Shown here one piece after another: positions 1 to 64,000 of a stretch of DNA of 64,000 bases. Positions within the stretch are counted from its first letter, which is position 1, and each line of letters opens with the position of its first letter. The stretch comes from Thermoleophilaceae bacterium (lineage in GTDB: Bacteria; Actinomycetota; Thermoleophilia; Solirubrobacterales; Thermoleophilaceae): contig JBBDYQ010000012.1 of assembly GCA_040901445.1 (NCBI GenBank), forward strand, positions 77,234-141,233. Direction: 5' to 3'. The position numbers and the translations under genes are program-made. Below the pieces are notes generated by a model that was given only the letters and a program-made list of their open reading frames with translations, had not been told where the DNA came from and searched no databases.

Positions 1-978
1 GATGAGGTCGTCGTTCTCACCCCGGTCGCGGATGGTGCGCGAGAGGTCGCGAACCGTGGGCTCGCCGTCCTCGGCGAGGGTGCGCAGGGCGGGCAGGAAC
101 TCGCGCAGCTCGGCCGTGGCCGGCTCGGCGGCGTCCACCAGCGGGTCGACGTCGTCGAGGGCCGCGCGCAGGTTCACGAACGTGGTGTTGGCGCGGCGCA
201 TGAAGTCCGGGAAGCGGTCGAGCGTCTCCGACAGCGCCTGGGTGTCGGCCCCGGCGGCGGCCGTGGTGGCGTTGAGGTTGCCCACGAGGCCGGCGAGGTC
301 GGCGCGGCGGTCCGCGACCGTGGTGACGAGGTTCGCGCTGTCCACCACGAAGCGCTCGAGCAGCGCGGTGTCGGCCGCCAGCTCGCCGAACAGGCGCCGC
401 GAGGACGCCAGCGCCGGGCTCAGGTAGCGGAAGCCCTCGCGGGCCTCGTCCCCGCGGCCCTCGAGCGCGTCCGCCGAGCCCTGGACGAAGGTCTGGAGCG
501 CCTCGCGCGTCTCGGGCGTGAAGGTGTTGAGCACGCTGTCGATCTCGACCGCCGCCCTGGCGTTCTCCGCGGGGATCTCGCCGCCGTCGTCGATCTCGTC
601 GCCGCTGGCGCCGTTGGGCATCTGGAGGTCCACGAAGCGGTTCGCGATGCCCGACAGCGAGGTCTGGCGCACCACGGCCTGCGTGCCGCGGTCGAGCGGC
701 GCGGAGTCGTCTTCGATCTCCATCGTGATGCGCGCCATCCCGTCGTCGGCGAGCTCGAGCTGGGTGACCGATCCGACCGTGGCGCCGCCGATGCGGACCT
801 CGTTGCCCTCGACGAGCTGGGACGCGTTGAAGAACGTGGCGGTGACGGTGTAGCCGGAGCTCTGCGAGAACAGGATCCAGCCCACGAGCAGGATCGCCGC
901 GAGCACGCCCGCGACCACGGCGACGCGTGCGCCCGTACTGCGTTCCTCCTCGCTCTCGAGCGCCCGGTCCCTGGCCAC
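1..978 (-). CDS. MCE/MlaD family protein (partial, C-terminus off the left edge)
   Basis: The reading frame opens at a GTG (978) and runs off the window, giving 326 codons. The N-terminus has a charged stretch followed by one membrane segment (about residues 18-40, rich in V, A, L and I). A typical MCE domain follows: GYTVTATFFNASQLVEGNEV, then VRIGGATVG and a stretch ending in NRFVDLQMP. After about residue 110 the sequence is a long alanine-rich helical region, as usual for MCE proteins, which form substrate-binding rings or tubes for lipid import next to ABC permeases. Any mce partners must lie to the left, because bioA is immediately to the right. Family assignment is confident; the lipid cargo is unknown. 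Confidence 0.85.
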   Translation of the reverse strand, partial: MARDRALESEEERSTGARVAVVAGVLAAILLVGWILFSQSSGYTVTATFFNASQLVEGNEVRIGGATVGSVTQLELADDGMARITMEIEDDSAPLDRGTQAVVRQTSLSGIANRFVDLQMPNGASGDEIDDGGEIPAENARAAVEIDSVLNTFTPETREALQTFVQGSADALEGRGDEAREGFRYLSPALASSRRLFGELAADTALLERFVVDSANLVTTVADRRADLAGLVGNLNATTAAAGADTQALSETLDRFPDFMRRANTTFVNLRAALDDVDPLVDAAEPATAELREFLPALRTLAEDGEPTVRDLSRTIRDRGENDDLI

Positions 979-1035
979 TCCGGGGTGTTTACCAGGAACT
1001 CCGCGCGGGCAATCCCCGTATCCGTTAGCGCGCGG

Positions 1036-2316
1036 TTAAGCCGCGACTGATGTTTGGGCCGTGTCCGCGACCGCCGCCTGGATCGAGTCGGCGGTGATCT
1101 GCACCAGACGGGTGAGGTCGTGGTGCGAGATGGCGAGCGGCGGCATGAGCACGACGACGTCGCCGAGTGGGCGCACGATTGCGCCCCGGCGGCGCGCCTC
1201 GAGCGTGACGCGGTGGCCCATGCGCGCCTTCAGCTCATGCTCGCCCAGGTCGATGCCCACCATGAGGCCGCGGCGGCGGACCTCCGCCACGCAGTCCAGG
1301 GCAGCCACCGGCTCGAGCAGCTCTCCCAGCAGCTCGAGGGTGGGGCCCAGGCGCTCGAGCGTGCGCTCCTCCTCGAACACGTCCAGCGTGGCGAGGGCGG
1401 CCGCACAGGCCAGCGGATTGCCCGTGTAGGTGTGGCCGTGGAAGAAGGTGCGGAACTCCTCGAAGCGGCCGAGGAAGCCCTCGTAGATCCGCTCCGTGGC
1501 CAGCGTGGCCGCGAGCGGCAGGTAGCCGCCGGTGATGCCCTTGGCCAGGCAGAGGAGGTCCGGGCTGACGCCCTCGTGCTCGCAGGCGAACATGCGGCCG
1601 GTGCGGCCGAAGCCGGTGGCCACCTCGTCGCAGATGAGCAGCACGCCGTGGCGGTCGCAGAGCTCGCGGACCGCGCGCAGGTAGCCCTCGGGCTGGACCA
1701 GGATGCCCGCCGCGCCCTGTACGAGCGGCTCCACGATGACCGCGGCCACGTCGGGGCCGAGCGCGCGCTCCATGGCTCCGACATCGCCCGCCGGCACGCG
1801 CGTGGCCTCGAACAGCAGCGGCCGGTAGAGCGAGTGGAAGAGGTCGATGCCGCCCACCGACACCGATCCCACCGTGTCCCCGTGGTAGGCGTTCTCCAGG
1901 CAGACGAAGCGCTCCCGGGCCTCGCCCTGCTGGCGCCAGTACTGGAACGCCATCTTCAGGGCGATCTCGCACGCCGTGGAGCCCGAGTCCGAGTAGAAGA
2001 CGCGGCTGAGCCCCTCGGGCGCCAGCTCCACGAGCCGGCGCGCGAGCTCGATGCCGGGCCCGTGGGAGAGGCCGAGCATGGTGGAGTGCGCCACGCGGTC
2101 GAGCTGCTCGCGGACGGCGGCGTCGATCTTCGGGTGGCGGTGCCCGTGGACGTTGCACCAGAGCGACGAGACGCCGTCGATGTAGCGGCGGCCCTCGGCG
2201 TCGATGAGGTCCGTGCCCTCGGCGCGCTCCACAACGAGCGGCTCCTCCTCCACCCACCCCTGCTGCTGGGTGAACGGGTGCCAGAGGTGGCGATGGTCGT
2301 CGTCGCGCAGTGTCAC
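1036..2316 (-). CDS. bioA: Adenosylmethionine-8-amino-7-oxononanoate aminotransferase
   Basis: A 426-residue class III PLP aminotransferase that converts KAPA to DAPA in biotin synthesis, using S-adenosylmethionine as amino donor. Seen in the protein: HLWHPFTQ near the N-terminus (the BioA hallmark), YSDSGSTACEIALKMA, AYHGDTVGSVSVGG, and the PLP lysine in LAKGITGGYLP. The start is a GTG at 2316 with GGAG ten bases before it. It is divergent from the spermidine-synthase-like gene with only 36 nt between them. The other biotin genes (bioB, bioF, bioD) lie about 6 kb away on the same strand, so the pathway is split into two transcription units. Confidence 0.95.
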   Translation of the reverse strand: MTLRDDDHRHLWHPFTQQQGWVEEEPLVVERAEGTDLIDAEGRRYIDGVSSLWCNVHGHRHPKIDAAVREQLDRVAHSTMLGLSHGPGIELARRLVELAPEGLSRVFYSDSGSTACEIALKMAFQYWRQQGEARERFVCLENAYHGDTVGSVSVGGIDLFHSLYRPLLFEATRVPAGDVGAMERALGPDVAAVIVEPLVQGAAGILVQPEGYLRAVRELCDRHGVLLICDEVATGFGRTGRMFACEHEGVSPDLLCLAKGITGGYLPLAATLATERIYEGFLGRFEEFRTFFHGHTYTGNPLACAAALATLDVFEEERTLERLGPTLELLGELLEPVAALDCVAEVRRRGLMVGIDLGEHELKARMGHRVTLEARRRGAIVRPLGDVVVLMPPLAISHHDLTRLVQITADSIQAAVADTAQTSVAA

Positions 2317-2352
2317 GGGCGACTCCGGACGCTAGCTATCGTCCAGGTCGGA

Positions 2353-3849
2353 ATGCCGCCCCTTCCGCTCCTCGTCTTCGTGGTGGGGACGGGCTCGCTC
2401 GGCGCCGAGATCGCCGCCGTGCGCCTGCTCGCTCCCTACTTCGGCGCGTCCACGATCGTCTGGGCCAACACGATCGGGATCGTGCTGGTGGCCCTGTCGG
2501 TGGGCTACTGGCTCGGCGGCCGCTGGGCGGACCGCTGGCCCGACCGCCGGCGCCTCTGCCTCGTCACGCTCGGCGCCGCGGTGCTGCTCGCCCTGGTGCC
2601 GTTCGCGGCCGACCCGCTGCTCGGAGTGGCGGTGGACGCGCTCGACTCGATCTCCGCCGGCGCCTTCCTCGGCTCGCTCATCGCGGTGCTCGTGTTGCTG
2701 GCGATCCCGGTGATGCTGCTGGGCACCGTGTCGCCGTGGGCCATCCGGCTGGCGGTGGAGCGGGTGGAGGAGGCGGGCCAGGTGGCCGGGCGCCTGTACG
2801 CGCTCTCCACCGCGGGGAGCCTGCTGGGCACGATCACCTCCGCGCTGCTGTTCATCCCGCTCGTGGGCACGCGCAGGACGTTCCTGATCTTCGCCTTCGC
2901 GATCGCGCTCGTGGCGGTGCTGGGGCTGCGTCCGGTGCGCCGCTACGCGCTCGCGCCGGCGGCCATCGTGGTGCTCGCGGCGCTGCCGGTGGGCACTCTC
3001 AAGGCGCAGACGGACCACGGCGGCGAGGTGATCCACGAGGCCGACACCGAGTACCAGTACGCCCGCGTGATCGAGCGCGACGACGGCACCCGCCTGCTCG
3101 AGCTCAACGAGGGACAGGCGCAGCACTCCGTCTACCACCCCGACACGGTGCTCACCGGCGACGTCTGGGACGGCCACCTCGTGCTGCCGTTCACCTCGCT
3201 GGACGCGCCGCCCGACCGGGTGGCGATCCTCGGCAACGCCGCCGGCACGACCGCGCGCGCGTACGAGGAGTTCTTCCCCGGCACCCGTGTGGACGGGGTG
3301 GAGATCGACCCCGAGCTGTCGGATATCGGGCGCGAGTACTTCGACATGAACAACCCGCGGCTGCACCTCTATCACGAGGACGCGCGGCCGTTCCTGCGCC
3401 GGATCGACGCGCGCTACGACGTGATCTCGGTGGACGCCTACCGCCAGCCCTACATCCCCTTCTACCTCTCCACGGAGGAGTTCTTCGAGCTCTGCCGCGA
3501 CCGGCTGGCGCCCGGCGGCGTGCTGATCGTGAACGCTGGCCACCCAGAGGGCCAGGACGAGCTCGAGGAGGTGCTCACCGCGTCGATCGGCCAGGCGTTC
3601 CCCAACATCCTCCGCCACCCGATCGAGGACACGAACACGCTGATCGTGGCGAGCGAGAGCCCGATCTCCTCCGAGCGGCTGCGCGACCGGATCCCGGACC
3701 TGCCGGCCGGGCTGCAGTCCACGGCGCTGCAGGCTGCCGCCGAGATCGAGCCGCCGCTGCGGGGCGGCACGGTCTACACCGACGACAGGGCGCCCGTGGA
3801 ATGGCTGATCGACAAGTCGATCGTGGACTACGCCGCCGGCGACGACTGA
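2353..3849 (+). CDS. Membrane-fused spermidine-synthase-like protein
   Basis: A 498-residue protein starting at ATG 2353. Residues 1 to about 210 form several hydrophobic membrane helices (start PLPLLVFVVGTGSLGAEI, later ALLVLLAIPVMLLGTVSPWA). The C-terminal half is a Rossmann methyltransferase-like domain of the spermidine synthase family: LELNEGQAQHS, then VAILGNAAGTTARAYEEFFP, then VDGVEIDPELSDIGREYFDM and DARPFLRR. This is the fused MFS-like/spermidine synthase architecture common in actinobacteria and other soil bacteria. Whether it makes a polyamine is uncertain, since many fused members lack a proven substrate. It is divergent from bioA. A GCCGG-GTTA-CCGGC hairpin follows the stop. Confidence 0.85.
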   Translation: MPPLPLLVFVVGTGSLGAEIAAVRLLAPYFGASTIVWANTIGIVLVALSVGYWLGGRWADRWPDRRRLCLVTLGAAVLLALVPFAADPLLGVAVDALDSISAGAFLGSLIAVLVLLAIPVMLLGTVSPWAIRLAVERVEEAGQVAGRLYALSTAGSLLGTITSALLFIPLVGTRRTFLIFAFAIALVAVLGLRPVRRYALAPAAIVVLAALPVGTLKAQTDHGGEVIHEADTEYQYARVIERDDGTRLLELNEGQAQHSVYHPDTVLTGDVWDGHLVLPFTSLDAPPDRVAILGNAAGTTARAYEEFFPGTRVDGVEIDPELSDIGREYFDMNNPRLHLYHEDARPFLRRIDARYDVISVDAYRQPYIPFYLSTEEFFELCRDRLAPGGVLIVNAGHPEGQDELEEVLTASIGQAFPNILRHPIEDTNTLIVASESPISSERLRDRIPDLPAGLQSTALQAAAEIEPPLRGGTVYTDDRAPVEWLIDKSIVDYAAGDD

Positions 3850-3851
3850 TT

Positions 3852-3865
3852 GCCGGGTTACCGGC
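3852..3865. terminator. Short hairpin after the spermidine-synthase-like gene
   Basis: GCCGG, loop GTTA, CCGGC lies two bases after the TGA, in the convergent gap before the cupin gene. There is no clear T-run, so this is only a terminator candidate. The rest of the 105-nt gap shows nothing recognisable. Confidence 0.35.
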
Positions 3866-3954
3866 GCTTCCGGAGGGTAGGAGATGGATTCACCGCCAAG
3901 GGGTCGGTTCGGCAGCTTGGGTCCTCCGGCCCACCCCTAGGCACCTCTTCGCTG

Positions 3955-4593
3955 TCAGCCGCCGGTCAGCGCCTGGAAATCCGGTTCCTCGCGCAGGCCG
4001 GCGAGGGCGTCGTCGGCTCTCGCGTCCACGGCGAGGTCCGGCGCCGCCTCTATGGCCCGGCGCAGAGCCTCCAGCGCTGCGGCGGTATTGCCCGCGCGGG
4101 CTTCCACGCGCGCCACCCGGTAGTGCAGCCCCGCGCTGTCGGGATGGCGGGCGAACCCCTCGTCGAGGATCTCGCGCGCGCGCTCGGGCGACTCCGCGGC
4201 GCCGGCGCGGAAGCCCCACTCCCAGGCCGAGGGCTCGAACACCGGCGGGCCGCCGAAGGAGAGCACGGTCGTGCCCGGCTCGAGCGCCTGGGCCTGGCGG
4301 TGCACCTTCGGGTCGCGGACGAAGACGTATGTGCCCTCGGCGGCCTCGAACACGTCGCCGTCGAGCGTAAAGCGCGCTCGCCCGCGCGCCACGAAGTAGA
4401 GCTCCTCGTGCCCGGGATTCCCGTCCTCGTCGTGCGGCTCCACAACGTCCTCGCCGGCCTGTTCGGCGGTGTAGGCGTTCGTGCCGAACGCCCGGATGTC
4501 GAAGTGGGCGCGCACCGGGCGCCAGGTGAGCGTGCCCGGGCCGGGGAGAGCCTCGAGGTCGTCGAGGCGGGCCACCGCCCAGCGATCGCTCAC
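3955..4593 (-). CDS. Cupin domain protein with C-terminal TPR-like helices
   Basis: A 212-residue protein. Residues about 30-115 look like a single cupin barrel: GHEELYFVARGRARFTLDG followed by EGTYVFVRDPKVHRQAQA, with the conserved glycines and histidines. The tail (about 125-205) has paired alanine-rich helices of TPR type: ILDEGFARHPDSAGLHYRVA and then AGNTAAALEALRRAIE. Its start overlaps the stop of the upstream NAD-binding gene by 4 nt (ATGA), so the two are probably translated together. The ligand is unknown. Cupins of this size often bind a metal or act as sensors or small enzymes. Confidence 0.75.
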   Translation of the reverse strand: MSDRWAVARLDDLEALPGPGTLTWRPVRAHFDIRAFGTNAYTAEQAGEDVVEPHDEDGNPGHEELYFVARGRARFTLDGDVFEAAEGTYVFVRDPKVHRQAQALEPGTTVLSFGGPPVFEPSAWEWGFRAGAAESPERAREILDEGFARHPDSAGLHYRVARVEARAGNTAAALEALRRAIEAAPDLAVDARADDALAGLREEPDFQALTGG

Positions 4594-5228
4594 AGCGAGC
4601 GCACAGCCTCGTCCACCGGCGTCTCGCCGGCGAGCAGCTCGAGGTCGCGGCCGATCGTGCCCGCGTGCTCGAGGCAGGCGAGCAGCACGGCGGCCACGTC
4701 GTCGCGCGGCACCTTGCCGCGGCGGCCCAGGCGCTGCGCCAGTGCCACGCGGCCGCTGCCGGCGTCGTTCGTCAGGCGCCCGGGCTTGAGGACCGTCCAG
4801 CCCAGGCCGGAGTCGCGCAGCGCGGCGTCGGCCTCGGCCTTGGCCTCGAGATAGGGCTGCATCGGGCCGCCGGCCGCGGGGTCGCTCGTGCCCATCGCGC
4901 TGACCATGAGGTAGCGGCGCACGCCGCCGGCCTTGGCGGCGTCGATCAGCTTCAGCGCGCCGCCGAGGTCCATCGTGCGCTTGCGCTCGGCCCCGCTGCC
5001 GGGACCGGCGCCCGCGGCGAACACGACGGCGTCCGCGCCCTCGACCCCCGCCGCCGTGTCGTCATCGGCCTCGAGGTCGGCCAGGATGCCCTCGGCGCCG
5101 AGCGCCTGGAGGTCGGCGATGTGCTCCGGGTTGCGTACGAGCCCGGCGGCCTCGTGGCCGCCCTCCGCCAGCATCCGCAGCAGCCGCTGGGCGATCTGGC
5201 CGTGCCCGCCTGCGACGACGACACGCAT
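4590..5228 (-). CDS. NAD(P)-binding atypical SDR (NmrA/YwnB-like)
   Basis: A 212-residue atypical short-chain dehydrogenase fold. The N-terminus VVVAGGHGQIAQRLLRMLAE carries the glycine-rich nucleotide-binding turn. AVVFAAGAGPGSGAERKRTM, YLMVSAMG and PYLEAKAEADAALRDS follow, the usual order for NmrA-like NAD(P)H-binding proteins. Such proteins act as redox sensors or flavin-type reductases; the substrate here cannot be told. It is the first gene of a two-gene unit with the cupin gene. Confidence 0.85.
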   Translation of the reverse strand: MRVVVAGGHGQIAQRLLRMLAEGGHEAAGLVRNPEHIADLQALGAEGILADLEADDDTAAGVEGADAVVFAAGAGPGSGAERKRTMDLGGALKLIDAAKAGGVRRYLMVSAMGTSDPAAGGPMQPYLEAKAEADAALRDSGLGWTVLKPGRLTNDAGSGRVALAQRLGRRGKVPRDDVAAVLLACLEHAGTIGRDLELLAGETPVDEAVRSL

Positions 5229-5391
5229 GGCTGGAGGTTACGACGAACCCGTTCAGAGCAGCCGGGCGCGCACTGCCGCGATCTCGTCGTCACCGAGCCC
5301 ACCCCGGCGCAGGCGGGCCTTCACGTCGAGCGTTGCCGGCACTGTGAGGACGTCGCGGACGTTGCGGCCGCCGTCCCAGTCGAGCTGCCGA

Positions 5392-5892
5392 TCAGGGACG
5401 ATGGCCGAGCTCCTCGGGGAGCAGGTCCATCAGCAGGCCGTCCCGCGGCTCGCGGCCCTCGAGACGCTCGTAGCGGCGCATCACTCCCACCGGCTTGAAG
5501 CCGACGCGCTCGTAGCAGCGGATGGCGCGCGCGTTGCCGGCCGCCGGGTCGATCGTGATGCGCACGTGCCCGCGCGCCTCGATGAGCCAGCGGGCCATCG
5601 TGCGCACCGCGTCCGTGCCGAGGCCGCGGTTCTGGAAGTCGGGGTGCAGGGTGACGTCGATGCCTGCGTGGCGGTACTCGGGGTCGTCCTCCTCGCTGTA
5701 GCCGATCAGGCCGGCCAGGCGCCCGGATTCCTCAACCGCGAACCAGCAGCCGTCGAACAGCTCCCGCCGCACCCGCTCGAGGTCGAACGTGCCCCACCAC
5801 TCGGCTACCGACGGCTCGGTGAGTATCTCCAGCAGCGCCTGGGCGTCGTCGTCGCGCAGCGGGCGCAGGCGGATGCGATCCCCCTCGATCAC
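5392..5892 (-). CDS. GNAT family N-acetyltransferase
   Basis: About 166 residues if it starts at GTG 5892 (protein starts VIEGDRIRLRPLRDDDAQAL); an ATG at 5946 would add 18 residues without clear homology. The acetyl-CoA binding motif is visible as LHPDFQNRGLGTDAVRTMAR, followed by ITIDPAAGNARAIRCYERVG. This is the RimJ/RimL and aminoglycoside 6-prime acetyltransferase type fold. The acetyl acceptor is not predictable. It is divergent from the disulfide oxidoreductase gene. No strong ribosome-binding site is seen for either start. Confidence 0.8.
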   Translation of the reverse strand: MIEGDRIRLRPLRDDDAQALLEILTEPSVAEWWGTFDLERVRRELFDGCWFAVEESGRLAGLIGYSEEDDPEYRHAGIDVTLHPDFQNRGLGTDAVRTMARWLIEARGHVRITIDPAAGNARAIRCYERVGFKPVGVMRRYERLEGREPRDGLLMDLLPEELGHRP

Positions 5893-5944
5893 GTGAACGA
5901 GGATAGGTCGACAGGGCATGCGGGCGTGAGGGAGGATCGGCCGC

Positions 5945-7300
5945 ATGAGCCAGGACTACGACGTCATCATCATCGGCGGCGGGCCATCCGGCGAGCATTG
6001 CGCCGGGGCGCTCGCCAAGGGTGGACTGCGGGTGGCCATCGTCGAGCGGGAGCTCGTCGCGGGCGAGTGCTCCTACTGGGCCTGCATTCCGTCGAAGACG
6101 CTGCTGCGGCCGGGCGAGGCGCTGCAGGCCGCCCGTGAGGCGCCGGGCGCCCGCGAGGCGGTGGACGGCGGCATCGACCCCGCGTCGGCCTTCGCCTGGC
6201 GCGACTTCATGGTGTCCGACTACAGCGATGCCGGCCAGGTGGCGTGGATGGAGGACGAGGGCATCGACCTCATCCGCGGCGCCGGCGCCCTGGCCGGTCA
6301 GGGCGCGGTGACCGTCGGCGACCGCACCTACACGGCGAAGGACGTCGTGATCTCCACCGGCTCGGATCCGGTGATCCCGCCGGTGCCCGGGCTGCGCGAG
6401 CTCGACGGCGTGTGGACCAACCGCGAGGCCACGGGGCTGCGCGAGGTGCCCCGGCGCCTGCTCGTGCTCGGCGCGGGGCCCGTGGGGGTGGAGATGGCGC
6501 AGGCCATCCGCCGCCTGGGCGCCGAGGTCGCGCTCGTGGCCAGCCGGGAGCGCGTGCTCCCCCGCGAGCCGGATGCGCTCGGCGAGGGTTTGGGCGAGGC
6601 CCTGGCCGCCGATGGCGTGGAGCTGTGCTTCGGCGAGCGCGCCGCGAGCGCGCGACGCGAGGGAGAGGACTATGTGCTCGAGCTCTCGGGCGGCGGCGAG
6701 CTGCGCGGCGACCGCCTGCTGGTGGCCACCGGGCGCCGCCCGCGGGTCGACGGGCTCGGGCTGGAGACGATTGGCATCGAGCCCGGCGAGGGCGGGGGCG
6801 TCCCCGTGGACGCGCGCATGGGCGCGGCCGAGGGCGTGTGGGCCATCGGCGACGCCACGGGCGTGTGGCCGCTCACCTACGTCGGCAAGTACCAGGGCCG
6901 GGTGGCCGCCGCCAACATCCTCGGCGAGAAGCGCGAGGCCGCCTACGACGCGGTGCCGCGCGTTGTGTTCACGGATCCGCAGGCCGCCTCGGTGGGGGAG
7001 GCCGACGGGCCGTTCACGGGCACTGTCCCGCTGTCGTCGGTGCCGCGCACGTCCACCTACACCCGTGCGTACGACTCCCGCCCCGGCTTCCTCACCCTGG
7101 TGTCCGACGGCGACCGCCTGACCGGCGCCTACGCGCTCGGCCCGGAGGCGGGCGAGTGGCTGCAGCAGGCCACGCTCGCCATCCGGGCCGCGGTGCCGCT
7201 CGCCGTGCTCAACGACACGATCCAGCCGTTCCCCACCTTCTCGGAGGCCTTCCTGTTCGCGCTGTCCGACCTCGCGGAGAAAGACCCGGCGGCGGTCTAG
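5945..7300 (+). CDS. FAD-dependent pyridine nucleotide-disulfide oxidoreductase (Lpd/MerA-like)
   Basis: A 451-residue class I flavoprotein disulfide reductase. The N-terminal FAD motif is [20 protein letters not shown]. The redox pair is C42-x4-C47 in [12 protein letters not shown]. The second dinucleotide site is [20 protein letters not shown], and the FAD-contact motif [10 protein letters not shown] follows. The C-terminal dimerisation domain lacks the usual H-x4-E in HPHPT form; it reads [12 protein letters not shown]. The substrate may therefore differ from dihydrolipoamide or mercury. A GGGAGG lies before the ATG. It converges on the ZIP gene with a 6-nt gap. Confidence 0.88.
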
Positions 7301-7306
7301 GCGCGC

Positions 7307-8074
7307 CTACGCGAGCACGTACCCTGCCGCGAATCCCAGCACCGTGGCGGACGCCACGACGCGGTTCACCTGGGTGAACGCGTGCGGGATGATCGCGATC
7401 GAGACGACGGCGAGGACCGCCCCCGCCGCGACGGCCTGCGCCGTTCCGACGATGCGCGCATCCACGTCGGCGAGCACAGTGCCGCCGAGGATCGTCGCCA
7501 GGGCCAGCGCCACGCCGATGCCGCCCAGGAGGCTGACCGCGAAGCGCTTGGTGTGACCGCCCGCGATGATCGGCTGGGCGGCCCCGTAGGCCTCCACCAG
7601 GTTGCCCACGAGGATGCCGATCAGCAGGGCCAGCCCGACCTCCCCCTCGGCGATTGTCAGCCCGAGGGCGATCGACTCGGGCACCCCGTCGACGAAGAGC
7701 CCCGCGGCGATGGACTCGCCGCGGGCGGCCTCCGCGTGGCCGGCCGGCATCCGCATCTCCTTACCCGCCGCGGCCGCGTGGCCGGAGCGCCGCATCATGG
7801 CCATGTCCTCGTCGCGGCTGAGCCATGCGTCGGCGGCCACGTAGACGGCGGTGCCGGCGAGCAGCCCGAGCGCGGTGAGCGCGGTGCCCGCCTCGGCATC
7901 GGCCTCCGGGACCAGCTCGAGGGCCACGGCCGCGAGCAGGATGCCGCCGCCGAAGGCGGTGAGCATGGCGGCCAGGCGGTCGGGCAGCCGCAGCGACGCG
8001 GCAGCCAGCGCGCCCAGCAGGAGGCTTGCCCCGATCGCCAAGCCCCAGCCGAGTGAGGGGCCGAGATTGCTCAT
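7307..8074 (-). CDS. ZIP family metal transporter
   Basis: A 255-residue integral membrane protein with about eight hydrophobic helices. The signature region is GLFVDGVPESIALGLTIAEG, followed by GILVGNLVEAYGAA. These match helices IV and V of ZIP transporters, where the metal-coordinating residues sit. A hydrophilic loop with DEDMAMMRRSGH and two further histidines lies between helices III and IV, as is usual for zinc or iron ZIPs. No metal regulator is next to it, so the ion is not assigned. Confidence 0.85.
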   Translation of the reverse strand: MSNLGPSLGWGLAIGASLLLGALAAASLRLPDRLAAMLTAFGGGILLAAVALELVPEADAEAGTALTALGLLAGTAVYVAADAWLSRDEDMAMMRRSGHAAAAGKEMRMPAGHAEAARGESIAAGLFVDGVPESIALGLTIAEGEVGLALLIGILVGNLVEAYGAAQPIIAGGHTKRFAVSLLGGIGVALALATILGGTVLADVDARIVGTAQAVAAGAVLAVVSIAIIPHAFTQVNRVVASATVLGFAAGYVLA

Positions 8075-8128
8075 CCGGGGGAGAGCCTCGCGGATCCATC
8101 GGCCGGTGTCACCCGCCTCGACCGCGGT

Positions 8129-8172
8129 GAACGTCGCGAGCCGGCCCCTATACGGGGTGGCGCGCGACGTTC
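8129..8172. terminator. Conserved GAACGTC palindrome downstream of bioD
   Basis: A 44-bp inverted repeat with perfect 10-bp outer arms (GAACGTCGCG and CGCGACGTTC), inner pairing GCC/GGC and CCCC/GGGG, and a TATA loop. It lies between the bioD stop and the ZIP start, where a terminator is expected, but has no T-run. A very similar 45-bp element lies at 33098-33142. Confidence 0.5.
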
Positions 8173-8205
8173 GGCGCGTCTTGGGCCCGGACCGGCGTCA
8201 CCCGC

Positions 8206-8883
8206 CTAGTCGAGCCAGTCGTGCAGCGGCAGCGCCGCCCCGGCGTCCGCCAGCCGCTCCAGCGACGTCTCCGGCAGCCCGCTGACCGCCACGCCCGCCA
8301 GCCGCTCGACCGTCGTGCGGTTGGACTCCTCGATCGGCTCGGGCTCCCGCGGCCAGGGCGTCATCACCAGCCCCGCCACGCGCAGCCCGGCCGTGCGAGC
8401 GGCCTCCACCGCGAGCAGCGAATGGCTGATGGTGCCCAGGCCGGTACGGGCGGCAACCACCACCGGCAGGCCGAGGTCCACGGCGAGGTCCCTCACGAGG
8501 TAGCCGGTCGTTAGCGGCACCATCAGTCCGCCCACGCCCTCGCACACCAGGGCGTCCGCATCCGAGGCGGCCGCGCGTGCGGCGGCAACCAGAGCGGCGG
8601 GGTCCAGCGGGTCGCCCGCGAGCTCCGCGGCCCAGTGCGGCGACACTGCCGGGCCGAATGTGCGCGGCGTCACGTCGACCGGGGCCTGCCCCGCCGACGC
8701 CGCGGCGGCCAGCAGCTCGTGGTCGGGAGGCCAGCCACCGCCGGGCGGCTCGTCCGTGCCCGTGACCACCGGCTTGAACGCGGCCACCCGCTCGCCGGCG
8801 GCCGCCAGGGCGGCGCATGCCGCTGCCGCGACGACGGACTTGCCGACGCCGGTGCCGGTCCCGGTGACGAAGATGCCGCGCAA
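8206..8883 (-). CDS. bioD: Dethiobiotin synthetase
   Basis: A 225-residue P-loop enzyme that closes the ureido ring of dethiobiotin from DAPA, CO2 and ATP. The start IFVTGTGTGVGKSVVAAA contains the modified Walker A motif of BioD. VAAFKPVVTG and CEGVGGLMVPLT (the conserved EGxGG of the family) follow, then ARTGLGTISHSLLAVEA. It is the last gene of bioB-bioF-bioD, 24 nt after bioF. Confidence 0.95.
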   Translation of the reverse strand: MRGIFVTGTGTGVGKSVVAAAACAALAAAGERVAAFKPVVTGTDEPPGGGWPPDHELLAAAASAGQAPVDVTPRTFGPAVSPHWAAELAGDPLDPAALVAAARAAASDADALVCEGVGGLMVPLTTGYLVRDLAVDLGLPVVVAARTGLGTISHSLLAVEAARTAGLRVAGLVMTPWPREPEPIEESNRTTVERLAGVAVSGLPETSLERLADAGAALPLHDWLD

Positions 8884-8907
8884 GTGAGCGAGCGGGCGGA
8901 GGTGGCT

Positions 8908-10122
8908 CTACGCCGCTTCGGCGAAGCGGTCGAACTCGCCGCCGTCGTGGCGGAGCGGCGGCCGCTCCATGGACGGCTTCACCGCCTCGGCCAGCACCTT
9001 GGCCGCCAGCTTGAGCTCGGACTTCGTGTGCGAGGCCATGACAGCCAGGCGGATGCGCGAGCTGCCGGGCGGCACGGTGGGCGGCCGGATGGCCTGGGCG
9101 AACACGCCGCCCTCCAGAGCGGCCTCGGACGCCTTCACGGCGGCGTCGGCGTCGCCCACGACGAGAGGGAGGATCTGCGTCTCCGAGCCGCCGGTGTCCA
9201 TGCCCTCGGCGGCCAGCGCGTCGCGCAGCACGCGGGCGTTGCGCTGGAGCTTGTCCACCCGCGCGGGCTGCTCGGTGAGCAGGTCGAGCGCAGCCATGGC
9301 GCCGGCCACGGCCGGCGGGGGCAGGGCGGTGGAGAAGATGAGCGTGCGGGCCATGTTCACGAGGTACTTGGCCATCGTGCGGTCGCAGCAGGCGTAGGCG
9401 CCGTACGAGCCGAGCGCCTTGCCGAGCGTGCCCGCCACGACGTCCACCTCGGACTCCAGCCCGGCGGCGGCGACGCTGCCGCGCCCGTCCGGCCCGAGCG
9501 CGCCCGTGGCGTGCGCCTCGTCCACCATCACACGGGCGTCGTAGCGCTTGGCCAGCTCGACTATGCCCTCGAGCGGCGCGACGTCGCCGTCCATCGAGAA
9601 CACCCCGTCGGTGACGATGAGGCTGCCGCGGCCGTCCGCCTCCCGCAGGCCCCAGGCCAGGTGCTCGACGTCGCAGTGGTCATACACGAACACCTCGGCG
9701 CCGGCGAGCCGGCAGCCGTCCACGATGCTCGCGTGGTTGAGCTCGTCGGAGAAGACCACGTCGCCGCGGCGCGCCAGTGCCTGCACGATGCCCAAATTGG
9801 CGAGATAGCCCGAGCCGAACAGAACGCAGGCCGGCGTGCCCTCGAAGTCGGCGAGCTTCTCCTCCAGCCGGCGGTGGATGGTCATGTTGCCCGACACCAG
9901 GCGCGACGCCCCGGCCCCCACGCCGTAGCGCATGGCGGCATCGGCCGCGGCCTCGCGCACGCGGGGATGGTCGGCCAGGCCCAGGTAGTTGTTGGAGCAC
10001 AGCAGCAGCACCGGCTTGCCGTTGAGCAGCACGCGCGGGCCCTGCGGCCCGGAGACGATGCGGAGCTTGCGGTAGAGGCCGCGGTCGCGAAGGTCCTGAA
10101 GGACGTCCTCGATCTCGGACAC
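8908..10122 (-). CDS. bioF: 8-amino-7-oxononanoate synthase
   Basis: A 404-residue alpha-oxoamine synthase that condenses pimeloyl thioester and alanine to KAPA. The start is a GTG at 10122 with a strong GGAGG seven bases upstream, 2 nt after the bioB stop. Seen: LLLCSNNYLGLADHPRV, FGSGYLANLGIVQAL, SDELNHASIVDGCRL, MVDEAHATGALGPDGRG, and the PLP lysine in VVAGTLGKALGSYGAY. The reading frame stays open well upstream of 10122, but that part has no homology to the family and lies over bioB. Confidence 0.95.
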   Translation of the reverse strand: MSEIEDVLQDLRDRGLYRKLRIVSGPQGPRVLLNGKPVLLLCSNNYLGLADHPRVREAAADAAMRYGVGAGASRLVSGNMTIHRRLEEKLADFEGTPACVLFGSGYLANLGIVQALARRGDVVFSDELNHASIVDGCRLAGAEVFVYDHCDVEHLAWGLREADGRGSLIVTDGVFSMDGDVAPLEGIVELAKRYDARVMVDEAHATGALGPDGRGSVAAAGLESEVDVVAGTLGKALGSYGAYACCDRTMAKYLVNMARTLIFSTALPPPAVAGAMAALDLLTEQPARVDKLQRNARVLRDALAAEGMDTGGSETQILPLVVGDADAAVKASEAALEGGVFAQAIRPPTVPPGSSRIRLAVMASHTKSELKLAAKVLAEAVKPSMERPPLRHDGGEFDRFAEAA

Positions 10123-10124
10123 CG

Positions 10125-11354
10125 TCAGACCTCCTGCGGCTCGACCTGGACGATCTTCGGGAACGCGTTGGGCGCCCCGTCGGGACGCGGCGGCACCGAC
10201 GCCTTCTTCCTGTGCCGCAACTGCGTGGCGGGATCCCAGAACGGCGCCTCGTCGCGCCGGTCCACCAGCCGGTCGATGGGGGTCTCGGGCGTGGCGCCCT
10301 CGAGCCAGCCGTCGCGGTTGTCGGGACGCGGGTTGGCCCCGTTGTCGGGATGGCGGGCGGTGTTGAGCCCGAGCTCCTCGAACATCGCGCGGTCGTCCTC
10401 GGGCTCGGAGCCGAGCGTGGTGAGGAAGTTGCCCATCATCACGCCGTTGAGGCCGGCCTTGACCGCGAGCGGCTGCAGCTCGCCGAGGTTCTCCACCCGT
10501 CCGCCGCAGAGACGGAACAGGGCGCCGGGGAGGATGAGGCGGAAGAGGGCGATCCACTTGACCGCCTCCCAGGGGTCCATGAAGTCGCGGTCGCCGAACT
10601 TCGTGCCCGGGCGCGGGTTGAGCAGGTTGATGGGGACGCTGGTGGGATCGAGCCGGGCGAGCTCGAACGCCATCTCCACCCGCTGCTCGCGCGACTCACC
10701 AAGGTTGAGGATTCCTCCGACGCAGGTCTCGAGCCCGGCCTGCTTGACCGCGTCGATGGTGCGCAGACGCCCCTCGTAGCGCACTGTGCTGGTGACCTCG
10801 CCGTAGTAGGACTCGGCGGTTTCGACGTTGTGGTGCACGCGCTGGATGCCGGCGTCGGCGAGCGCCTTCGCCCGCCCGGCCGACATGTGGCCGATGGACG
10901 CACAGCGCTTGAGGTTGGTGTGCTCGGCCACCAGCCGGGTGCCCTCCAGGATGCGCTCGAAGTCGCGCTTGGAGAGCCCCTGGCCCTGGGTGACCATGCA
11001 GAAGCGGTGCGCGCCCGCGGCCTCGGCCGCCCGCGCGTGCTCGAGGATCTGCTCCGGCTCCATCATCGCGTGCATGGGCGTGTCCGCCTCCGCGAAGCGC
11101 GACTGGGCACAGAAGCCGCAGTCCTCGGCGCAGCCGCCCGACTTGGCGTTGACGAGCGAGCACATGTCGGTGGAGTCGCCGAACTGGTCCAGCCGCGCCG
11201 CCCAGGCGCGCTCGACGAGCGCCTCGATCTCGGCGTGATCCTCGATCTCGCCGAGCTGCCGTGCCTCCTCAGGGGTGATCAGGGGGGCCAATCTGCCGCG
11301 CACCGTAGGGGAGGCCCCGGACGGCATGGGCGCGCCGGCGCCGTGTGCGACCAT
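10125..11354 (-). CDS. bioB: Biotin synthase
   Basis: A 409-residue radical-SAM enzyme inserting sulfur into dethiobiotin. The cluster-binding cysteines are C75, C79 and C82 (C-AED-C-GF-C). [11 protein letters not shown] precedes them; YNVETA-type and NLGES-type family segments follow ([34 protein letters not shown]). Residues 340-409 extend past the usual BioB end and are proline and arginine rich. The first ATG (11354) leaves only 17 nt to nhaA; an ATG ten codons in is also possible. It leads the bioB-bioF-bioD operon; no bioC, bioH or bioW is in the window. Confidence 0.95.
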
Positions 11355-11371
11355 CCGGCGGTCCGAGGCCG

Positions 11372-13228
11372 ATGAGCGCCACCGCCCCCGACCCCACCCG
11401 CCAGGACCAGTCGCACGGGCGGGCGTTCGGGCTGCCCCCGGCGCTGGCGGACTTCCTCAGGACCGAGTCGGGCAGCGCTGTGGTGCTGCTGGGCGCCACC
11501 CTGCTCGCCCTGACCTGGGCCAACTCGCCGCTGTCGGACTCCTACGACTCGCTCTGGTCCACGGAGCTGGCCGTCTCGCTCGGCGAGTCGGACCTCTCGC
11601 TCGACCTGCGCCACTGGGTGAACGACGGGCTGATGGTGTTCTTCTTTTTCGTCATCGGCCTCGAGGTCAGGCGTGAGCTCACCGTGGGCGAGCTCACCGA
11701 GCGCCAGCGCGTGCGCCTCGCCGTGCTCGCCGCGGCGGCGGGTCTGGCAGTGCCCGCGGTCATCTACCTCGCGATCAACGCGGGCGGCCCCGGCGCCGAC
11801 GGATTCGGGATCGCGATGGCCACCGACACGGCCTTCATGCTCGGGGCGCTCGCCCTCGTGGGCCCCGGCTGCCCCACCCAGCTGAGGGTCTTCCTGCTGT
11901 CGGTCGCCGTCTTCGACGACATCGGGGCGATCGCGGTGGTGGCGATCTTCTACACGGAGTCGCTCGAGCTGCTGCCCGCGATGCTGGCGCTCGGCTTCCT
12001 CGGCGCCATCCTGGTTCTGCGCCGCCTGCAGGTGTGGCGCGCGCCGGCGTACTTCGTGGTGGGCCTCGGGCTGTGGGTGGCGACGGTGGAGTCCGGCGTC
12101 CACCCCACCATCGCGGGCATCGTGCTCGGGCTGCTCGCCCCGGCCTACCTGCCCTCGCCCGAGCGCGTGGAACGGGCGGCCTCGCTGGCGCGCGCCTTCC
12201 GCCAGTCGCCCACGCCCGGGCTGGCGCGCTCGACGAAGCTGTCGATAGAGGCCGCCGTGTCGTCGAACGAGCGGCTCCAGGAGCTGCTCCATCCATGGAC
12301 CGGATACGTGGTCGTGCCGCTGTTCGCCGTCGCCAACGCGGGCATTGCCCTGGACGGGGACACGATCACGCGCGCCCTCGCCTCCTCCGTGACGCTCGGC
12401 GTGTTCGCCGGGCTCGTGGCGGGCAAGCTGATCGGCATCGGCGGGGCGTCGTGGGCGGCCATCCGGTCGGGCTGGGGGACGCTGCCGCGCGGCGTGCGCA
12501 CCGGCCAGCTCGCCGGCGCCGGGGCCATCTCCGGCATCGGCTTCACGGTCTCCCTCTTCATCGTGGACCTGGCCTTCTCCGACTCCCCCGAGCTCCGGGA
12601 GGAGGCGAAGATCGGGGTGCTCGCCGCGGCCGTGGTATCCGTGGCCCTGGCCTTTGCGCTCTTCCGGCTCGCCCGGGTGATGGGCCACGGGCAGGCCGGG
12701 CTGCCGAGGGTGCTCGACCGCGCCGTCGACCCCGAGCGCGACCACATCCAGGGCCCGCCCGGCGCGCCGCTCACGCTGGTCGAGTACGGGGACTTCGAGT
12801 GCCCGTACTGCGGGCAGGCCACGGGCGTCGTGGCCGAGCTGCGCGAGCGCTTCGGCGACGAGCTGCGCTACGTCTTCCGCCACCTTCCGCTCACCGACGT
12901 CCATCCTCACGCCGAGATGGCCGCCGAGGCGGCCGAGGCGGCGGCGGCGCAGGGGCGGTTCTGGGACATGCACGACCGGCTCTTCTCCCAGGATGCGCTC
13001 GAGGCCGACGACATCGTGGGCTACGCGGCCGAGCTGGGCCTGGACCTCGACAGCTTCGCCGAGGACGTGCGCGGCGGCGTCCACCGCGAGCGCGTGCGCG
13101 AGGACGCCGCCAGCGCGGAGGCGAGCGGCGCCACGGGCACCCCGACCTTCTTCGTGGGGGACCGCCGCGTGATCGGGCCATGGGACGCCGCGACGCTGGC
13201 GGCGGCGCTCGAGCGCGGCAGGCGCTGA
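11372..13228 (+). CDS. nhaA: NhaA Na+/H+ antiporter fused to a DsbA-like thioredoxin domain
   Basis: A 618-residue fusion. The first roughly 415 residues are an NhaA-type antiporter with about 12 helices: [35 protein letters not shown], and the paired aspartates in [17 protein letters not shown] that carry Na+ and H+ exchange. The C-terminal domain is a DsbA/thioredoxin fold ([19 protein letters not shown]) with CPYC at C477 and C480, and the cis-Pro region [12 protein letters not shown]. This fusion is known in several actinobacteria. The oxidoreductase domain may sense or set the redox state of the transporter. It starts 17 nt from divergent bioB. Confidence 0.92.
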
Positions 13229-13307
13229 TCTGGCGAGGCATGGACAGCCCGGGTGCCGCCGAGGTACGCGCGGCCCCGGACGCAGCCGGAACGCCGGGAT
13301 GTACGCC

Positions 13308-13313
13308 TATGAT
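13308..13313 (+). promoter_or_regulatory. -10 box for the STAND ATPase gene
   Basis: TATGAT, close to the TATAAT consensus, lies 15 nt before GTG 13329 with GGGGGGAAGG between them. This argues that translation starts at GTG 13329 and not at the upstream ATG 13299, which would lie before the transcript start. Confidence 0.4.
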
Positions 13314-13328
13314 CGGGGGGAAGGCAGC

Positions 13329-15479
13329 GTGCATCCCGCGATGGCTCCACAGCAACCCGGCGTCCCTTCGGGGCAGACCGTTTCCGATCGGGTGCAGCGG
13401 GCCCGCCGCCGCCGGTTTGTCGGCAGAGCCGCCGAGGTGGAGTTGTTCCGGAACGCGGTCGAGCGTGCTGAGCTGCCGTTCTCGGTCCTGTTCCTCCACG
13501 GACCGGGGGGCGTAGGCAAGACGATGCTGCTGGAGCGTTTCGCCGAGGTCGCGACCGACACCGGCGCGGAGACGGCGCGCGTGGACCTGAGCACGATCGA
13601 CCCTACTTCCGCCGCCGTTCTCGCCGAGCTGGCCGCTGCGCTGGGATTGCCTGACGGGCGCCCGCCGCTCGAATCCCTGGCGGCCGGTCCCAGGCGCGTG
13701 CTGCTCCTCGATACCTACGAGTCGGCGGCACCGATCGACCCGTGGGTGCGCGAGCAGCTCCTCCCCGGCCTGGCCGATGGCACCCTCGTCGTACTCGCGG
13801 GGCGCGACGCTCCCGCCGCGGACTGGCTCGCCGACCCCGGCTGGCGCGACCTGCGCCGGGTGGTCTCGCTTCGCAACCTGCCGCCCGACGACGCCCGCGA
13901 GTACCTGGGGATAGAGGACGTCCCCGAGGCCCTCCACAGCCGCGCGCTCGAACTCACCCACGGGCATCCGCTGGCACTCTCGTTGATCTCCGAACTGCTC
14001 GCGCAGCGCGGCGCGGACGTAGAGGGGGGACGTCTTCCCGATCTGGGCGATACGCCGGACCTCGTGCGCGCGCTCCTCCAGTCCTTCCTGGAGGGCGTTC
14101 CGAGCGCGCGCCATCGCCAGGCGCTCCAGGTCTGTGCCCACACGCGCTTCACCACCGAGGGCGTGCTGCGGGGGGCGCTCGACGGCGACGACGCCTCCGA
14201 GCTCCTGCGATGGCTGCGGGGGCTCTCCTTCATCGAGGAGGCCGCGCAGGGCGTCCTCCCCCACGACCTCGCGCGCGACGTGCTCGAGGCAGATCTGCGC
14301 TGGCGCGACACCGCCACCTACGAGGCTCTACATCACCGCATCCACGCCCACGTGGTCCGCCGGGCCCGGGAGAGCGAGGGTCACGAGCGCCAGCGAGCGC
14401 TCACCGACTGGCTCTTCCTCCACCGCGGCAATCCGTTCACGGCAGGATTCATCGAGTGGAAGAGCTACGGCGAGGTCTACTCCGACGCCCTGCGACCGGA
14501 GGACCGCGAGCCGCTGCTCCGGATCGCGGCGATGCACGAGGGGCGCGCGTCGAGTGAGCTGGTCGCCCACTGGATCGACCGCCAGCCCGAATGGTTTCGG
14601 GTCTTGCGCGCGAGAGAGAGGGAACCGCTCGGCTTCGGCGCGATACTCGCGCTGCACGAGGCCAGCGAGGCCGACATCGCCGCCGATCCCGGTACGGCGG
14701 CGATGTGGGCCTACGCCCAGAGTCACGGCGCTCCAGGACCGGGTGAGCAGGTGTTCGCGTCGCGCTTCTACGTCGACCGCGAGAGCTACCAGGGGCAGCC
14801 CTCGGCCTCCTACAACGCGATCTCGGTCGCCTGGCTCGATCACGTGATCAGCCGCGCCCGCCCCGCATGGGACTTCATCGGCTTCTGGGCGGACCCCGAC
14901 GGGATCGAGCCGTACATGTCCTTCATCGACTACCAGCGGGTGCCCGAGGCCGACTTCGAGGTCGACGGGCGCCGCTACGGCGTCTTCGGGCACGACTGGC
15001 GGCAGGTCGACCTCGAGGAGTGGATCGAGCTCGGCAGCCGCCGGCAGATCGCGGCCGGCTTCGACCCCACCGCGACGCCGGCGCCGGCGCCGATCGTGGC
15101 GCTCTCGGCGCCCGAGTTCGCCAAGGCCGTGCGCGACGCCCTGCGCGACCTCCACCGCCCCGATGCCCTCGCGGCCAATCCGCTGCTCGAATCGCGGCTC
15201 GTCCGCGACCGCGCCGGCGCTTCCCCCGTGGGGGCGCTCCAGGAGCTGATCGAGGAGGCCGTCACGTCGCTGCGGGGGGATCCCCGCGACGAGAAGCTCT
15301 ACCGCGTGCTCGCCCGCACCTACCTCCGCCCTGCCCGCACCCAGGAGCTCGCCGCCGAGGCGCTCGACGTTCCTTTCAGCACGTACAAGCGCCACCTGAA
15401 GCATGGGGTCGAGCGGAGCAGTGGCTGGCTGTGGCAGCGCGAGCTCTACGGCGAGCGGCACCGAGCCGCCGCGGGCTGA
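13329..15479 (+). CDS. STAND-type ATPase with C-terminal helix-turn-helix-like region
   Basis: About 716 residues from GTG 13329. A Walker A motif (LHGPGGVGKTMLLERFAE, about residues 56-73) and a Walker B-like RRVLLLDTYES place it among AAA/STAND NTPases. The middle part (about 330-590) resembles neither TPR nor WD repeats and carries WAYAQSHGAPGPGEQVFASR, then SVAWLDHVISR and DFIGFWADPDG, which recalls a degenerate acetyltransferase fold. The end (RTQELAAEALDVPFSTYKRH followed by LKHGVERSS) looks like a helix-turn-helix. It is upstream of a flavin monooxygenase on the same strand, 49 nt away. Signal-transducing regulator is the best guess. Confidence 0.65.
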   Translation: MHPAMAPQQPGVPSGQTVSDRVQRARRRRFVGRAAEVELFRNAVERAELPFSVLFLHGPGGVGKTMLLERFAEVATDTGAETARVDLSTIDPTSAAVLAELAAALGLPDGRPPLESLAAGPRRVLLLDTYESAAPIDPWVREQLLPGLADGTLVVLAGRDAPAADWLADPGWRDLRRVVSLRNLPPDDAREYLGIEDVPEALHSRALELTHGHPLALSLISELLAQRGADVEGGRLPDLGDTPDLVRALLQSFLEGVPSARHRQALQVCAHTRFTTEGVLRGALDGDDASELLRWLRGLSFIEEAAQGVLPHDLARDVLEADLRWRDTATYEALHHRIHAHVVRRARESEGHERQRALTDWLFLHRGNPFTAGFIEWKSYGEVYSDALRPEDREPLLRIAAMHEGRASSELVAHWIDRQPEWFRVLRAREREPLGFGAILALHEASEADIAADPGTAAMWAYAQSHGAPGPGEQVFASRFYVDRESYQGQPSASYNAISVAWLDHVISRARPAWDFIGFWADPDGIEPYMSFIDYQRVPEADFEVDGRRYGVFGHDWRQVDLEEWIELGSRRQIAAGFDPTATPAPAPIVALSAPEFAKAVRDALRDLHRPDALAANPLLESRLVRDRAGASPVGALQELIEEAVTSLRGDPRDEKLYRVLARTYLRPARTQELAAEALDVPFSTYKRHLKHGVERSSGWLWQRELYGERHRAAAG

Positions 15480-15528
15480 GCCGAAACTGAGCCTGAATCG
15501 GTCTGGCGGATGAGCCATCTGGCGGGCG

Positions 15529-17133
15529 ATGCTCGCCGCGATGGTCACCACGCAGACCCTCGCAGGCAACGGAACCAAGGCGGCCGCGCGGCCCGAGGAG
15601 CGAGTCCGGGTCGCGATCTGCGGCACCGGCTTCTCGGGGCTCGGAATGGCGATCCGCCTGCGGCGGATGGGAATCGAGGATTTCGTCGTGCTCGAGCCCG
15701 CGGACGATCTCGGGGGCACCTGGCGCGACAACTCCTACCCGGGCTGCGCGTGCGACGTCCCCTCGCACCTTTACTCGTTCTCGTTCGCCCCCAATCCCAA
15801 CTGGAGCCGGACCTACTCCCGACAGCCCGAGATCTGGGACTACCTGCGCGACGTCGCCGAGCGCTTCGGCGTCACCTCCCACATCCGCTACCGCAACGGG
15901 CTGCGCGAGGCGCGCTGGCGCCCCGAGCGCAGGCTCTGGGAGATCGAGAGCGAGGATGGAAGCCGCCTCTGCGCGGAGGCCGTCGTCGATGCCACCGGCG
16001 GGCTCTCGAAGCCCCAGGTTCCGGCGATCCCCGGGCTCGAGCGGTTCGAGGGACGCTGGTTCCACTCCGCCGAGTGGGATCACGGCCACGACCTCACCGG
16101 TAGGCGGGTGGCTGTCGTCGGGACGGGCGCCTCGGCGATCCAGATCGTCCCCGCGATCCAGCCTCAGGTCGGCGCCCTGACGATCTACCAGCGCACCCCG
16201 CCGTGGGTGGTGCCGCGCACCGACCGTGACCTTACCGGGGTCGAGCGAGGGGTCTACCGTCTACTGCCCGTCGCCCAGCTCGCGCTGCGGGCGGCGATCT
16301 ACTGGGGAAGGGAGAGCCTCGCGATCGGATTCCGGCGCGCCGACTCGTGGGCAGCGCGGATCCCGCAGGCGATAGCGCGCTGGCACATGCGCCGGCAGGT
16401 GGGCGATCCGGAACTGCGCACGAAGCTCACTCCCGGCTACCGGCTCGGCTGCAAGCGGCTGCTGCCCTCCAACGAGTACTACCCGGCGCTGGCCGAGCCC
16501 AACGTCGAGCTGGTCGCCGACGCCGTCACCGAGATCCGCCCGCACTCGATCGTCGCCGCCGACGGCAGCGAGCGCGAGGTCGACACGATCGTCTTCGCCA
16601 CTGGCTTCGATGTCGTCGAGCCGCCGGCCGCTGACCGGATCCGCGACGCCGCCGGTCGCTCCCTCTCCGAGGTCTGGGACGGAAGCCCGCAGGCCTACCT
16701 GGGGACGACGATCGCGGGCTTCCCGAACCTGTTCCGCTTTCTCGGCCCCAACTCCGCGCTCGGGCACAACTCGGTGGTGTTCATGATCGAATCGCAGGTC
16801 AACTACGTCGCCGACACCCTGCGGGCGATGGACGAGCTCGGGCTGGCGTCGGTCGAGGTGCGAGCGGACGCCCAGGCGTCCTACAACCGCTGGCTCGAGC
16901 GGCGCCTCGAGCCGAGCGTCTGGAACGCGGGCGGCTGCGCGAGCTGGTACCTCGACCGCACCGGCCGCAACCTGGCGATCTGGCCGGGCTTCACCTGGCC
17001 CTTCCGACGGCGCACGCGCCGCTTCGATCCCGGCGCTTACACGCTGACGCCGCGACGGGAGGTGACCGATCCCCTGGCGCATCTCGAGCAGGCTCGGCTG
17101 GCCGGACGACCCGAACCGCTGACTCACCACTGA
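15529..17133 (+). CDS. Flavin-containing Baeyer-Villiger-type monooxygenase
   Basis: A 534-residue FAD/NADPH monooxygenase. The FAD site is VAICGTGFSGLGMAIRLRRM (glycines 32, 34, 37). The Baeyer-Villiger fingerprint FxGxxxHxxxW/D is present as FEGRWFHSAEWD at residues 173-184. The NADPH site VAVVGTGASAIQIVPAI follows. FATGFD near residue 365 is the usual linker motif. Such enzymes turn ketones into esters or lactones; the substrate cannot be read. It sits between the STAND ATPase and the collagen-like gene, 16 nt before the latter. Confidence 0.9.
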   Translation: MLAAMVTTQTLAGNGTKAAARPEERVRVAICGTGFSGLGMAIRLRRMGIEDFVVLEPADDLGGTWRDNSYPGCACDVPSHLYSFSFAPNPNWSRTYSRQPEIWDYLRDVAERFGVTSHIRYRNGLREARWRPERRLWEIESEDGSRLCAEAVVDATGGLSKPQVPAIPGLERFEGRWFHSAEWDHGHDLTGRRVAVVGTGASAIQIVPAIQPQVGALTIYQRTPPWVVPRTDRDLTGVERGVYRLLPVAQLALRAAIYWGRESLAIGFRRADSWAARIPQAIARWHMRRQVGDPELRTKLTPGYRLGCKRLLPSNEYYPALAEPNVELVADAVTEIRPHSIVAADGSEREVDTIVFATGFDVVEPPAADRIRDAAGRSLSEVWDGSPQAYLGTTIAGFPNLFRFLGPNSALGHNSVVFMIESQVNYVADTLRAMDELGLASVEVRADAQASYNRWLERRLEPSVWNAGGCASWYLDRTGRNLAIWPGFTWPFRRRTRRFDPGAYTLTPRREVTDPLAHLEQARLAGRPEPLTHH

Positions 17134-17149
17134 GAGGAAAGGGATTCAC

Positions 17150-17821
17150 ATGCTGAACGGACTGCGGACCCACTTGACCTACGCGAACGCCACGTCCTCG
17201 CTCGCCCTGTTCCTCGTCTTGAGCAGCGCGGGCGCGTACGCGGCGACCCAGATCGGAAGCCGGGAGATCCGTGACGGGAGCGTGCGCAGCGCCGACATCC
17301 GCAACAACGAGCTGCGGGGAGCGGATGTGCGCAATCGCTCGCTCACCGGCGCCGACGTCCGAGACGGATCGCTGCGCTCGCGGGACTTCGGCGCCGGCCA
17401 GCTCCCGGGCGGACCGCAGGGTCCGGGCGGGCCAGGCGGACCGCAGGGGCCGGCCGCGCCGCGTGGCGACACCGGCCCCCGAGGGCCGGCTGGAACGGAG
17501 GGACCGCCCGGCCCGGCGGGCTCGGCCGTCGCGTTCGCCAAGGTCGATGCATTCGGCGACGTCGACGAGAGCCGCTCGAGCGGCGTGACAGACGCCAACG
17601 TCAGCAACGCGGGCCTCGGCCTCTACTGCTTCGACGACCTGGCCTTCCCCGTGAGGAACGTGGTGATCACATCCACGGACTTCACGGACATGATGGGCAC
17701 GGCACGGCTTGCCAGCGACATCGACTTCGAGTGCCCGGGGACGCCGGACGCGATCGTGATCTGGAGAAGCCAATCGACGGGATCCACCGAGGACAACGGC
17801 TTCTTCGTCCTCTTCAACTGA
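17150..17821 (+). CDS. Secreted collagen-like protein with pentapeptide-like repeats
   Basis: A 223-residue protein with an N-terminal export signal (YANATSSLALFLVLSSAGAY). Repeats follow of the type GSVRSADIRNNELRGADVRN then SLTGADVRDGSL, resembling pentapeptide repeats. A short Gly-Pro-x collagen-like stretch covers residues about 85-125 (GPQGPGGPGGPQGPAAP and on). A C-terminal beta-type domain has two cysteines (LYCFDDLAFPV and IDFECPGTPD). This layout is typical of secreted proteins of Solirubrobacterales. A good AGAGGAAAGG-type ribosome site precedes the ATG. The function is unknown, perhaps cell surface. Confidence 0.75.
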   Translation: MLNGLRTHLTYANATSSLALFLVLSSAGAYAATQIGSREIRDGSVRSADIRNNELRGADVRNRSLTGADVRDGSLRSRDFGAGQLPGGPQGPGGPGGPQGPAAPRGDTGPRGPAGTEGPPGPAGSAVAFAKVDAFGDVDESRSSGVTDANVSNAGLGLYCFDDLAFPVRNVVITSTDFTDMMGTARLASDIDFECPGTPDAIVIWRSQSTGSTEDNGFFVLFN

Positions 17822-17826
17822 GACCC

Positions 17827-17857
17827 GGGCGGAGGCCGGCTCGCCCCGCCTCCGCCC
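17827..17857. terminator. Bidirectional terminator hairpin
   Basis: Perfect 10-bp arms, GGGCGGAGGC and GCCTCCGCCC, with an 11-nt loop. It fills the convergent gap between the collagen-like gene and the enoyl-CoA hydratase stop. There is no long T-run, as is common in GC-rich genomes. Confidence 0.6.
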
Positions 17858-18651
17858 TAGCGGCCCTGCCACCGAGGGGCCCGCTTCTCCCCGAACGCCC
17901 GCACGCCCTCGCGGAAGTCGTCGGAGCGGAAGCAGGACTCGCGCAGCTCCACCAGCTCGCGTTCCACGTCCTCGGGGAGCGCGTTCACGTGGCGGCGCAG
18001 CGTGGCGATGGCGCGCTTGTTGCCGGCGAGCGAGAGCGGGGCGTTGGCGGCGATCTCGCCCGCGAGCGAGAGCGCGGCCGCGGCGAGCTCGTCCTGGTCG
18101 AGCACCTGGTTGACGAGACCCATGGCCAGCCCCCGCTCGGCGTCCACGTTGCGGCCGCTGAAGAACAGCTCGCTGGTGTTGGCGACCCCGCAGACCTCGA
18201 TGAACTTGCGCAGACCGGTATGCGAGTAGATCAGGCCCAGCTTGGCGGGCGGCATGCCGAGCTTGATGCCCGCGGCGGCCAGGCGGATGTCGGCGGTCAG
18301 CGCCAGCTCCAGGCCGCCGCCGATGGCGTGCCCGTTGAGCGCCGTCACCACCGGGTACGCGTATGCCTCGAGCGCCTCAAGCGCGGCGTGGAAGGGATGG
18401 GCCACCAGGGCCTCGGCCTGCTCCTCGAAGTCGCGGCCCTCGAGGTTGCCGAGGTCGTAGCCGGCGGAGAACATCGAGCCGCTGCCGGTGAGCAGCAGGC
18501 AGCGCGCGTCGAGCCCGCGGACGGTCTCGGCGAGCGCGTCGAGCAGCTCGTGGTCGAGCGCGCCGCGCTTCTCCGGGTTGGCTATGACGAGACGAGCCAG
18601 CCCTTCGGCCGGCTCGTCGAGCACCAGCTTGCCGGAGGCGAGCTCCGTCAC
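17857..18651 (-). CDS. Enoyl-CoA hydratase/isomerase family protein
   Basis: A 264-residue crotonase-fold protein starting at a GTG that overlaps the stop of the biotin carrier gene by 4 nt (GTGA). The oxyanion-hole motifs are visible: MFSAGYDLGNLEG and ALNGHAIGGGLELALTADIR. LGLIYSHTGLRKFIEVCG is where one catalytic Glu of classical hydratases would lie; that Glu is not obvious, so isomerase, thioesterase or another crotonase reaction is possible. The C-terminus SDDFREGVRAFGEKRAPRW is typical of the family. Coupling to a biotin carrier is unusual. Confidence 0.85.
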   Translation of the reverse strand: MTELASGKLVLDEPAEGLARLVIANPEKRGALDHELLDALAETVRGLDARCLLLTGSGSMFSAGYDLGNLEGRDFEEQAEALVAHPFHAALEALEAYAYPVVTALNGHAIGGGLELALTADIRLAAAGIKLGMPPAKLGLIYSHTGLRKFIEVCGVANTSELFFSGRNVDAERGLAMGLVNQVLDQDELAAAALSLAGEIAANAPLSLAGNKRAIATLRRHVNALPEDVERELVELRESCFRSDDFREGVRAFGEKRAPRWQGR

Positions 18652-18860
18652 TCGAGCACGACCAGCGTGTCGCCCTCGGACACCGACTGGCCCTCCTCGC
18701 ACTTGATCTCGGAGACCTTGCCGTCGTCCTCGGCCTCGACCGGCATCTCCATCTTCATCGACTCGAGGATGACGAGCGTGTCGCCCTCCTCGACCTCCTG
18801 GCCGACCTGGCACTCGATCTTCCACACGGTGCCGGTGATGTGCGCGTCGACGTCGGGCAA
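18648..18860 (-). CDS. Stand-alone biotin carboxyl carrier protein
   Basis: A 70-residue protein made of one biotinyl domain. The start is a TTG at 18860 with AGGAGG seven bases before it. The biotin-acceptor lysine is K36 in ILESMKMEMPVEAEDDG. Flanking turns QVGQEVEEGDTLVILE and EEGQSVSEGDTLVVLE form the two symmetric halves of the fold. It would carry CO2 between a biotin carboxylase and a carboxyltransferase; neither is adjacent, though a carboxyltransferase lies at 36173-37756 and biotin synthesis genes lie at the start of the window. Confidence 0.9.
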   Translation of the reverse strand: MPDVDAHITGTVWKIECQVGQEVEEGDTLVILESMKMEMPVEAEDDGKVSEIKCEEGQSVSEGDTLVVLE

Positions 18861-18908
18861 GGCGGGTCCTCCTGTGCGCTGGACAACGATGCGGCACGAT
18901 ACCCGCCC

Positions 18909-19583
18909 GTGCCATCGGATCCGGCCATCGCGGTGATCGTGACCGCGTACAACGAGGGGGACCGCCTGCCCGCCACGCTGGCCGCGCTGGCCGGCGCCTT
19001 CCCGGGCGCGCGCGTGATCGTGGCCGACGACGCCTCCGAGGACGACACGGCCGAGGCCGCTCGCGCCGGCGGGGCGGAGCACGTACGGGCGCAACGGCGG
19101 CTGGGCAAGGGGGGCGTGGCCTCGCTCGCGGCGCAGCGCCTGCACCCGGACGAGACGCTCGTGCTCTGCGACGGCGACCTCGGCGACAGCGCGGGGCAGC
19201 TCCCCGCGCTGGTCGCCGCGCTCGACGGCGAGGGCGACCTGGCCGTGGCGAGCTTCGCCACGCGCGTGGGCGGCGGCTTCGGCGTGGCGCTGGGCTTCGC
19301 CGGCTGGGCCATCCGGCGCCTCACCGGGCTCGAGCCCGCCGCGCCCATCTCCGGCCAGCGCGCGCTCAAGCCCGAGGTGGTGGCCGCTGTGGCGCCGTTC
19401 GCGCCGGGCTTCGGCATGGAGATCGGCATGACGGTGGATGCCCACCGGGCGGGCTTCCGCCTGGTTGAGGTGCGGCTCGAGCTGGCCCACCGCGCCGGCG
19501 GGCGCACGGCGGCGGGCTTCCTCCACCGCGCGCGGCAGCTGCGCGACTTCGCGCGCGTATACGTTTCGCGGCGGCGCGCATGA
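18909..19583 (+). CDS. Family 2 glycosyltransferase
   Basis: A 224-residue GT-A fold protein from GTG 18909. The nucleotide-sugar site is [20 protein letters not shown], with [16 protein letters not shown] and the metal-binding LCDGDLGDS (a DxD). It is short and has no membrane helices. Its end overlaps glpK by 4 nt. The combination with glycerol kinase and an acyltransferase hints at a glycolipid or polyprenyl-linked substrate, but this is inference. It is divergent from the biotin carrier gene. Confidence 0.8.
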
Positions 19584-21052
19584 TCCTCGCCATCGACCAG
19601 GGCACCACGGGCACCACCTGCATCGTCTTCGACGAGCAGGGGCGGCCGGCGGGGCGCGGCTACCGCGAGTTCGAGCAGCACTTCCCGCGGCCGGGCTGGG
19701 TCGAGCACGACGCGGACGAGATCTGGGAGGTCACGCGCGCCGTCGCGCGCGAGGCGCTGGACGACGCCGGCATCGACGGCCCGGGCCTGAAGGGCATCGG
19801 GATCACCAACCAGCGCGAGACCGTCGTGGCCTGGGACGGCCGCAGCGGCAAGCCGCTCCACCGTGCCCTGGTCTGGCAGGACCGGCGCACCGCGGCCCGC
19901 TGCGATGAGCTGCGCGCGGCCGGTCACGAGCCCCTCTTCCGCGACCGCACGGGGCTGGGGCTCGACCCCTACTTCTCCGGCACGAAGATCGAGTGGCTGG
20001 CCAAGCACGGAGGCGTGGGGGGCCGCGCGGTGTTCGGCACGATCGACTCGTGGCTGGCCTTCAAGCTCACCGGCCGCCACGTCACCGACTACTCCAACGC
20101 GTCGCGCACCCTGCTGTTCGACATCAAGCGGCTCGCCTGGGACGAGGAGCTGTGCGCGCTGCTGGGCGTTCAGCCGTCTTCCCTGCCCGAGCCGCTGCCC
20201 AGCGCGCACGTGTACGGCGAGACGAGCGAGTTCGGCGGCAGCGTGCCGGTGGCAGGCATCGCGGGGGACCAGCAGGCCGCGCTGTACGGCCAGGCCTGCC
20301 ACGAGCCCGGGCTGGGCAAGAACACCTACGGCACCGGCAGCTTCGTGCTCCAGAACGCCGGCTCGCGCACGCCGCTGCACGAGCGCGGCCTGCTCACCAC
20401 CGTGGCATGGGGCGTGGGGGGCCGGGTGGACTACGCCCTGGAGGCCAGCGTCTTCGTCACCGGTGCAGCCGTGCAATGGCTGCGCGACGGCCTGGGCATC
20501 ATCCGCGAGGCGGGCGAGACCGAGGGGCTCGCCGCCTCGCTCGACTCCAACGACGGGGTGTACTTCGTGCCGGCGCTCACCGGCCTGGGCTCACCCCACT
20601 GGGACCCCTACGCACGCGGCACCATCGTCGGCCTGACCCGCGGGACGGGGCGTGCGCACCTGGCCCGCGCCGCGCTCGAGGCCATCGCCTACCAGACCTC
20701 GGATGCGGTGCGTGCGATGGAGTCTGCCTCCGGCGTGCCGCTGGAGGAGCTCAAGGCCGACGGGCAGGCCACCGTCAACCGCTGGCTCATGCAGTTCCAG
20801 GCGGATGTGCTGGGCGTGCCCGTGATCGTGCCGGAGGTCGCGGAGACCACCGCCCTCGGCGCCGCCTACCTGGCCGGCGTGGCCACGGGCCTGTGGAGTG
20901 AGGAGGACGTTCGCGGCATGTGGCGCGAAGCCGCCCGCTACGAGCCCGCGATGGCCGAGGACGAGCGCGCGTCGCTGCTGGCGCAGTGGTCCCGGGCGGT
21001 CGATCGCGCCAGGGGCTGGGATACGGGTAACGAAAGTCCGCGCAGCGGGTAG
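19580..21052 (+). CDS. glpK: Glycerol kinase
   Basis: A 490-residue FGGY kinase phosphorylating glycerol at sn-3. The ATP-binding start is [43 protein letters not shown] and [18 protein letters not shown] follow, then [13 protein letters not shown] and the second FGGY signature [19 protein letters not shown]. Length and order match GlpK. It lies between a glycosyltransferase (4-nt overlap) and a PlsC-like acyltransferase (11-nt gap), so glycerol 3-phosphate may feed lipid synthesis. No glycerol facilitator or GlpD is next to it. Confidence 0.95.
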
Positions 21053-21063
21053 CAAGGAGTCAG

Positions 21064-21852
21064 GTGAAGCCGCAGGTCTACAAGGATCCCCGCCCCGCCG
21101 AGCACTTCACGCACTTCCACGATCGCGTGCGGCGAGGGGCGCCTGACTGGATGTACGAGGTCGTGCGGTTGGTGCTCACCCCGTACCTGCTGATCGTCTA
21201 CCGGGCGCGCTGCATCGACTCGGACAAGGTCCCGCCGTCCGGGCAGGCGATCATCGCTCCCAACCACTTCTCCTTCCTCGACCACTTCTTCACCGCGGTC
21301 TACACGCGCCGGCGCGTGCAGTTCATGGCCAAGTCGCAGCTCTTCAAGGCGCCGCTGCAGTTCGTGTTCAACCACGGCGGCGTGTTCCCCATCCGCCGCG
21401 GCCACCGCGACGAGGAGGGCTTCATCACGGCCCGCACGGTCCTTGCCCGCGGGAACACGGTGGTCATGTACTGCGAGGGCGGGCGTTCGCGCACCGAGCA
21501 GCTGGGCGAGCCCAAGCCCGGCATCGGGAAGCTCGCGCTCGAGACCGGCGCCCCCGTGGTGCCCACCGCCATCGCCGGCACGGCCAAGGTGCGCAACTGG
21601 AGAAAGCTGCAGTTCCCGAAGGTCACCGTCCAGTACGGCGACCCGATCCGCTTCGAGCGCGTGGAGAACCCCACGAAGGAGCAGTCCCAGGCCGCCTCCG
21701 AGCTGATCTTCGAGCGCATCAAGGTCCTGTACGAGGGTCTCGCCGAGGGCGGGCGCGGACGCGCCGTGCGCGCCGCCCGGGCGGCCCGCCGCGCGGCGGG
21801 GGCCGCCGGCCGCTCGGCCGAGGCGGCCGGCCGCAGGCCACTCGCGCGCTAG
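21064..21852 (+). CDS. 1-acyl-glycerol-3-phosphate acyltransferase (PlsC-like)
   Basis: A 262-residue LPLAT-fold enzyme from GTG 21064 with AAGGAGT upstream. The catalytic H-x4-D is H68-D73 in IIAPNHFSFLDHFF. The other acyltransferase motifs are present: GVFPIRRGHRDEEGF, VMYCEGGRSRTEQLGEPKPG and VVPTAIAGTAKV. After residue 235 the tail is only alanine, arginine and glycine. It follows glpK closely, consistent with making phosphatidic acid. Confidence 0.88.
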   Translation: MKPQVYKDPRPAEHFTHFHDRVRRGAPDWMYEVVRLVLTPYLLIVYRARCIDSDKVPPSGQAIIAPNHFSFLDHFFTAVYTRRRVQFMAKSQLFKAPLQFVFNHGGVFPIRRGHRDEEGFITARTVLARGNTVVMYCEGGRSRTEQLGEPKPGIGKLALETGAPVVPTAIAGTAKVRNWRKLQFPKVTVQYGDPIRFERVENPTKEQSQAASELIFERIKVLYEGLAEGGRGRAVRAARAARRAAGAAGRSAEAAGRRPLAR

Positions 21853-21936
21853 TACACGCATCCGCAAGTTCCGGACACGCGTACTGGACGCGTTACGCGC
21901 TGGACACCGTCATGCGCGACCGCTGCGGCGCGGCGC

Positions 21937-21958
21937 CCGCCGGCCCCAGGCCCGGCGG
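21937..21958. terminator. Hairpin in the convergent gap after plsC-like gene
   Basis: CCGCCGG, 8-nt loop, CCGGCGG. The 190-nt gap 21853-22041 also has a second small hairpin (GCCCG...CGGGC near 22017-22034) close to the tetR-type gene end. Nothing else is seen in the gap. Confidence 0.35.
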
Positions 21959-22041
21959 ACGCCGCGGAAAGCCCTCCCTTCCCAGGCAATCGGCGGATTG
22001 CCACGGACAGCATATGCCCGCCCGGGGGACGGGCGCAAGCC

Positions 22042-22620
22042 CTACGCGGTGAGGCCCGACCAGAGCTGCGCCAGCGCGGCCACGAAGCGCTCTTCGTCCA
22101 CCCCGGGGAACGCCGAGCCATACAGCGCCTCGTCCACGCGCCAGTGCACGATGGCGCCGAGGAAGACAGCCGCCACGGCCTCCGCGTCGAGCTCGTCGCC
22201 CCCTTGGCGGCGGATCCATTCCGCGGTCCCGCGGAGCACGAGCGACGCGAGCCGCTCGCGGTAGGCGGCCAGCTCGGGGAAGCGGTCGCCCTCGCGGATC
22301 ACGAGCCGGATCAGGTCGCGGTCGCGGTGCAGCTGCGCGAGTCCCGCGCGCACGAGAAGGAGGAACTCGGCCTCGCTGTCCTCCGCCGGCATCAGCTCGA
22401 CCACCGACTCCATGCCCTCCATCCGCTGCGCGTGGCGTTCGAGGACGGCGCGCAGCACCTCTTCCTTGCTCGGGAAGTGCTTGTAGAGCGAGCCGCGCCG
22501 CGGCGCCAGGCCCGCTGCCTCCTCTATGTCCCCGACGGTGGTGGCCCGGAAGCCGCGCTCCGCGAACAGCCGCAGCGCCTGGACCAGGATGCGCTCCCGC
22601 GTGGGGTGGCGGCTCGTCAT
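22042..22620 (-). CDS. TetR family transcriptional regulator
   Basis: A 192-residue regulator. The N-terminal helix-turn-helix is TRERILVQALRLFAERGFRA, then TTVGDIEEAAGLAPRRGSLY and KHFPSKEEVLRAVLERHAQR. The ligand-binding helices follow. It starts 5 nt after the stop of the metallo-hydrolase gene, so the two form one unit and the regulator may control it. No palindrome was noticed in the 27-nt gap before that unit. Confidence 0.9.
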   Translation of the reverse strand: MTSRHPTRERILVQALRLFAERGFRATTVGDIEEAAGLAPRRGSLYKHFPSKEEVLRAVLERHAQRMEGMESVVELMPAEDSEAEFLLLVRAGLAQLHRDRDLIRLVIREGDRFPELAAYRERLASLVLRGTAEWIRRQGGDELDAEAVAAVFLGAIVHWRVDEALYGSAFPGVDEERFVAALAQLWSGLTA

Positions 22621-22625
22621 GGGGC

Positions 22626-23528
22626 CTACTCGTAGACGCGCTCGAGCGCCTCGAACGCCGGAAGGTCGTGCCCGGGGACGACGACCGTGTCCGGATGCTC
22701 GCGCACGTAGAGCTGCAGCTCGCGCAGCGAGCGGCGCCAGCGGTGCTCGTCCTCCATGCGCGCCGGCGGATGCGACTGCTCGAACGCCCGCAGGGTGTAG
22801 GCGGCGTCACCGCACACGAGCAGGTCGCGCTCGCGCAGCCGCAGCAGCACGGACAGGTGCCCGTGGGTGTGGCCGGGGGTGAAGAGGAGGCGGAGGGTGC
22901 CGTCGCCGAACAGGTCCACGGCGCGGCCGAAGGTGGCGTGGCCGCCGGCGTCGGCGCCCTCGAAGTCGATCGTGCGCCAGTCGAAGGCGTGGTCGAACTG
23001 GCGCTTGACGTAGCCGTGCAGCCGGCCTTGCTCGCCGGCGGCCTCCCATTCGCGGCTGCTGAGCACGAACGTGGACCCTGGGAAGTCCGACACGCCGCTC
23101 GCGTGGTCGAGGTGGAGGTGCGTCATCACGATCGTCTTCACCTCGCCGGGGTCGATCCCCAGTGCTCGCAGCTGCGCCGGGACGGCCTGCGCGGCGGTCA
23201 TCTCGATGTCCCTGAACGCCAGGCTGCCGATCCGGCCGAGGCTCGAGCGCGGCGCCGCGGCCACCGAGGAGTGGAAGCCGGTGTCGATGAGCAGCGGGCC
23301 CGCCCCGGGGTGCTCGACCAGGAACGCCTGCACCGGAATCCGCAGCCACTGCTCGCGCGGCACCCTGAGCCCGAGCGCGTGCAGCTGCCCCAAGCGGCCC
23401 TCCTCGCGGTGCAGCCATGGCTCGGGGCAGGCGCTGGTGGCGGTGAGGAGCGGCGTGACCTGCACGGCGGCCCCGTCGCGGCCGCCCGGGAGGGGTAGCG
23501 CGGCAGGCTGCGGCTCTGCTGCGGTCAT
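22626..23528 (-). CDS. MBL-fold hydrolase, lactonase-like
   Basis: A 300-residue metallo-beta-lactamase-fold protein. The metal site HxHxDH is in TIVMTHLHLDHASGVSDFPG; further ligands are in LLFTPGHTHGHLSVLLRL and LLVCGDAAYTL. The layout, with GPLLIDTGFHSS upstream, resembles the AiiA/AttM N-acyl homoserine lactonase branch, but other esters or lactones are equally possible. It is divergent from an SDR gene (27 nt) and leads into a TetR gene. Confidence 0.85.
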   Translation of the reverse strand: MTAAEPQPAALPLPGGRDGAAVQVTPLLTATSACPEPWLHREEGRLGQLHALGLRVPREQWLRIPVQAFLVEHPGAGPLLIDTGFHSSVAAAPRSSLGRIGSLAFRDIEMTAAQAVPAQLRALGIDPGEVKTIVMTHLHLDHASGVSDFPGSTFVLSSREWEAAGEQGRLHGYVKRQFDHAFDWRTIDFEGADAGGHATFGRAVDLFGDGTLRLLFTPGHTHGHLSVLLRLRERDLLVCGDAAYTLRAFEQSHPPARMEDEHRWRRSLRELQLYVREHPDTVVVPGHDLPAFEALERVYE

Positions 23529-23540
23529 GCGAGCGCACGA

Positions 23541-23546
23541 TAACCT
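23541..23546 (+). promoter_or_regulatory. -10 box of a near-leaderless promoter
   Basis: TAACCT lies 9 nt before ATG 23556 of the SDR gene. The expected transcript start falls at or next to the ATG. Confidence 0.4.
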
Positions 23547-23555
23547 GCCGCGCCC

Positions 23556-24392
23556 ATGCCCTCCGAGATCTTTCGCCCAGGACTGCTCGACGGGCAGGTG
23601 ATGGTGGTCTCCGGCGCGGGCGCGGGTCTGGGCCGGTCGGCCGCCGTGGAGCTCTGCGGGCTCGGCGCCACCGTCATCGGCTGCGGTCGCCGGGCAGAGC
23701 CGCTCGAGGAGACCGCCGCGCTCTGTGAAGGCGGCGCCTACGAGGCCGTGGTCTGCGACATCCGCGAGGAGGACCAGGTGGCCGCGCTCGTGGACGGCGC
23801 GCTCGAACGCCACGGCGCCATCCACACCCTTGTGAACAACGCCGGCGGGCAGTTCATGTCCCCCGCGGAGGACATCACGCCCAAGGGCTTCCGCACCGTG
23901 GTCGGGCTCAACGTGGAGGGCACGTGGCTCATGACCCACGCGGTGGCCACGAAGGCGATGATCCCGGGCGGTGGCGGCAAGATCGTGAACGTCACGCTGT
24001 CGCCCCACCACGGGCTCCCGGGCATGGCGCACTCCTCTGCGGCGCGCGCCGCGGTGGAGAACCTCACGCGCGTGCTCTCGATCGAGTGGGCGCGCTTCGA
24101 CATCCGGCTCACCGCGCTTGCCATCGGCCATTTCGCCACCGACACGCTGATGACGAAGTACCCCAAGGCCGTGGTCGAGGGCGTGTCGAGGACGGTGCCG
24201 CTGCAGCGCCTGGGCCGCCCGGAGGAGGCGGCCTGGCTGATCGCCTATCTCGCCTCGCCGGCGGGCGACTACTTCTCCGGCTCGGTCCTCACCATCGACG
24301 GGGCGCGCGACAACTGGTTCGGCCCCTGGCCGCCGCTCGGGCTCACCGACGAGGGCGGCAAGCCGCTGGCGGAGGAGCGCAAGCCCCGCTAA
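23556..24392 (+). CDS. SDR protein related to 2,4-dienoyl-CoA reductases, Tyr-less active site
   Basis: A 278-residue short-chain dehydrogenase fold. The cofactor motif is VMVVSGAGAGLGRSAAVEL and the NNAG motif is LVNNAGGQF. In the active-site helix (GMAHSSAARAAVENLTRVLS) the usual Tyr is Ser160 and the Lys is Arg164, with His159 five places before it. Peroxisomal-type 2,4-dienoyl-CoA reductases also lack this Tyr and carry a His there, so that branch is the best match; the Arg is a further change. It may reduce unsaturated acyl-CoA or have lost classical activity. Its end overlaps the convergent kinase gene by 4 nt. Confidence 0.8.
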   Translation: MPSEIFRPGLLDGQVMVVSGAGAGLGRSAAVELCGLGATVIGCGRRAEPLEETAALCEGGAYEAVVCDIREEDQVAALVDGALERHGAIHTLVNNAGGQFMSPAEDITPKGFRTVVGLNVEGTWLMTHAVATKAMIPGGGGKIVNVTLSPHHGLPGMAHSSAARAAVENLTRVLSIEWARFDIRLTALAIGHFATDTLMTKYPKAVVEGVSRTVPLQRLGRPEEAAWLIAYLASPAGDYFSGSVLTIDGARDNWFGPWPPLGLTDEGGKPLAEERKPR

Positions 24393-26044
24393 CCGGCGGC
24401 CCGCTCGGCGGGTGGCCCCGCCACCACGGCCCGGAGCGTGGTGCCGTGCCCGGGGGAGGACTCGATCTCCAGCCGCCCGCCGGCCAGCGCCAGGCGTTCG
24501 CGCATGCCCAGCAGGCCGAAGCCGCTGGTGCCGGCGACCGGGTCGAACCCGGTCCCGTCGTCGGCGATCTCGATGGCGATGGCGGCGTCGCCCTCGGTCA
24601 CCAGCACACGCACGTGCGCCGCGCGCGCGTGCTTGGCCGCGTTGGTCAGGCCCTCCTGCACCACGCGGTAGATGGTGCTCTCGATCTCGGGCCTGTGGCG
24701 CCCGCTGAGCTCGACCGACGCCTCCACCGCCATTCCGGTGGCCTCGGCCACGCGCGTGGCGAGCGCCTCGATGGCCGGCCCGGTGCCCAGCTCGTCGAGC
24801 GCGGCCGGCCGGAGGTCGTTGATGATCGCCCTCAGCCCGTCGATCTCCGAGCCGAGCAGGTCGATGGCCTGGCGCGCGGCGGATTCGGCGTCGCCGGCAC
24901 GGAGCGCTGTGGAGAGGAGCAGCTGGAGCGCGCCCAGCGCCTGGAGCGTCTGGTCGTGGAGCTCGCGGGCCCAGCGCCGGCGTTCGTGCTCCTGCACCTC
25001 GATCGAGTGGCGCAGCAGCTCGCGCTCCACGGACCGGGCGGTGGCGATCGCGGTGGCCGCCGCGGCGGCGAAGCCCTCGAGCAGCGCCAGGTCCTCCGTG
25101 TCGAACTCGGGGCCGCGCTTGGTGCGGTCGATCGCGCAGAGCACGCCGTACGCGTGTCCGCGGAAGGCCAGCGGCACGAGGACCGCGGAGCGCGCCGACA
25201 CCTCCAGCGGCTCGAACGAGCCGCGCAGCCGCGCCGACACGTCGGCCACCCGCTCGGAGCGGCGCGAGCGCAGCACCTGACCGGGAAGCGAGTCCAGCGG
25301 CATCCGCGCGCCCTCGGCGTCGCGGTCGGCGCCGGCGACGGCCGCCACGCGCAGCTCGCCTCCGTCCTCCAGCAGCACGCCGAACGTGCGCGCCTCCACC
25401 AGCGCCCGCCCGCGCTTGGCCACGAGCTCCAGCACGCGCTCGAGCTCGATCTCCCCGGCCAGCGAGCCCGAGATGGCCGTCGTGGCCTCGAAACCGCGCA
25501 CGGCACGCTCGAGCTCGGCCCGCCGTCCCTCCGCGCGCGTGTAGAGCTGCGCGTTCTCGATCGCCACCGCGGCCCACTCCGCGAGCACCACCACCGCCTG
25601 CTCGTCCGCCTCGTCGAAGGCCCCGCCACCCGCCTTCTCGGACAGGTAGAGGTTCCCGAACGCCTGGCCGCGCACGATGATCGGCACGCCGAGGAAGCCC
25701 GCCATCGGCGGGTGCCCGGGGGGGAAGCCGAACGAGCTGGGGTGGGAGCCCACGTCGTCCAGGCGCAGCGGGCGCGGGTCGCGGATGAGCACGCCGAGCA
25801 CCCCTCGGCCGTGAGGAGGCTCGCCGATGCGCGCCCGCGTGCGCTCGTCCAGGCCCACGGTGTGGAAGCGCTCGAGCCCCTCGCGCTCCTCGTCGAGGAT
25901 GCCGAGGGCGGCGTAGCGCGCCTTGGTGAGCTCGCGCGCGGTGTGCAGCACCCTGCGGAGGACGACCTCGATGTCGAGGTCCGACGTCAGCGCGCGGCCA
26001 ACGTCGATCAGCCGCCGCAGTGTGTGCTCGTCGAGGGTCCGCAC
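24389..26044 (-). CDS. GAF-domain sensor histidine kinase (NarL/DegS type)
   Basis: A 551-residue cytoplasmic kinase from GTG 26044. Two GAF domains are visible (about residues 15-160, with LGVLIRDPRPLRLDDVGSHP, and about 185-330, with VLVPLAFRGHAYGVLCAID). The dimerisation and phosphoacceptor helix is HEHRR-type: ERRRWARELHDQTLQALGAL, with the His in ELHDQ. The ATPase part has VVQEGLTNAAKHARA and DDGTGFDPVAGTSGFGLLGM. No response regulator is adjacent, so it is an orphan here. A TAACTT box lies 9 nt before the GTG. Confidence 0.92.
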   Translation of the reverse strand: MRTLDEHTLRRLIDVGRALTSDLDIEVVLRRVLHTARELTKARYAALGILDEEREGLERFHTVGLDERTRARIGEPPHGRGVLGVLIRDPRPLRLDDVGSHPSSFGFPPGHPPMAGFLGVPIIVRGQAFGNLYLSEKAGGGAFDEADEQAVVVLAEWAAVAIENAQLYTRAEGRRAELERAVRGFEATTAISGSLAGEIELERVLELVAKRGRALVEARTFGVLLEDGGELRVAAVAGADRDAEGARMPLDSLPGQVLRSRRSERVADVSARLRGSFEPLEVSARSAVLVPLAFRGHAYGVLCAIDRTKRGPEFDTEDLALLEGFAAAAATAIATARSVERELLRHSIEVQEHERRRWARELHDQTLQALGALQLLLSTALRAGDAESAARQAIDLLGSEIDGLRAIINDLRPAALDELGTGPAIEALATRVAEATGMAVEASVELSGRHRPEIESTIYRVVQEGLTNAAKHARAAHVRVLVTEGDAAIAIEIADDGTGFDPVAGTSGFGLLGMRERLALAGGRLEIESSPGHGTTLRAVVAGPPAERAAG

Positions 26045-26053
26045 GCGCCGGCA

Positions 26054-26059
26054 AAGTTA
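26054..26059 (-). promoter_or_regulatory. -10 box of the histidine kinase, near-leaderless
   Basis: Read on the minus strand this is TAACTT, 9 nt before GTG 26044, so the mRNA is expected to begin at the start codon. Confidence 0.4.
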
Positions 26060-26112
26060 GCGGCGGGAGCAGGCGGCAAATGCAAGATTGCGCCCGCTCC
26101 CGCCGCCTGTGC

Positions 26113-26940
26113 TCAGCTCGTCATGCCGGTGAACTGGCCACCCGTGACGTTGAGCACCTGGCCGCTCACGTAGTTCGACCACGGGGAGCAGAGGAAGAAC
26201 ACGCCGCCGGCGGCCTCCTCGGGAGTGGCGGGACGGCCGAGCGGGATCAGCATCGACGCCATCTGGCGCATCTGCTCGGGGATGCCGAGCTTGATCTCCT
26301 GGCCGTCCTTGTCGAACGTGCCCGCCTCCTCCTTGGCGGCGGTGAGGCGGGTCTCGACGAAGCCGAAGGCCACCGCGTTCACGTTGATCTTGAACTGGCC
26401 CCACTCCTTCGCGAGCGTCTTGGTGAGGCCCACCACGCCGGACTTGCCGGACGAGTAGTTGGCCTGCCCCGCGTTGCCCATCGTGCCGGAGATGGAGGAG
26501 ATGTTCACGACCTTGCGGAACACCTCGCGGCCCTCCTCGCGCTCCTTCTTGGCGGGCTCGCGCAGGTGCGGCGCGGCCGCGCGCAGCACCCGGAAGGGCA
26601 CGACGTTGTGGATGTCGATCATCGCCTGGAACTGCTCGTCCGACATCTTGTGGATCGGGCCGTCCCAGGTGTAGCCCGCGTTGTTCACCACGATGTCGAT
26701 CCGGCCGAAGGCATCGACGGCCGTCTGCACGAGCTGGTCGCAGATTCCCTCCTTCGTGAGGTCGCCCGCAAACGCCGTGGTCTCGCCGGAGATCTCGCCC
26801 GACGCCTCCTCCGCGACGTCGCCGTCGAGGTCGTTGATGAGGACCTTCGCGCCCTGCTCGGCCAGCAGCTCCGCGGTGGCACGGCCGATGCCGCGGGCCG
26901 AGCCCGTGACGATCGCCGCCTTTCCATCGAGTACGCCCAT
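26113..26940 (-). CDS. FabG-like 3-oxoacyl-ACP/acyl-CoA reductase (SDR)
   Basis: A 275-residue classical SDR from ATG 26940, with AGGAG seven bases upstream. The frame is open further up but without homology. Seen: GKAAIVTGSARGIGRATAEL (cofactor), NNAGYTW, the catalytic Ser in NISSISGTMG and the intact Y-x3-K in NYSSGKSGVVGLTKTLAKEW. Compared with housekeeping FabG it has an insert (residues about 125-140, with KKEREEGREVF) and a longer C-terminal loop. A role in fatty acid or beta-oxidation steps is likely. A TGAC-N6-GTCA palindrome lies 46 nt upstream. Confidence 0.88.
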   Translation of the reverse strand: MGVLDGKAAIVTGSARGIGRATAELLAEQGAKVLINDLDGDVAEEASGEISGETTAFAGDLTKEGICDQLVQTAVDAFGRIDIVVNNAGYTWDGPIHKMSDEQFQAMIDIHNVVPFRVLRAAAPHLREPAKKEREEGREVFRKVVNISSISGTMGNAGQANYSSGKSGVVGLTKTLAKEWGQFKINVNAVAFGFVETRLTAAKEEAGTFDKDGQEIKLGIPEQMRQMASMLIPLGRPATPEEAAGGVFFLCSPWSNYVSGQVLNVTGGQFTGMTS

Positions 26941-26985
26941 GTCGCTCCTGTTCGTGAATCTGGTTCGACGGTGCGGGCGGCATTC

Positions 26986-26999
26986 TGACGCTCGCGTCA
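26986..26999. promoter_or_regulatory. TGAC-N6-GTCA palindrome upstream of the fabG-like gene
   Basis: TGACGC TC GCGTCA, a perfect 6-bp inverted repeat. The 14-bp format TGAC-N6-GTCA also occurs at 44042-44055 in front of a nitrilase-TetR operon. A TetR-type operator is likely; the cognate regulator is unknown. Confidence 0.45.
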
Positions 27000-27045
27000 T
27001 GTTCATGCCGCTTCCTGTGGGGGAGAAGTAGGGCAGCGCGTCGGG

Positions 27046-27504
27046 TCAGCGGCCCAGCGTGCGTGCGAACTCGCGCGCCCGCCCGGGCAGCCGGCCCACC
27101 AGCTCACGCACTTCCGCGAGCCCGGCTCGCAGCTCTGCGTCGCCCACCTCGACCGGCATCATCGAGTCCTGGAGCTCGGCGAGCACCCTGTCGGCCTCGC
27201 CGGCCGCCTCCATCGCCCCCTCGAGAAAGCCCTTCACCCCGGTGGAGGGCAGCCCCGCGGCCGCCGTCTCGAAGCCGCGGGTCTCGAGGCCGTGGCGCTG
27301 GGCGAACCCGGCGTGTGTGCGCTTCGCCCGGCCGTAGGCCGCCTGCGCGGGCCGGAAGAGCTGCTCCTCGAGGTTGTCGGCGCTGTGCTCGTCGAGCTGC
27401 TCGTAGGCCGCGCCGAGGGCCGCGAGCGCCAGGCCGATCCGATCGGCGGCTTCTCCGATCGTCTCGAGCAGGTCCTGTCGCGCTTCCGCGGAGACGTAGG
27501 CCAT
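27046..27504 (-). CDS. Conserved helical protein of unknown function
   Basis: A 152-residue protein from ATG 27504; TAGCCT lies 7 nt before this ATG, which supports the start. It is almost entirely alpha-helical by composition (AEARQDLLETIGEAADRIGL, LEEQLFRPAQAAYGRAKRTH) with no membrane segment or signal. I do not recognise a family. It lies 79 nt downstream of the acyl-CoA dehydrogenase operon with its own promoter box. Confidence 0.6.
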   Translation of the reverse strand: MAYVSAEARQDLLETIGEAADRIGLALAALGAAYEQLDEHSADNLEEQLFRPAQAAYGRAKRTHAGFAQRHGLETRGFETAAAGLPSTGVKGFLEGAMEAAGEADRVLAELQDSMMPVEVGDAELRAGLAEVRELVGRLPGRAREFARTLGR

Positions 27505-27511
27505 GGCCGCC

Positions 27512-27517
27512 AGGCTA
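27512..27517 (-). promoter_or_regulatory. -10 box of a leaderless promoter
   Basis: TAGCCT on the minus strand, 7 nt before ATG 27504. Confidence 0.4.
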
Positions 27518-27582
27518 GTCGAAGCGTGCTGGATCATGGTCGTCCCGCGACCACAGGGCAGGACACTTCAGCCAGGTCGCCG

Positions 27583-28758
27583 CTACAGCCCGAGCTGCTT
27601 GCCCAGGATCTCCCGCATGATCTCGTCGGTGCCGCCCCCGATCGGGCCCAGGCGCAGGTCGCGCGCGGCGCGCTCCACCTCGTACTCCTTCATGTAGCCC
27701 GCGCCCCCGAGGACCTGGATGGCCTCGTCGGCCACGTCGAAGGCGTCGCGCTGGGTCTTGAGCTTGGCGATCGTGACCTCCTTGAGCGCGTCGTGGCCCG
27801 AGTGGAAGAGGCGCAGCGCGTGGTAGGTCATCGCGCGGCCCGTCTCGAACTTGAGCGCCATCTCGGCGATCTTGTGGCGGATGACCTGGTGCTTGGAGAT
27901 GGGTCGGCCGAACGCGTTGCGCTCCTTGGCGTAGGCGATCGTCTTCTCCAGGTTCACCTCCATCGACGCCACCGCGCCGAGCGCCATGAGCAGCCGCTCC
28001 CACTGGAAGTTGGCCATGATCAGGTAGAAGCCCTTGTGCTCCTCCCCGAGCAGGTTCTCCTCGGGCACGAACACGTCGGCGAAGGCCAGCTCGGCGGTGT
28101 CGGACGCGCGCCAGCCCATCTTCTCGAGCTTCTTGGAGACCGAGTAGCCCTCCATCTCCCGCTCGAGCAGGAGGAAGGACAGTCCGTGGTGGCCGCCCTC
28201 CTGCGTGGTCTTGACCGCGCACACGAGGAAGTCCGCGCGCACGCCGTTGGTGATGAAGGTCTTCGAGCCGTTCACCACCCAGCCACCGTCCACCCGCTCG
28301 GCCTTCGTGCGGATGCCCGCGACGTCGGAGCCCGCGCCGGGCTCGGTGATGCCCAGTGCCGCGATCTTCTCGCCGCGGATGGCGGGGGCGAGGAAGCGCT
28401 GCTTCTGGTCCTCGGTGCCGAACTTCCAGACCGGCGGCGTGGCGATGCCGACGTGGGCGCCGATGCCGGCGGCCAGCCCGCCCGAGCCGCAGCGCGCCAG
28501 CTCCTCGGTGAAGACGGCGTCGTGGAGGTGGTCGCCGCCCTGGCCGCCGTACGCCTCCGGGTACTTCAACCCCAGGTAGCCCACCGCCGCGAGCTTCTCG
28601 AACACCTCGTTCGGGAACCACTCGTCGTCCTCCCACTGCATGGCGTTGGGGCGCAGCTCCCTGGCCACGAAGCGGCGGATGGACTGGCGCAGGTCATCGT
28701 GCTCCTCGGTGAACGGGGGGAGCAGCTTGCGCGCGGTGGGGGCGGGGATGGCGTTCAC
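27583..28758 (-). CDS. Acyl-CoA dehydrogenase
   Basis: A 391-residue FAD enzyme introducing a 2,3 double bond into an acyl-CoA. The start is a GTG at 28758 overlapping the stop of the NTF2-like gene by 4 nt. Seen: FTEEHDDLRQSIRRFVAREL, YGGQGGDHLHDAVFTEELAR, the signature LGITEPGAGSDVAGIRTKAE, WVVNGSKTFITNG, and the C-terminal QVLGGAGYMKEYEVERAARD. The catalytic Glu region is in GGAGYMKEYEVER. It is the last gene of an MBL hydrolase, NTF2-like, dehydrogenase operon. The gene at 33150-34337 is a close paralogue. Confidence 0.93.
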   Translation of the reverse strand: MNAIPAPTARKLLPPFTEEHDDLRQSIRRFVARELRPNAMQWEDDEWFPNEVFEKLAAVGYLGLKYPEAYGGQGGDHLHDAVFTEELARCGSGGLAAGIGAHVGIATPPVWKFGTEDQKQRFLAPAIRGEKIAALGITEPGAGSDVAGIRTKAERVDGGWVVNGSKTFITNGVRADFLVCAVKTTQEGGHHGLSFLLLEREMEGYSVSKKLEKMGWRASDTAELAFADVFVPEENLLGEEHKGFYLIMANFQWERLLMALGAVASMEVNLEKTIAYAKERNAFGRPISKHQVIRHKIAEMALKFETGRAMTYHALRLFHSGHDALKEVTIAKLKTQRDAFDVADEAIQVLGGAGYMKEYEVERAARDLRLGPIGGGTDEIMREILGKQLGL

Positions 28759-29168
28759 AGCGTCGTGTGGCCCCGGCCGGCGTGGTCGAAGCCCAGCAGG
28801 TCGCCGCTGGGATTCTTCGTCGAGCCGTGGTGATAGGCGCGCACCTCGCAGATCCTGCCGTCGCGGAAGCGGAAGAACTCCGCGCCGCGGTCCAGGCGGC
28901 GCTCGCCGCTGTCGGGGTGGCGCCAGGTCATGGTCCATTCGATGCAGGCCTGCTCGCCGTCCTCGATGCCGTTCTCGAGGAACCACTGCCCCTCGATGTT
29001 CTCCACCGCCCAATGCGTGTGCTCGCCGATCGTGCGCCCGCCCTCGTGCGGCCCCAGGCGCGTGTAGTAGTGCACAGCGTCGTCGGTGAAGTGGGCGGCC
29101 ACGGCATCGGCGTCGCCGGTGTTGAGCGCCTCGTAGTAGGAGCGGATGTGGTCGAGCAGGGCGCCCAT
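28755..29168 (-). CDS. NTF2-like/SnoaL-like protein
   Basis: A 137-residue protein with an alpha+beta barrel pattern: LLDHIRSYYEALNTGDADAV, AAHFTDDAVHYYTRLGPHEG and RGAEFFRFRDGRICEVRAYH. This is the SnoaL/NTF2-like fold used for ligand binding, isomerases, hydratases and cyclases. Its ATG shares one base with the stop of the MBL gene, and its stop overlaps the dehydrogenase start. A small-molecule role in the same pathway is likely. Confidence 0.8.
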   Translation of the reverse strand: MGALLDHIRSYYEALNTGDADAVAAHFTDDAVHYYTRLGPHEGGRTIGEHTHWAVENIEGQWFLENGIEDGEQACIEWTMTWRHPDSGERRLDRGAEFFRFRDGRICEVRAYHHGSTKNPSGDLLGFDHAGRGHTTL

Positions 29169-29917
29169 CAGGCTGCGTTGGCGGCGCGCTCGAGCTGCGC
29201 CCGCACGTCCCCCGTGACGGGGTCGGCGTGGCCGGGCCAGGCGGCGGCCGGCTCCATGGCGGCCAGCTTGCGGATCGACGCGCGCGCCTCGTCGGTGTCC
29301 CGGTTGAACGCCCTGTGAGGCACGCGCGGCGGCCCGGAGGGGCTCGTGATCTTCATCGGGTCGAGCGTGTAGAAGGTGTCGGTGACCAGCGCGAGGCGGT
29401 CCGACTCGCGCCAGAGGCCGATCAGCCCGGGGGCGTGGCCCGGCAGGTGCACCACGCGGAATCCGGCCACGTCGTCCCCCTCCGCCACGGTGCCGGCCAC
29501 CTCGCACGGGCCGCCGTCCCAGAGCCGGAGGAAGCGCGGGTAGAGGAAGCGCATGAGGGCGGGCTCGATCTTCGACATGTCGAAGTAGTCGGTGTGCGGG
29601 CGCAGCGGATCCTCGGCGTAGCGCCTGTCCGCCTCGTGGCAGAACACCGGTGCGCCCAGACCCGGCGCCGCGCCGCGATGGTCCTCGTGCGCGTGGCCCA
29701 GCACCACGCGCTTGATGCCGCCCATCCCCGCCGCGGCAGCCTTGATGCCGTCCACCATGTCGTGGATTCCCGCGTCGAAGACGGTGACCCCGCCGTCGTC
29801 CTCCAGCAGGTAGACGTTCATCAGCTTCTTCGGGAAGCCGCCGCGCACGACCCAGACGCCGCCGGCGACGGGTTCGACTCTGACGCCCTTGGGGCCCCGG
29901 CCGATCTGGCGCTCCAT
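29168..29917 (-). CDS. MBL-fold metallohydrolase
   Basis: A 249-residue metallo-beta-lactamase-fold protein from ATG 29917. The metal motif is in RVVLGHAHEDHRGAAPGLGA; VVHLPGHAPGLIGLWRESDR and LVTDTFYTLDPMK supply other ligands. It is likely a hydrolase of the glyoxalase II or thioesterase type. It is first in a three-gene operon with the NTF2-like and acyl-CoA dehydrogenase genes, where it could act as an acyl-CoA or lactone hydrolase (inference). A TAGGGT box lies 8 nt upstream. Confidence 0.85.
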   Translation of the reverse strand: MERQIGRGPKGVRVEPVAGGVWVVRGGFPKKLMNVYLLEDDGGVTVFDAGIHDMVDGIKAAAAGMGGIKRVVLGHAHEDHRGAAPGLGAPVFCHEADRRYAEDPLRPHTDYFDMSKIEPALMRFLYPRFLRLWDGGPCEVAGTVAEGDDVAGFRVVHLPGHAPGLIGLWRESDRLALVTDTFYTLDPMKITSPSGPPRVPHRAFNRDTDEARASIRKLAAMEPAAAWPGHADPVTGDVRAQLERAANAA

Positions 29918-29925
29918 GGGCCGGC

Positions 29926-29931
29926 ACCCTA
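29926..29931 (-). promoter_or_regulatory. -10 box of a leaderless promoter (MBL gene)
   Basis: TAGGGT on the minus strand, 8 nt before ATG 29917. It is only 19 nt from the opposing -10 box at 29951. Confidence 0.4.
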
Positions 29932-29950
29932 TCGGCCGGGCGGCAGCGCG

Positions 29951-29956
29951 TAGACT
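29951..29956 (+). promoter_or_regulatory. -10 box of a leaderless promoter (ABC importer operon)
   Basis: TAGACT, 9 nt before ATG 29966. Together with 29926-29931 it forms a compact divergent promoter pair. Confidence 0.45.
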
Positions 29957-29965
29957 GCGCCACAG

Positions 29966-30709
29966 ATGGGAGGAGACCATCTCGTCGAGCTCCGCCAGGT
30001 CCGCAAGAGCTTCGGGGACAACCTCGTGCTCGACGGCATCGACCTGAGGCTCGACCGCGGCGAGGCCATCGTGGTCGCCGGCCCCTCGGGCTCGGGCAAG
30101 TCCACGCTGCTGCGCTGCATCAACGGGCTCGAGACGGTCGACTCCGGCGAGATCCGCTTCGACGATCAGCCGGTCAGCCAGGCCGGCAAGGGCATCCACC
30201 GCCTGCGCGCCGAGATCGGCATGGTCTTCCAGCAGTTCAACCTCTTCCCGCACAAGACCGTGCTCGACAACATCGTGCTCGCCCCTGTCGAGGTGAGGGG
30301 GATGGAGCGCGCGGCCGCCCGCGACCTCGCCGAGCGGCTGCTCGATCGCGTCGGGATCCCGGAGAAGGCCGCTGCGTACCCCGCCGACCTCTCGGGCGGC
30401 CAGCAGCAGCGGGTGGCGATCGCCCGCGCGCTGGCAATGGAGCCCAAGCTCATGCTCTTCGACGAGCCCACCTCGGCGCTCGACCCGGAGATGATCCGGG
30501 AGGTGCTCGACGTCATGCGCGACCTCGCCCGCGACGGCATGACGATGGTCGTCGTCACGCATGAGATGGGATTCGCCAGAGAGGTCTGCGACCGCATAGT
30601 TTTCGTCGACTACGGGCAGATCGTGGAGCAGGGACCTCCGGACGAGTTCTTCGCGGCCGCGAAGAGCGATCGCGCCCGGGAGTTCGTCGACAAGATCATT
30701 CATCACTGA
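29966..30709 (+). CDS. Polar amino acid ABC transporter, ATP-binding protein
   Basis: A 247-residue GlnQ-type ATPase. Walker A is [17 protein letters not shown], the Q-loop is [19 protein letters not shown], the ABC signature is [15 protein letters not shown], Walker B is [15 protein letters not shown] and the H-loop is [10 protein letters not shown]. It is the first gene of an operon followed by a binding lipoprotein (13-nt gap) and two permeases, a complete glutamate/glutamine/aspartate-type importer. Confidence 0.95.
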
Positions 30710-30722
30710 TGGGGGAGGGCTC

Positions 30723-31622
30723 ATGAGGCAGAGGTCGAGCTGGCGCGTCATCGCGCTTGCGGTCTTCGCGCTGCTCGTGCTGGTAGCGGCGGGCTGCGGC
30801 GACGACGACGACGACGAGGGCAACGGCGACGGTGCCCAGCAGGCGGAGGTCGAGCAGTTCCCCGCCGACACCACGATGGGCCGGATCCAGCGCGAGGGCG
30901 AGATCGTGATCGGCGTGAAGTTCGACGTGCCGCCGTTCGGCTTTCGGAACCCGCAGAGCGGCGACGTCGAGGGCTTCGACATCGACCGCGGGCGGGAGAT
31001 CGCCGAGGCGCTCGGCGTGGAGCCGCGCTTCATCGAGGCGATCTCCGACAACCGCATCCCCTTCCTCCGGGACGGCACCGCGGACCTGATCCTCTCGACC
31101 ATGACCATCACCGCCGAGCGCGACGAGGAGATCGACTTCTCCGAGCCGTACTACATCGCCCGCGGCCGGATCCTCGTACGGGAGGGCTCGGACATCCAGG
31201 GCGTCGACGACCTCGCGGGCAACAGCGTCTGCACGGCGCTGGGCTCGACCTACGACGAGACGCTCCAGGAGCAGGCTCCCGACGCCGACCGCCGGCTGGT
31301 GGACTCCTACTCCGAGTGCCTCGAGCTGATCCAGAACGAGGCCGTGGACGCCGTCTCCACCGACGACGTGATCCTCACGGGCATGATCGTCCAGGACGAC
31401 ACGCTGCAGCTCGTGGGCGACGAGCTCACCACGGAGCCCTACGGTGCCGGGCTCACGGAGGGCGACACCGCGTTCAAGGAGTTCGTGGACGGCGTCCTCG
31501 CCGAGTCCAAGCAGGACGGCCGCTGGGCCGAGTCGTATGAGGAGTGGGTCGGGCAGTACACGGGCGAGGAGCAGGAGCCGCCCACGATGTCGCTCGAGGA
31601 GGCGCTCGAGCTGACCGAGTAG
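30723..31622 (+). CDS. Glutamate/aspartate-type ABC substrate-binding lipoprotein
   Basis: A 299-residue family 3 solute-binding protein. The signal ends in LLVLVAAGCGDDDDD, a lipobox with the cysteine followed by an acidic linker. The ligand fold starts at GRIQREGEIVIGVKFDVPPF, with GFRNPQSGDVEGFDIDRGRE, the FSEPYY motif and ARGRILVREGSD. The stop (TAG) directly abuts the first permease ATG. Substrate type is inferred from family and neighbours; the exact amino acid is not certain. Confidence 0.93.
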   Translation: MRQRSSWRVIALAVFALLVLVAAGCGDDDDDEGNGDGAQQAEVEQFPADTTMGRIQREGEIVIGVKFDVPPFGFRNPQSGDVEGFDIDRGREIAEALGVEPRFIEAISDNRIPFLRDGTADLILSTMTITAERDEEIDFSEPYYIARGRILVREGSDIQGVDDLAGNSVCTALGSTYDETLQEQAPDADRRLVDSYSECLELIQNEAVDAVSTDDVILTGMIVQDDTLQLVGDELTTEPYGAGLTEGDTAFKEFVDGVLAESKQDGRWAESYEEWVGQYTGEEQEPPTMSLEEALELTE

Positions 31623-32285
31623 ATGACCGAACTCTGGGAGGTGCTCACCGAGCACCTCCCCGAGCTCAGCTCCGGGCTCTGGGTGACCATCCGGATCGTG
31701 GCGGTCGCCTTCGTGATCGCCATGGTCGTCGGAACCCTGGTGGCGGCGCTGCGGGTGGCCCCGTCGAAGTGGGTGCAGCGCGCCGGCGGCATCTACGTAG
31801 AGACGTTCCGCAACATCCCGCTGCTGGTCCTCCTGTTCATCTCGTTCGCCGGGCTGCGGCGCGCGGGGGTGCCGATCAATGCCTGGGTGGCGGGCACGGC
31901 GAGCCTCGGCCTGTACACGGCCGCCTACGTCGCCGAGGTCCTGCGCTCGGGCGTGTTCTCGGTCAGCCGCGGGCAGATCGAGGCGTCGCTGTCGCTCGGC
32001 TTCACGTACCCGCAGACGCTGCGCCGGATCGTGCTGCCGCAGGCGTTCCGCACCGTGGTCTCCCCGCTCGGGAGCCTCGTGATCGCGATGATCAAGAACT
32101 CGGCGATCATCGGCGTCTCGCTGCTCGCGCTTCCCGACCTGCTCAAGGAGGCGCGCATCGCCCAGTCACGCACGTTCCAGACCGACGAGATCTTCTTTTG
32201 GGCGGCCGTCGGCTACCTGCTGCTCACAGCGAGCGCCACGCTCGCCGTCCGCTACCTCGAGCGCCGGTTCGCGATCCGCCGATGA
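31623..32285 (+). CDS. Amino acid ABC transporter permease (first subunit)
   Basis: A 220-residue GlnP/HisM-type permease with about five membrane helices. It opens with LPELSSGLWVTIRIVAVAFV, carries NIPLLVLLFISFAG, and has the EAA loop EASLSLGFTYPQTLRRIVLP that contacts the ATPase. The start directly follows the lipoprotein stop, and its end overlaps the second permease by 4 nt. Confidence 0.93.
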   Translation: MTELWEVLTEHLPELSSGLWVTIRIVAVAFVIAMVVGTLVAALRVAPSKWVQRAGGIYVETFRNIPLLVLLFISFAGLRRAGVPINAWVAGTASLGLYTAAYVAEVLRSGVFSVSRGQIEASLSLGFTYPQTLRRIVLPQAFRTVVSPLGSLVIAMIKNSAIIGVSLLALPDLLKEARIAQSRTFQTDEIFFWAAVGYLLLTASATLAVRYLERRFAIRR

Positions 32286-33079
32286 GCTACCTCGTCGACC
32301 CCGGCAACTGGGAGTGGCTCGTCAGCGGGAACAACCTGCGCTTCCTGCTCGAGGGCTTCGCCGTGAACCTGGAGATCGCCGCGATCGCGATCGTGTTCTC
32401 GCTCGGCTTCGGGCTGCTCCTCGCGCTGGCGCGGATCTCCCGCTTCCGGCTGCTGTCGGCCGCCGCCGGCGCGTGGGTGGACGTCTGGCGCAACCTGCCG
32501 CTGATCTTCATCATCCTCTACCTCGCGCTGGGCCTGCCCGAGCCGTGGCGAGACGCCTACGAGGACGTGGTCCCGGGCTTCCTCCCCGAGGTGCTCCAGT
32601 CGGGACGCGTGCTCGCCGCGCTGCTCGGGCTCGTGCTCTACAACTCGGCGGTGCTGGCCGAGGTCATGCGCGCGGGCATCCTCTCGCTCGACCGCGGCCA
32701 GGGGGAGGCGGCCTCGGCGCTGGGGCTCACCTACCGCCAGTCGATGCGCCACGTGATCCTGCCCCAGGGCCTGCGGCGGATGGTGCCGGCCACCGTGTCG
32801 CAGCTCATCACCCTGAACAAGGACACGACGCTGGTGAGCATCATCGCCATCCAGGAGGTCATGCGCCACGGCCGGATCGTGACCAGCGCGAACTTCTTCG
32901 GCGGAATTCAGGCGCCGGTCCTGCAGGTCTTCATCTTCATCGGGCTGCTGTTCATCGTCGTGAACCTGGCACTGTCGCGCCTGTCGCGCCGGCTCGAGGT
33001 CCGGGAGCGCCGCCGCACCGGCACGACCCTCGCGCGCGTGCGCGGGATCGAGGACCAGGTGGCGACGGAGCCTGCCTAG
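32282..33079 (+). CDS. Amino acid ABC transporter permease (second subunit)
   Basis: A 265-residue permease paired with the one above. It starts at ATG 32282 (protein starts MSYLVDPGNWEWLVSGNNLR). Family motifs: DVWRNLPLIFIILYLALGLP and the EAA loop GEAASALGLTYRQSMRHVIL. The C-terminus after the last helix is basic. The open frame extends far upstream but overlaps the first permease and is not coding there. The convergent palindrome at 33098 follows. Confidence 0.93.
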   Translation: MSYLVDPGNWEWLVSGNNLRFLLEGFAVNLEIAAIAIVFSLGFGLLLALARISRFRLLSAAAGAWVDVWRNLPLIFIILYLALGLPEPWRDAYEDVVPGFLPEVLQSGRVLAALLGLVLYNSAVLAEVMRAGILSLDRGQGEAASALGLTYRQSMRHVILPQGLRRMVPATVSQLITLNKDTTLVSIIAIQEVMRHGRIVTSANFFGGIQAPVLQVFIFIGLLFIVVNLALSRLSRRLEVRERRRTGTTLARVRGIEDQVATEPA

Positions 33080-33097
33080 TGCCCAGCTCCGCACACC

Positions 33098-33142
33098 GAA
33101 CGTCCCGCGCACCCCCCTAGGACGTGGGTGTGCGGGACGTTC
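33098..33142. terminator. Conserved GAACGTC palindrome in a convergent gap
   Basis: A 45-bp inverted repeat: outer arms GAACGTCCCGC and GCGGGACGTTC match perfectly over 11 bp, and inner GCACCC/GGGTGT pair with one wobble. The loop region holds CCCTAGGACGT. It lies between two converging genes and resembles 8129-8172 in outer arms and centre. Confidence 0.55.
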
Positions 33143-33149
33143 ACCTCGT

Positions 33150-34337
33150 CTAGAGGCCGTACGAGCGGCCGATGACGTCGAGCATGATCTCGTCCGTGCC
33201 GGCCCCGATGCGGTTGAGGCGCATGTCGCGCCACACGCGCTCCACGCCGTACTCCTTCATGTAGCCGGCGCCGCCGTGGATCTGGATGCACTCGTCGGCC
33301 ACCTCGCAGGCGATGCGCGACGCGTACAGCTTGGCCATCGAGATCTCGCGCACGGGGTACTCGCCGTTGTTGAAGCGCCACGCGGTCATGTAGACCATCT
33401 GCCGCGCCGTCTCGATCTTCGTGGCCATCTCGGCGAACTTGTGGCGGATGACCTGGAAGTGGCCGATCTGGCGCCCGAACGCCTCGCGCTCCTGCGCGTA
33501 CTGGAGCGTGCGGTCGAAGCAGCGCTGGGCGCCCGCGACGCAGCCCGCGGCGCCGATCAGGCGCTCGCCCTGGAGCTCCCACATGATGTGGTAGAAGCCC
33601 TTGCCCTCCTGGCCGAGCACGGCGTCGCCCGGCACGCGGACGTCCGAGAAGGCGAGCAGCGCGGTGTCCGACGCGTGCATGCCGAGCTTCTCGAGCTTCT
33701 TCTCGCGGATCACGCCCGGCGAGTCCATGTCCACGAGGAAGAGCGTGAAGCCGTCATAGCCGGCGTCCGGATCGGTCTTGGTGACGAGCACGATCGTGTT
33801 GGCCCGGTGCCCGTTGGTGATGTAGGTCTTCGACCCGTTGATCACCCAGTCGTCGCCGTCCCGGACCGCGCGGGTCTTGATGCCGGACACGTCCGAGCCG
33901 GCGTCGGGCTCGGTGATGCCCAGGCAGAGGATGTTCTCTCCCCGGATGGCGGGGACGAGGTAGCGCTGCTTCTGCTCCTCGCTGCCGAACAGGTGGATGG
34001 GCGGCATGGCCATGTCCGTGTGCACCGCGATGCCCATGGTGAGCCCGCCGGAGTTCGACTTCGGCATCTCCTCCGCGAGGACCAGGTTCGCGAAGTAGTC
34101 GCCGCCCTGGCCCCCGTACTCCTCGGGCATGGACAGGCCGAGGAAGCCGAGCTCGCCCATGCGCGTGAAGACCCAGTCCTCGAACGTCTCCTCCTCCCAC
34201 TTCTCGGCGTGGGGGGTCAGCTCCTTCTCCACGAACCGGCCGATGGATTCCCGAAGCCGCTCGTGCTCCTCGGTGAAGATGAAGTGCTTGCGGGAGGACC
34301 CGTGGTCGGGCTTGAGGACGGCTTCGGCTGTGGTCAT
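33150..34337 (-). CDS. Acyl-CoA dehydrogenase of the catabolic cluster
   Basis: A 395-residue FAD acyl-CoA dehydrogenase from ATG 34337. Seen: FTEEHERLRESIGRFVEKEL, YGGQGGDYFANLVLAEEMPK, LGITEPDAGSDVSGIKTRAV (signature 1), WVINGSKTYITNGH and QIHGGAGYMKEYGVERVWRD (signature 2). It is a close paralogue of 27583-28758. A TAGCGT box lies 7 nt before the ATG, and a 27-bp operator-like palindrome covers its -35 zone, matching one at the plus-strand operon promoter. It is probably co-regulated with 35097-41606. Confidence 0.94.
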   Translation of the reverse strand: MTTAEAVLKPDHGSSRKHFIFTEEHERLRESIGRFVEKELTPHAEKWEEETFEDWVFTRMGELGFLGLSMPEEYGGQGGDYFANLVLAEEMPKSNSGGLTMGIAVHTDMAMPPIHLFGSEEQKQRYLVPAIRGENILCLGITEPDAGSDVSGIKTRAVRDGDDWVINGSKTYITNGHRANTIVLVTKTDPDAGYDGFTLFLVDMDSPGVIREKKLEKLGMHASDTALLAFSDVRVPGDAVLGQEGKGFYHIMWELQGERLIGAAGCVAGAQRCFDRTLQYAQEREAFGRQIGHFQVIRHKFAEMATKIETARQMVYMTAWRFNNGEYPVREISMAKLYASRIACEVADECIQIHGGAGYMKEYGVERVWRDMRLNRIGAGTDEIMLDVIGRSYGL

Positions 34338-34344
34338 GGCGCGG

Positions 34345-34350
34345 ACGCTA
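34345..34350 (-). promoter_or_regulatory. -10 box of the acyl-CoA dehydrogenase
   Basis: TAGCGT on the minus strand, 7 nt before ATG 34337. The 27-bp palindrome begins 16 bp upstream, where the -35 element should be. Confidence 0.4.
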
Positions 34351-34365
34351 GCGGAGCTCGCGCCA

Positions 34366-34392
34366 AAAGTAAACAGTGGCACTTCCTACTTT
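34366..34392. promoter_or_regulatory. 27-bp operator-like palindrome, copy 1
   Basis: Form: AAAGT A AAC AGT GGC ACT TCC T ACTTT, with symmetry AAAGTA / TACTTT outside and AGT / ACT inside. It shares the frame AAAGT-N4-AGT-N3-ACT-TCC-N-ACTTT with 35056-35082, also 27 bp. It is AT-rich in a GC-rich background and sits at the -35 zone of the acyl-CoA dehydrogenase. Confidence 0.65.
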
Positions 34393-34401
34393 CAGCCAAG
34401 C

Positions 34402-34848
34402 TCAGCGCCGGCCCAGGTGCACCACCCAGACGGTCGCGCGGCGGGAGCCGAGCCGCCCGTACTCGCGGCCCACGCCGCCCCAGGTGAAGCGCGGGTCGAG
34501 GAGCACTTTCCGGTGCGACGCAGACTCCGCCCACAGCGTCACCACGCGCTCGGCGTCGCGCCTGCTGCCGGACTCCCACGCGATGTTCTCGCCGGTCAGC
34601 CGGAAGCGGCTGCTGGCCCACACCTGGCTGTGATGATGGGCGCGGTCGACGCGCAGGATGTGCGTCGCGTAGCGCCCGGCAGAGCGCGCCAGGCTGCGCG
34701 AGCGCCGGACGGCCTCCACTCCGTTGGCGGCGCGGAGGTCGTTGATCTCGGCCAGGACGCGCCGTTCGGTCTCGGATGCCCCCGCGAAGGCGGGAGCGGC
34801 AAGCAGCAGGGCGCAGGCCATCAGCGCCGGGCGCAAACAGGAGGCCAT
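34402..34848 (-). CDS. Secreted CAP/SCP-domain protein
   Basis: A 148-residue exported protein from ATG 34848, with AAGGAG seven bases upstream. The signal is LRPALMACALLLAAPAFAGA. The CAP domain follows: LAEINDLRAANGVEAVRRSR, then HHHSQVWASSRFRLTGENIA (the GENI of the fold), ESASHRKVLLDPRF and TVWVVHLGR. Bacterial CAP proteins are secreted and of mostly unknown function. It lies between the two copies of the 27-bp palindrome but is otherwise unrelated to the catabolic genes. Confidence 0.82.
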   Translation of the reverse strand: MASCLRPALMACALLLAAPAFAGASETERRVLAEINDLRAANGVEAVRRSRSLARSAGRYATHILRVDRAHHHSQVWASSRFRLTGENIAWESGSRRDAERVVTLWAESASHRKVLLDPRFTWGGVGREYGRLGSRRATVWVVHLGRR

Positions 34849-35030
34849 CGGGTCTCCTTCGAGTCGGGTGCACGAATCCATCCCCCGGTCCGAGCCGGAG
34901 AGGGTAGCGGCTGTGGCGGCAGGGCTCAGCGCGCGCGAGGCGGCCCACGCCGATGGGCCGCCCGGCGCCCGGTCGCAGCGACGGCGAGCCGGCGTAATGT
35001 CACCTGTGCGACGGTACGCGGGGGCCCGGC

Positions 35031-35059
35031 TTGACGCTCCCCGCCGGAATCCGTCAAAG
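35031..35059 (+). promoter_or_regulatory. Promoter of the enoyl-CoA hydratase operon
   Basis: TTGACG, 17-nt spacer, TCAAAG. The -35 is strong, the -10 weak. The 27-bp palindrome begins inside the -10 and runs downstream, a layout typical of repression. Confidence 0.45.
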
Positions 35060-35082
35060 TGGGGAGTAGGACTTCCCACTTT
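35056..35082. promoter_or_regulatory. 27-bp operator-like palindrome, copy 2
   Basis: Form: AAAGT GGGG AGT AGG ACT TCCC ACTTT. The arms pair over 12 bp with one G-T mismatch. It ends 14 nt before GTG 35097, leaving room for the GAGGAGG ribosome site. It matches 34366-34392 in all outer and inner half-site bases. Confidence 0.7.
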
Positions 35083-35096
35083 CGGCGAGGAGGCCC

Positions 35097-35879
35097 GTGG
35101 CCTACGACACGATCAGCTACGACGCCGCGGACGGCGGCGTCGCCACCATCACGCTGGACCAGCCCGACACGCGCAACGCGCTCTCCAACGAGCTGCTCGA
35201 CGAGCTGATCGACGCGTTCGCCACCGCCAACGCCGACGACGCCGTGCGGGCGGTCGTGCTCACCTCCTCCCACGACAAGGTGTTCTCCTCCGGCGCCAAC
35301 CTCGCGGGCTTCGGCGCCGACGTCGCGCTGGTGCACAAGCACGCCGCCAGCGAGCGGCTGGTCACGATCCTCGGCTCGATCGGCGCGGGCAAGCCCACGA
35401 TCTGCGCGGCCAACGGGCACGTGCTGGCGGGGGCGCTCGGCATCGCGCTGGCGTGCGACCTGATCGTGGCCAAGGACAGCGCGCAGTTCGGCACGCCCGA
35501 GATCAACGTGGGCGCCTTCCCGTACATGATCATGGCGCTGATCTACCGCAACGTTGGCCGCAAGAAGACCAACGAGCTGCTGCTGCTGGGCGACCGCGTG
35601 AGCGCGACCGAGGCCGAGCGCATCGGCATCGTCAACCGCGTGCTGCCCGACGCGGAGTTCGAGGACGGCGTGCGCGAGTGGGCGGAGAAGCTGGCCTCGA
35701 AGTCGCCGCTCATCATGGGCCTGGGCAAGCAGGCGATGTTCCGCCAGCAGGACATGCCGCTGGCCGACGCCCTCGAGTTCCTCCACAGCCAGCTCACCAT
35801 CACGATGTCCACGGAGGACCTGGTGGAGGGCGTCACGGCCTTCTTCGAGAAGCGCGATCCCGTGTGGAAGGGGCGCTGA
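35097..35879 (+). CDS. Enoyl-CoA hydratase/isomerase
   Basis: A 260-residue crotonase-fold enzyme from GTG 35097. Motifs: TITLDQPDTRNALSNELLDE, the oxyanion-hole segments VFSSGANLAGFG and AANGHVLAGALGIALACDLI, then FGTPEINVGAFPYMIMALIY. The usual hydratase Glu pair is partly replaced, so an isomerase or hydrolase reaction is possible. It is the first gene of the plus-strand catabolic operon under a promoter with a 27-bp palindrome; the 101-residue protein follows after 1 nt. Confidence 0.9.
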   Translation: MAYDTISYDAADGGVATITLDQPDTRNALSNELLDELIDAFATANADDAVRAVVLTSSHDKVFSSGANLAGFGADVALVHKHAASERLVTILGSIGAGKPTICAANGHVLAGALGIALACDLIVAKDSAQFGTPEINVGAFPYMIMALIYRNVGRKKTNELLLLGDRVSATEAERIGIVNRVLPDAEFEDGVREWAEKLASKSPLIMGLGKQAMFRQQDMPLADALEFLHSQLTITMSTEDLVEGVTAFFEKRDPVWKGR

Positions 35880-35880
35880 G

Positions 35881-36186
35881 ATGGGCGTCGCGCTTGCCGC
35901 TCTGCGCTGCCACGCCACGAACGCGGAGAGCCTGCGTGGCGCCGAGGCGTTCGCGCGCGCGCTCGGCGAGCGCCTGGGCACGGAGGTGCGGATGATCGGG
36001 GATCCGCCGCCGGCGATCGGCCAGCCGGAGTTCGAGGACGACGGGCTCGAGGAGCTCGTGGCCGCCGTCGCCCATCACAGCGAGGTCGTGGGCGTGGAGG
36101 CCACGGCCTTCGACGATGCCGACCCGGAGACCGTCCTTCCCGCCGTCCAAGCGCTCATCACGAGAGGTGCCCATGTCCCAGGTTGA
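35881..36186 (+). CDS. Small protein of unknown function, coupled to the carboxyltransferase
   Basis: A 101-residue protein starting 1 nt after the hydratase stop and overlapping the carboxyltransferase start by 14 nt, so it is very likely translated. It begins LAALRCHATNAESLRGAEAF and has an acidic middle (QPEFEDDGLEELVAAVAHH). I do not recognise a family with certainty; the first 50 residues weakly recall the N-terminus of arginase-like proteins, without the metal site. It does not look like the known epsilon subunit of actinobacterial acyl-CoA carboxylases, although its position would suit an accessory subunit. Confidence 0.55.
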   Translation: MGVALAALRCHATNAESLRGAEAFARALGERLGTEVRMIGDPPPAIGQPEFEDDGLEELVAAVAHHSEVVGVEATAFDDADPETVLPAVQALITRGAHVPG

Positions 36187-37756
36187 CGCCGACGCCCCGC
36201 CCACGTCCCTCCTCCGGCCGCTGGTGGAGGATCTCCACGCGCGCCGCGACCGCGCACGGCTCGGCGGCGGCGAGGAGAAGATCGCCAAGCAGCACGAGCG
36301 GGGCAAGCTCACCGCCCGCGAGCGCCTCGACCTTCTCATCGACGAGGGCACGTTCACCGAGCTGGGCATCCACGCGCGGCCGCACTTCTCGGCCCGGGCC
36401 ATGGACGGCAAGGAGGCCGCCGCCGACGGCGTGGTCACCGGCTACGGCAAGGTCAACGGCCGCAACGTGGCCGTGTGCGCCTACGACTTCACGGTCATGG
36501 CCGGCTCGATGGGCATGACCGGCGAGCTCAAGGTCGGCCGCCTGCGCGAGCTCGCCCTCACCAAGCGCATCCCGTTCGTCTGGCTGCTGGACTCGGCCGG
36601 CGCCCGCATCCAGGAGGCCGTGGGCTCGCTGTTCGCCGGCTCGGGCCACCTGTTCCGCGAAGAGGTGATCATGAGCGGCGTCATCCCGCAGGTCGCCGCC
36701 CTCATGGGCCCGTGCGCCGCCGGCACCGCGTACATCCCCGGCCTGGCCGACTTCGTCGTGATGGTCAAGGGCCAGGGCTCCATGGCCCTCGCGGGCCCGC
36801 ACCTCGTGCGCGCCGCCGTGGGCGAGGACGTCACGCCCGAGGAGCTGGGCGGCTCGCGCGTGCACTGCCGCACGTCGGGCGTGGGCGACATGGAGGTCTC
36901 CTCCGACGAGGACTGCATCCAGGCCATCAAGGACTACCTCTCCTACATGCCCCAGCACTGCGAGGAGCCGCCTCCGGTGGTCGCGCCGCTCGACCCCCCC
37001 GAGCGCATGGACGAGGAGCTGCTCGACGTGCTGCCGGAGTCCAACCGCAAGCCCTACGACATGTACGGCGTGATCGAGCGGATCGTCGACGACGGCGTCT
37101 TCTTCGACGTCAAGAAGCAGTTTGCCAAGACGATCATCACCGGCTTCGCGCGCATGGGCGGGCGCCCCGTGGGCATCGTGGCCAACCAGCCCAAGCAGCT
37201 GGGCGGCATCCTCGACAACGACTCCGCCGACAAGGCCGCGAAGTTCGTCAACCTCTGCAACGCCTACGGCGTCCCCCTGCTGTTCCTCATGGACGTGCCC
37301 GGCTTCATGGTGGGCACCAAGGTCGAGGCCGCGGGCATCATCCGCCACGGCGCCAAGATGCTCTACGCGGTGGCCAACGCCACGGTGCCGAAGATCACGG
37401 TGGTCGTGCGCAAGGCCTACGGCGCCGGCTACTACGTCATGTGCGGCAAGGCCTACGAGCCCGACCTGATCGTGGCCTGGCCGTCCGCCGAGATCAGCGT
37501 GATGGGCGCCGAGGGGGCGGTGGAGATCATCTTCCGCAAGCAGGTGGAGGCGGCGGATGACCCGGCGGCCAAGAAGCAGGAGCTGATCGAGGACTTCCGC
37601 AAGATCATCGACGTCTACATCGCCGCGGGCAACGACATGATCGACGACGTCATCGACCCGCGTGAGACGCGCCCCACCGTCATCCGGGCGCTCGAGATGG
37701 CGGCCGGCAAGAAGGTCGAGCGGCCGTACAAGAAGTCCGGCGTGGTGCCGGTATGA
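36173..37756 (+). CDS. Acyl-CoA carboxylase carboxyltransferase subunit (AccD/PccB-like)
   Basis: A 527-residue carboxyltransferase from ATG 36173. Typical features: KQHERGKLTARERLDLLIDE, DFTVMAGSMGM, WLLDSAGARIQEAVGSLFAG, GPCAAGTAYIPGLADFVVMV and DVPGFMVGTKVEAAGIIRHG. It transfers CO2 from carboxybiotin to an acyl-CoA (propionyl-, methylcrotonyl- or geranyl-type; not resolvable by eye). The biotin carboxylase is not in the window; a single-domain biotin carrier is at 18648-18860. It is the third gene of the catabolic operon. Confidence 0.93.
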   Translation: MSQVDADAPPTSLLRPLVEDLHARRDRARLGGGEEKIAKQHERGKLTARERLDLLIDEGTFTELGIHARPHFSARAMDGKEAAADGVVTGYGKVNGRNVAVCAYDFTVMAGSMGMTGELKVGRLRELALTKRIPFVWLLDSAGARIQEAVGSLFAGSGHLFREEVIMSGVIPQVAALMGPCAAGTAYIPGLADFVVMVKGQGSMALAGPHLVRAAVGEDVTPEELGGSRVHCRTSGVGDMEVSSDEDCIQAIKDYLSYMPQHCEEPPPVVAPLDPPERMDEELLDVLPESNRKPYDMYGVIERIVDDGVFFDVKKQFAKTIITGFARMGGRPVGIVANQPKQLGGILDNDSADKAAKFVNLCNAYGVPLLFLMDVPGFMVGTKVEAAGIIRHGAKMLYAVANATVPKITVVVRKAYGAGYYVMCGKAYEPDLIVAWPSAEISVMGAEGAVEIIFRKQVEAADDPAAKKQELIEDFRKIIDVYIAAGNDMIDDVIDPRETRPTVIRALEMAAGKKVERPYKKSGVVPV

Positions 37757-37789
37757 GGCGCGCGGTCCACCGCCCGCGCCGGTCGCCGA

Positions 37790-37824
37790 CCGACGTTTGC
37801 ATGAATAGTTCATACAAACGTCGG
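37790..37824. promoter_or_regulatory. Long AT-rich palindrome before the quinone-oxidoreductase gene
   Basis: 35 bp: arms of 16 bp (CCGACGTTTGCATGAA and TTCATACAAACGTCGG) with one mismatch and a TAG centre. It ends 23 nt before ATG 37848. It could be an operator or an RNA hairpin attenuating transcription inside the operon; no T-run follows. Confidence 0.55.
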
Positions 37825-37847
37825 AGCGCGCGAGCGAGGCGGGGTGC

Positions 37848-38798
37848 ATGAGGGCCGTCCAGGTCACGCAGACCACCGGCCCGGACGGCCTCGAGATCGC
37901 GGACGTGCCGGAGCCCGCGGGCGACGGCGCCGTGCTCATCGACGTTCGCGCGGCGGGCATCTCGTTCCCGGACCTGCTGCTCAGCCGCGGCCAGTACCAG
38001 CTCAAGCCAGACCCGCCGTTCACGCTCGGCACCGAGGCCGCCGGGGTGGTGCGCACGGCGCCCGAGGGATCCGGCTTCGAGCCCGGCGACCGCGTGGCCG
38101 CGTTCGTCTTCGGGGCCTTCGCGGACGTCTGCACGGGCATGCCGCAGATGACGTTCAAGCTGCCCGAGGAGCTGAGCTTCGAGCAGGGCGCCGGGCTGGT
38201 CATGAACTACCACACCGCCCACTTCGCGCTGTCGCGCCGCGCCGGCCTGCGCGAGGGCGAGACGCTGCTCGTGCACGGAGCGGCGGGCGGCGTGGGCACG
38301 GCAGCCATCCAGGTGGGCAGGGCGCTGGGCGCGCGCGTCGTGGGCGTCGTCTCCACCGAGGAGAAGGAGATGGTGGCGCGCGACGCGGGCGCGCACGAAG
38401 TCGTGCGCGCCGACGCGGAGTGGCCGGAGGCCGACGTGGTGTTCGACCCCGTGGGCGGCGAGCGCCTCGGACAGAGCCTCAAGCGGCTGAAGGCCGAGGG
38501 CCGCCTCGTGGTCATCGGCTTCACAGAGGGACAGATCCCCTCGGTCAAGGTCAACCGCCTGCTGTTTCGCAACGTCAGCCTGATCGGCGCGGCCTGGGGG
38601 CACTTCGCGCTCGAGCGGCCCGACTACGTGCAGGAGGTGGCCACAGACCTCGAGCGGATGGCCGCCGACGGCCACGTGGCGCCGGTGGTCGGCCGCACCT
38701 ACGCGTTCGACCAGGTGCCCCAGGCGCTCCACGATCTCGATGAGCGGCGCGCCATAGGCAAGTTGATCCTCGAAGTCGACAAGGAGCCCAGCGCATGA
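37848..38798 (+). CDS. Zinc-free MDR NADPH:quinone oxidoreductase-like protein
   Basis: A 316-residue medium-chain reductase. It starts MRAVQVTQTTGPDGLEIADV. GVRVAAFVFGAF-type GroES residues are present (GDRVAAFVFGAFADVCTG), with GAGLVMNYHTAHFALSRRAG and the NADPH motif LLVHGAAGGVGTAAIQVGRA. There are no structural zinc cysteines. Such proteins reduce quinones, enones or enoyl-CoA; the setting among acyl-CoA genes makes an enoyl-CoA or enone role plausible. The stop overlaps the BKACE start by 4 nt. Confidence 0.9.
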   Translation: MRAVQVTQTTGPDGLEIADVPEPAGDGAVLIDVRAAGISFPDLLLSRGQYQLKPDPPFTLGTEAAGVVRTAPEGSGFEPGDRVAAFVFGAFADVCTGMPQMTFKLPEELSFEQGAGLVMNYHTAHFALSRRAGLREGETLLVHGAAGGVGTAAIQVGRALGARVVGVVSTEEKEMVARDAGAHEVVRADAEWPEADVVFDPVGGERLGQSLKRLKAEGRLVVIGFTEGQIPSVKVNRLLFRNVSLIGAAWGHFALERPDYVQEVATDLERMAADGHVAPVVGRTYAFDQVPQALHDLDERRAIGKLILEVDKEPSA

Positions 38799-39685
38799 GC
38801 TTGGAAGACCCCGTCGTCATCACCTGCTCGATCTCGGGCGCGATCGCCAACCGCGACCAGTGCCCGGCCATCCCCTACACGCCGGAGGAGTACGCGGCGG
38901 AGGCGCGGCGGATCGTGGACGAGGGCGGCTCGATGATCCACATCCACGCGCGCACGCCCGAGGGCACGCCGTCGTACGAGATCGAGGACTTCCGGGCGAT
39001 CACCGGCGCGATCCTCGCCGAGGTCGACGACGTGATCATCAACTACTCCACCGGCGCAATCGGCATCCCGGTGGAGAAGCGCCTGGCCTACCTGCGCGAG
39101 CTCAAGCCGGATGTCGCGGCGCTGAACATGGGCTCGATGAACTACGCCAAGTACTCGCGGCGGCGCAGGGAGTTCGTGTTCAAGACGGTGTTCCAGAACC
39201 CGTTCGACGAGATCATCGAGTTCCTCGAGGCCATGAACGAGCTGGGCATCAAGCCCGAGCACGAGTGCTTCGACCTCGGCCACGTGGGCTCGCTCGCCCC
39301 GCTCGTGGACATGGGGGTGCTCGAGCCGCCGCTGCACGTGGACTTCGTGATGGGCATCGTCGGCGGCATCCCGCCCACGGCCCGCAACCTGGCCGCGATG
39401 GCCGACAACGTGCCCGAAGGCTCGCACTGGGGCGTGATCGGCATCAGCCGCGACCAGTGGATGCTCGTGGCCGCCGCGCTCACGCTGGGCGGCTCCATCC
39501 GCGTGGGCCTGGAGGACAACTTCTACCTCCCGGACGGGGAGATGGCGCGTTCCAACGGCGATCTCATCGCCAAGGCCCGCCAGATGGCCGAGGACGTCGG
39601 CCGCCGTCCGGCCACGGTCGACGAGGCACGGGAGCTGCTCGGCCTGCCGTCTAAGAGCACCCGGCGCGAGGCGCTCACTCCGTGA
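38795..39685 (+). CDS. BKACE family beta-keto acid cleavage enzyme
   Basis: A 296-residue TIM-barrel enzyme of the 3-keto-5-aminohexanoate cleavage family. It begins VVITCSISGAIANRDQCPAI, with the metal-binding HIHAR motif (GGSMIHIHARTPEGTPSYEI), NYSTGAIGIPVEKRLAYLRE, NMGSMNYA and DNFYLPDGEMARSNGDL. Members exchange a beta-keto acid with acetyl-CoA, giving acetoacetate and a new CoA ester. Substrates range widely (amino-hexanoate, dehydrocarnitine and others). It is flanked by quinone-oxidoreductase and CoA-transferase genes with 4-nt overlaps. Confidence 0.93.
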   Translation: MSLEDPVVITCSISGAIANRDQCPAIPYTPEEYAAEARRIVDEGGSMIHIHARTPEGTPSYEIEDFRAITGAILAEVDDVIINYSTGAIGIPVEKRLAYLRELKPDVAALNMGSMNYAKYSRRRREFVFKTVFQNPFDEIIEFLEAMNELGIKPEHECFDLGHVGSLAPLVDMGVLEPPLHVDFVMGIVGGIPPTARNLAAMADNVPEGSHWGVIGISRDQWMLVAAALTLGGSIRVGLEDNFYLPDGEMARSNGDLIAKARQMAEDVGRRPATVDEARELLGLPSKSTRREALTP

Positions 39686-40902
39686 GTGCCCTGGAAGGCG
39701 TCCGCGTCCTGGACCTCTCCCGGCTGCTCCCGGGCGGGTACTGCTCGCTCCTGCTCGCCGACTTCGGCGCCGAGGTGCTCAAGGTCGAGGACACCGGCAT
39801 GGGCGACTACGTGCGCTGGGCGCCGCCGCACCACGAGGGCGCGGCGCAGTCGGCGTCGGGCGCGCTGTTCCTCGCGCTCAACCGCAACAAGCGCTCGATC
39901 CGCCTCAACCTCAAGGAGGAGCGCGGGCGCGAGGTGCTGCTGCGCCTCGCGCGCGAGTACGACGTGGTGCTCGAGTCGTTCCGGCCGGGTGTGCTCGACC
40001 GCCTCGGCGTGGGCTACGAGCGCCTGCGCGAGGAGAACCCCGGGCTCGTGTACTGCGCGATCTCCGGCTACGGGCAGGACGGTCCCTACCGCGACCGCTC
40101 CGGCCACGACATGAACTACCTGGGGCTGGTGGGGCTGCTCGGCCTGACGGGGGAGAAGGACGGCCGGCCGGTCCAGGCGGCGGGCCAGATCGCCGATCTC
40201 GGCGGCGGAGCCCTGATGGCCGCGTTCGGCATCCTCGCGGCGCTGCGCGAGCGCGACCGCTCCGGCGAGGGCCAGTTGGTGGACGTCTCGATGGCCGACG
40301 GCGCGCTGTCCTGGCTGGCGATGGTGGCCGGCTCGTATCTTTGCGACGGCGTGGTGCCGCAGCGGGGCGGGCTCCCGCTGGCCGGCAGTCTCGTCTGCTA
40401 CCTGCCCTACCCCTGCAAGGACGGCTGGGTCTCGCTGGGCGCGCTCGAGCCCAAGTTCTGGCAGGCGTGGTGTCGCGGGGTCGGGCGCGAGGACCTCGTC
40501 GAGAGGCAGTTCGAGGCCCCGGGCTCGGATACGCACGCGGCGGTGGAGCGGATCTTCATGGAGCGCAGCCGCGACGAGTGGCAGGCGTTCGCCTCCGAGC
40601 ACGACTGCTGCCTCGAGCCGGTGCTCGACCTCGACGAGGCACTCGACTCCGAGCTCGTGCGCGCGCGCGAGATGGTGGTGGAGCTCGACCAGCCCGGCAC
40701 GGATGGCGTCCGCCAGCTCGGCGTGCCCGTGAAGCTCTCGCGCACGCCCGGCGGTGCCCACGCCCCGGGCCCGGTGCTCGGCGAGCACACCGAGGAGGTC
40801 CTGCGCGACGCCGGCTACTCCGACGAGGAGGTGGCCGCTCTGCTCGAGCGGGGCGCCGCCGCGGGCCCGGCCACCGAGGCCAGCGGGAGCTTCATGGCGT
40901 GA
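39682..40902 (+). CDS. Family III CoA-transferase (CaiB/BaiF type)
   Basis: A 406-residue enzyme from a GTG overlapping the BKACE stop. It starts ALEGVRVLDLSRLLPGGYCS with EVLKVEDTGMGDYVRWAPPH. The catalytic Asp is likely in the segment NLKEERGREVLLRLAREYDV or GHDMNYLGLVGLLGLTG; family motifs VYCAISGYGQDGPYRDRSGH and VDVSMADGALSWLAM are clear. It moves CoA between carboxylic acids, presumably activating the pathway substrate. The end overlaps the MerR start by 4 nt. Confidence 0.92.
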   Translation: MSALEGVRVLDLSRLLPGGYCSLLLADFGAEVLKVEDTGMGDYVRWAPPHHEGAAQSASGALFLALNRNKRSIRLNLKEERGREVLLRLAREYDVVLESFRPGVLDRLGVGYERLREENPGLVYCAISGYGQDGPYRDRSGHDMNYLGLVGLLGLTGEKDGRPVQAAGQIADLGGGALMAAFGILAALRERDRSGEGQLVDVSMADGALSWLAMVAGSYLCDGVVPQRGGLPLAGSLVCYLPYPCKDGWVSLGALEPKFWQAWCRGVGREDLVERQFEAPGSDTHAAVERIFMERSRDEWQAFASEHDCCLEPVLDLDEALDSELVRAREMVVELDQPGTDGVRQLGVPVKLSRTPGGAHAPGPVLGEHTEEVLRDAGYSDEEVAALLERGAAAGPATEASGSFMA

Positions 40903-41606
40903 GCGCCGCGGCCGACAACGGCCTGCTCAAGATGCGCGAGCTGGCGGAGGCGTCGGGCGTGAGCGCCGGCACGATCAAGCACTACCTGCGCGAGGGCCTG
41001 CTGCCGGAGCCGGTGCGCACGTCACGCAACATGGCGTACTACCCGCCGGAGTTCGTCGACCGCATCAAGCTCATCAAGCAGCTCCAGGAGGAGCGCTTCA
41101 TGCCGCTGCGCGTGATCAAGACGGTGCTCGAGGACGACCCCGAGCGCGCCCGCGCGCTGGTGGAGCTCGAGGACCGCATCCTGGAACGGGCGCTGGAGGG
41201 GGAGAGCAAGCGCGTGTCGGCGGCGGAGATCGGCCGCCGCTACGAGGTGCCGCACGAGGTGCTCGACCGGCTCGAGGAGCTCGACGTCCTCTCGCCCAAC
41301 TCGCGGGGTTACGGCGCGAGCGACGTGAAGATCGTCGAGGCCATCAGCCGCTTCCGCGCGGGTGGATACGACGAGGCCATCGGCTTCACGGTGTACGACA
41401 CGCTGCGCTACAAGCGTGCGCTGCAGGAGCTGGTGGAGGAGGAGATCGACGTGCTGATGGAGCGCATGGCCGGTGAGATGCCGGCCGACCGGGCCGCGGA
41501 CATCGTCGCCGCGGGCGCCGAGCCGCTCAACGAGCTTATCGCGGCGCTGCACGCCAAGCTGCTGGTGGCGGAGCTGGAACGGCAGCGCGCTGCCCGGCAG
41601 CGCTGA
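40899..41606 (+). CDS. MerR family transcriptional regulator
   Basis: A 235-residue regulator from GTG 40899 (GTGA overlap). The N-terminal winged helix is LKMRELAEASGVSAGTIKHY followed by LREGLLPEPVRTSRNMAYYP. A coiled region (EDDPERARALVELEDRILER) and a second helical part follow, with AEIGRRYEVPHEVLDRLEEL resembling another DNA-binding helix pair. There are no conserved effector cysteines. It closes the operon and is the natural candidate for sensing a pathway CoA ester and acting on the 27-bp palindromes, although their location would suit repression. Confidence 0.88.
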   Translation: MSAAADNGLLKMRELAEASGVSAGTIKHYLREGLLPEPVRTSRNMAYYPPEFVDRIKLIKQLQEERFMPLRVIKTVLEDDPERARALVELEDRILERALEGESKRVSAAEIGRRYEVPHEVLDRLEELDVLSPNSRGYGASDVKIVEAISRFRAGGYDEAIGFTVYDTLRYKRALQELVEEEIDVLMERMAGEMPADRAADIVAAGAEPLNELIAALHAKLLVAELERQRAARQR

Positions 41607-41656
41607 GCGCCGGAAGGCCCGTGCTTCCCGCGGGACCTCAGCCCGGCGCAGGCGCG

Positions 41657-41662
41657 TATTCT
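41657..41662 (+). promoter_or_regulatory. -10 box placing the transcript start at GTG 41670
   Basis: TATTCT, 7 nt before GTG 41670. The mRNA would begin at that GTG, supporting a signal peptide encoded from 41670. Confidence 0.45.
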
Positions 41663-41669
41663 CGGCACT

Positions 41670-42130
41670 GTGAGGCCGGTGCCTCTCCCACTTGTCGCAA
41701 GCGCCCTCGCCCTGGTTGCCGCGGCATGGGGGAGGCGATTGACGAGAGGGCGGTCGGGGCGCCCGGGGCGTCCTCACATGAGGCCGTGTTCTCACAGGAG
41801 CCCTACATGGGGGTGTCCTGCCCGGCGCCGAACACGATCGCGTGCGACCGGGTGGGCCTCAGCGTATGGTTGCGCGAACCCGCTCGCCGCGTGGACGCGA
41901 CGATCGCGGGACGCCCGCTGGCCCTCGACGATCCTCAATGGAGCGGGCCCCTCGAGTCGGGGGGACGGCGGATCTTCGCGGGCTTTCTCCAACCGGCCGG
42001 CCTCATCGACGGGCCCCTGCGCGTGGATCGCCCGCCGGTGATCCCGGACGTGCGGCTGCGGATCCGCCGGCACGACGGCAGCGTGGACACGATCGAGACA
42101 CGCGTCGGGCTGGCTCCCGGATGGGGATGA
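41670..42130 (+). CDS. Secreted protein with an apparent frameshift near 41727-41731
   Basis: The conserved-looking part is read from ATG 41726 (134 residues: SHEAVFSQEPYMGVSCPAPN, IACDRVGLSVWLREPARRVD, ATIAGRPLALDDPQWSG). Directly upstream, in another frame and from a leaderless-type GTG at 41670, lies an evident signal peptide (RPVPLPLVASALALVAAAWG). One extra G in the GGGGG run would join the two into a 154-residue exported protein. Either the gene has a true single-base deletion or the run was misread. The function is unknown; the YMGVSCPxPN segment is typical of secreted hypothetical proteins in this group. Confidence 0.55.
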
Positions 42131-42329
42131 GCACGATGGTCGGCCCCCGGCCGCCTGCGCATTGAGCCACGCGCGGCCACCGAGGACACCCCCTTCGGCA
42201 ACAAGCGGGGCCGCTCGTTGCACTGGGCCCGCCGAGTCCGCGTGACCCTGTGACGAACCCTCTCACCGCAGTACAGATAGAGAGAACATCGGCGGTCGTC
42301 CTCGCCGCCGGATGGGGCTCAACGGCCCG

Positions 42330-43163
42330 CTACCAGCGGGCGTCGTGCTCCTCCATCACGCCGTACCCCGACGCCAGTCGCAGGCCGCCCGGCAGCTCGC
42401 CGGCGAACGTCCCGAACGGTTGGCGGTACACGTTGCGGAAGACCCCGATGTTGAGGCTGCTCTCCCGCGCGGACCATTCGCTGAACTCCAGCTCGCCGCC
42501 CTCGGCGAAGCGCACGCCGGCCAGGCCCGGGACGAACTCCACCGGGCCCAGCTCGACGGGCGCGCCGTCCACCCACACGGTGCGCTCGGATTCGCTCGGC
42601 GCGTCGTGCACGCCGGTCACGAGGTTCCACGCCACCGCGCTGCCCTCCTCGGTCGAGCCGACCCCGGCGCTCCACTTCCAGACGGTCTCGCGCGCGTGGT
42701 AGCCGGCGCTCTCGTCCACGAGGCCGGGCAGCTCCACGTCGTGGCGGCGGCCGCCCACTTCCACCATGCCGCGCGCCGTGACCGGGAGCTTCTCGGTCCA
42801 GATGTAGCTGCTCCCGCTCGGCGAGACCACCTCCATCGGCTCGCCGGCCGGCTCCAGCTCGAGAGCGATGTGAACGCCGCGCGCACGGACGTCCAGGCGC
42901 CGCCGGTCGAGCGCCACGCCGCCGGAGGCGACCACCGTCGTGCGCTCCGCCAGCGGCCTGCCGGGCTCGGCCAGCGCCCACCAGCGGATCGGCAGCGGCC
43001 CCACGCGGGCGTCGCCCGCGCAGAGCATCAGGTCCGGGCCGAACGCGCCGAGGTAGGTCCAGCGCTTGAGCGGCCGCCGGTCCCGCACGCGCGGCATCCG
43101 CGCGGGCGGCAGCGCCAGGCCGACCTCGCGCGCGCCGGGGCCGCGGCGGGGGAGTCCCTCCAT
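42330..43163 (-). CDS. DUF2804 family protein
   Basis: A 277-residue protein with the DUF2804 pattern: PLKRWTYLGAFGPDLMLCAG, then LPIRWWALAEPGRPL, GGVALDRRRLDVRARGVHIA and ARETVWKWSAGVG. It is beta-rich and has no signal or membrane helices. Family function is unknown to me. The start is supported by a TAGCCT box 8 nt upstream. The 199-nt gap between 42130 and this gene holds nothing recognisable. Confidence 0.82.
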   Translation of the reverse strand: MEGLPRRGPGAREVGLALPPARMPRVRDRRPLKRWTYLGAFGPDLMLCAGDARVGPLPIRWWALAEPGRPLAERTTVVASGGVALDRRRLDVRARGVHIALELEPAGEPMEVVSPSGSSYIWTEKLPVTARGMVEVGGRRHDVELPGLVDESAGYHARETVWKWSAGVGSTEEGSAVAWNLVTGVHDAPSESERTVWVDGAPVELGPVEFVPGLAGVRFAEGGELEFSEWSARESSLNIGVFRNVYRQPFGTFAGELPGGLRLASGYGVMEEHDARW

Positions 43164-43171
43164 GGCCGGGC

Positions 43172-43177
43172 AGGCTA
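43172..43177 (-). promoter_or_regulatory. -10 box of a leaderless promoter (DUF2804 gene)
   Basis: TAGCCT on the minus strand, 8 nt before ATG 43163; the same box and a similar spacer precede 27504. Confidence 0.4.
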
Positions 43178-43206
43178 TCCGCAGGCGGCCCGCCCCAGCG
43201 GGCGGC

Positions 43207-43929
43207 TCAGCGCCGCCGGCTACGTGGCTTCTTGCAGCGCGTCCGGCTGCGCACGCTTTCGCGCGAGCCGTCCTCGTAGGTGACGCGCGTCGTCACCGTC
43301 CAGTAGCGGCGGCACGTGCGGGGAGTGCTGACGTATCGCCGCCGCACCAGCCGCCGGCCGCTGCGCACGCGGCGCGAGATCGTGCGGATCTTCACCGCGA
43401 AGCGCGTGAGAGTGGTGTTGAACGGCAGCGCCGGGACTTCGGTGGTCAGCTTCCGCCCGCGTAGCGTGCCGCGAAGCAGGAGGTCCTGCCCGATCTCACC
43501 CTGGCGCTTGAGATAGAAGATGATCCCGCCGCGCGTGTTGTAGGCGTAGACGCGGTTCCTGACCGTCATGCCGCCGAGGTCGCCGATTCGCACGACCGTG
43601 CTGCCCGTGCCCACGAGCGAGCGCCGGCAGACCTTGCCCTGGGTCTCGAGGATCTCGCGTGAGTCCGCGCTGCAGCGCCGTACCGCGCGCGTGTCGAAGC
43701 GGGTCCCGCGAGCGAAGTAGATGACGACCTTGCTCGCCGCCTTCGGCACGACCTCGCCCGGGTCCTCGGCCTTCAGCAGCGCACGGATGCCCGTGGCTCC
43801 GCCGGGAGTGGTCCTCGAGTACTCGATGTCCGCCGTCTGCTCGAACTCATCGCTCGCGGCGGCCGGTGCCGCGAGGGCGGCCAGGGCCAGGGTGGTGAGC
43901 GCGGCGCCTGTGAGCTTCGCCGGGGCCAT
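43207..43929 (-). CDS. Secreted basic protein of unknown function
   Basis: A 240-residue exported protein from ATG 43929, preceded by GGAGG at six bases. The signal is KLTGAALTTLALAALAAPAA. The mature part has KVVIYFARGTRFDTRAVRRC, RVYAYNTRGGIIFYLKRQGE and a strongly basic tail (CRRYWTVTTRVTYEDGSRES, then a Lys/Arg-rich end). Four cysteines could form disulfides. It is a typical beta-rich secreted protein of this bacterial group; no known domain is recognised. Confidence 0.65.
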   Translation of the reverse strand: MAPAKLTGAALTTLALAALAAPAAASDEFEQTADIEYSRTTPGGATGIRALLKAEDPGEVVPKAASKVVIYFARGTRFDTRAVRRCSADSREILETQGKVCRRSLVGTGSTVVRIGDLGGMTVRNRVYAYNTRGGIIFYLKRQGEIGQDLLLRGTLRGRKLTTEVPALPFNTTLTRFAVKIRTISRRVRSGRRLVRRRYVSTPRTCRRYWTVTTRVTYEDGSRESVRSRTRCKKPRSRRR

Positions 43930-44028
43930 GCGTGCCTCCATTCGGGAAATCCGTTTCCACATGGGGTAATGATCGGAAGCGGTAGGGGGAAGCTTGAATC
44001 GGGGCCGGGATCCCGCTGTTTGCGCCGG

Positions 44029-44056
44029 TACACTGCTGGATTGACTCGTCAGTCAA
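44029..44056 (+). promoter_or_regulatory. -10 box and operator of the nitrilase-TetR operon
   Basis: TACACT at 44029-44034 is followed after 6 nt by the palindrome TTGACT CGTC AGTCAA (44041-44056), which would cover the transcript start. GGAGG and ATG 44070 come next. The inner 14 bp have the format TGAC-N6-GTCA as at 26986. Autorepression by the TetR protein at 44903 is the simple reading. Confidence 0.6.
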
Positions 44057-44069
44057 CCCGGAGGAACTG

Positions 44070-44903
44070 ATGCGCGCCGCTGCCGTCCAGCTCAACTCCA
44101 CGGACGACAAGGAACGGAACCTCGCGACGGCCGACCGGCTGACCCGAGCCGCTGCCGCCGACGGAGCGAAGCTGGTCGTCCTCCCCGAGAAGTTCAATCT
44201 CCTCGGCGGCCGCGAGGCGATGGCCGCGGGCGCCGAGCCGCTCGACGGCCCCGCCATCTCGTGGGGGCGCGAGGTGGCGCGCGACCTGTCCATCGACCTC
44301 GTGGCGGGCTCCATCGCCGAGCGCCGCGAGGGCCGCGACAAGCTCTCGAACACCAGCTTGCACGTGGGGCCGGATGGCGAGATCAAGGCCACCTACCGCA
44401 AGGTCCACATGTTCGACGTCGTGGTGGGCGGCCAGACCTATCGCGAGTCCGACACCGAGGAGCCCGGCGAGGGCACCACGCCGCTGTCGGAGGCCGGGGC
44501 CGGCGTCCCCCTCGGCCTCACCGTCTGCTACGACCTCCGCTTCCCCGAGCTCTTCCGGATCCTCGCGGTGCAGGGCGCCCGGGTCATCGCGCTGCCGGCC
44601 GCGTTCACCAAGGTCACGGGGCAGGCGCACTGGGACATCCTCGTGCGCGCCCGCGCCATCGAGAACCAGGCCTTCGTGGTGGCCGCCGACCAGGTGGGGC
44701 GGCACCCACCCGACAAGCAGAGCTTCGGCGGCTCGATGATCGTGGACCCGTGGGGCGAGGTGCTCGCGCGCGCGCCCGACGAAGAGGGCTTCGTGGCCGC
44801 CGACCTCGACCTCGCCCGCCAGGACGAGGTGCGCGAGCAGCTGCCCAGCCTGGCCAACCGCGTGCCCGCCGCCTACCGCTGGCCAGAGGAGGCGGGCGTC
44901 TGA
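44070..44903 (+). CDS. Carbon-nitrogen hydrolase (nitrilase superfamily amidase)
   Basis: A 277-residue amidase with a full Glu-Lys-Cys triad: E40 in VVLPEKFNLLGG, K111 in ATYRKVHMFDVV and C153 in GLTVCYDLRFPELFRILAV. The size and motifs are closest to omega-amidase/Nit2-like and beta-ureidopropionase-like branches. It would cleave a small amide, such as alpha-ketoglutaramate or deaminated glutathione (family knowledge, not shown here). It is first in a two-gene unit with a TetR regulator, whose ATG shares one base with its stop. Confidence 0.92.
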   Translation: MRAAAVQLNSTDDKERNLATADRLTRAAAADGAKLVVLPEKFNLLGGREAMAAGAEPLDGPAISWGREVARDLSIDLVAGSIAERREGRDKLSNTSLHVGPDGEIKATYRKVHMFDVVVGGQTYRESDTEEPGEGTTPLSEAGAGVPLGLTVCYDLRFPELFRILAVQGARVIALPAAFTKVTGQAHWDILVRARAIENQAFVVAADQVGRHPPDKQSFGGSMIVDPWGEVLARAPDEEGFVAADLDLARQDEVREQLPSLANRVPAAYRWPEEAGV

Positions 44904-45532
44904 TGGCAGCCGCCCGCCACCCCAACGGGGTCGACAAGCGCCGCATCATCCTCGACGCGGCCATTCGCGTGTTCGCCCGCCAGGGCTTCCACAGCTGCCG
45001 GGTCTCCGACGTGGCGGACGAGGCCAAGGTCGCCTACGGCCTCGTCTACCACTACTTCGACTCCAAGGAGGAGATCCTCAACACGCTGTTCGCCGAGCGC
45101 TGGCAGATCATGCTCGACGCGATCTCGGAGATCGACCGCAAGCAGGAGGTCCCGGCGCGCGACAAGCTCTACATGGTCGCCGGCTTCATCATCGACTCCT
45201 ACCGCCACGAGCCGGACCTGATGAAGGTGATCATCGTGGAGGTCACGCGGGCGGCAAACTCGTTCGGCCGCGTGCACCTCGGCAAGATCCGCGAGGCGTA
45301 CGCCGGCATCGCCCGGATCGTGGAGGGTGCGCAGCGCGACGGCGCCTTCAAGTCCGACATCTCCGCCGAGTTCGCGGCCATGTGCTTCTACGGCGCCATC
45401 GAGCAGCTGCTCTCGGGCTGGATCTTCGACCTTCTCCCGCAAACGGAGGAGGAGTTCGAGAAGGCCAAGACGCTCGTGGTCGAGGCCATCTGCGGGGGGC
45501 TTGAAGCCGAGCCGACCCCGGTCTCTGGTTAG
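44903..45532 (+). CDS. TetR family transcriptional regulator
   Basis: A 209-residue regulator. The N-terminal domain is DKRRIILDAAIRVFARQGFH, SCRVSDVADEAKVAYGLVYH and YFDSKEEILNTLFAERW, close to fatty-acid-responsive FadR-like TetR proteins. The ligand domain has YRHEPDLMKVIIVEVTRAAN. It is coupled to the nitrilase-like gene and probably represses its own operon through the palindrome at 44041-44056. Confidence 0.92.
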   Translation: MAAARHPNGVDKRRIILDAAIRVFARQGFHSCRVSDVADEAKVAYGLVYHYFDSKEEILNTLFAERWQIMLDAISEIDRKQEVPARDKLYMVAGFIIDSYRHEPDLMKVIIVEVTRAANSFGRVHLGKIREAYAGIARIVEGAQRDGAFKSDISAEFAAMCFYGAIEQLLSGWIFDLLPQTEEEFEKAKTLVVEAICGGLEAEPTPVSG

Positions 45533-45544
45533 ATCCCCGCCCAG

Positions 45545-45682
45545 ATGAGCAACGACCTCACCAAGCGGCTCATGTGGAGCGGCCTGCTGGCCGGCATCGG
45601 CGCCCTCTCCACGATCGTCGCCAACAGGATCGCCACGGCGATCTGGATCCGTGTCTTCGACGAGGACCCGCCCGACTACTAG
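45545..45682 (+). CDS. Small membrane protein (DUF4235-like)
   Basis: A 45-residue protein: a single hydrophobic helix (WSGLLAGIGALSTIVANRIA) then TAIWIRVFDEDPPDY. The end resembles the conserved W-x3-G-E-x-P-P motif of DUF4235 proteins. It is followed without gap by another small gene and then the holin-like and DUF3618 genes, a cassette common in actinobacteria. It is too short for many gene finders. Confidence 0.6.
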   Translation: MSNDLTKRLMWSGLLAGIGALSTIVANRIATAIWIRVFDEDPPDY

Positions 45683-45823
45683 ATGGTCTCTCCCGCCGAC
45701 GCCCAGTCCCACGCCGCAGTGGACGACCCGTTCGAGCAGCATCCCGAGGTGTTCGTCGGGGCCGCGCTCGCGGGCGGCTTCCTGCTCGCCTTCCTGCTCA
45801 AGAAGCTGGGGCCGGACGAATGA
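45683..45823 (+). CDS. Small membrane protein of unknown function
   Basis: A 46-residue protein directly after the preceding stop and overlapping the next start by 4 nt. A polar N-terminus (DDPFEQHPEVF) is followed by one helix (VGAALAGGFLLAFLLKKLG) and an acidic end. The tight packing supports it as a real gene. Function unknown. Confidence 0.6.
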   Translation: MVSPADAQSHAAVDDPFEQHPEVFVGAALAGGFLLAFLLKKLGPDE

Positions 45824-46248
45824 GCCACGGCAACGGCAGCCCCCCGCCCGGCTCGGCGGACAAGTCGCTCGGGGAGATCGTCGCGGAGGTCTCCGAGAAG
45901 GCGTCGCTGCTGGTTCGCGAGGAGATCGAGCTCGCCAAGACCGAGGTCACGCAGAAGGTCACCCGGCTCGGCAGGGGAGCCGCGGTGGGCGCCGCGGCCG
46001 GCGTCTTCCTGTTCTTCGCGTTCGTGCTCTTCCTGCACGCGCTGTCGTGGTTCTGGGTGGACCTGCTGGACCTCACGAGCATCTGGATCGGCTTCCTCAT
46101 CACCACCGGCATCCTCATCCTGCTCGGCCTGGTCGCCGGCCTCCTGGCGTACCGCTTCCTCAAGAAGGGCAGCCCGCCCACGCCCGACATGGCGATCGAG
46201 GAGGCCAAGCGCACCCGCGAGGCGATCGAGGAGGCCCGGCACTCATGA
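45820..46248 (+). CDS. Phage_holin_3_6-like membrane protein
   Basis: A 142-residue protein with an amphipathic N-terminal helix (EVSEKASLLVREEIELAKTE) and two membrane helices (VGAAAGVFLFFAFVLFLHAL and IGFLITTGILILLGLVAGLL). It ends in a charged helix (EEAKRTREAIEEARHS). This is the actinobacterial holin-superfamily-III type protein, usually a chromosomal gene and not part of a phage. It overlaps its neighbours by 4 nt on both sides. Confidence 0.8.
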   Translation: MSHGNGSPPPGSADKSLGEIVAEVSEKASLLVREEIELAKTEVTQKVTRLGRGAAVGAAAGVFLFFAFVLFLHALSWFWVDLLDLTSIWIGFLITTGILILLGLVAGLLAYRFLKKGSPPTPDMAIEEAKRTREAIEEARHS

Positions 46249-46472
46249 CTTCCCGCTCGCCGGAGGAGATCCGGCTCTCAATCGAGACCACCCGCCAGGA
46301 CCTGGCCTTCTCGGTCAACGACCTGCGCTCGAAGGTCAACGAGCTCACGAACTGGCGCAAGCAGCTCATCGAGCACCGCCCGCAGGCCATCGTGGGCGCT
46401 GCGGTGGCGGGCTTCGTGGTCGGCGGCGGTGTCGCGGCCACGGTCGCGCTCTTCCGCCGCCGCCGGCGCTGA
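46245..46472 (+). CDS. DUF3618 family protein
   Basis: A 75-residue protein: SPEEIRLSIETTRQDLAFSV, NDLRSKVNELTNWRKQLIEH and a C-terminal helix with basic end (GFVVGGGVAATVALFRRRRR). This is the DUF3618 pattern found after holin-like genes in actinobacteria. It is likely membrane-associated; the role of the cassette is unknown. Confidence 0.78.
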   Translation: MTSRSPEEIRLSIETTRQDLAFSVNDLRSKVNELTNWRKQLIEHRPQAIVGAAVAGFVVGGGVAATVALFRRRRR

Positions 46473-46481
46473 CCGGGCGCC

Positions 46482-47360
46482 TCAGCCCTCGAGCAAAGCC
46501 GGCGGGATGCCGCCGACGCCCAGGAGCCCCGGGCCCGTGTGCACGCCCAGCACCGGGCCGACCTCGGAGACGAAGGCCGGCTCGCACCCGAATACCTCGC
46601 GGCACGCCTCCGTCAGCCGCTGCGCCTCGTCCTCGGAGCGGATGTGCTGCACCACCCACGCGTCCGCCCCCGACGCGTGGCGCTGGCGGGCGTAGTCCAC
46701 CATCCGCTCGAACGCGCGCTTGGACGTGCGCACCCGCTCGACTGGGCTGATCTCCGCCTCCAGCGTGAGGATGGGCTTGATCTTCAGCGTCGAGCCGATC
46801 CAGGCCTGGGCCGCGCCGATGCGCCCGCTGTGGCGCAGGTACTCGAGGGTGTCGATGGCGAACCACATCTTCAAGTCGGCCCGCGCGGCGTTTGCGCGCT
46901 CGACCACCGCCTCGGCGCCGGCGCCCGTGCGGGCCAGCCGCGCTGCCGCGAGCCCGATCAGGCCGAGGCCGCCCGCGGCGCTGGCGGAGTCCAGCACGTG
47001 CACCCGCTCGCCACCCTTGCCGTCGCGCTCGAGCTGCTCGGCCGCCTGGCGGGCGGCGCCGACGGTGCCGGAGATGCCCTCGGAGATGTGGATCGAGACC
47101 ACGTCCCGCCCGGCGGACAGCAGCGGCTCGTAGCAGGCGATGAAGTCACCGATCGAGGGCTGCGACGTCGTGGGCCACGCGTGGCTGCTGCGCACGTCCT
47201 CATAGACGGTGTCGAGGCGTGTCATCAGATCCGCCTCGCGCACGGTGCGCGCGCCGCCCTCGAAGTTCACGTAGAGGGAGACGGTCTCGATGCCGACGTC
47301 CGCGGCCACCTCGCCGGGGAGGTAGCCGGTGGTGTCCATGACCACTGTTACGGGCGCCAT
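46482..47360 (-). CDS. DegV family fatty-acid-binding protein
   Basis: A 292-residue protein. It opens VTVVMDTTGYLPGEVAADVG with the DegV arrangement, then TSQPSIGDFIACYEPLLSAG, VVSIHISEGISGTVGAARQA and KMWFAIDTLEYLRHSGRIGA. DegV (FakB-type) proteins bind a fatty acid and present it to a FakA kinase, which is not nearby. It is divergent from the epimerase gene with a 34-nt gap. Confidence 0.9.
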   Translation of the reverse strand: MAPVTVVMDTTGYLPGEVAADVGIETVSLYVNFEGGARTVREADLMTRLDTVYEDVRSSHAWPTTSQPSIGDFIACYEPLLSAGRDVVSIHISEGISGTVGAARQAAEQLERDGKGGERVHVLDSASAAGGLGLIGLAAARLARTGAGAEAVVERANAARADLKMWFAIDTLEYLRHSGRIGAAQAWIGSTLKIKPILTLEAEISPVERVRTSKRAFERMVDYARQRHASGADAWVVQHIRSEDEAQRLTEACREVFGCEPAFVSEVGPVLGVHTGPGLLGVGGIPPALLEG

Positions 47361-47379
47361 CCGCGCGGCAGCCTACACG

Positions 47380-47385
47380 TACACT
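47380..47385 (+). promoter_or_regulatory. -10 box of a leaderless promoter (epimerase gene)
   Basis: TACACT, 9 nt before ATG 47395. Confidence 0.45.
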
Positions 47386-47394
47386 CCGCGCCCC

Positions 47395-48483
47395 ATGGGG
47401 AAGACACTCCTCACCGGGGGCACGGGCTTCATCGGGTCGCACATCGCGCGCCGCCTGGCCGAGCGCGGGGACGACCTGCGGCTCACGCTCCGGTCCCGCT
47501 CCAAGCTCGACAACCTCGAGGACCTCGACTACGAGGGCGTGACCTGCGACCTGCTCGACCGGCGGGCGGTGCGGCGTGCCCTGAAGGGCGTGGACCGGGT
47601 CTTCCACTCGGCCGAGCTCGCCTCGCTGGGCCGCCAGGACGCCGAGAGGATGTTCGAGACCAACGTGGAGGGCACGCGCACGCTGCTCGAGGAATGCCTG
47701 CGCGTCGGGGTGGAGCGCGTGACCTACACCTCCAGCGTGGCGGCCATCGGCCCGGCACCGCCCGGCAAGACCGTGGACGAGACGCAGGTCTTCACGGCCG
47801 GCCGGCTGGGCATCCCCTACGTCAACTCCAAGCACGAGGCGGAGGTCGAGGCGCTTCGGCTGGCCGCGCAGGGCCTGCCCGTGGTGTGCGTCAACCCGTC
47901 CTGGGTGTTCGGGGCGGGCGACGTCTACGGGCACTCCACGGCGATCGTGCGCCGCTTCCTGCTCGGCCAGATCCCGTTCTACATGAACGGCGCCATCAAC
48001 ATCGTGGACGTGCAGGACGTCGCCGACGGGCACCTGCGGGCGGACGCCAAGGGCAAGGTGGGGGAACGCTACGTGCTCGGCAACCGCAACTACACGCTCG
48101 ACCGCCTCTTCGCCGACCTCGCGCGGCTCTCCGGCGTGGAGGGCCCGGCGCTCAAGCTGCCCGTGGCGCTGGCCATGCGAATGGCACAGGGGATGGAGGC
48201 CGCCATGGCGCACCCGCCGATGACCGTGGTCGAGGTGAAGTCGGCCGCGCAGTGGTGGACCTACAAGAACACGAAGGCCAAGCGCGAGCTGGGCTGGAAG
48301 ACGTCGCCGCACGAGGACACGCTCGAGGCCACTGTGGCGTGGTGGCTGGACCGCGAAGGCGCCCGCTTCAAGCGCGCGCGCCGCACCCAGCCGGTGCACT
48401 ACAAGGCGGCGGCGCTCGCGCTCGGCGCGCTGGAGAGCACCCCCGGCCTGGGTGGCCTGCTGCGCCGCCAGGGTGCCCCGTGA
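47395..48483 (+). CDS. NAD-dependent epimerase/dehydratase (dihydroflavonol reductase-like)
   Basis: A 362-residue extended SDR from ATG 47395. The cofactor motif is KTLLTGGTGFIGSHIARRLA. VTYTSSVAAIGPAPPG holds the catalytic Ser/Thr region, and the Tyr-x3-Lys is Y-VNS-K in IPYVNSKHEAEVEALRLAAQ. VNPSWVFGAGDVYGHS follows. It resembles hopanoid-associated sugar epimerases (HpnA) and plant-type reductases; the substrate is not known. Its end overlaps a patatin-like gene by 4 nt, suggesting lipid metabolism. Confidence 0.88.
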   Translation: MGKTLLTGGTGFIGSHIARRLAERGDDLRLTLRSRSKLDNLEDLDYEGVTCDLLDRRAVRRALKGVDRVFHSAELASLGRQDAERMFETNVEGTRTLLEECLRVGVERVTYTSSVAAIGPAPPGKTVDETQVFTAGRLGIPYVNSKHEAEVEALRLAAQGLPVVCVNPSWVFGAGDVYGHSTAIVRRFLLGQIPFYMNGAINIVDVQDVADGHLRADAKGKVGERYVLGNRNYTLDRLFADLARLSGVEGPALKLPVALAMRMAQGMEAAMAHPPMTVVEVKSAAQWWTYKNTKAKRELGWKTSPHEDTLEATVAWWLDREGARFKRARRTQPVHYKAAALALGALESTPGLGGLLRRQGAP

Positions 48484-49379
48484 GCACACCACCGCGCACC
48501 GCCTTCATCCTCGCGGGCGGCGCCTCGCGCGGCGCCTACCAGGCGGGCTGCCTCAAGCGGCTCGAGGAGGAGGGGATCGTGCCCGACCTCGTGATCGGCT
48601 CCTCGGTCGGCGTGTGCAACGCGCTCGTGTGGGCGAGCGGCGGCTCCGAGGGACTGTGGGGCTTCTGGTCGCGCGCGCTGTCGCTGCCGCAGGTGCTCGA
48701 CGTGTCGCTCACCAAGAACGCGCTGCTGGGCAACTCGTTCTTCTCGATGGACAGGTTCGCGCGCTACATCGAGGACGAGGTGGACTTCGAGCGCTGCTTC
48801 GGCTCGGAGACCGAGCTCACGTTCATCCTCGCCAACCTCTCCGAGGGCCGCGAGGAGCTGCGCGGCAACCGCACGGAGGCGGACTGCGAGCGCTTCCGCA
48901 TGGTCAGCCGGGCCGGCTACACGATTCCGATCCTGCACCCGCTCATCGAGATCGAGGGCGATCTCTACGCCGACGGCGGCTTCCTCTGGAACGTTCCGTT
49001 CGAGTACGCGGAGGAGTGGGGCGCCACGCGCATCTACGTGCTGTCGGTCATCCCCTCCGAGCTGCCGCGCGCGGACTCCCTGCGCTTCGTGCCGCAGGTG
49101 GCCGCGCGCATGTACGACGTCTTCTGGCGCACGTTCGGCAACTCCTCCTACCTGGAGAAGAACCTGCAGGACGGGCGCTACCGCGGGATCGAGGTCACCG
49201 TGCTCGAGCCCGAGGCGGAGAGCGGCATGTTCGATCCCGTGGGCATGCTCCACGCCCACCCGGGCAAGTCGCGCAAGCTCCTGCTGCAGGGCTATCGCGA
49301 CACCGAGCTCGCCCTGCACGGGCAGGAACCGCGAAGCGGCCGCGTGAAAGGCGCGATGCCCGGCGAGGACCCTCGCTAA
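48480..49379 (+). CDS. Patatin-like phospholipase
   Basis: A 299-residue lipid acyl hydrolase from GTG 48480. The oxyanion loop is AFILAGGASRGAYQAG. The nucleophile is S42 in VIGSSVGVCNALVW (GxSxG). The catalytic Asp is in LYADGGFLWNVPFEYAEEWG (DGG). It probably releases fatty acids from phospholipids in or at the membrane. It overlaps the epimerase gene and is 11 nt before a glutaredoxin-like gene. Confidence 0.9.
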   Translation: MSTPPRTAFILAGGASRGAYQAGCLKRLEEEGIVPDLVIGSSVGVCNALVWASGGSEGLWGFWSRALSLPQVLDVSLTKNALLGNSFFSMDRFARYIEDEVDFERCFGSETELTFILANLSEGREELRGNRTEADCERFRMVSRAGYTIPILHPLIEIEGDLYADGGFLWNVPFEYAEEWGATRIYVLSVIPSELPRADSLRFVPQVAARMYDVFWRTFGNSSYLEKNLQDGRYRGIEVTVLEPEAESGMFDPVGMLHAHPGKSRKLLLQGYRDTELALHGQEPRSGRVKGAMPGEDPR

Positions 49380-49390
49380 CCTCGCTGCCC

Positions 49391-49630
49391 GTGGCCACCC
49401 TCTACCGCTGCCGCACCCCCACGAATGCACTCTGCGCCTGCGGCAGGGTGGCGCGCAGGCTCGACGAGAAGGAGATCTCCTACGACGAGGTGCGCGTGCC
49501 CTTCCTCAAGCGCCACAGGCCGGAGGTGCACGATCTCTCGGGCCAGCGCTGGGTCCCGGTGCTGGTGCACGGGGACGACGTGATCCACGATTCGCGCCGC
49601 ATCCTGGAGTACCTGGAGTCCGCGGGCTGA
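49391..49630 (+). CDS. Glutaredoxin/GST N-domain-like small protein
   Basis: A 79-residue thioredoxin-fold protein from GTG 49391: ATLYRCRTPTNALCACGRVA, then RRLDEKEISYDEVRV, a cis-Pro region (QRWVPVLVHGDDVIHDSRRI) and the ending LEYLES. The active-site CxxC is displaced (C-x7-C-x-C), so its redox or glutathione-binding role is uncertain. Its stop and the next ATG overlap (TGATG). Confidence 0.75.
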   Translation: MATLYRCRTPTNALCACGRVARRLDEKEISYDEVRVPFLKRHRPEVHDLSGQRWVPVLVHGDDVIHDSRRILEYLESAG

Positions 49631-49812
49631 TGTGGATCCCACGCGCCAGGCGCTACGCCCGCCGGCTCACACCGCTCGCGATGGAGACCTATCGCCGCTG
49701 GCAGGCGCTCTCCCCGGAGGAGAAGGAGCGCTACAAGGCCCGCGCCCGCGGCTACGCCGACCGCGGGCGGCACGTCATCGAGCAGCAGGCACGCAAGCGC
49801 AGGCGACGCTGA
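49630..49812 (+). CDS. Small basic helical protein
   Basis: A 60-residue protein, very basic: TPLAMETYRRWQALSPEEKE, RYKARARGYADRGRHVIEQQ and an Arg/Lys tail. Actinobacteria have conserved small proteins with this ALSPEEKERY pattern. It is coupled to the glutaredoxin-like gene by one shared base. Function unknown; nucleic-acid contact is possible from composition. Confidence 0.6.
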   Translation: MWIPRARRYARRLTPLAMETYRRWQALSPEEKERYKARARGYADRGRHVIEQQARKRRRR

Positions 49813-49822
49813 GCCGCGGGTA

Positions 49823-50215
49823 CTAGCCCAGGCGGTTCTCCAGGCCCATCGGGCCCTTCTGCACGGGTGCGCCCTCGGGCGCCTCGCTCGCGTCGGGCTG
49901 CTCGGCACCGAGCATCTCCGCAAGCTCGCCGCTCTCGAACATCTCCGTGATGATGTCGCAGCCGCCCACCAGCTCACCCTTCACGAACAGCTGCGGGATG
50001 GTGGGCCAGCCCGACATGCCCGACAGCTCCTGGCGGATGCGCGGGTCGGGGAGGATGTCGAGCGCGGCGTAGCGCACGCCGAGCGTGTTGAGGCAGCCGG
50101 CGGTGCGTGCCGAGAAGCCGCAGGCCGGCGCGTCGGGCGAGCCCTTCATGAAGAGCATCACCTCGTTCTCGTCGACCGCCTGCTTGAGGAAGTCGCGAAT
50201 CTCGTCGTTGGTCAT
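49823..50215 (-). CDS. Monothiol CGFS-type glutaredoxin
   Basis: A 130-residue Grx4/GrxD-type protein. It has the CGFS site (C32) in FMKGSPDAPACGFSARTAG, then WPTIPQLFVKGELVGGCDII and TEMFESGELAEML. CGFS glutaredoxins bind and transfer [2Fe-2S] clusters with glutathione or an equivalent thiol and form complexes with BolA. After residue 108 there is an extra acidic and proline-rich tail. The start overlaps the bolA-like stop by 4 nt. Confidence 0.93.
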   Translation of the reverse strand: MTNDEIRDFLKQAVDENEVMLFMKGSPDAPACGFSARTAGCLNTLGVRYAALDILPDPRIRQELSGMSGWPTIPQLFVKGELVGGCDIITEMFESGELAEMLGAEQPDASEAPEGAPVQKGPMGLENRLG

Positions 50216-50451
50216 CCCGAGCCTCCGGGTGTCGAGGTCTTGATGGAGAGGGCGTGGATCGGGCCGCCCACCTCGTCGCCGAACACGCCGTAGACGAGCT
50301 GGTGCGCCTCGATGCGGGAGAGGCCGTCGAAGCGGTCCGAGACCACCTCCGCGCGAAAGTGGTCCCCGCCGCCGGTCAGGTCCTCGACCGAGACGTGGGA
50401 GTCCGGCAGGGCGTCCAAAATGCGTTGTCTGAGCTCGTCCGCGCTGGGCAT
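50212..50451 (-). CDS. BolA/IbaG family protein
   Basis: A 79-residue BolA fold: MPSADELRQRILDALPDSHV, the ligand loop DLTGGGDHFRAEVVSDRFDG and the hallmark HQLVYGVFGDEVGGPIHALS with the conserved His residues. It partners CGFS glutaredoxin in Fe-S cluster handling. It is first in a two-gene unit and divergent from an IscA/ErpA-like gene, so three Fe-S factors sit together. Confidence 0.92.
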   Translation of the reverse strand: MPSADELRQRILDALPDSHVSVEDLTGGGDHFRAEVVSDRFDGLSRIEAHQLVYGVFGDEVGGPIHALSIKTSTPGGSG

Positions 50452-50487
50452 TGCACCGATGCCCGAGGATAGCGACAGCCGCGTAGC

Positions 50488-50493
50488 TACAAT
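50488..50493 (+). promoter_or_regulatory. -10 box of a leaderless promoter (IscA/ErpA-like gene)
   Basis: TACAAT, 8 nt before ATG 50502. Confidence 0.5.
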
Positions 50494-50501
50494 CGTCCAC
50501 G

Positions 50502-50858
50502 ATGGTCATGCTCACCGACAAGGCGGCCGAGAAGCTCACCGAGTTCCTCCACGGCCACGAGGAGGCGGCGGATGCCGGCCTCCGCGTCGCCGTGAAGGGC
50601 GGAGGGTGCTCCGGCTTCCAGTACGCGCTCGCGCTTGACGAGTCCCGCGACGGGGACCAGGTCTTTGACGTGGCCGGCATCAGGATCCTGGTCGACGAGG
50701 CCAGCCTCCGCTACGTGGACGGCTCCACGGTGGACTACACCGAGAGCCTCATGGGGGCCGGCTTCGAGGTCAACAACCCCAATGTCGTTGCCTCGTGCGG
50801 CTGCGGCTCCTCCTTCCGCATCGCGGATGAAGAGCCCAGCTGCGGAACCGCCGTCTAG
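50502..50858 (+). CDS. A-type Fe-S carrier protein (IscA/ErpA/HesB)
   Basis: A 118-residue A-type carrier: MLTDKAAEKLTEFL, the first cluster cysteine in VKGGGCSGFQYALALD, and the C-terminal pair in NPNVVASCGCGSSF. It delivers Fe-S clusters to target enzymes. It is divergent from the BolA-glutaredoxin pair. A methyltransferase gene follows after 5 nt. Confidence 0.93.
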   Translation: MVMLTDKAAEKLTEFLHGHEEAADAGLRVAVKGGGCSGFQYALALDESRDGDQVFDVAGIRILVDEASLRYVDGSTVDYTESLMGAGFEVNNPNVVASCGCGSSFRIADEEPSCGTAV

Positions 50859-50863
50859 CGCAG

Positions 50864-51610
50864 GTGCTTCCCCACAACACCGAGCGCATCCTCGGCATGC
50901 TCGGCGAGGACGCGCTGGTGCTCGACGTGGGCGGATGGGCGGCGCCGTTCAACCGCGCCACCCACATGCTCGACGTCATGCCGTACGAGAGCCGCGGCGG
51001 GCTGATCCCGGGCGGCTACGGCCCGGGGCCCGAGCGCTTCGGGCCCGACACCTGGACGATCCGGGACATGTGCGACCGCGAACCCTGGCCGTACGGGGAC
51101 GACGTCTTCGACTTCGCCGTCTGCATCACCACGCTCGAGGACATCCGCGATCCGATCTGGGTCTGCAGCGAGCTCGCGCGCGTCGCGAAGGCGGGCTACG
51201 TCGAGGTCCCCACGGTCCTCGCCGAGCTGGTCTACAGCCGCACCGAGGCCTGCGTGGGGCATGCCCATCACCGCTGGCTCTGCGAGATCGAGGACGGTGG
51301 GCTGGTGTTCATGCACAAGTGGCACTCGCTCAACGGCGACTGGCGGGTGCGCGTGGTGCCGCGCTGGCAGGAGTCGATGACCATGGAGGACCACCTGCAG
51401 GGTCTCTTCTGGGAGGGCGAGCTGCCGGCGCGCGAACGGGTGGTGGTGGGCGCCTATCCCACCGACGAGATCGTCGCGCGCGTGCGTGAGCGCTTCTCTC
51501 CCTCCCCGCTCGAGCTGCGGCTCAAGCGCATGCGGGCGGAGGCTCTCCCGCGCGTCGCGCGGCCCGTCCGCCGCATGGCCGAGCGGGTACTGGGCGGGCT
51601 GCGCGCCTGA
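50864..51610 (+). CDS. SAM-dependent methyltransferase-like protein
   Basis: A 248-residue protein from GTG 50864. The SAM site is DALVLDVGGWAAPFNRATHM with LDVMPYESRGG; DDVFDFAVCITTLEDIRDPI and WVCSELARVAKAGYVEVP follow, the usual order for class I methyltransferases that act on sugar or glycan precursors. A TylF- or HNH-like end is not seen. Downstream is a dolichol-phosphate-sugar-type glycosyltransferase, which fits a cell-envelope glycan role (inference). Confidence 0.75.
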   Translation: MLPHNTERILGMLGEDALVLDVGGWAAPFNRATHMLDVMPYESRGGLIPGGYGPGPERFGPDTWTIRDMCDREPWPYGDDVFDFAVCITTLEDIRDPIWVCSELARVAKAGYVEVPTVLAELVYSRTEACVGHAHHRWLCEIEDGGLVFMHKWHSLNGDWRVRVVPRWQESMTMEDHLQGLFWEGELPARERVVVGAYPTDEIVARVRERFSPSPLELRLKRMRAEALPRVARPVRRMAERVLGGLRA

Positions 51611-51616
51611 CAGGGT

Positions 51617-51644
51617 CCCCCTCGCCGGTCCAGACCGGCGGGGG
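51617..51644. terminator. Hairpin between methyltransferase and glycosyltransferase genes
   Basis: CCCC-T-CGCCGGT, loop CCAG, ACCGGCG-GGGG. A strong stem, no T-run. It is followed at once by the -10 box of the next gene. Confidence 0.5.
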
Positions 51645-51650
51645 TACACT
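51645..51650 (+). promoter_or_regulatory. -10 box of a leaderless promoter (glycosyltransferase)
   Basis: TACACT, 8 nt before GTG 51659, directly after the hairpin. Confidence 0.45.
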
Positions 51651-51658
51651 GGCCGTCC

Positions 51659-52645
51659 GTGGAGCGATCGCTCTCCCTGCTCAGCGTCGTTGCGCCGGTG
51701 CTCGACGAGCAGGAGCTCGTGGAGGCCTTCTACGCGCGTGTCGTGGATGCCCTCGCCGGTGTCCCGTTCGAGTTGGTGGTCGTCGATGACGGGTCGAGTG
51801 ATCGCACGCCGGAGTTGCTGGCGCGGTTGGCGTCGACCGATCCGCGGGTGAAGGTGGTCACGCTGTCGCGCAACTTCGGCCATCAGGCGGCGATCACCGC
51901 GGGGCTGGATCACGCGTCGGGGGATGCGGTGGTGATGATCGACGCCGATCTCCAGGACCCGCCCGAGTTGATCGGCGAGATGCTCGAGCATTGGCGGCGC
52001 GGCTCGGACGTGGTCTATGCGGTGCGTGAGCAGCGCGCGGGCGAGACCAGGTTCAAGCTGGCCACGGCCAGTCTCTTCTATCGCCTGTTCGCGCGCGTGA
52101 CGCGGATGGACCTGCGTCAGAACTCGGGCGACTACCGGCTCTTCGATCGCCGCGCGCTGGACGTGTTGTTGGCGATGCGTGAGCGCAGCCGCTTCCTGCG
52201 CGGGATGAGCGTCTGGGTCGGTTTCACCCAGACCGCGGTGGCGTATCAGCGCGACGCGCGCTACGCCGGCGAGACCAAGTACACGCTCGCCAAGATGCTG
52301 CGCTTCTCCCTCGACGCGGTGTCGTCGTTCTCCCACGCGCCGCTGCAGGCCGCCACGCTGCTCGGCTTCGTGTTCAGCTTCGTCGCCTTCCTCGGCATCC
52401 CGATCGCGCTTCTGGCCAAGGCCGCCGACCTCTACGTCCCCGGCGTCACCTCACTGCTGATCGTGGTGCTGATGTTGGGGGGGATCCAGCTGATCACCGT
52501 CGGCATCATCGGCGAGTACGTCGGGCGCATCTACGACGAGGTCAAGGACCGCCCGCTCTACATCGTGCGCGACCGCCGCAACGTCGCGGCGATCCACGTG
52601 GCCGGGCCTGTCGAGGCCCGCCGCGCCGAGGAGGAGGTGGCGTAG
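51659..52645 (+). CDS. Polyprenyl-phosphate glycosyltransferase (GtrB/DPM1-like)
   Basis: A 328-residue family 2 glycosyltransferase. The N-terminus is LLSVVAPVLDEQELVEAFYA; the GT-A site has FELVVVDDGSSDRTPELLAR and VVMIDADLQDPPELIGEMLE (DxD). Two membrane helices near the end (AATLLGFVFSFVAFLGIPIA and SLLIVVLMLGGIQLITVGII) anchor it. It would load a sugar onto a polyprenyl phosphate lipid. Codons such as TTG and GTT are more frequent here than in neighbours, so it may have a different history. Confidence 0.92.
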   Translation: MERSLSLLSVVAPVLDEQELVEAFYARVVDALAGVPFELVVVDDGSSDRTPELLARLASTDPRVKVVTLSRNFGHQAAITAGLDHASGDAVVMIDADLQDPPELIGEMLEHWRRGSDVVYAVREQRAGETRFKLATASLFYRLFARVTRMDLRQNSGDYRLFDRRALDVLLAMRERSRFLRGMSVWVGFTQTAVAYQRDARYAGETKYTLAKMLRFSLDAVSSFSHAPLQAATLLGFVFSFVAFLGIPIALLAKAADLYVPGVTSLLIVVLMLGGIQLITVGIIGEYVGRIYDEVKDRPLYIVRDRRNVAAIHVAGPVEARRAEEEVA

Positions 52646-52649
52646 GTGG

Positions 52650-53138
52650 CTACCCGGCCTCGTGGGCCAGCTCGCCGCGCTCCTCGCGCCCCCTGAGATA
52701 GGCGGCCACGTCCTCCACCGCGCGGGGCTCGGCGGACACCGCCACGAGCTGGGGGGAGTAGACGTCGATCCAGCAGCCGTGGCGCTCGAGGTCGGCCAGC
52801 AGCGAGCGCCAGCGCTCGTCGGGCTCGGGGGCGCCGTGGCGGGGGAAGATCACGCGGAAGGTGGTGTTGCCGGCCTCCCGCACGAGCGCGGTGGCCACCG
52901 CGGCTCCGTCCCGGTCCTCGACGACCACCTCGTCGCCGAGGGCCACGCCGTAGGCGAACACTGGCACGGCGCAGATGCGCGCCCGCCCGCCGTCGAGACG
53001 GCGGGCCAGCAGCCCCTCCCAGCCGTCGTCGGCGTCGAGGTAGAACCACACGGTCTCCTCGCCCTCCCCCAGCACCACCAGGTCCTCGCCCGCGCGGCGC
53101 AGCGGCTTGGCGGGGTGCTCGCGGTACTCGGCCGGCAT
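52650..53138 (-). CDS. DUF4265 domain protein
   Basis: A 162-residue soluble protein: LVVLGEGEETVWFYLDADDG, then RRLDGGRARICAVPVFAYGV, ALGDEVVVEDRDG and NTTFRVIFPRHGAPEPDERW. This is the DUF4265 pattern. There are no signal or membrane segments. It converges on the glycosyltransferase with a 4-nt gap and lies 4 nt after the DNA glycosylase start region on the same strand. Function unknown. Confidence 0.75.
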   Translation of the reverse strand: MPAEYREHPAKPLRRAGEDLVVLGEGEETVWFYLDADDGWEGLLARRLDGGRARICAVPVFAYGVALGDEVVVEDRDGAAVATALVREAGNTTFRVIFPRHGAPEPDERWRSLLADLERHGCWIDVYSPQLVAVSAEPRAVEDVAAYLRGREERGELAHEAG

Positions 53139-53142
53139 AGCT

Positions 53143-53760
53143 CTAGGCCGGCGCGTTGTCCAGCGAGCGCCAGAGGTAGAGGCAGGCCAGGGTCCGCTGC
53201 GGCCGCCATGGCTCCGCGATCCGCTCGAGCTCCGCGGGGGCGGGCAGCCCGGCCAGGCCGTATGCGCGCTCCACCGCGCGCCGGATCCCCAGGTCGCCCA
53301 CCGGCAGCACGTCGGGGCGGCCGAGATGGAACATGAGGAACATCTCCGCCGTCCAGCGTCCCAGGCCCTTGATGGCCGTGAGCTCGGCCACGATCGCCTC
53401 GTCATCGAGCTCGTCCATGCGGTCGAGCTCGAGGCGGCCGTCGAGCACGTGCTCGGCCAGGTCGCGCAGGTAGGCCACCTTGGCGCGGGAGAGCCCGGCG
53501 CCCCGGAGGTCGTCGGGATCGGCGGCGAGCAGCTCGGCGGGCGCCGGCACGCAGTCGCCGAACAACGCGCACACCCGCGTGTAGATGGTGCGCGCGGCCT
53601 TCGTCGAGAGCTGCTGTCCCACGATCGAGCGCAGCAGCGCGCCATAGGCGTCGTCGGGGCGGCCGCGGCGGCGCTCCTCGGGGGCGAGCGGCCCGCCCGC
53701 GTCTATCAGGGCGCCCAGCACCGGGTCGGTGCCCCGCAGCTTCTGCTCGGCGGGCGTCAC
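53143..53760 (-). CDS. DNA-3-methyladenine glycosylase (AlkA/HhH-GPD type)
   Basis: A 205-residue base-excision repair enzyme. The helix-hairpin-helix is ELTAIKGLGRWTAEMFLMFH and the catalytic Asp is in LPVGDLGIRRAVE. LLRSIVGQQLSTKAARTIYT is the typical N-terminal helix. It removes alkylated bases. There is no Ada-type N-terminal part. Its start overlaps the L,D-transpeptidase stop by 4 nt. Confidence 0.92.
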   Translation of the reverse strand: MTPAEQKLRGTDPVLGALIDAGGPLAPEERRRGRPDDAYGALLRSIVGQQLSTKAARTIYTRVCALFGDCVPAPAELLAADPDDLRGAGLSRAKVAYLRDLAEHVLDGRLELDRMDELDDEAIVAELTAIKGLGRWTAEMFLMFHLGRPDVLPVGDLGIRRAVERAYGLAGLPAPAELERIAEPWRPQRTLACLYLWRSLDNAPA

Positions 53761-54764
53761 CGGATGAGGACAGGGGTGCCCATGGGCACGTGGGGGTACA
53801 GCCGCTTGACGTCGCGCACGCGCATGCGGATGCAGCCGTGCGAGGCGCGGCTGCCGATGGACCCCTCGGCGGCCGTGCCGTGGATGCCAACGCCGCCGCC
53901 GAGCCCGAGCCAGCGCGCCTTGAGCGGGTTGCGGGGGTCCCCCGAGGGGATGGTCTGGCCGGCGAACGAGCCAGCCCAGGGGCGGTTGGGCGCATGCCAG
54001 GCGGGGTCGACCTGCCTGCTGAGCACCCGGTGCAGGCCGCGGGGCGTGTCATAGCCGCCGGCGCCCACCGCCACCCGGTATGTGCGAACCACCCGCAGGC
54101 GCTTGAACAGCCGCAGCGTGAAGGTGCGCCGGTCGATGGACACGAACGTGTGGTGGATGCGCCCGAGCCTGCTGGTGGTCACCTTCGGGCGGACGTGCAG
54201 CAGCCGCCCGCGGACCCTGCGGCCCTCGCTGGGGGCTCGCAGCTCGGCGAGCAGGTCCCGGCGCAGCCGGGCGGTGTCGAGCCTGCGCCCGGAGCGGTGG
54301 CGGATGCGCACCACGCGCCTGATGCCGAAGCGCACGCGGGCGTTGCGCGCCGAGCGCCGGAAGCGGGGAGCGACGGCACGCGTGGCCCGTGTGAGCCGGC
54401 CGCCGTCCACCGACGCGTCCAGCTCCACGCGGATCGCGCGGCCGCGTGCCGCGAGCTCGAAGGCCCGCTCCACCATCGCGTCGTAATCGACCGAGAAGCC
54501 CGCGTCCGCCGGGTCCAGCCTGCGCTCCCGGCCGGCCGCGGTGACGATGATGGTTGCGCCGTACACGGGCCCGACCGCCGCGCGGACGGCGCGCTCGGCG
54601 CCGATCGGGCCGAGGCCACCCACGGGCACGCCGGCGATGGCGGCGCCGTCGGGAAGGCGCTTGGGACGCCCGTCCTGCGCGAGCGCCGGAGCTGCGCCAA
54701 GCGCCGCGCAGGCGGCGGCCAGGATCACGACGCGGCTGGGGGTCATGCGGAAAGGATGCCGCAT
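53757..54764 (-). CDS. Secreted L,D-transpeptidase (YkuD) with N-terminal substrate-binding region
   Basis: A 335-residue exported protein; ATG 54764 shares one base with the stop of the ppx-like gene. An ATG at 54746 gives a cleaner signal peptide (TPSRVVILAAACAALGAAPA) and may be the true start. The YkuD catalytic site is near the end: GVGIHGTAAEGSIGSR, then ASHGCIRMRVRDVKRLY with catalytic Cys. RTFTLRLFKRLRVVRTYRVA begins the catalytic domain; the N-terminal part resembles a peptidoglycan-binding 4 (VanW-type) domain. It forms 3-3 cross-links in the cell wall. Confidence 0.88.
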   Translation of the reverse strand: MRHPFRMTPSRVVILAAACAALGAAPALAQDGRPKRLPDGAAIAGVPVGGLGPIGAERAVRAAVGPVYGATIIVTAAGRERRLDPADAGFSVDYDAMVERAFELAARGRAIRVELDASVDGGRLTRATRAVAPRFRRSARNARVRFGIRRVVRIRHRSGRRLDTARLRRDLLAELRAPSEGRRVRGRLLHVRPKVTTSRLGRIHHTFVSIDRRTFTLRLFKRLRVVRTYRVAVGAGGYDTPRGLHRVLSRQVDPAWHAPNRPWAGSFAGQTIPSGDPRNPLKARWLGLGGGVGIHGTAAEGSIGSRASHGCIRMRVRDVKRLYPHVPMGTPVLIR

Positions 54765-56281
54765 CAGGCGCCCACCACCTCCACCTCCCGGCCGAGTGCG
54801 CGCTCCAGCAGGCCGGCGTTGCGCTTGGCGGCCCACAGCGGCACGGTGGCGTCGCCGGGTGCCTCGGCGTTCAGGCGCACGCCGTGCTCGCCCGCCTCGA
54901 CACGCACCGAGCGGATCGCGCCGTCGCGGCTGCGCTCGAACTGCTCGGCCATGCGGACGATGCCCGCGAGCAGGTCCAGCCGCTGCGGGTCGCCCTCGAG
55001 TGCGATCTCGCCGAGCTCGGAGATGTCGGGATCGCCCTTGCGGTGCCAGCGCGCCACGAGGGCCACCAGCAGCAGCTCGCGCGGGCTGAAGCCGGGCAGC
55101 CCGGCGCTGAGGATGAGGTAGCGGGAGTGCTTGTGGTGATCGTCGTAGTCGATGGCTGTACCGATGTCGTGCAGCTGGCACGCGGCCTCGAGCAGCTCAC
55201 GGTCGGCGGCGGAGGGCTCGGCGAGCCCGGCGGCCTCCAGGCCGTCGAGCAGCTCGAGCGAGAGGCGCGCCACGTGCCGGTCGTGGCGGCGGTCGGGACG
55301 GAACCAGCCGGCCAGGCGGTCCACCGCGTCGCGGCGCACGTCGGGGGTGAGCGGCTCGTCCCCGCCGAGGAAGCGCTCCAGGAACACGCCCTCGCGCAGC
55401 CCGAAGCGGGTCAGCTCGACGCCGTCGAAGCCGCCCACCTCCATCACGGTCTGCACGACCAGCGCGCCGCCCAGGATCACGTCGCCGCGGTCGGGCTTGA
55501 TGCCGGGGATCGAGCCGCGCTTGGCGGCCGGGCGTGACGCCAGCTCGTCCACGAGGTCGTCGAGCGCGTCGCGTGCGAGCACGTAGCCCTGCACGCCCGT
55601 GTCGGGATGCCCCGCCCGCTTCAGCGCCGCGGTGGCGAGGTTGCGGATGGTGCCGCCGACGCCCACCAGCCGCCCGCCGCCCGACAGCCAGCCGAGGGCT
55701 TCGAGCTCGCCCGCGACGTGCTCGCGGAGCGCGTCGGCGTGCTTGCGCTTGACGTCGTCTGCCGGAAGGAACGCCTCGGTCACGCGCACGGCGCCGAGTG
55801 GGAGCGAGACGGCGTCGGCCAGGCGCCGGCCGCGCAGCCGCAGCGCCTGGACGCTGCCGCCGCCCACATCGAGGCCGAAGCCGTCGGACAGCGTGGTGGA
55901 GTTGGCCACCGCGAGCCAGTCGTAGCGCGCCTCCTCCTCACCGCTCAGGACCCGAACGTCGAGTGCCGTGCGCTCGCGGATGGCGCCGAGCAGCTCGTCC
56001 CGGTTGCGGGCGTCGCGGATCGCGCTGGTGGCCACGGCGCGAACGTCCTCGACACCCGAGGTGCTGCAGAAGGCGGCGAACACGGCCGCGGCGCGCAGCG
56101 CGCGCTGCATCGGCTCGGGCTTGAGCGTGAGCTCGTCGCCCATGCGCTCGCCGATGCGCACGGCCTCGCGGATCTCGTCCACGAGCTTCCACCACCCGCC
56201 CGGCTGCCAGCCGTACACCACCAGCCGCCAGGAGTTGGACCCCATGTCGATGACGGCTGTCCGCTCCACCTGGCCAGACAT
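54764..56281 (-). CDS. Ppx/GppA phosphatase with C-terminal HD domain
   Basis: A 505-residue protein from ATG 56281. The actin-like ATPase start is TAVIDMGSNSWRLVVYGWQP. DVRVLSGEEEARYDWLAVAN, SDGFGLDVGGGSVQALRLRG and VGVGGTIRNLATAA follow. A C-terminal HD-type part has ACQLHDIGTAIDYDDHHKHS. It would degrade polyphosphate or (p)ppGpp-type substrates. It is divergent (51 nt) from a diguanylate cyclase and coupled to the L,D-transpeptidase gene. Confidence 0.92.
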   Translation of the reverse strand: MSGQVERTAVIDMGSNSWRLVVYGWQPGGWWKLVDEIREAVRIGERMGDELTLKPEPMQRALRAAAVFAAFCSTSGVEDVRAVATSAIRDARNRDELLGAIRERTALDVRVLSGEEEARYDWLAVANSTTLSDGFGLDVGGGSVQALRLRGRRLADAVSLPLGAVRVTEAFLPADDVKRKHADALREHVAGELEALGWLSGGGRLVGVGGTIRNLATAALKRAGHPDTGVQGYVLARDALDDLVDELASRPAAKRGSIPGIKPDRGDVILGGALVVQTVMEVGGFDGVELTRFGLREGVFLERFLGGDEPLTPDVRRDAVDRLAGWFRPDRRHDRHVARLSLELLDGLEAAGLAEPSAADRELLEAACQLHDIGTAIDYDDHHKHSRYLILSAGLPGFSPRELLLVALVARWHRKGDPDISELGEIALEGDPQRLDLLAGIVRMAEQFERSRDGAIRSVRVEAGEHGVRLNAEAPGDATVPLWAAKRNAGLLERALGREVEVVGA

Positions 56282-56332
56282 CCTGTCAGGGGTCAAGTCG
56301 TCCCGGCGCTGGACCGATGTACGACGCGAGAC

Positions 56333-57370
56333 ATGAGCAACCGCACCCTCAGCGACGGCACGCGCCTCGGCGAGCAGCTTCGCCGCGAGCGCCTGCTCGA
56401 CATGGAAGAACGGCTGCGCCCCTACCGGCGGCGGGCATTCGCGGTGCTCGCGATCGCGCTGCTCGCCGGCGTCCCGTGGGTGGGCTGGTGGTGGTTCATC
56501 CCGCTCGCGTTCGCGGCGATCGCCTTCCCCGTCAGCGACCGGCTGATGAGCCGCAGCCCCAGGCCCGAGCGCTGGGCGGCGGGCGGCTGGGCGTTCGCCT
56601 GCCTGATGATCGCGGTGAGCGTGGCCCTCACCGGTGGGCCCGACAGCCCGGCGGTGGCCTGGTTCGCGCTGCCGGCCGTGACCCTCGGGGCGCGCTTCGA
56701 GCGCAAGGGCGTGATCCTGGGGCTGAGCTGGCTCGTCCTGCTGGTGGCGGGCTCCACGATTCCGATGGACCCGGCCTACGCGGCCGATGCCCCGCAGTTC
56801 ATCTTCTTCGCCATGGCGCTCACCATCGCGGTCACGCTCCTCAGCGGCGCGGTCATCCAGTCCGACCGCGAGCATCGCCGCGGGGCGGTCATCGACCCGC
56901 TCACCGGCCTCTTCAACCGCGCGGCGCTCGCCCAGCGCTTCGCCGAGCTCGAGCACCAGGCGCGCCAGACCCCCGACACCGCGACGGTCGGCTTCCTCGT
57001 GGGCGACCTCGACCACTTCAAGAAGATCAACGACGAGCACGGCCATGTCGTCGGCGACGCCGTGCTGCAGAACGCCGCCTACGCCATGCGCAATGCGTTG
57101 CGCGCGTTCGACCTCGTGTACCGGATCGGGGGCGAGGAGTTCGTGGTGGTGCTGCCCGGGGCCAGCATGAACAAGTCGCATGAGATCGGCGAGCGCCTGC
57201 GCCAGGCCGTCGCCGGGAGCGCGCCCCGCGGCATCCCCGTCTCGATCAGCTTCGGAGTGGCCAGCGGCACCCCGGGCGATCTCGGCTTCGGCACGCTCTA
57301 CGAGCGCGCCGACCGCGCCCTGTACGACGCCAAGGAGAACGGCCGGAACCAGGTGGTCGTGGCCGGTTAG
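56333..57370 (+). CDS. Membrane diguanylate cyclase (GGDEF)
   Basis: A 345-residue protein from ATG 56333. The first half has about five or six membrane helices (AVLAIALLAGVPWVGWWWFI, FIFFAMALTIAVTLLSGAVI). The GGDEF domain starts at IDPLTGLFNRAALAQRFAEL, with GDLDHFKKINDEHGHVVGDA and the active motif GGEEF in YRIGGEEFVVVLPG. No inhibitory RxxD is obvious five residues upstream. It makes cyclic di-GMP. The next gene begins 13 nt on. Confidence 0.93.
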   Translation: MSNRTLSDGTRLGEQLRRERLLDMEERLRPYRRRAFAVLAIALLAGVPWVGWWWFIPLAFAAIAFPVSDRLMSRSPRPERWAAGGWAFACLMIAVSVALTGGPDSPAVAWFALPAVTLGARFERKGVILGLSWLVLLVAGSTIPMDPAYAADAPQFIFFAMALTIAVTLLSGAVIQSDREHRRGAVIDPLTGLFNRAALAQRFAELEHQARQTPDTATVGFLVGDLDHFKKINDEHGHVVGDAVLQNAAYAMRNALRAFDLVYRIGGEEFVVVLPGASMNKSHEIGERLRQAVAGSAPRGIPVSISFGVASGTPGDLGFGTLYERADRALYDAKENGRNQVVVAG

Positions 57371-57383
57371 GCTTGCCGGCGCG

Positions 57384-58217
57384 ATGCGCCTGGTGACCTA
57401 CGACGTGGGGGCAGGGCCCCGCGCCGGTGCGCTGGACGGCGACGTGGTCCGCGACGTGTGGGGCATCGATGCCCCGGTGCCGCCTGGCGAGCGCTGCGTC
57501 AGTTCGCTCGTGCGCGGCGGGCTGCTCGGCCAGATCGCCCCCACCGGTCCCGAGCTCGCGCTCGCCGACGTCGCCCTGCTCCCGCCGATCCGCAATCCGG
57601 GCAAGATCGTCTGCATCGGCCTCAACTACCGCTCACACGCGGAGGAGGCCGGGCTGGAGCCGCCCGAGACCCCCACCTTCTTCGCCAAGTTCACAAACGC
57701 GCTGGCCGCCCCGGGCGCCGAGGTGCGCCTTCCCGCCTACAGCCAGAAGGTGGACTTCGAGGCCGAGGTCGCGTTCGTGGTGGGTGCGCGCTGCAAGGAC
57801 GTTCCCGAGGAGGAGGCGCTCGCCCGCGTGGCGGGCTACATGCTCTTCAACGACCTCTCCGCCCGCGACTACCAGTTCAAGACCAACCAGTGGATGCCCG
57901 GGAAGGTGTTCGACGGCTCGGCCCCCTGCGGCCCGGCGCTCGTCACCCCGGACGAGGCGGGCGACCCGATCGAGATGGCGCTCACGCTCAACGGAGAGCA
58001 GATGCAGTCCGCCGCCACGGACGACCTCATCCACTCCGTGCCCGCGCTGCTGTCCTACCTGTCCACGCTGATGACGCTGGAGCCGGGCGACGTGGTTGCC
58101 ACGGGCACGCCCTCCGGGGTGGGCGGGGCGCGAACGCCCAGCGTGTGGCTGAAGCCGGGGGACGAGCTGGTGGTCTCCTCGCCCACGCTCGGGGAGCTGC
58201 GCACGGTGCTCGCGTGA
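57384..58217 (+). CDS. Fumarylacetoacetate hydrolase family protein
   Basis: A 277-residue FAH-fold enzyme: KIVCIGLNYRSHAEEAGLEP, TFFAKFTNALAAPGAEVRLP, the metal ligands in VDFEAEVAFVVGARCKDV, NDLSARDYQFKTNQWMPGKV and MTLEPGDVVATGTPSGVGG. Such enzymes cleave beta-diketones, decarboxylate oxaloacetate or hydrolyse acylpyruvates. The stop overlaps the hydratase-like start (GTGA). It is second in the unit leading to the selenoprotein gene. Confidence 0.92.
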   Translation: MRLVTYDVGAGPRAGALDGDVVRDVWGIDAPVPPGERCVSSLVRGGLLGQIAPTGPELALADVALLPPIRNPGKIVCIGLNYRSHAEEAGLEPPETPTFFAKFTNALAAPGAEVRLPAYSQKVDFEAEVAFVVGARCKDVPEEEALARVAGYMLFNDLSARDYQFKTNQWMPGKVFDGSAPCGPALVTPDEAGDPIEMALTLNGEQMQSAATDDLIHSVPALLSYLSTLMTLEPGDVVATGTPSGVGGARTPSVWLKPGDELVVSSPTLGELRTVLA

Positions 58218-58882
58218 CCCTCGACGAGCGCGTGGCGCGCGGATTGGCGGCGCAGGCTGTACTCCGGCGCGAGCTGATCGAGGGCGGTGCGCGACCGGTG
58301 GGCTGGAAGATCGGCTTCAACATCGCCGCGGTGCAGCAGCGGCTCGGGATCGCCGCGCCGGTCATCGGCTTTCTCACGAGCGCCGGGCTGCTCGAGCCGG
58401 GCGCGAGCCATCGCGCCGGCGGGATCGCCGAGTGCGAGGTCGCGATCCACGTGGGCGCGGACGTGGCGCCGGGCGCGACGCGCGACGAGGCGGCCGCCGC
58501 GATCGCGGCGCTCGGCCCGGCGATCGAGGTCACCGACCGCCCCGACCTCGAGCTCGGCCTCGAGGCGATCCTCGCCGGGAACGTGTTCCACCGGGCGGTG
58601 GCATTCGGCGAGCCGGCGGCCGGCGCCGCGCTCGACGGCGTCGCGGCGCGAGTGCTCGTGAACGGGGAGGAGCGGGGCGCGGCGGACGCGCTGGCGGCCA
58701 CGGGGGATCCGGCCGCGGTGGTGGCGCACGTGGCGGAGCTGGCCGGAGCCGCAGGCGAGCGGCTGCGGGCCGGCGAGCGCATCATCGCCGGCGCGATGCC
58801 GCCGCTGGTCCTGCCCGAGCCCGGTGACCGTGTGGAGCTCGACCTCGGCCCGCTGGGTCGCGTGGCTCTGGCGTTCGCTTAG
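58214..58882 (+). CDS. 2-keto-4-pentenoate hydratase-like protein
   Basis: A 222-residue protein from GTG 58214 with the MhpD/FAH-related fold: GGARPVGWKIGFNIAAVQQR, APVIGFLTSAGLL, AECEVAIHVGADVAPGA, IEVTDRPDLELGLEAILAGN and IIAGAMPPLVLPEPGDRVEL. These enzymes add water to 2-hydroxypenta-2,4-dienoates or decarboxylate 4-oxalocrotonate. With the preceding FAH gene it suggests a meta-cleavage-like catabolic step, but no ring-cleavage dioxygenase is seen. Confidence 0.85.
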   Translation: MTLDERVARGLAAQAVLRRELIEGGARPVGWKIGFNIAAVQQRLGIAAPVIGFLTSAGLLEPGASHRAGGIAECEVAIHVGADVAPGATRDEAAAAIAALGPAIEVTDRPDLELGLEAILAGNVFHRAVAFGEPAAGAALDGVAARVLVNGEERGAADALAATGDPAAVVAHVAELAGAAGERLRAGERIIAGAMPPLVLPEPGDRVELDLGPLGRVALAFA

Positions 58883-58885
58883 GCT
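58880..58885 (+). promoter_or_regulatory. -10-like box before the CPVC protein gene
   Basis: TAGGCT, whose TAG is also the stop codon of the hydratase gene, 7 nt before ATG 58893. It may provide an internal leaderless promoter for the last two genes. Confidence 0.3.
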
Positions 58886-58892
58886 GCGCGCC

Positions 58893-60374
58893 ATGGGACT
58901 CGAGCTCGTCGCGCTGGTCAAGCACGACTGTCCGGTGTGCGACCAGCTGCTGCCCGTGCTCGACGACGCCGCCGCAGACGGCGCGCCGCTGCGGATCCTG
59001 TCCCAGTCGGACGAGGGCGACACCGCCGGGCAGGCGGCCCGCCTCGGCCTGCGCGCCGTGCCCGAGCTCGACGACGACCTCGAGCTCTCGTTGCGCTTCG
59101 ACCCCGACGCCGTGCCCACGGTGGTGCTGCTCGACGCGGGGCGCGAGGACGGTCGCGTGGAGGGCCTCGACCGCGGCCGCCTGGGCGAGCTCGCCGGCCG
59201 CGCCGGCGTGACGCTCGCGCTCGACGGGCTTCCCGAGCGCCGGCCGGGCTGCGCCAGCGCCACCCGCGACCCGCAGGTGGCCGCCTCCCTCGCGGCCCGC
59301 GCGGCAAGGCGCGAGGGGCGGATCCGCTCCCGCGCCGTCCCGATCGGCGAGCTCGAGGACCCGTTCGATGCGCTGTGGGAGCGCGGGGTCACCGACGGGC
59401 TGCCGGTGGTGCCGCCCACACCCGAGCGGGTGGTCGCGATGCTCGAGCACACAGGACGCGACCCTCAGGAGGTGGTGGGCGTGGTGCCGCCCTACGACGG
59501 CGAGGCCACGGTGGAGAAGGTGGCGGTGAACGCCGTGATGGCGGGCTGCCCGTGCGAGGCCCTGCCGGTCGTGCTCGCCGCGGTGGAGGCGGCCTGCGCG
59601 CCGGAGTTCGCGCTGCACGGCCTGGTCGCGACGACCTATCCGGCGGGTCCCACGGTCGTCGTGAGCGGGCCCTTTGCAGCGGAGATCGGCATGAACGCGG
59701 GTGGCAACTGCCTGGGACAGGGCAACCGCGCCAACCTCACGATCGGACGGGCGCTCCAGCTGGTGGTGCGCAACCTCGGCGGCGGCAGGCCGGGGGAGGA
59801 GGACCGCGCCGCGCACGGGCAGATGGGCAAGCTCGGCTCGTGCTTCGCGGAGGCGGAGGACGGCGCCCCGTGGGAGGGGCTCGCGCATGCGCGCGGCGTG
59901 CCGGCCGGCGAGACCGGCGTCACGCTCATGGCCACCGAGGCGCCGCGGGCGATCGTGGACCAGCTGGCGCGCGAGCCCGAGGGGCTGTGCGCAAGCCTTG
60001 CGCTGGCCCTCGACTCCGTGGCCACGCCCAAACAGCGGCTGGCGTTCGACGCGATGGTGCTGGTGGGCCCCGAGCACGGGCGCGTGTTCCGCGAGGCGGG
60101 CTGGGACCGCGAGCGGGTGCAGGAGCGCCTGCACGAGCTCACCCACCGCCGCGCGGGCGACGTCGTGCGCGGGGCGTTCGGGTCCCCGGAGGGCGTGGAT
60201 CCGCAGTTCGTCTCCGATCCCGAGATGCAGGTGGCGAAGTTCGCGGCGGCGGACCGCATCCTGCTGGCCCACGCGGGCGGCGACGCCGGGCTGTTCAGCA
60301 TGGTGTTCGGGGGCTGGGCGTCCGGCGAGATCGGCTCCGCGCCGGTCACGCGCAGTGTGGAGCCGTGGAGATGA
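58893..60374 (+). CDS. Two-domain partner of the UGSC selenoprotein: thioredoxin-like (CPVC) plus unknown C-terminal domain
   Basis: A 493-residue protein. Residues 1 to about 115 are thioredoxin-like with C13-PV-C16 in ELVALVKHDCPVCDQLLPVL. The long C-terminal part starts at DPFDALWERGVTDGLPVVPP and has NAVMAGCPCEALPVVLAAVE, TTYPAGPTVVVSGPFAAEIG, MNAGGNCLGQGNRANLTIGR and HGQMGKLGSCFAEAEDGAPW. The extra cysteines are in AGCPCE, GGNCLG and GSCFA. I do not know a reaction for this domain. Its stop overlaps the selenoprotein start by 4 nt (ATGA), so the two are made together and probably act together in a redox step. Confidence 0.75.
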   Translation: MGLELVALVKHDCPVCDQLLPVLDDAAADGAPLRILSQSDEGDTAGQAARLGLRAVPELDDDLELSLRFDPDAVPTVVLLDAGREDGRVEGLDRGRLGELAGRAGVTLALDGLPERRPGCASATRDPQVAASLAARAARREGRIRSRAVPIGELEDPFDALWERGVTDGLPVVPPTPERVVAMLEHTGRDPQEVVGVVPPYDGEATVEKVAVNAVMAGCPCEALPVVLAAVEAACAPEFALHGLVATTYPAGPTVVVSGPFAAEIGMNAGGNCLGQGNRANLTIGRALQLVVRNLGGGRPGEEDRAAHGQMGKLGSCFAEAEDGAPWEGLAHARGVPAGETGVTLMATEAPRAIVDQLAREPEGLCASLALALDSVATPKQRLAFDAMVLVGPEHGRVFREAGWDRERVQERLHELTHRRAGDVVRGAFGSPEGVDPQFVSDPEMQVAKFAAADRILLAHAGGDAGLFSMVFGGWASGEIGSAPVTRSVEPWR

Positions 60375-60898
60375 GCGGCACCGAGATTCTCGACCCCACC
60401 CCCGAGCGCGAGCCCGCCGGACGTCCGCTGGCGGACCCGCTGCCCGCCGGCGAGGGTGCGCGAATCGCGCTGCTCGACATCCGCAAGCCGCGCGGCGACG
60501 TGTTCCTCGACGAGCTCGAGCGCCTGCTCTCCGAGCGCGGGCACCGCATCGAGCGCACGATGAAGCCGACGTTCACCAAGCCCGCGCCGTCCGACGTGCG
60601 CCGCGAGATAGCCGAGCGCTGCGACGCCGTGATCGAGGCGCTGGCCGACTGAGGCTCCTGCGTGTCGTGCGGTCTGCGCGACGTGCTCGAATTCGAGAAG
60701 GAGGGCAGGCCGGCGGTGCTCGTGGCCTCGAGCGCGTTCGTCGACGCTGCCGACAAGCAGGCGGCGATGCTCGGTCAGCCGCAGGCACGCCGCGTGTTCG
60801 TGCCGCACCCGATCCAGGACCGCACGGACGACGAGCTGCGCGAGCTGGCCCGGTCGGTGGCCGGCCGGCTCACGGCCGCGCTCGAGCGACCACGCTGA
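60371..60898 (+). CDS. UGSC-family selenoprotein (in-frame UGA = selenocysteine)
   Basis: Read through TGA 60650-60652 this is a 175-residue protein with selenocysteine at position 94. Before it: EILDPTPEREPAGRPLADPL, IALLDIRKPRGDVFLDELER, TFTKPAPSDVRREIAERCDA and VIEALAD. Then U-G-S-C-V-S-C-G, and after it LRDVLEFEKEGRPAVLVASS, AFVDAADKQAAMLGQPQARR and VFVPHPIQDRTDDELRELAR. Both halves are in one frame and read as one continuous domain. The UGSC motif names a selenoprotein family known from selenoproteome surveys. A bacterial-type SECIS hairpin follows the UGA. C97 and C100 are likely redox partners. It is coupled to the CPVC protein gene. Confidence 0.9.
60660..60686 (+). promoter_or_regulatory. 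Bacterial SECIS-type hairpin
   Basis: An 11-bp stem (GCGTGTCGTGC with GCGCGACGTGC, three G-U pairs) closes the loop GGTCT at 60671-60675. The loop begins exactly 18 nt after the TGA. As recalled, E. coli fdhF has the same GGUCU apical sequence at the same distance. It lies inside the coding region, as in other bacteria. Confidence 0.8.
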
Positions 60899-60922
60899 CC
60901 GTCCCGGCCATACTCAATCCCG

Positions 60923-62176
60923 ATGGCGGCTCCTCCGCGCAGCTCCGCCCCGCCCGAGGCGGGGCTCGCCTCCGTTGCCACCGTGTCCTTCCTCGCCTCC
61001 CGCGCGGCGCCCACCGGCGGCTTCGTGATCGCGCTCGCCGGCGGCACGGCGATGGCGCGCGCCGGGCAGCGACTGGGTGCCCGGCGCGGCTACGGAGCGA
61101 GCATCGCGGCCATGCTCGAGAGCGTGGCGATCATGGGGCCGGCGCGCTTCGGCGTGCCGCTCACCCAGGCGGCCAGCGCGCCGATGATGGGCGCGCTCGA
61201 GGCGCGCGGCGTGCACCCCCTGCTGCAGGGCATCGCCTGCGGTCTCATCCGCCTGGCGCACAACACGCTGGCCACCGCCTTCTTCATCTGGGTGATCCTG
61301 GGCGGCCTCGACGCCTACGCGGGCAGCTACGACACGCTGCTGGGCGACCTCGCGGTGCTCCCGAGCGGCGAGGCGGCGGCGCTCGCGCTCACCGGCGCCG
61401 GCCTGGCGGGCTGGGCGCTGTTCGCCACGACCGTGCAGGTCGTGGTGTATCGCCGCGGCCTGGCGGCCTGGCCGGAGGACACCGACCAGCGCGAGCGGAA
61501 GGGGTCAGACCTGACCCCTGGGGGATCTCGGAACGACGGGCCTATGCGGCATCGGGCCCTGGACCCCCGCGCGGCCACGCTCGCCGCGGCCATCGTGCTC
61601 GGCCTGCTGGTGGCGAGCACGGCGTGGGCGCTGCTGGCGGGCGTGTGCGCATGGCTCGCGCTCGCCGCCCCCGCGGGGCGCGGCAGCGACCGCACCGTGC
61701 TCGCCACCGGGGCCGTGCTCACCGCGCTGCTGGGGGGGAGCGCACTGGTGGCTTCGCTCGTGGCCGGGCTGGGCGCCGACCTGGCCCTCCGGCGCGCGCT
61801 GCGCGCGGCCCTGCTCGTGCTCGTAGCCACGTGGCTGCGCGCCGCGGCGGGGTCCGAGGGACTGCGCGAGGTGGCGCGCCGCTCGCTCGGCCGCATGCGC
61901 CGTCTCCCCGCCATGCCGGAGGCCGCCGCGGTGCTCGAGCGCCTGGGGTCCGACCGCCGCCTCGTGGCCGCCGGTCGGGGGCTGCTCGGCGCGCTCGGCC
62001 CGGTGCGCAAGCGCCCGCTCCCGGTGCTTGATGCCGTCCTGGGCTGGGTGGCGTCCCACTCCGGCAGCTTCGTTCCCGACGCGCCCGGCGCCCGGACGCG
62101 GCTGTCGGCGCGCCCGCTCGATGCGCTCCTCGTGCTGGCCGCCGCGCTCCCGGCGGCCGGGCTCGCGCTCGCCTGA
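60923..62176 (+). CDS. Membrane protein, possibly two joined halves
   Basis: A 417-residue protein. The first half (1 to about 185) has GFVIALAGGTAMARAGQRLG, MLESVAIMGPARFGVPLTQA and several helices. Residues about 190-200 (KGSDLTPGGSRNDG) are encoded by an 18-bp palindrome. A second membrane part starts at an internal ATG (61543, protein MRHRALDPRAATLAAAIVLG) and has AWALLAGVCAWLALAAPA and LRAALLVLVATWLRAAAG. I recognise no family. It could be one gene or two neighbours fused through the palindrome. It starts 24 nt after the selenoprotein gene. Confidence 0.6.
   Translation: MAAPPRSSAPPEAGLASVATVSFLASRAAPTGGFVIALAGGTAMARAGQRLGARRGYGASIAAMLESVAIMGPARFGVPLTQAASAPMMGALEARGVHPLLQGIACGLIRLAHNTLATAFFIWVILGGLDAYAGSYDTLLGDLAVLPSGEAAALALTGAGLAGWALFATTVQVVVYRRGLAAWPEDTDQRERKGSDLTPGGSRNDGPMRHRALDPRAATLAAAIVLGLLVASTAWALLAGVCAWLALAAPAGRGSDRTVLATGAVLTALLGGSALVASLVAGLGADLALRRALRAALLVLVATWLRAAAGSEGLREVARRSLGRMRRLPAMPEAAAVLERLGSDRRLVAAGRGLLGALGPVRKRPLPVLDAVLGWVASHSGSFVPDAPGARTRLSARPLDALLVLAAALPAAGLALA
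61501..61518. repeat. GGGGTCAG-AC-CTGACCCC palindrome inside a reading frame
   Basis: A perfect 8-bp inverted repeat with a 2-bp centre, located exactly at the joint between the two halves of the membrane protein and translated as GSDLTP. Related GGGGTCAGACC elements recur in many bacterial genomes. Confidence 0.5.
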
Positions 62177-62521
62177 CCCGGCAGGCCTCTCGATGAGCGT
62201 GTTGCCAATCGGATCAGGCAATTCCGCGATGCCCTCCCCACGGGCAGCCGTTTCTGGATCACCGAGGTCGGCAGCCGCCGGGACATCAACTGCGAGAAGG
62301 CCATCGGAGTTCCGTGTAACACAGAACAGACCCAAGCGGATGACATCAACATTCTGATGAAGTTCACGCTTCCCAATGTCGGCATCGAGCGCTTCTACCA
62401 CTATCACTGGCGGGAGCCACAAGCTCAGAGCGACGCCGAGCGCTTCGACTCTGGTTTACTCAATCCGGGCGGCACGACCCGGGCTGTCTACGATGTCTTT
62501 AAGAGCTTCACGAGCGGCTAG
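62177..62521 (+). pseudogene. Start-less C-terminal fragment of a glycoside hydrolase
   Basis: An open frame of about 114 codons follows the preceding TGA in the same frame and ends at TAG 62519. It has no plausible start codon near its beginning. The translation looks like a real protein end: LDERVANRIRQFRDALPTGS, FWITEVGSRRDINCEKAIG, VPCNTEQTQADDINILMKFT, NVGIERFYHYHWREPQA and TTRAVYDVFKSFTSG. WITEVGS resembles the strand with the catalytic Glu of clan A (GH5/GH39-like) hydrolases. Codons such as ACA, ATT and TTA are rare in the neighbours, so the piece probably came from elsewhere. Confidence 0.65.
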
Positions 62522-62530
62522 CAGTCGGTG

Positions 62531-64000
62531 ATGACGTCGGTTCGACGGAATCGCCCACGGCCGCGGTTTCACCGCGACGTCAAGCCCTTCTTGGCGCTAC
62601 TACCTCTCGTGGCCGCGACGATGGCCTTCGCACAACAGCCCTCGGGCACCACCTTCGCCGGCACTCCTCGCGATGACGATGTGACCGGCACGGCGTCTTC
62701 GGACGTGCTCGCCGGCGGGTTGGGCGCGGACCGTCTCAGCGGACTCGCCGGCGACGACACGCTCTCCGGCGGAAGCGGAGGCGACGAACTCTTCGGCGGA
62801 TCGAACGTCGACATCATGACCGGCGGACCGGGCGATGATCTCCTTGACGGGGGCGGGGACCGCGACTTCCTCGGTGGCGATGCGGGAGATGATCGCTTGT
62901 ACGGCGGCGCCGGCAGTGCCGTCATAGACGGCGGCGCCGGAAACGATTCGATCCGCACGTGGGTTCGCAACGACTCGCTCAACGGCGGCGCCGGCGACGA
63001 CCGCATCCGTGCGAGTTCGGGGGACGACGGCCTCACCGGCGCTTCCGGGCGGGATCAGATCTCAGGGGAGGATGGCGATGATCGTATTGACGGAGGCCTG
63101 GGGCAGGATCGCCTCTCAGGGGGGCCGGGGGATGACAACATCGTCTCGATTGACGGGCAGCCAGACAGCGTCCGCTGCGGGCGCGGCCGCGACGTCGTGC
63201 GCGCGGATGGCGGGGACACGATCGCCGATGATTGTGAGCGCGTAATCAGGCGGCCTGGGACGTTTGACAAGGAACCGGATGCCGACCCGCGTCGGCCCTA
63301 CGAGATTCCAGACGTAGGGGAGGGCGGTGCGCGCGCGATGGCCGATCCGACGGCCAGCGAGTGCGCGCCCGTTTCGCCGACCAGCGGGCCACGCGGCGAT
63401 TCGGTCTCAGGCACGGCCGGCAACGACACGATCGATTCGACGTTGGGATCGGACTGCCTGTTCGGCCTCGCAGGCAACGACCTCCTGTCCGGTGGTCCCG
63501 GCATCGACCGTCTGGAGGGCGGCGACGGTCTGGACTCCCTCTCAGGAGGGGAGGGTGACGACATCGTGCTTGGTGGAGATGAGCGCGACCTGATCGAAGG
63601 TGGTCCCGGCGACGACGATCTTCGTGGGGAGCGGGGCTCCGACATCATCAACGGCGCCTTCGGCAATGACCTCATCATCGGGGGCGAGGCGGGCGATTCC
63701 CTCAATGGCGGCGCCGACGAGGACACGATCCTCGGCGGCGAGGGTGACGACGGGATCACCGGCGCTTCGGGCAACGACACCATCGATGGCGGCCCGGGCG
63801 ACGACCGCATCGAGGGAGGCCTCGGCAAGGATCAGATACAGGGCGGCGACGGCAGGGACAGCATCGTCGCGGCCGACGGCATCCGAGACGAGATCGCCTG
63901 TGGCGGCGGCTACGACACGGTACGCGCCGATGGCGGCGATCGCGTAGCCCGCGACTGCGAGCTGGTGATCGCACGCCGTGGCGGAGCGTACGTCGTGGTT
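62531..64000 (+). CDS. Secreted RTX-type calcium-binding repeat protein (partial, runs off the right edge)
   Basis: 490 codons with no stop. A basic N-terminus and signal (FLALLPLVAATMAFAQ) lead into GTPRDDDVTGTASSDVLAGG. Many GGxGxD nonapeptides follow, e.g. LAGDDTLSGGSGGDELFGG and GGPGDDLLDGGGDRDFLGGD. There are two repeat blocks, about 62650-63240 and 63390-63970, each closed by the same module (RDVVRADGGDTIADDCERVI and YDTVRADGGDRVARDCELVI). The repeats should fold into calcium-bound beta rolls outside the cell. No enzymatic domain is visible in this part. Confidence 0.88.
   Translation, partial: MTSVRRNRPRPRFHRDVKPFLALLPLVAATMAFAQQPSGTTFAGTPRDDDVTGTASSDVLAGGLGADRLSGLAGDDTLSGGSGGDELFGGSNVDIMTGGPGDDLLDGGGDRDFLGGDAGDDRLYGGAGSAVIDGGAGNDSIRTWVRNDSLNGGAGDDRIRASSGDDGLTGASGRDQISGEDGDDRIDGGLGQDRLSGGPGDDNIVSIDGQPDSVRCGRGRDVVRADGGDTIADDCERVIRRPGTFDKEPDADPRRPYEIPDVGEGGARAMADPTASECAPVSPTSGPRGDSVSGTAGNDTIDSTLGSDCLFGLAGNDLLSGGPGIDRLEGGDGLDSLSGGEGDDIVLGGDERDLIEGGPGDDDLRGERGSDIINGAFGNDLIIGGEAGDSLNGGADEDTILGGEGDDGITGASGNDTIDGGPGDDRIEGGLGKDQIQGGDGRDSIVAADGIRDEIACGGGYDTVRADGGDRVARDCELVIARRGGAYVVV

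What the first reader, a model, noticed from the sequence alone, without database searches (positions are those of the whole stretch)
60371..60898. An overlooked selenoprotein: UGA in a UGSC motif with a matching SECIS hairpin
The gene would be called as a 93-residue protein plus a downstream fragment, but both sides of TGA 60650-60652 are one frame and one domain. The residues around it are U-G-S-C-V-S-C, the motif of the UGSC selenoprotein family. An 11-bp stem with the loop GGUCU starts so that the loop lies 18 nt after the UGA, the same loop and distance as recalled for E. coli fdhF. Three independent signs agree. It implies that this actinobacterium makes selenocysteine.
Basis: partly seen in the sequence, partly recalled or inferred. 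Interest (0 to 1): 0.92.

Follow-up and report, generated by a model that had tools for sequence, protein, structure and literature searches.

The report
UGSC selenoprotein gene with redox partner
The gene really does appear to read an internal "stop" codon as the rare amino acid selenocysteine and belongs to the already known UGSC selenoprotein family; new here is that it almost always travels with an uncatalogued partner gene, which in one bacterial family appears to be a selenoprotein too.

Summary
Confirmed, and the selenoprotein reading is well supported. TGA 60650-60652 sits inside one UGSC-family frame (PF24696, NF041046, both above cut-off). An 11-bp stem with a GGUCU loop lies 18 nt after the UGA. 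The genome encodes tRNA-Sec(UCA), SelA, adjacent SelB, SelD, and a second Sec gene, a formate dehydrogenase with the same spacing and nearly the same loop. Of 112 homologous genes compared, 106 have UGA here and keep the hairpin; 6 have Cys and lack it. UGA forms go with selA (30/31 genomes, against 2/7 without UGA). UGSC selenoproteins have been published since at least 2008, so this is a new member of a known family. The hairpin is not independent of the coding sequence: 6-8% of synonymous recodings do as well.

Beyond the finding: the gene overlaps (ATGA) an upstream 493-aa gene with a thioredoxin-like domain and an unclassified core. It co-occurs with UGSC almost perfectly (36/36 UGSC genomes; one genome has the partner alone). 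In all 17 genomes examined of one family of Acidimicrobiales-type actinobacteria, the partner's otherwise invariant Cys is itself an in-frame UGA followed by a hairpin. I found no catalogue entry for that selenoprotein. Function is inferred as redox; substrate unknown.

The parts
60371..60898 (+). UGSC-family selenoprotein gene, 174 sense codons plus Sec-UGA and stop (175 aa product)
   Evidence: NF041046 145.3 bits (cut-off 125), PF24696 149 bits (cut-off 25) on the read-through protein
60650..60652 (+). in-frame UGA, predicted selenocysteine 94 (motif U-G-S-C-V-S-C)
   Evidence: 106 homologues have TGA and 6 have TGC/TGT at this codon; genome has tRNA-Sec, SelA, SelB, SelD
60660..60686 (+). 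bacterial SECIS hairpin, 11 bp with loop GGUCU (loop 60671-60675), 18 nt after the UGA
   Evidence: fits published bSECIS geometry (PMC13188914)
58893..60374 (+). partner gene, 493 aa: thioredoxin-like N-domain (C13-P-V-C16), linker Cys120 (RPGC), core with invariant Cys219; its stop overlaps the UGSC start codon (ATGA 60371-60374)
   Evidence: upstream of UGSC in 65 of 68 loci with enough flank; co-occurs in 36 of 36 UGSC genomes
57369..58217 (+). fumarylacetoacetate-hydrolase family gene upstream; probably not part of the module (start codon not established)
   Evidence: PF01557; no relative found near the UGSC gene in the other loci searched
58217..58882 (+). second FAH/2-keto-4-pentenoate hydratase-like gene, 10 nt before the partner gene; probably not part of the module (start codon not established)
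   Evidence: PF01557, TIGR03218/TIGR03220 below cut-off; not conserved at other loci

Best explanation
The gene encodes a UGSC-family selenoprotein. Ribosomes decode UGA 60650-60652 as selenocysteine because SelB with Sec-tRNA(Sec) is recruited by the hairpin that follows (inferred from conserved sequence; the machinery genes are shown to be present). The product is predicted to be a single alpha/beta (Rossmann/flavodoxin-like) domain with Sec94 at the start of a helix just after a strand, a usual site for a catalytic residue, with Cys97 and Cys100 nearby. It most likely works with the protein of the overlapping upstream gene as a two-component thiol/selenol oxidoreductase: the partner's core (invariant Cys219) binds or presents the substrate, Sec94 is the nucleophile that is oxidised or bonds to the substrate, and the partner's thioredoxin-like domain (C13-P-V-C16) with linker Cys120 returns it to the reduced state. 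Shown: family membership, machinery, hairpin conservation, gene coupling and co-inheritance, invariant Cys/Sec residues. Inferred: Sec incorporation itself, the redox role, the relay order. Substrate unknown.
For: Family match above curated cut-offs. tRNA-Sec with anticodon TCA, SelA, SelB on the same strand next to SelA, SelD. 106 UGA homologues keep 5-7 of 7 stem pairs, six Cys homologues have 1-4; paired changes at third codon positions on both sides: C-G to G-C in 2 genes, G-C to A-U in 3 and to C-G in 1. UGA-form genomes 30/31 with selA against 2/7 of genomes without UGA (Fisher p 2e-4). A second Sec gene in the same genome, formate dehydrogenase (NF041513, 1435.9 bits, cut-off 1400), has 18-nt spacing and loop AGUCU. 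Codons on both sides of the UGA change about equally often without altering the amino acid in close relatives. Predicted fold pLDDT 87. Partner. Partner's Cys120 equivalent is an in-frame UGA in 17 genomes, which points to Cys120 being a redox residue.
Against: No experiment. The hairpin is reached by 6-8% of synonymous recodings. One UGA-form genome (G136) shows no selA, perhaps a gap in a 94%-complete draft assembly. Cys forms of the partner often pair 6-7 of 8 at the partner's hairpin site, so that hairpin is weaker evidence than the UGA itself. Which residue contacts which is a guess.
Confidence: 0.93

Rival explanations
1. The UGA is a real stop and the downstream half is a decaying remnant (pseudogene).
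For: By the standard code the frame ends there; most actinobacterial genomes lack the family (36 of 396 have it).
Against: 106 homologues in different lineages carry UGA at the same codon and continue; the second half changes mainly at silent sites, like the first half; all Sec machinery is present.
Confidence: 0.02
2. UGA is read through as another residue (Trp or Cys by near-cognate tRNA) rather than as Sec.
For: Near-cognate read-through of UGA is common in general (own knowledge); Cys homologues exist.
Against: Dedicated tRNA-Sec, SelA, SelB and SelD; hairpin present in UGA forms and missing in Cys forms; UGA forms track selA.
Confidence: 0.03
3. The UGSC protein is a remote relative of the selenoprotein B family of glycine/proline reductases (GrdB/PrdB) and forms a selenoether with its substrate, rather than acting as a simple dithiol-type redox protein.
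For: Profile comparison aligns 55 columns around U-G-x-x-x-x-C-G ... LE..G.P, P 0.0008 but probability only 24%; Sec follows a strand in both; the partner gene could stand in for a substrate-binding subunit.
Against: No Pfam match to PF07355 even at E 10; the own genome has no GrdB.
Confidence: 0.15

Closest known systems
UGSC-containing selenoprotein family (PF24696, NF041046; Zhang and Gladyshev 2008, PMC2398784)
   Same: Full-length match, UGSC motif, bSECIS, Sec/Cys homologue pairs
   Different: This copy is in a Solirubrobacterales-like actinobacterium and has loop GGUCU where most relatives have AGUGU; predicted alpha/beta Rossmann-like fold instead of the thioredoxin-like fold suggested in 2008
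UGSC/'Unknown_1' fusion reported in the GOS selenoproteome (PMC2398784)
   Same: UGSC protein joined to a second conserved Cys-containing domain
   Different: Here the second protein is a separate, overlapping gene; whether it is Unknown_1 could not be checked because the supplementary alignment is not held
Actinobacterial selenocysteine formate dehydrogenase (NF041513)
   Same: Second Sec gene in this genome; UGA-to-loop spacing 18 nt and loop AGUCU
   Different: Unrelated protein, different stem sequence
GrdB/PrdB (PF07355)
   Same: Short local similarity around U-G-x-x-x-x-C-G
   Different: No family-level match; no pyruvoyl or GrdB N-domain

Membership tests
UGSC family (PF24696 / NF041046) | Score above curated cut-off over the whole domain | tested here: met
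   149 bits (cut-off 25) and 145.3 bits (cut-off 125)
UGSC family (PF24696 / NF041046) | U/C-G-S-C motif at the Sec position | tested here: met
   U94-G-S-C97; D93, U94, G95, S96, C97 invariant in 31 aligned members
Bacterial selenoprotein | In-frame UGA aligned with Cys in homologues | tested here: met
   106 TGA and 6 TGC/TGT homologues
Bacterial selenoprotein | bSECIS: loop 3-9 nt with G in first two positions, stem 4-16 bp, spacing 16-37 nt (PMC13188914) | tested here: met
   5-nt loop GGUCU, 11 bp, 18 nt
Bacterial selenoprotein | bSECIS free-energy threshold of bSECISearch | not tested
   Program not available here
Bacterial selenoprotein | Genome encodes SelA, SelB, SelD and tRNA-Sec | tested here: met
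Bacterial selenoprotein | Selenium present in the protein | not testable with these tools
   Needs 75Se labelling or mass spectrometry
Thioredoxin fold (suggested for UGSC in 2008) | Thioredoxin fold with active-site motif | tested here: inconclusive
   Model (pLDDT 87) shows five strands alternating with helices; best structural matches are Rossmann-like proteins with Z up to 11.3; no thioredoxin among the rows shown
GrdB/PrdB (PF07355) | Pfam match | tested here: not met
   No match at E up to 10; weak profile match only
Thioredoxin superfamily (partner N-domain) | Thioredoxin fold with CxxC | tested here: met
   Residues 1-105, CPVC; Z 10.9, rmsd 2.4 over 104 residues to M. tuberculosis DsbF

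The most novel reading that the evidence does not exclude
UGSC and its overlapping partner form an undescribed two-component selenoenzyme, and the partner is a new selenoprotein family: in all 17 genomes examined of one family of Acidimicrobiales-type actinobacteria (four genera), the partner's otherwise invariant Cys (window Cys120) is an in-frame UGA followed by a hairpin, so both subunits of the complex carry selenocysteine.
Probability: 0.75. Interest if true: 0.6.

Novelty: new member of a known kind. Interest (0 to 1): 0.5.

Why it matters
The gene itself confirms that a Solirubrobacterales-type actinobacterium uses selenocysteine in at least two proteins, and that standard annotation would truncate this one. 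The larger value is for the UGSC family, widespread but without known function: a nearly obligate partner with a thioredoxin-like domain gives the first concrete candidate for its redox partner, and a second Sec site in that partner marks the residue likely to exchange electrons. That makes the function of a family that has been a hypothetical since at least 2008 testable with one co-expression experiment.

Tried and rejected
Neighbourhood as a clue to substrate: the two FAH-type genes upstream and the membrane gene downstream are not found near UGSC in the other loci. Flanking genes elsewhere include flavin reductases (6 of 48 genes scanned), acyl-CoA dehydrogenases (3) and MaoC-type genes (2), too scattered to name a pathway. 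Partner-UGSC gene fusion in L046 and L080, suggested by one script, was not upheld: the frames differ or a stop intervenes. Sequence search of solved structures with the UGSC profile: nothing. Homology to GrdB/PrdB: weak, kept only as a rival. Rfam: no match in the region (no conclusion drawn about bacterial SECIS elements).

Full report
THE OBSERVATION. The frame from ATG 60371 to TGA 60896-60898 is interrupted only by TGA 60650-60652. By the standard code it falls into a 93-residue protein and a downstream piece. Read through, it matches the UGSC family over nearly the whole model: NF041046, 145.3 bits against a cut-off of 125, and PF24696, E 1.9e-43. The hairpin is as described: 11 contiguous pairs, three of them G-U, loop GGUCU at 60671-60675, 18 nt from the UGA. 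It fits the published bacterial SECIS geometry (PMC13188914).

IS IT MORE THAN CHANCE? The hairpin alone is not. Resampling synonymous codons for the same peptide gave an 11-pair stem at that place in 295 of 5000 cases and an equal or lower energy in 158 of 2000. Comparison across genes is decisive. Among 112 homologous genes (106 UGA, 6 TGC or TGT), the UGA genes keep 5-7 of the 7 loop-proximal pairs (92 of them all 7), with loops of the form RGUNU (AGUGU 91, GGUCU 7, AGUUU 4, AGUCU 4). The six Cys genes have 1-4 pairs and other loops. Paired changes occur at third codon positions on both sides: C-G to G-C in 2 genes, and G-C to A-U in 3 and to C-G in 1.

SELENOCYSTEINE MACHINERY. The window's own assembly (3.54 Mb, 25 contigs) has one tRNA-Sec with anticodon TCA (68.7 bits; confirmed by ARAGORN), SelA (473.9 bits, C15:181203-182459), SelB next to it on the same strand (306.6 bits) and SelD (379.8 bits). 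Across genomes carrying UGSC, 30 of 31 with a UGA form have selA (one of them a partial gene on a contig) against 2 of 7 without a UGA form (Fisher p 2e-4). The exception, G136, is a draft at 94% completeness.

A SECOND SELENOPROTEIN IN THE SAME GENOME. A formate dehydrogenase alpha gene on contig C10 has an in-frame TGA in the motif QARI-U-HSSTVPSLGTSFGRG and scores 1435.9 bits against NF041513 (cut-off 1400). Its hairpin, GGUCCCG-AGUCU-CGGGACC, has the loop 18 nt after the UGA, the same spacing and nearly the same loop as the UGSC gene on an unrelated stem. This supports one shared SelB specificity.

WHAT THE PROTEIN LOOKS LIKE. An alignment of 31 members shows invariant U94-G-S-C97, C100, and the blocks KPTF, HP-QDR-D and LDP. 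The AlphaFold2 model (mean pLDDT 87.4) has five strands alternating with helices; Sec94 lies between strand 86-92 and helix 95-110. The best structural matches are diverse Rossmann-like and receiver-like proteins, Z up to 11.3 at 12% identity. This suggests a Rossmann-like fold, in contrast to the 'likely Trx-like fold' suggested in 2008 (PMC2398784). A short similarity to the C-terminal end of GrdB-type selenoproteins (55 columns, probability 24%) is only a lead.

THE PARTNER. The UGSC start codon overlaps the stop of the gene before it (ATGA, 60371-60374), so the two are probably translationally coupled. The partner protein (58893-60374, 493 aa) has a thioredoxin-like N-domain with C13-P-V-C16, an invariant linker Cys120, and a core with invariant Cys219 that matches no Pfam or NCBIfam family. 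It lies upstream of UGSC in 65 of 68 loci with enough flank. In 396 genomes of the phylum, 36 have UGSC above cut-off, 37 have the partner, and 36 have both (p 2e-50; the genomes are related, so this p overstates independence). In distant members, including those with Cys-type UGSC, the partner lacks the thioredoxin domain but keeps Cys219 (13 of 13). No other neighbour is conserved to this degree.

THE PARTNER IS ITSELF A SELENOPROTEIN IN ONE FAMILY. In a search of 397 genomes of the order around one such genome, the partner carried exactly one internal TGA in 17 genomes of a single family, four genera. In all 17 the TGA is precisely at the Cys120 position (FKPG-U-GSL or FRPG-U-GSL), in a frame that uses 8-10 TGG codons for Trp, has no other internal TGA and ends with TGA; UGSC in the same genomes also has UGA. 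In 112 partner genes examined elsewhere the codon is Cys except for this lineage and one ambiguous base. A hairpin follows 20 nt after the UGA (GUCGACCC-CGGGC-GGGUCGAC, G in the second loop position), pairing 7-8 of 8 in all 17, with one paired change C-G to U-A. Caution: Cys partners often reach 6-7 of 8 pairs there as well, so the conserved UGA carries the argument. The selenium reading is supported by selA in G453. NCBIfam, which holds models for many catalogued Sec families, gave no match to this protein even at loose thresholds. The 2026 review's passages read here do not describe it, and a paper search for selenoproteins in Acidimicrobiia found nothing relevant. It appears uncatalogued, but the review's table was read only in part.

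HOW IT PROBABLY WORKS. UGSC with its partner is best read as a two-component selenol/thiol redox enzyme: substrate at the partner core and Sec94, re-reduction by the partner's thioredoxin-like domain through Cys120. Shown: membership, machinery, conservation, coupling, and Sec replacing Cys at Cys120. Inferred: chemistry, order of the relay, substrate.

NOVELTY. UGSC selenoproteins are a known and abundant family (255 sequences in the 2008 marine survey; counted in 26 organisms in 2016, PMC5029168). This copy is a new member of a known kind. The co-inherited partner and its Sec form are the parts worth following.

Noticed in passing
L179-L195 (17 genomes: G453, G547, G511, G575, G732, G746, G600, G665, G683, G762, G809, G623, G646, G700, G717, G777, G793); also L067 and L132: The UGSC partner gene has an in-frame TGA at its otherwise invariant Cys, with a hairpin 20 nt downstream: an apparently uncatalogued selenoprotein, so that both genes of the module encode Sec.
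   Followed up: yes
L146, minus strand, nt 1921-1923 (own genome, contig C10): Second selenoprotein of the window's genome: formate dehydrogenase alpha with U in QARI-U-HSSTV, NF041513 above cut-off, loop AGUCU 18 nt after the UGA.
   Followed up: yes
58893-60374: Partner core domain (about residues 140-493) has no Pfam or NCBIfam family and its fold was not tested on its own.
   Followed up: partly
L135-L144: GrdB-type genes in other actinobacteria of the sample end at a TGA and continue in frame as U-G-T-G-T-R-(C/S)-G, i.e. the usual second motif Cys is Gly.
   Followed up: no
G136 (L110): UGA-form UGSC and partner but no selA found at 94% completeness: assembly gap or loss of the Sec machinery.
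   Followed up: no
G268, contig C272: Four partner-core matches without a UGSC gene, the only such genome among 396.
   Followed up: no
62528-64000: Open frame with many GGxGxD-type repeats (RTX-like calcium-binding repeats) running off the window end.
   Followed up: no
L036, L039, L047, L057, L094: Public MAG titles name Ferrithrix or Bifidobacterium breve, although the UGSC genes are close to those of Acidimicrobiia MAGs; the labels look unreliable.
   Followed up: no
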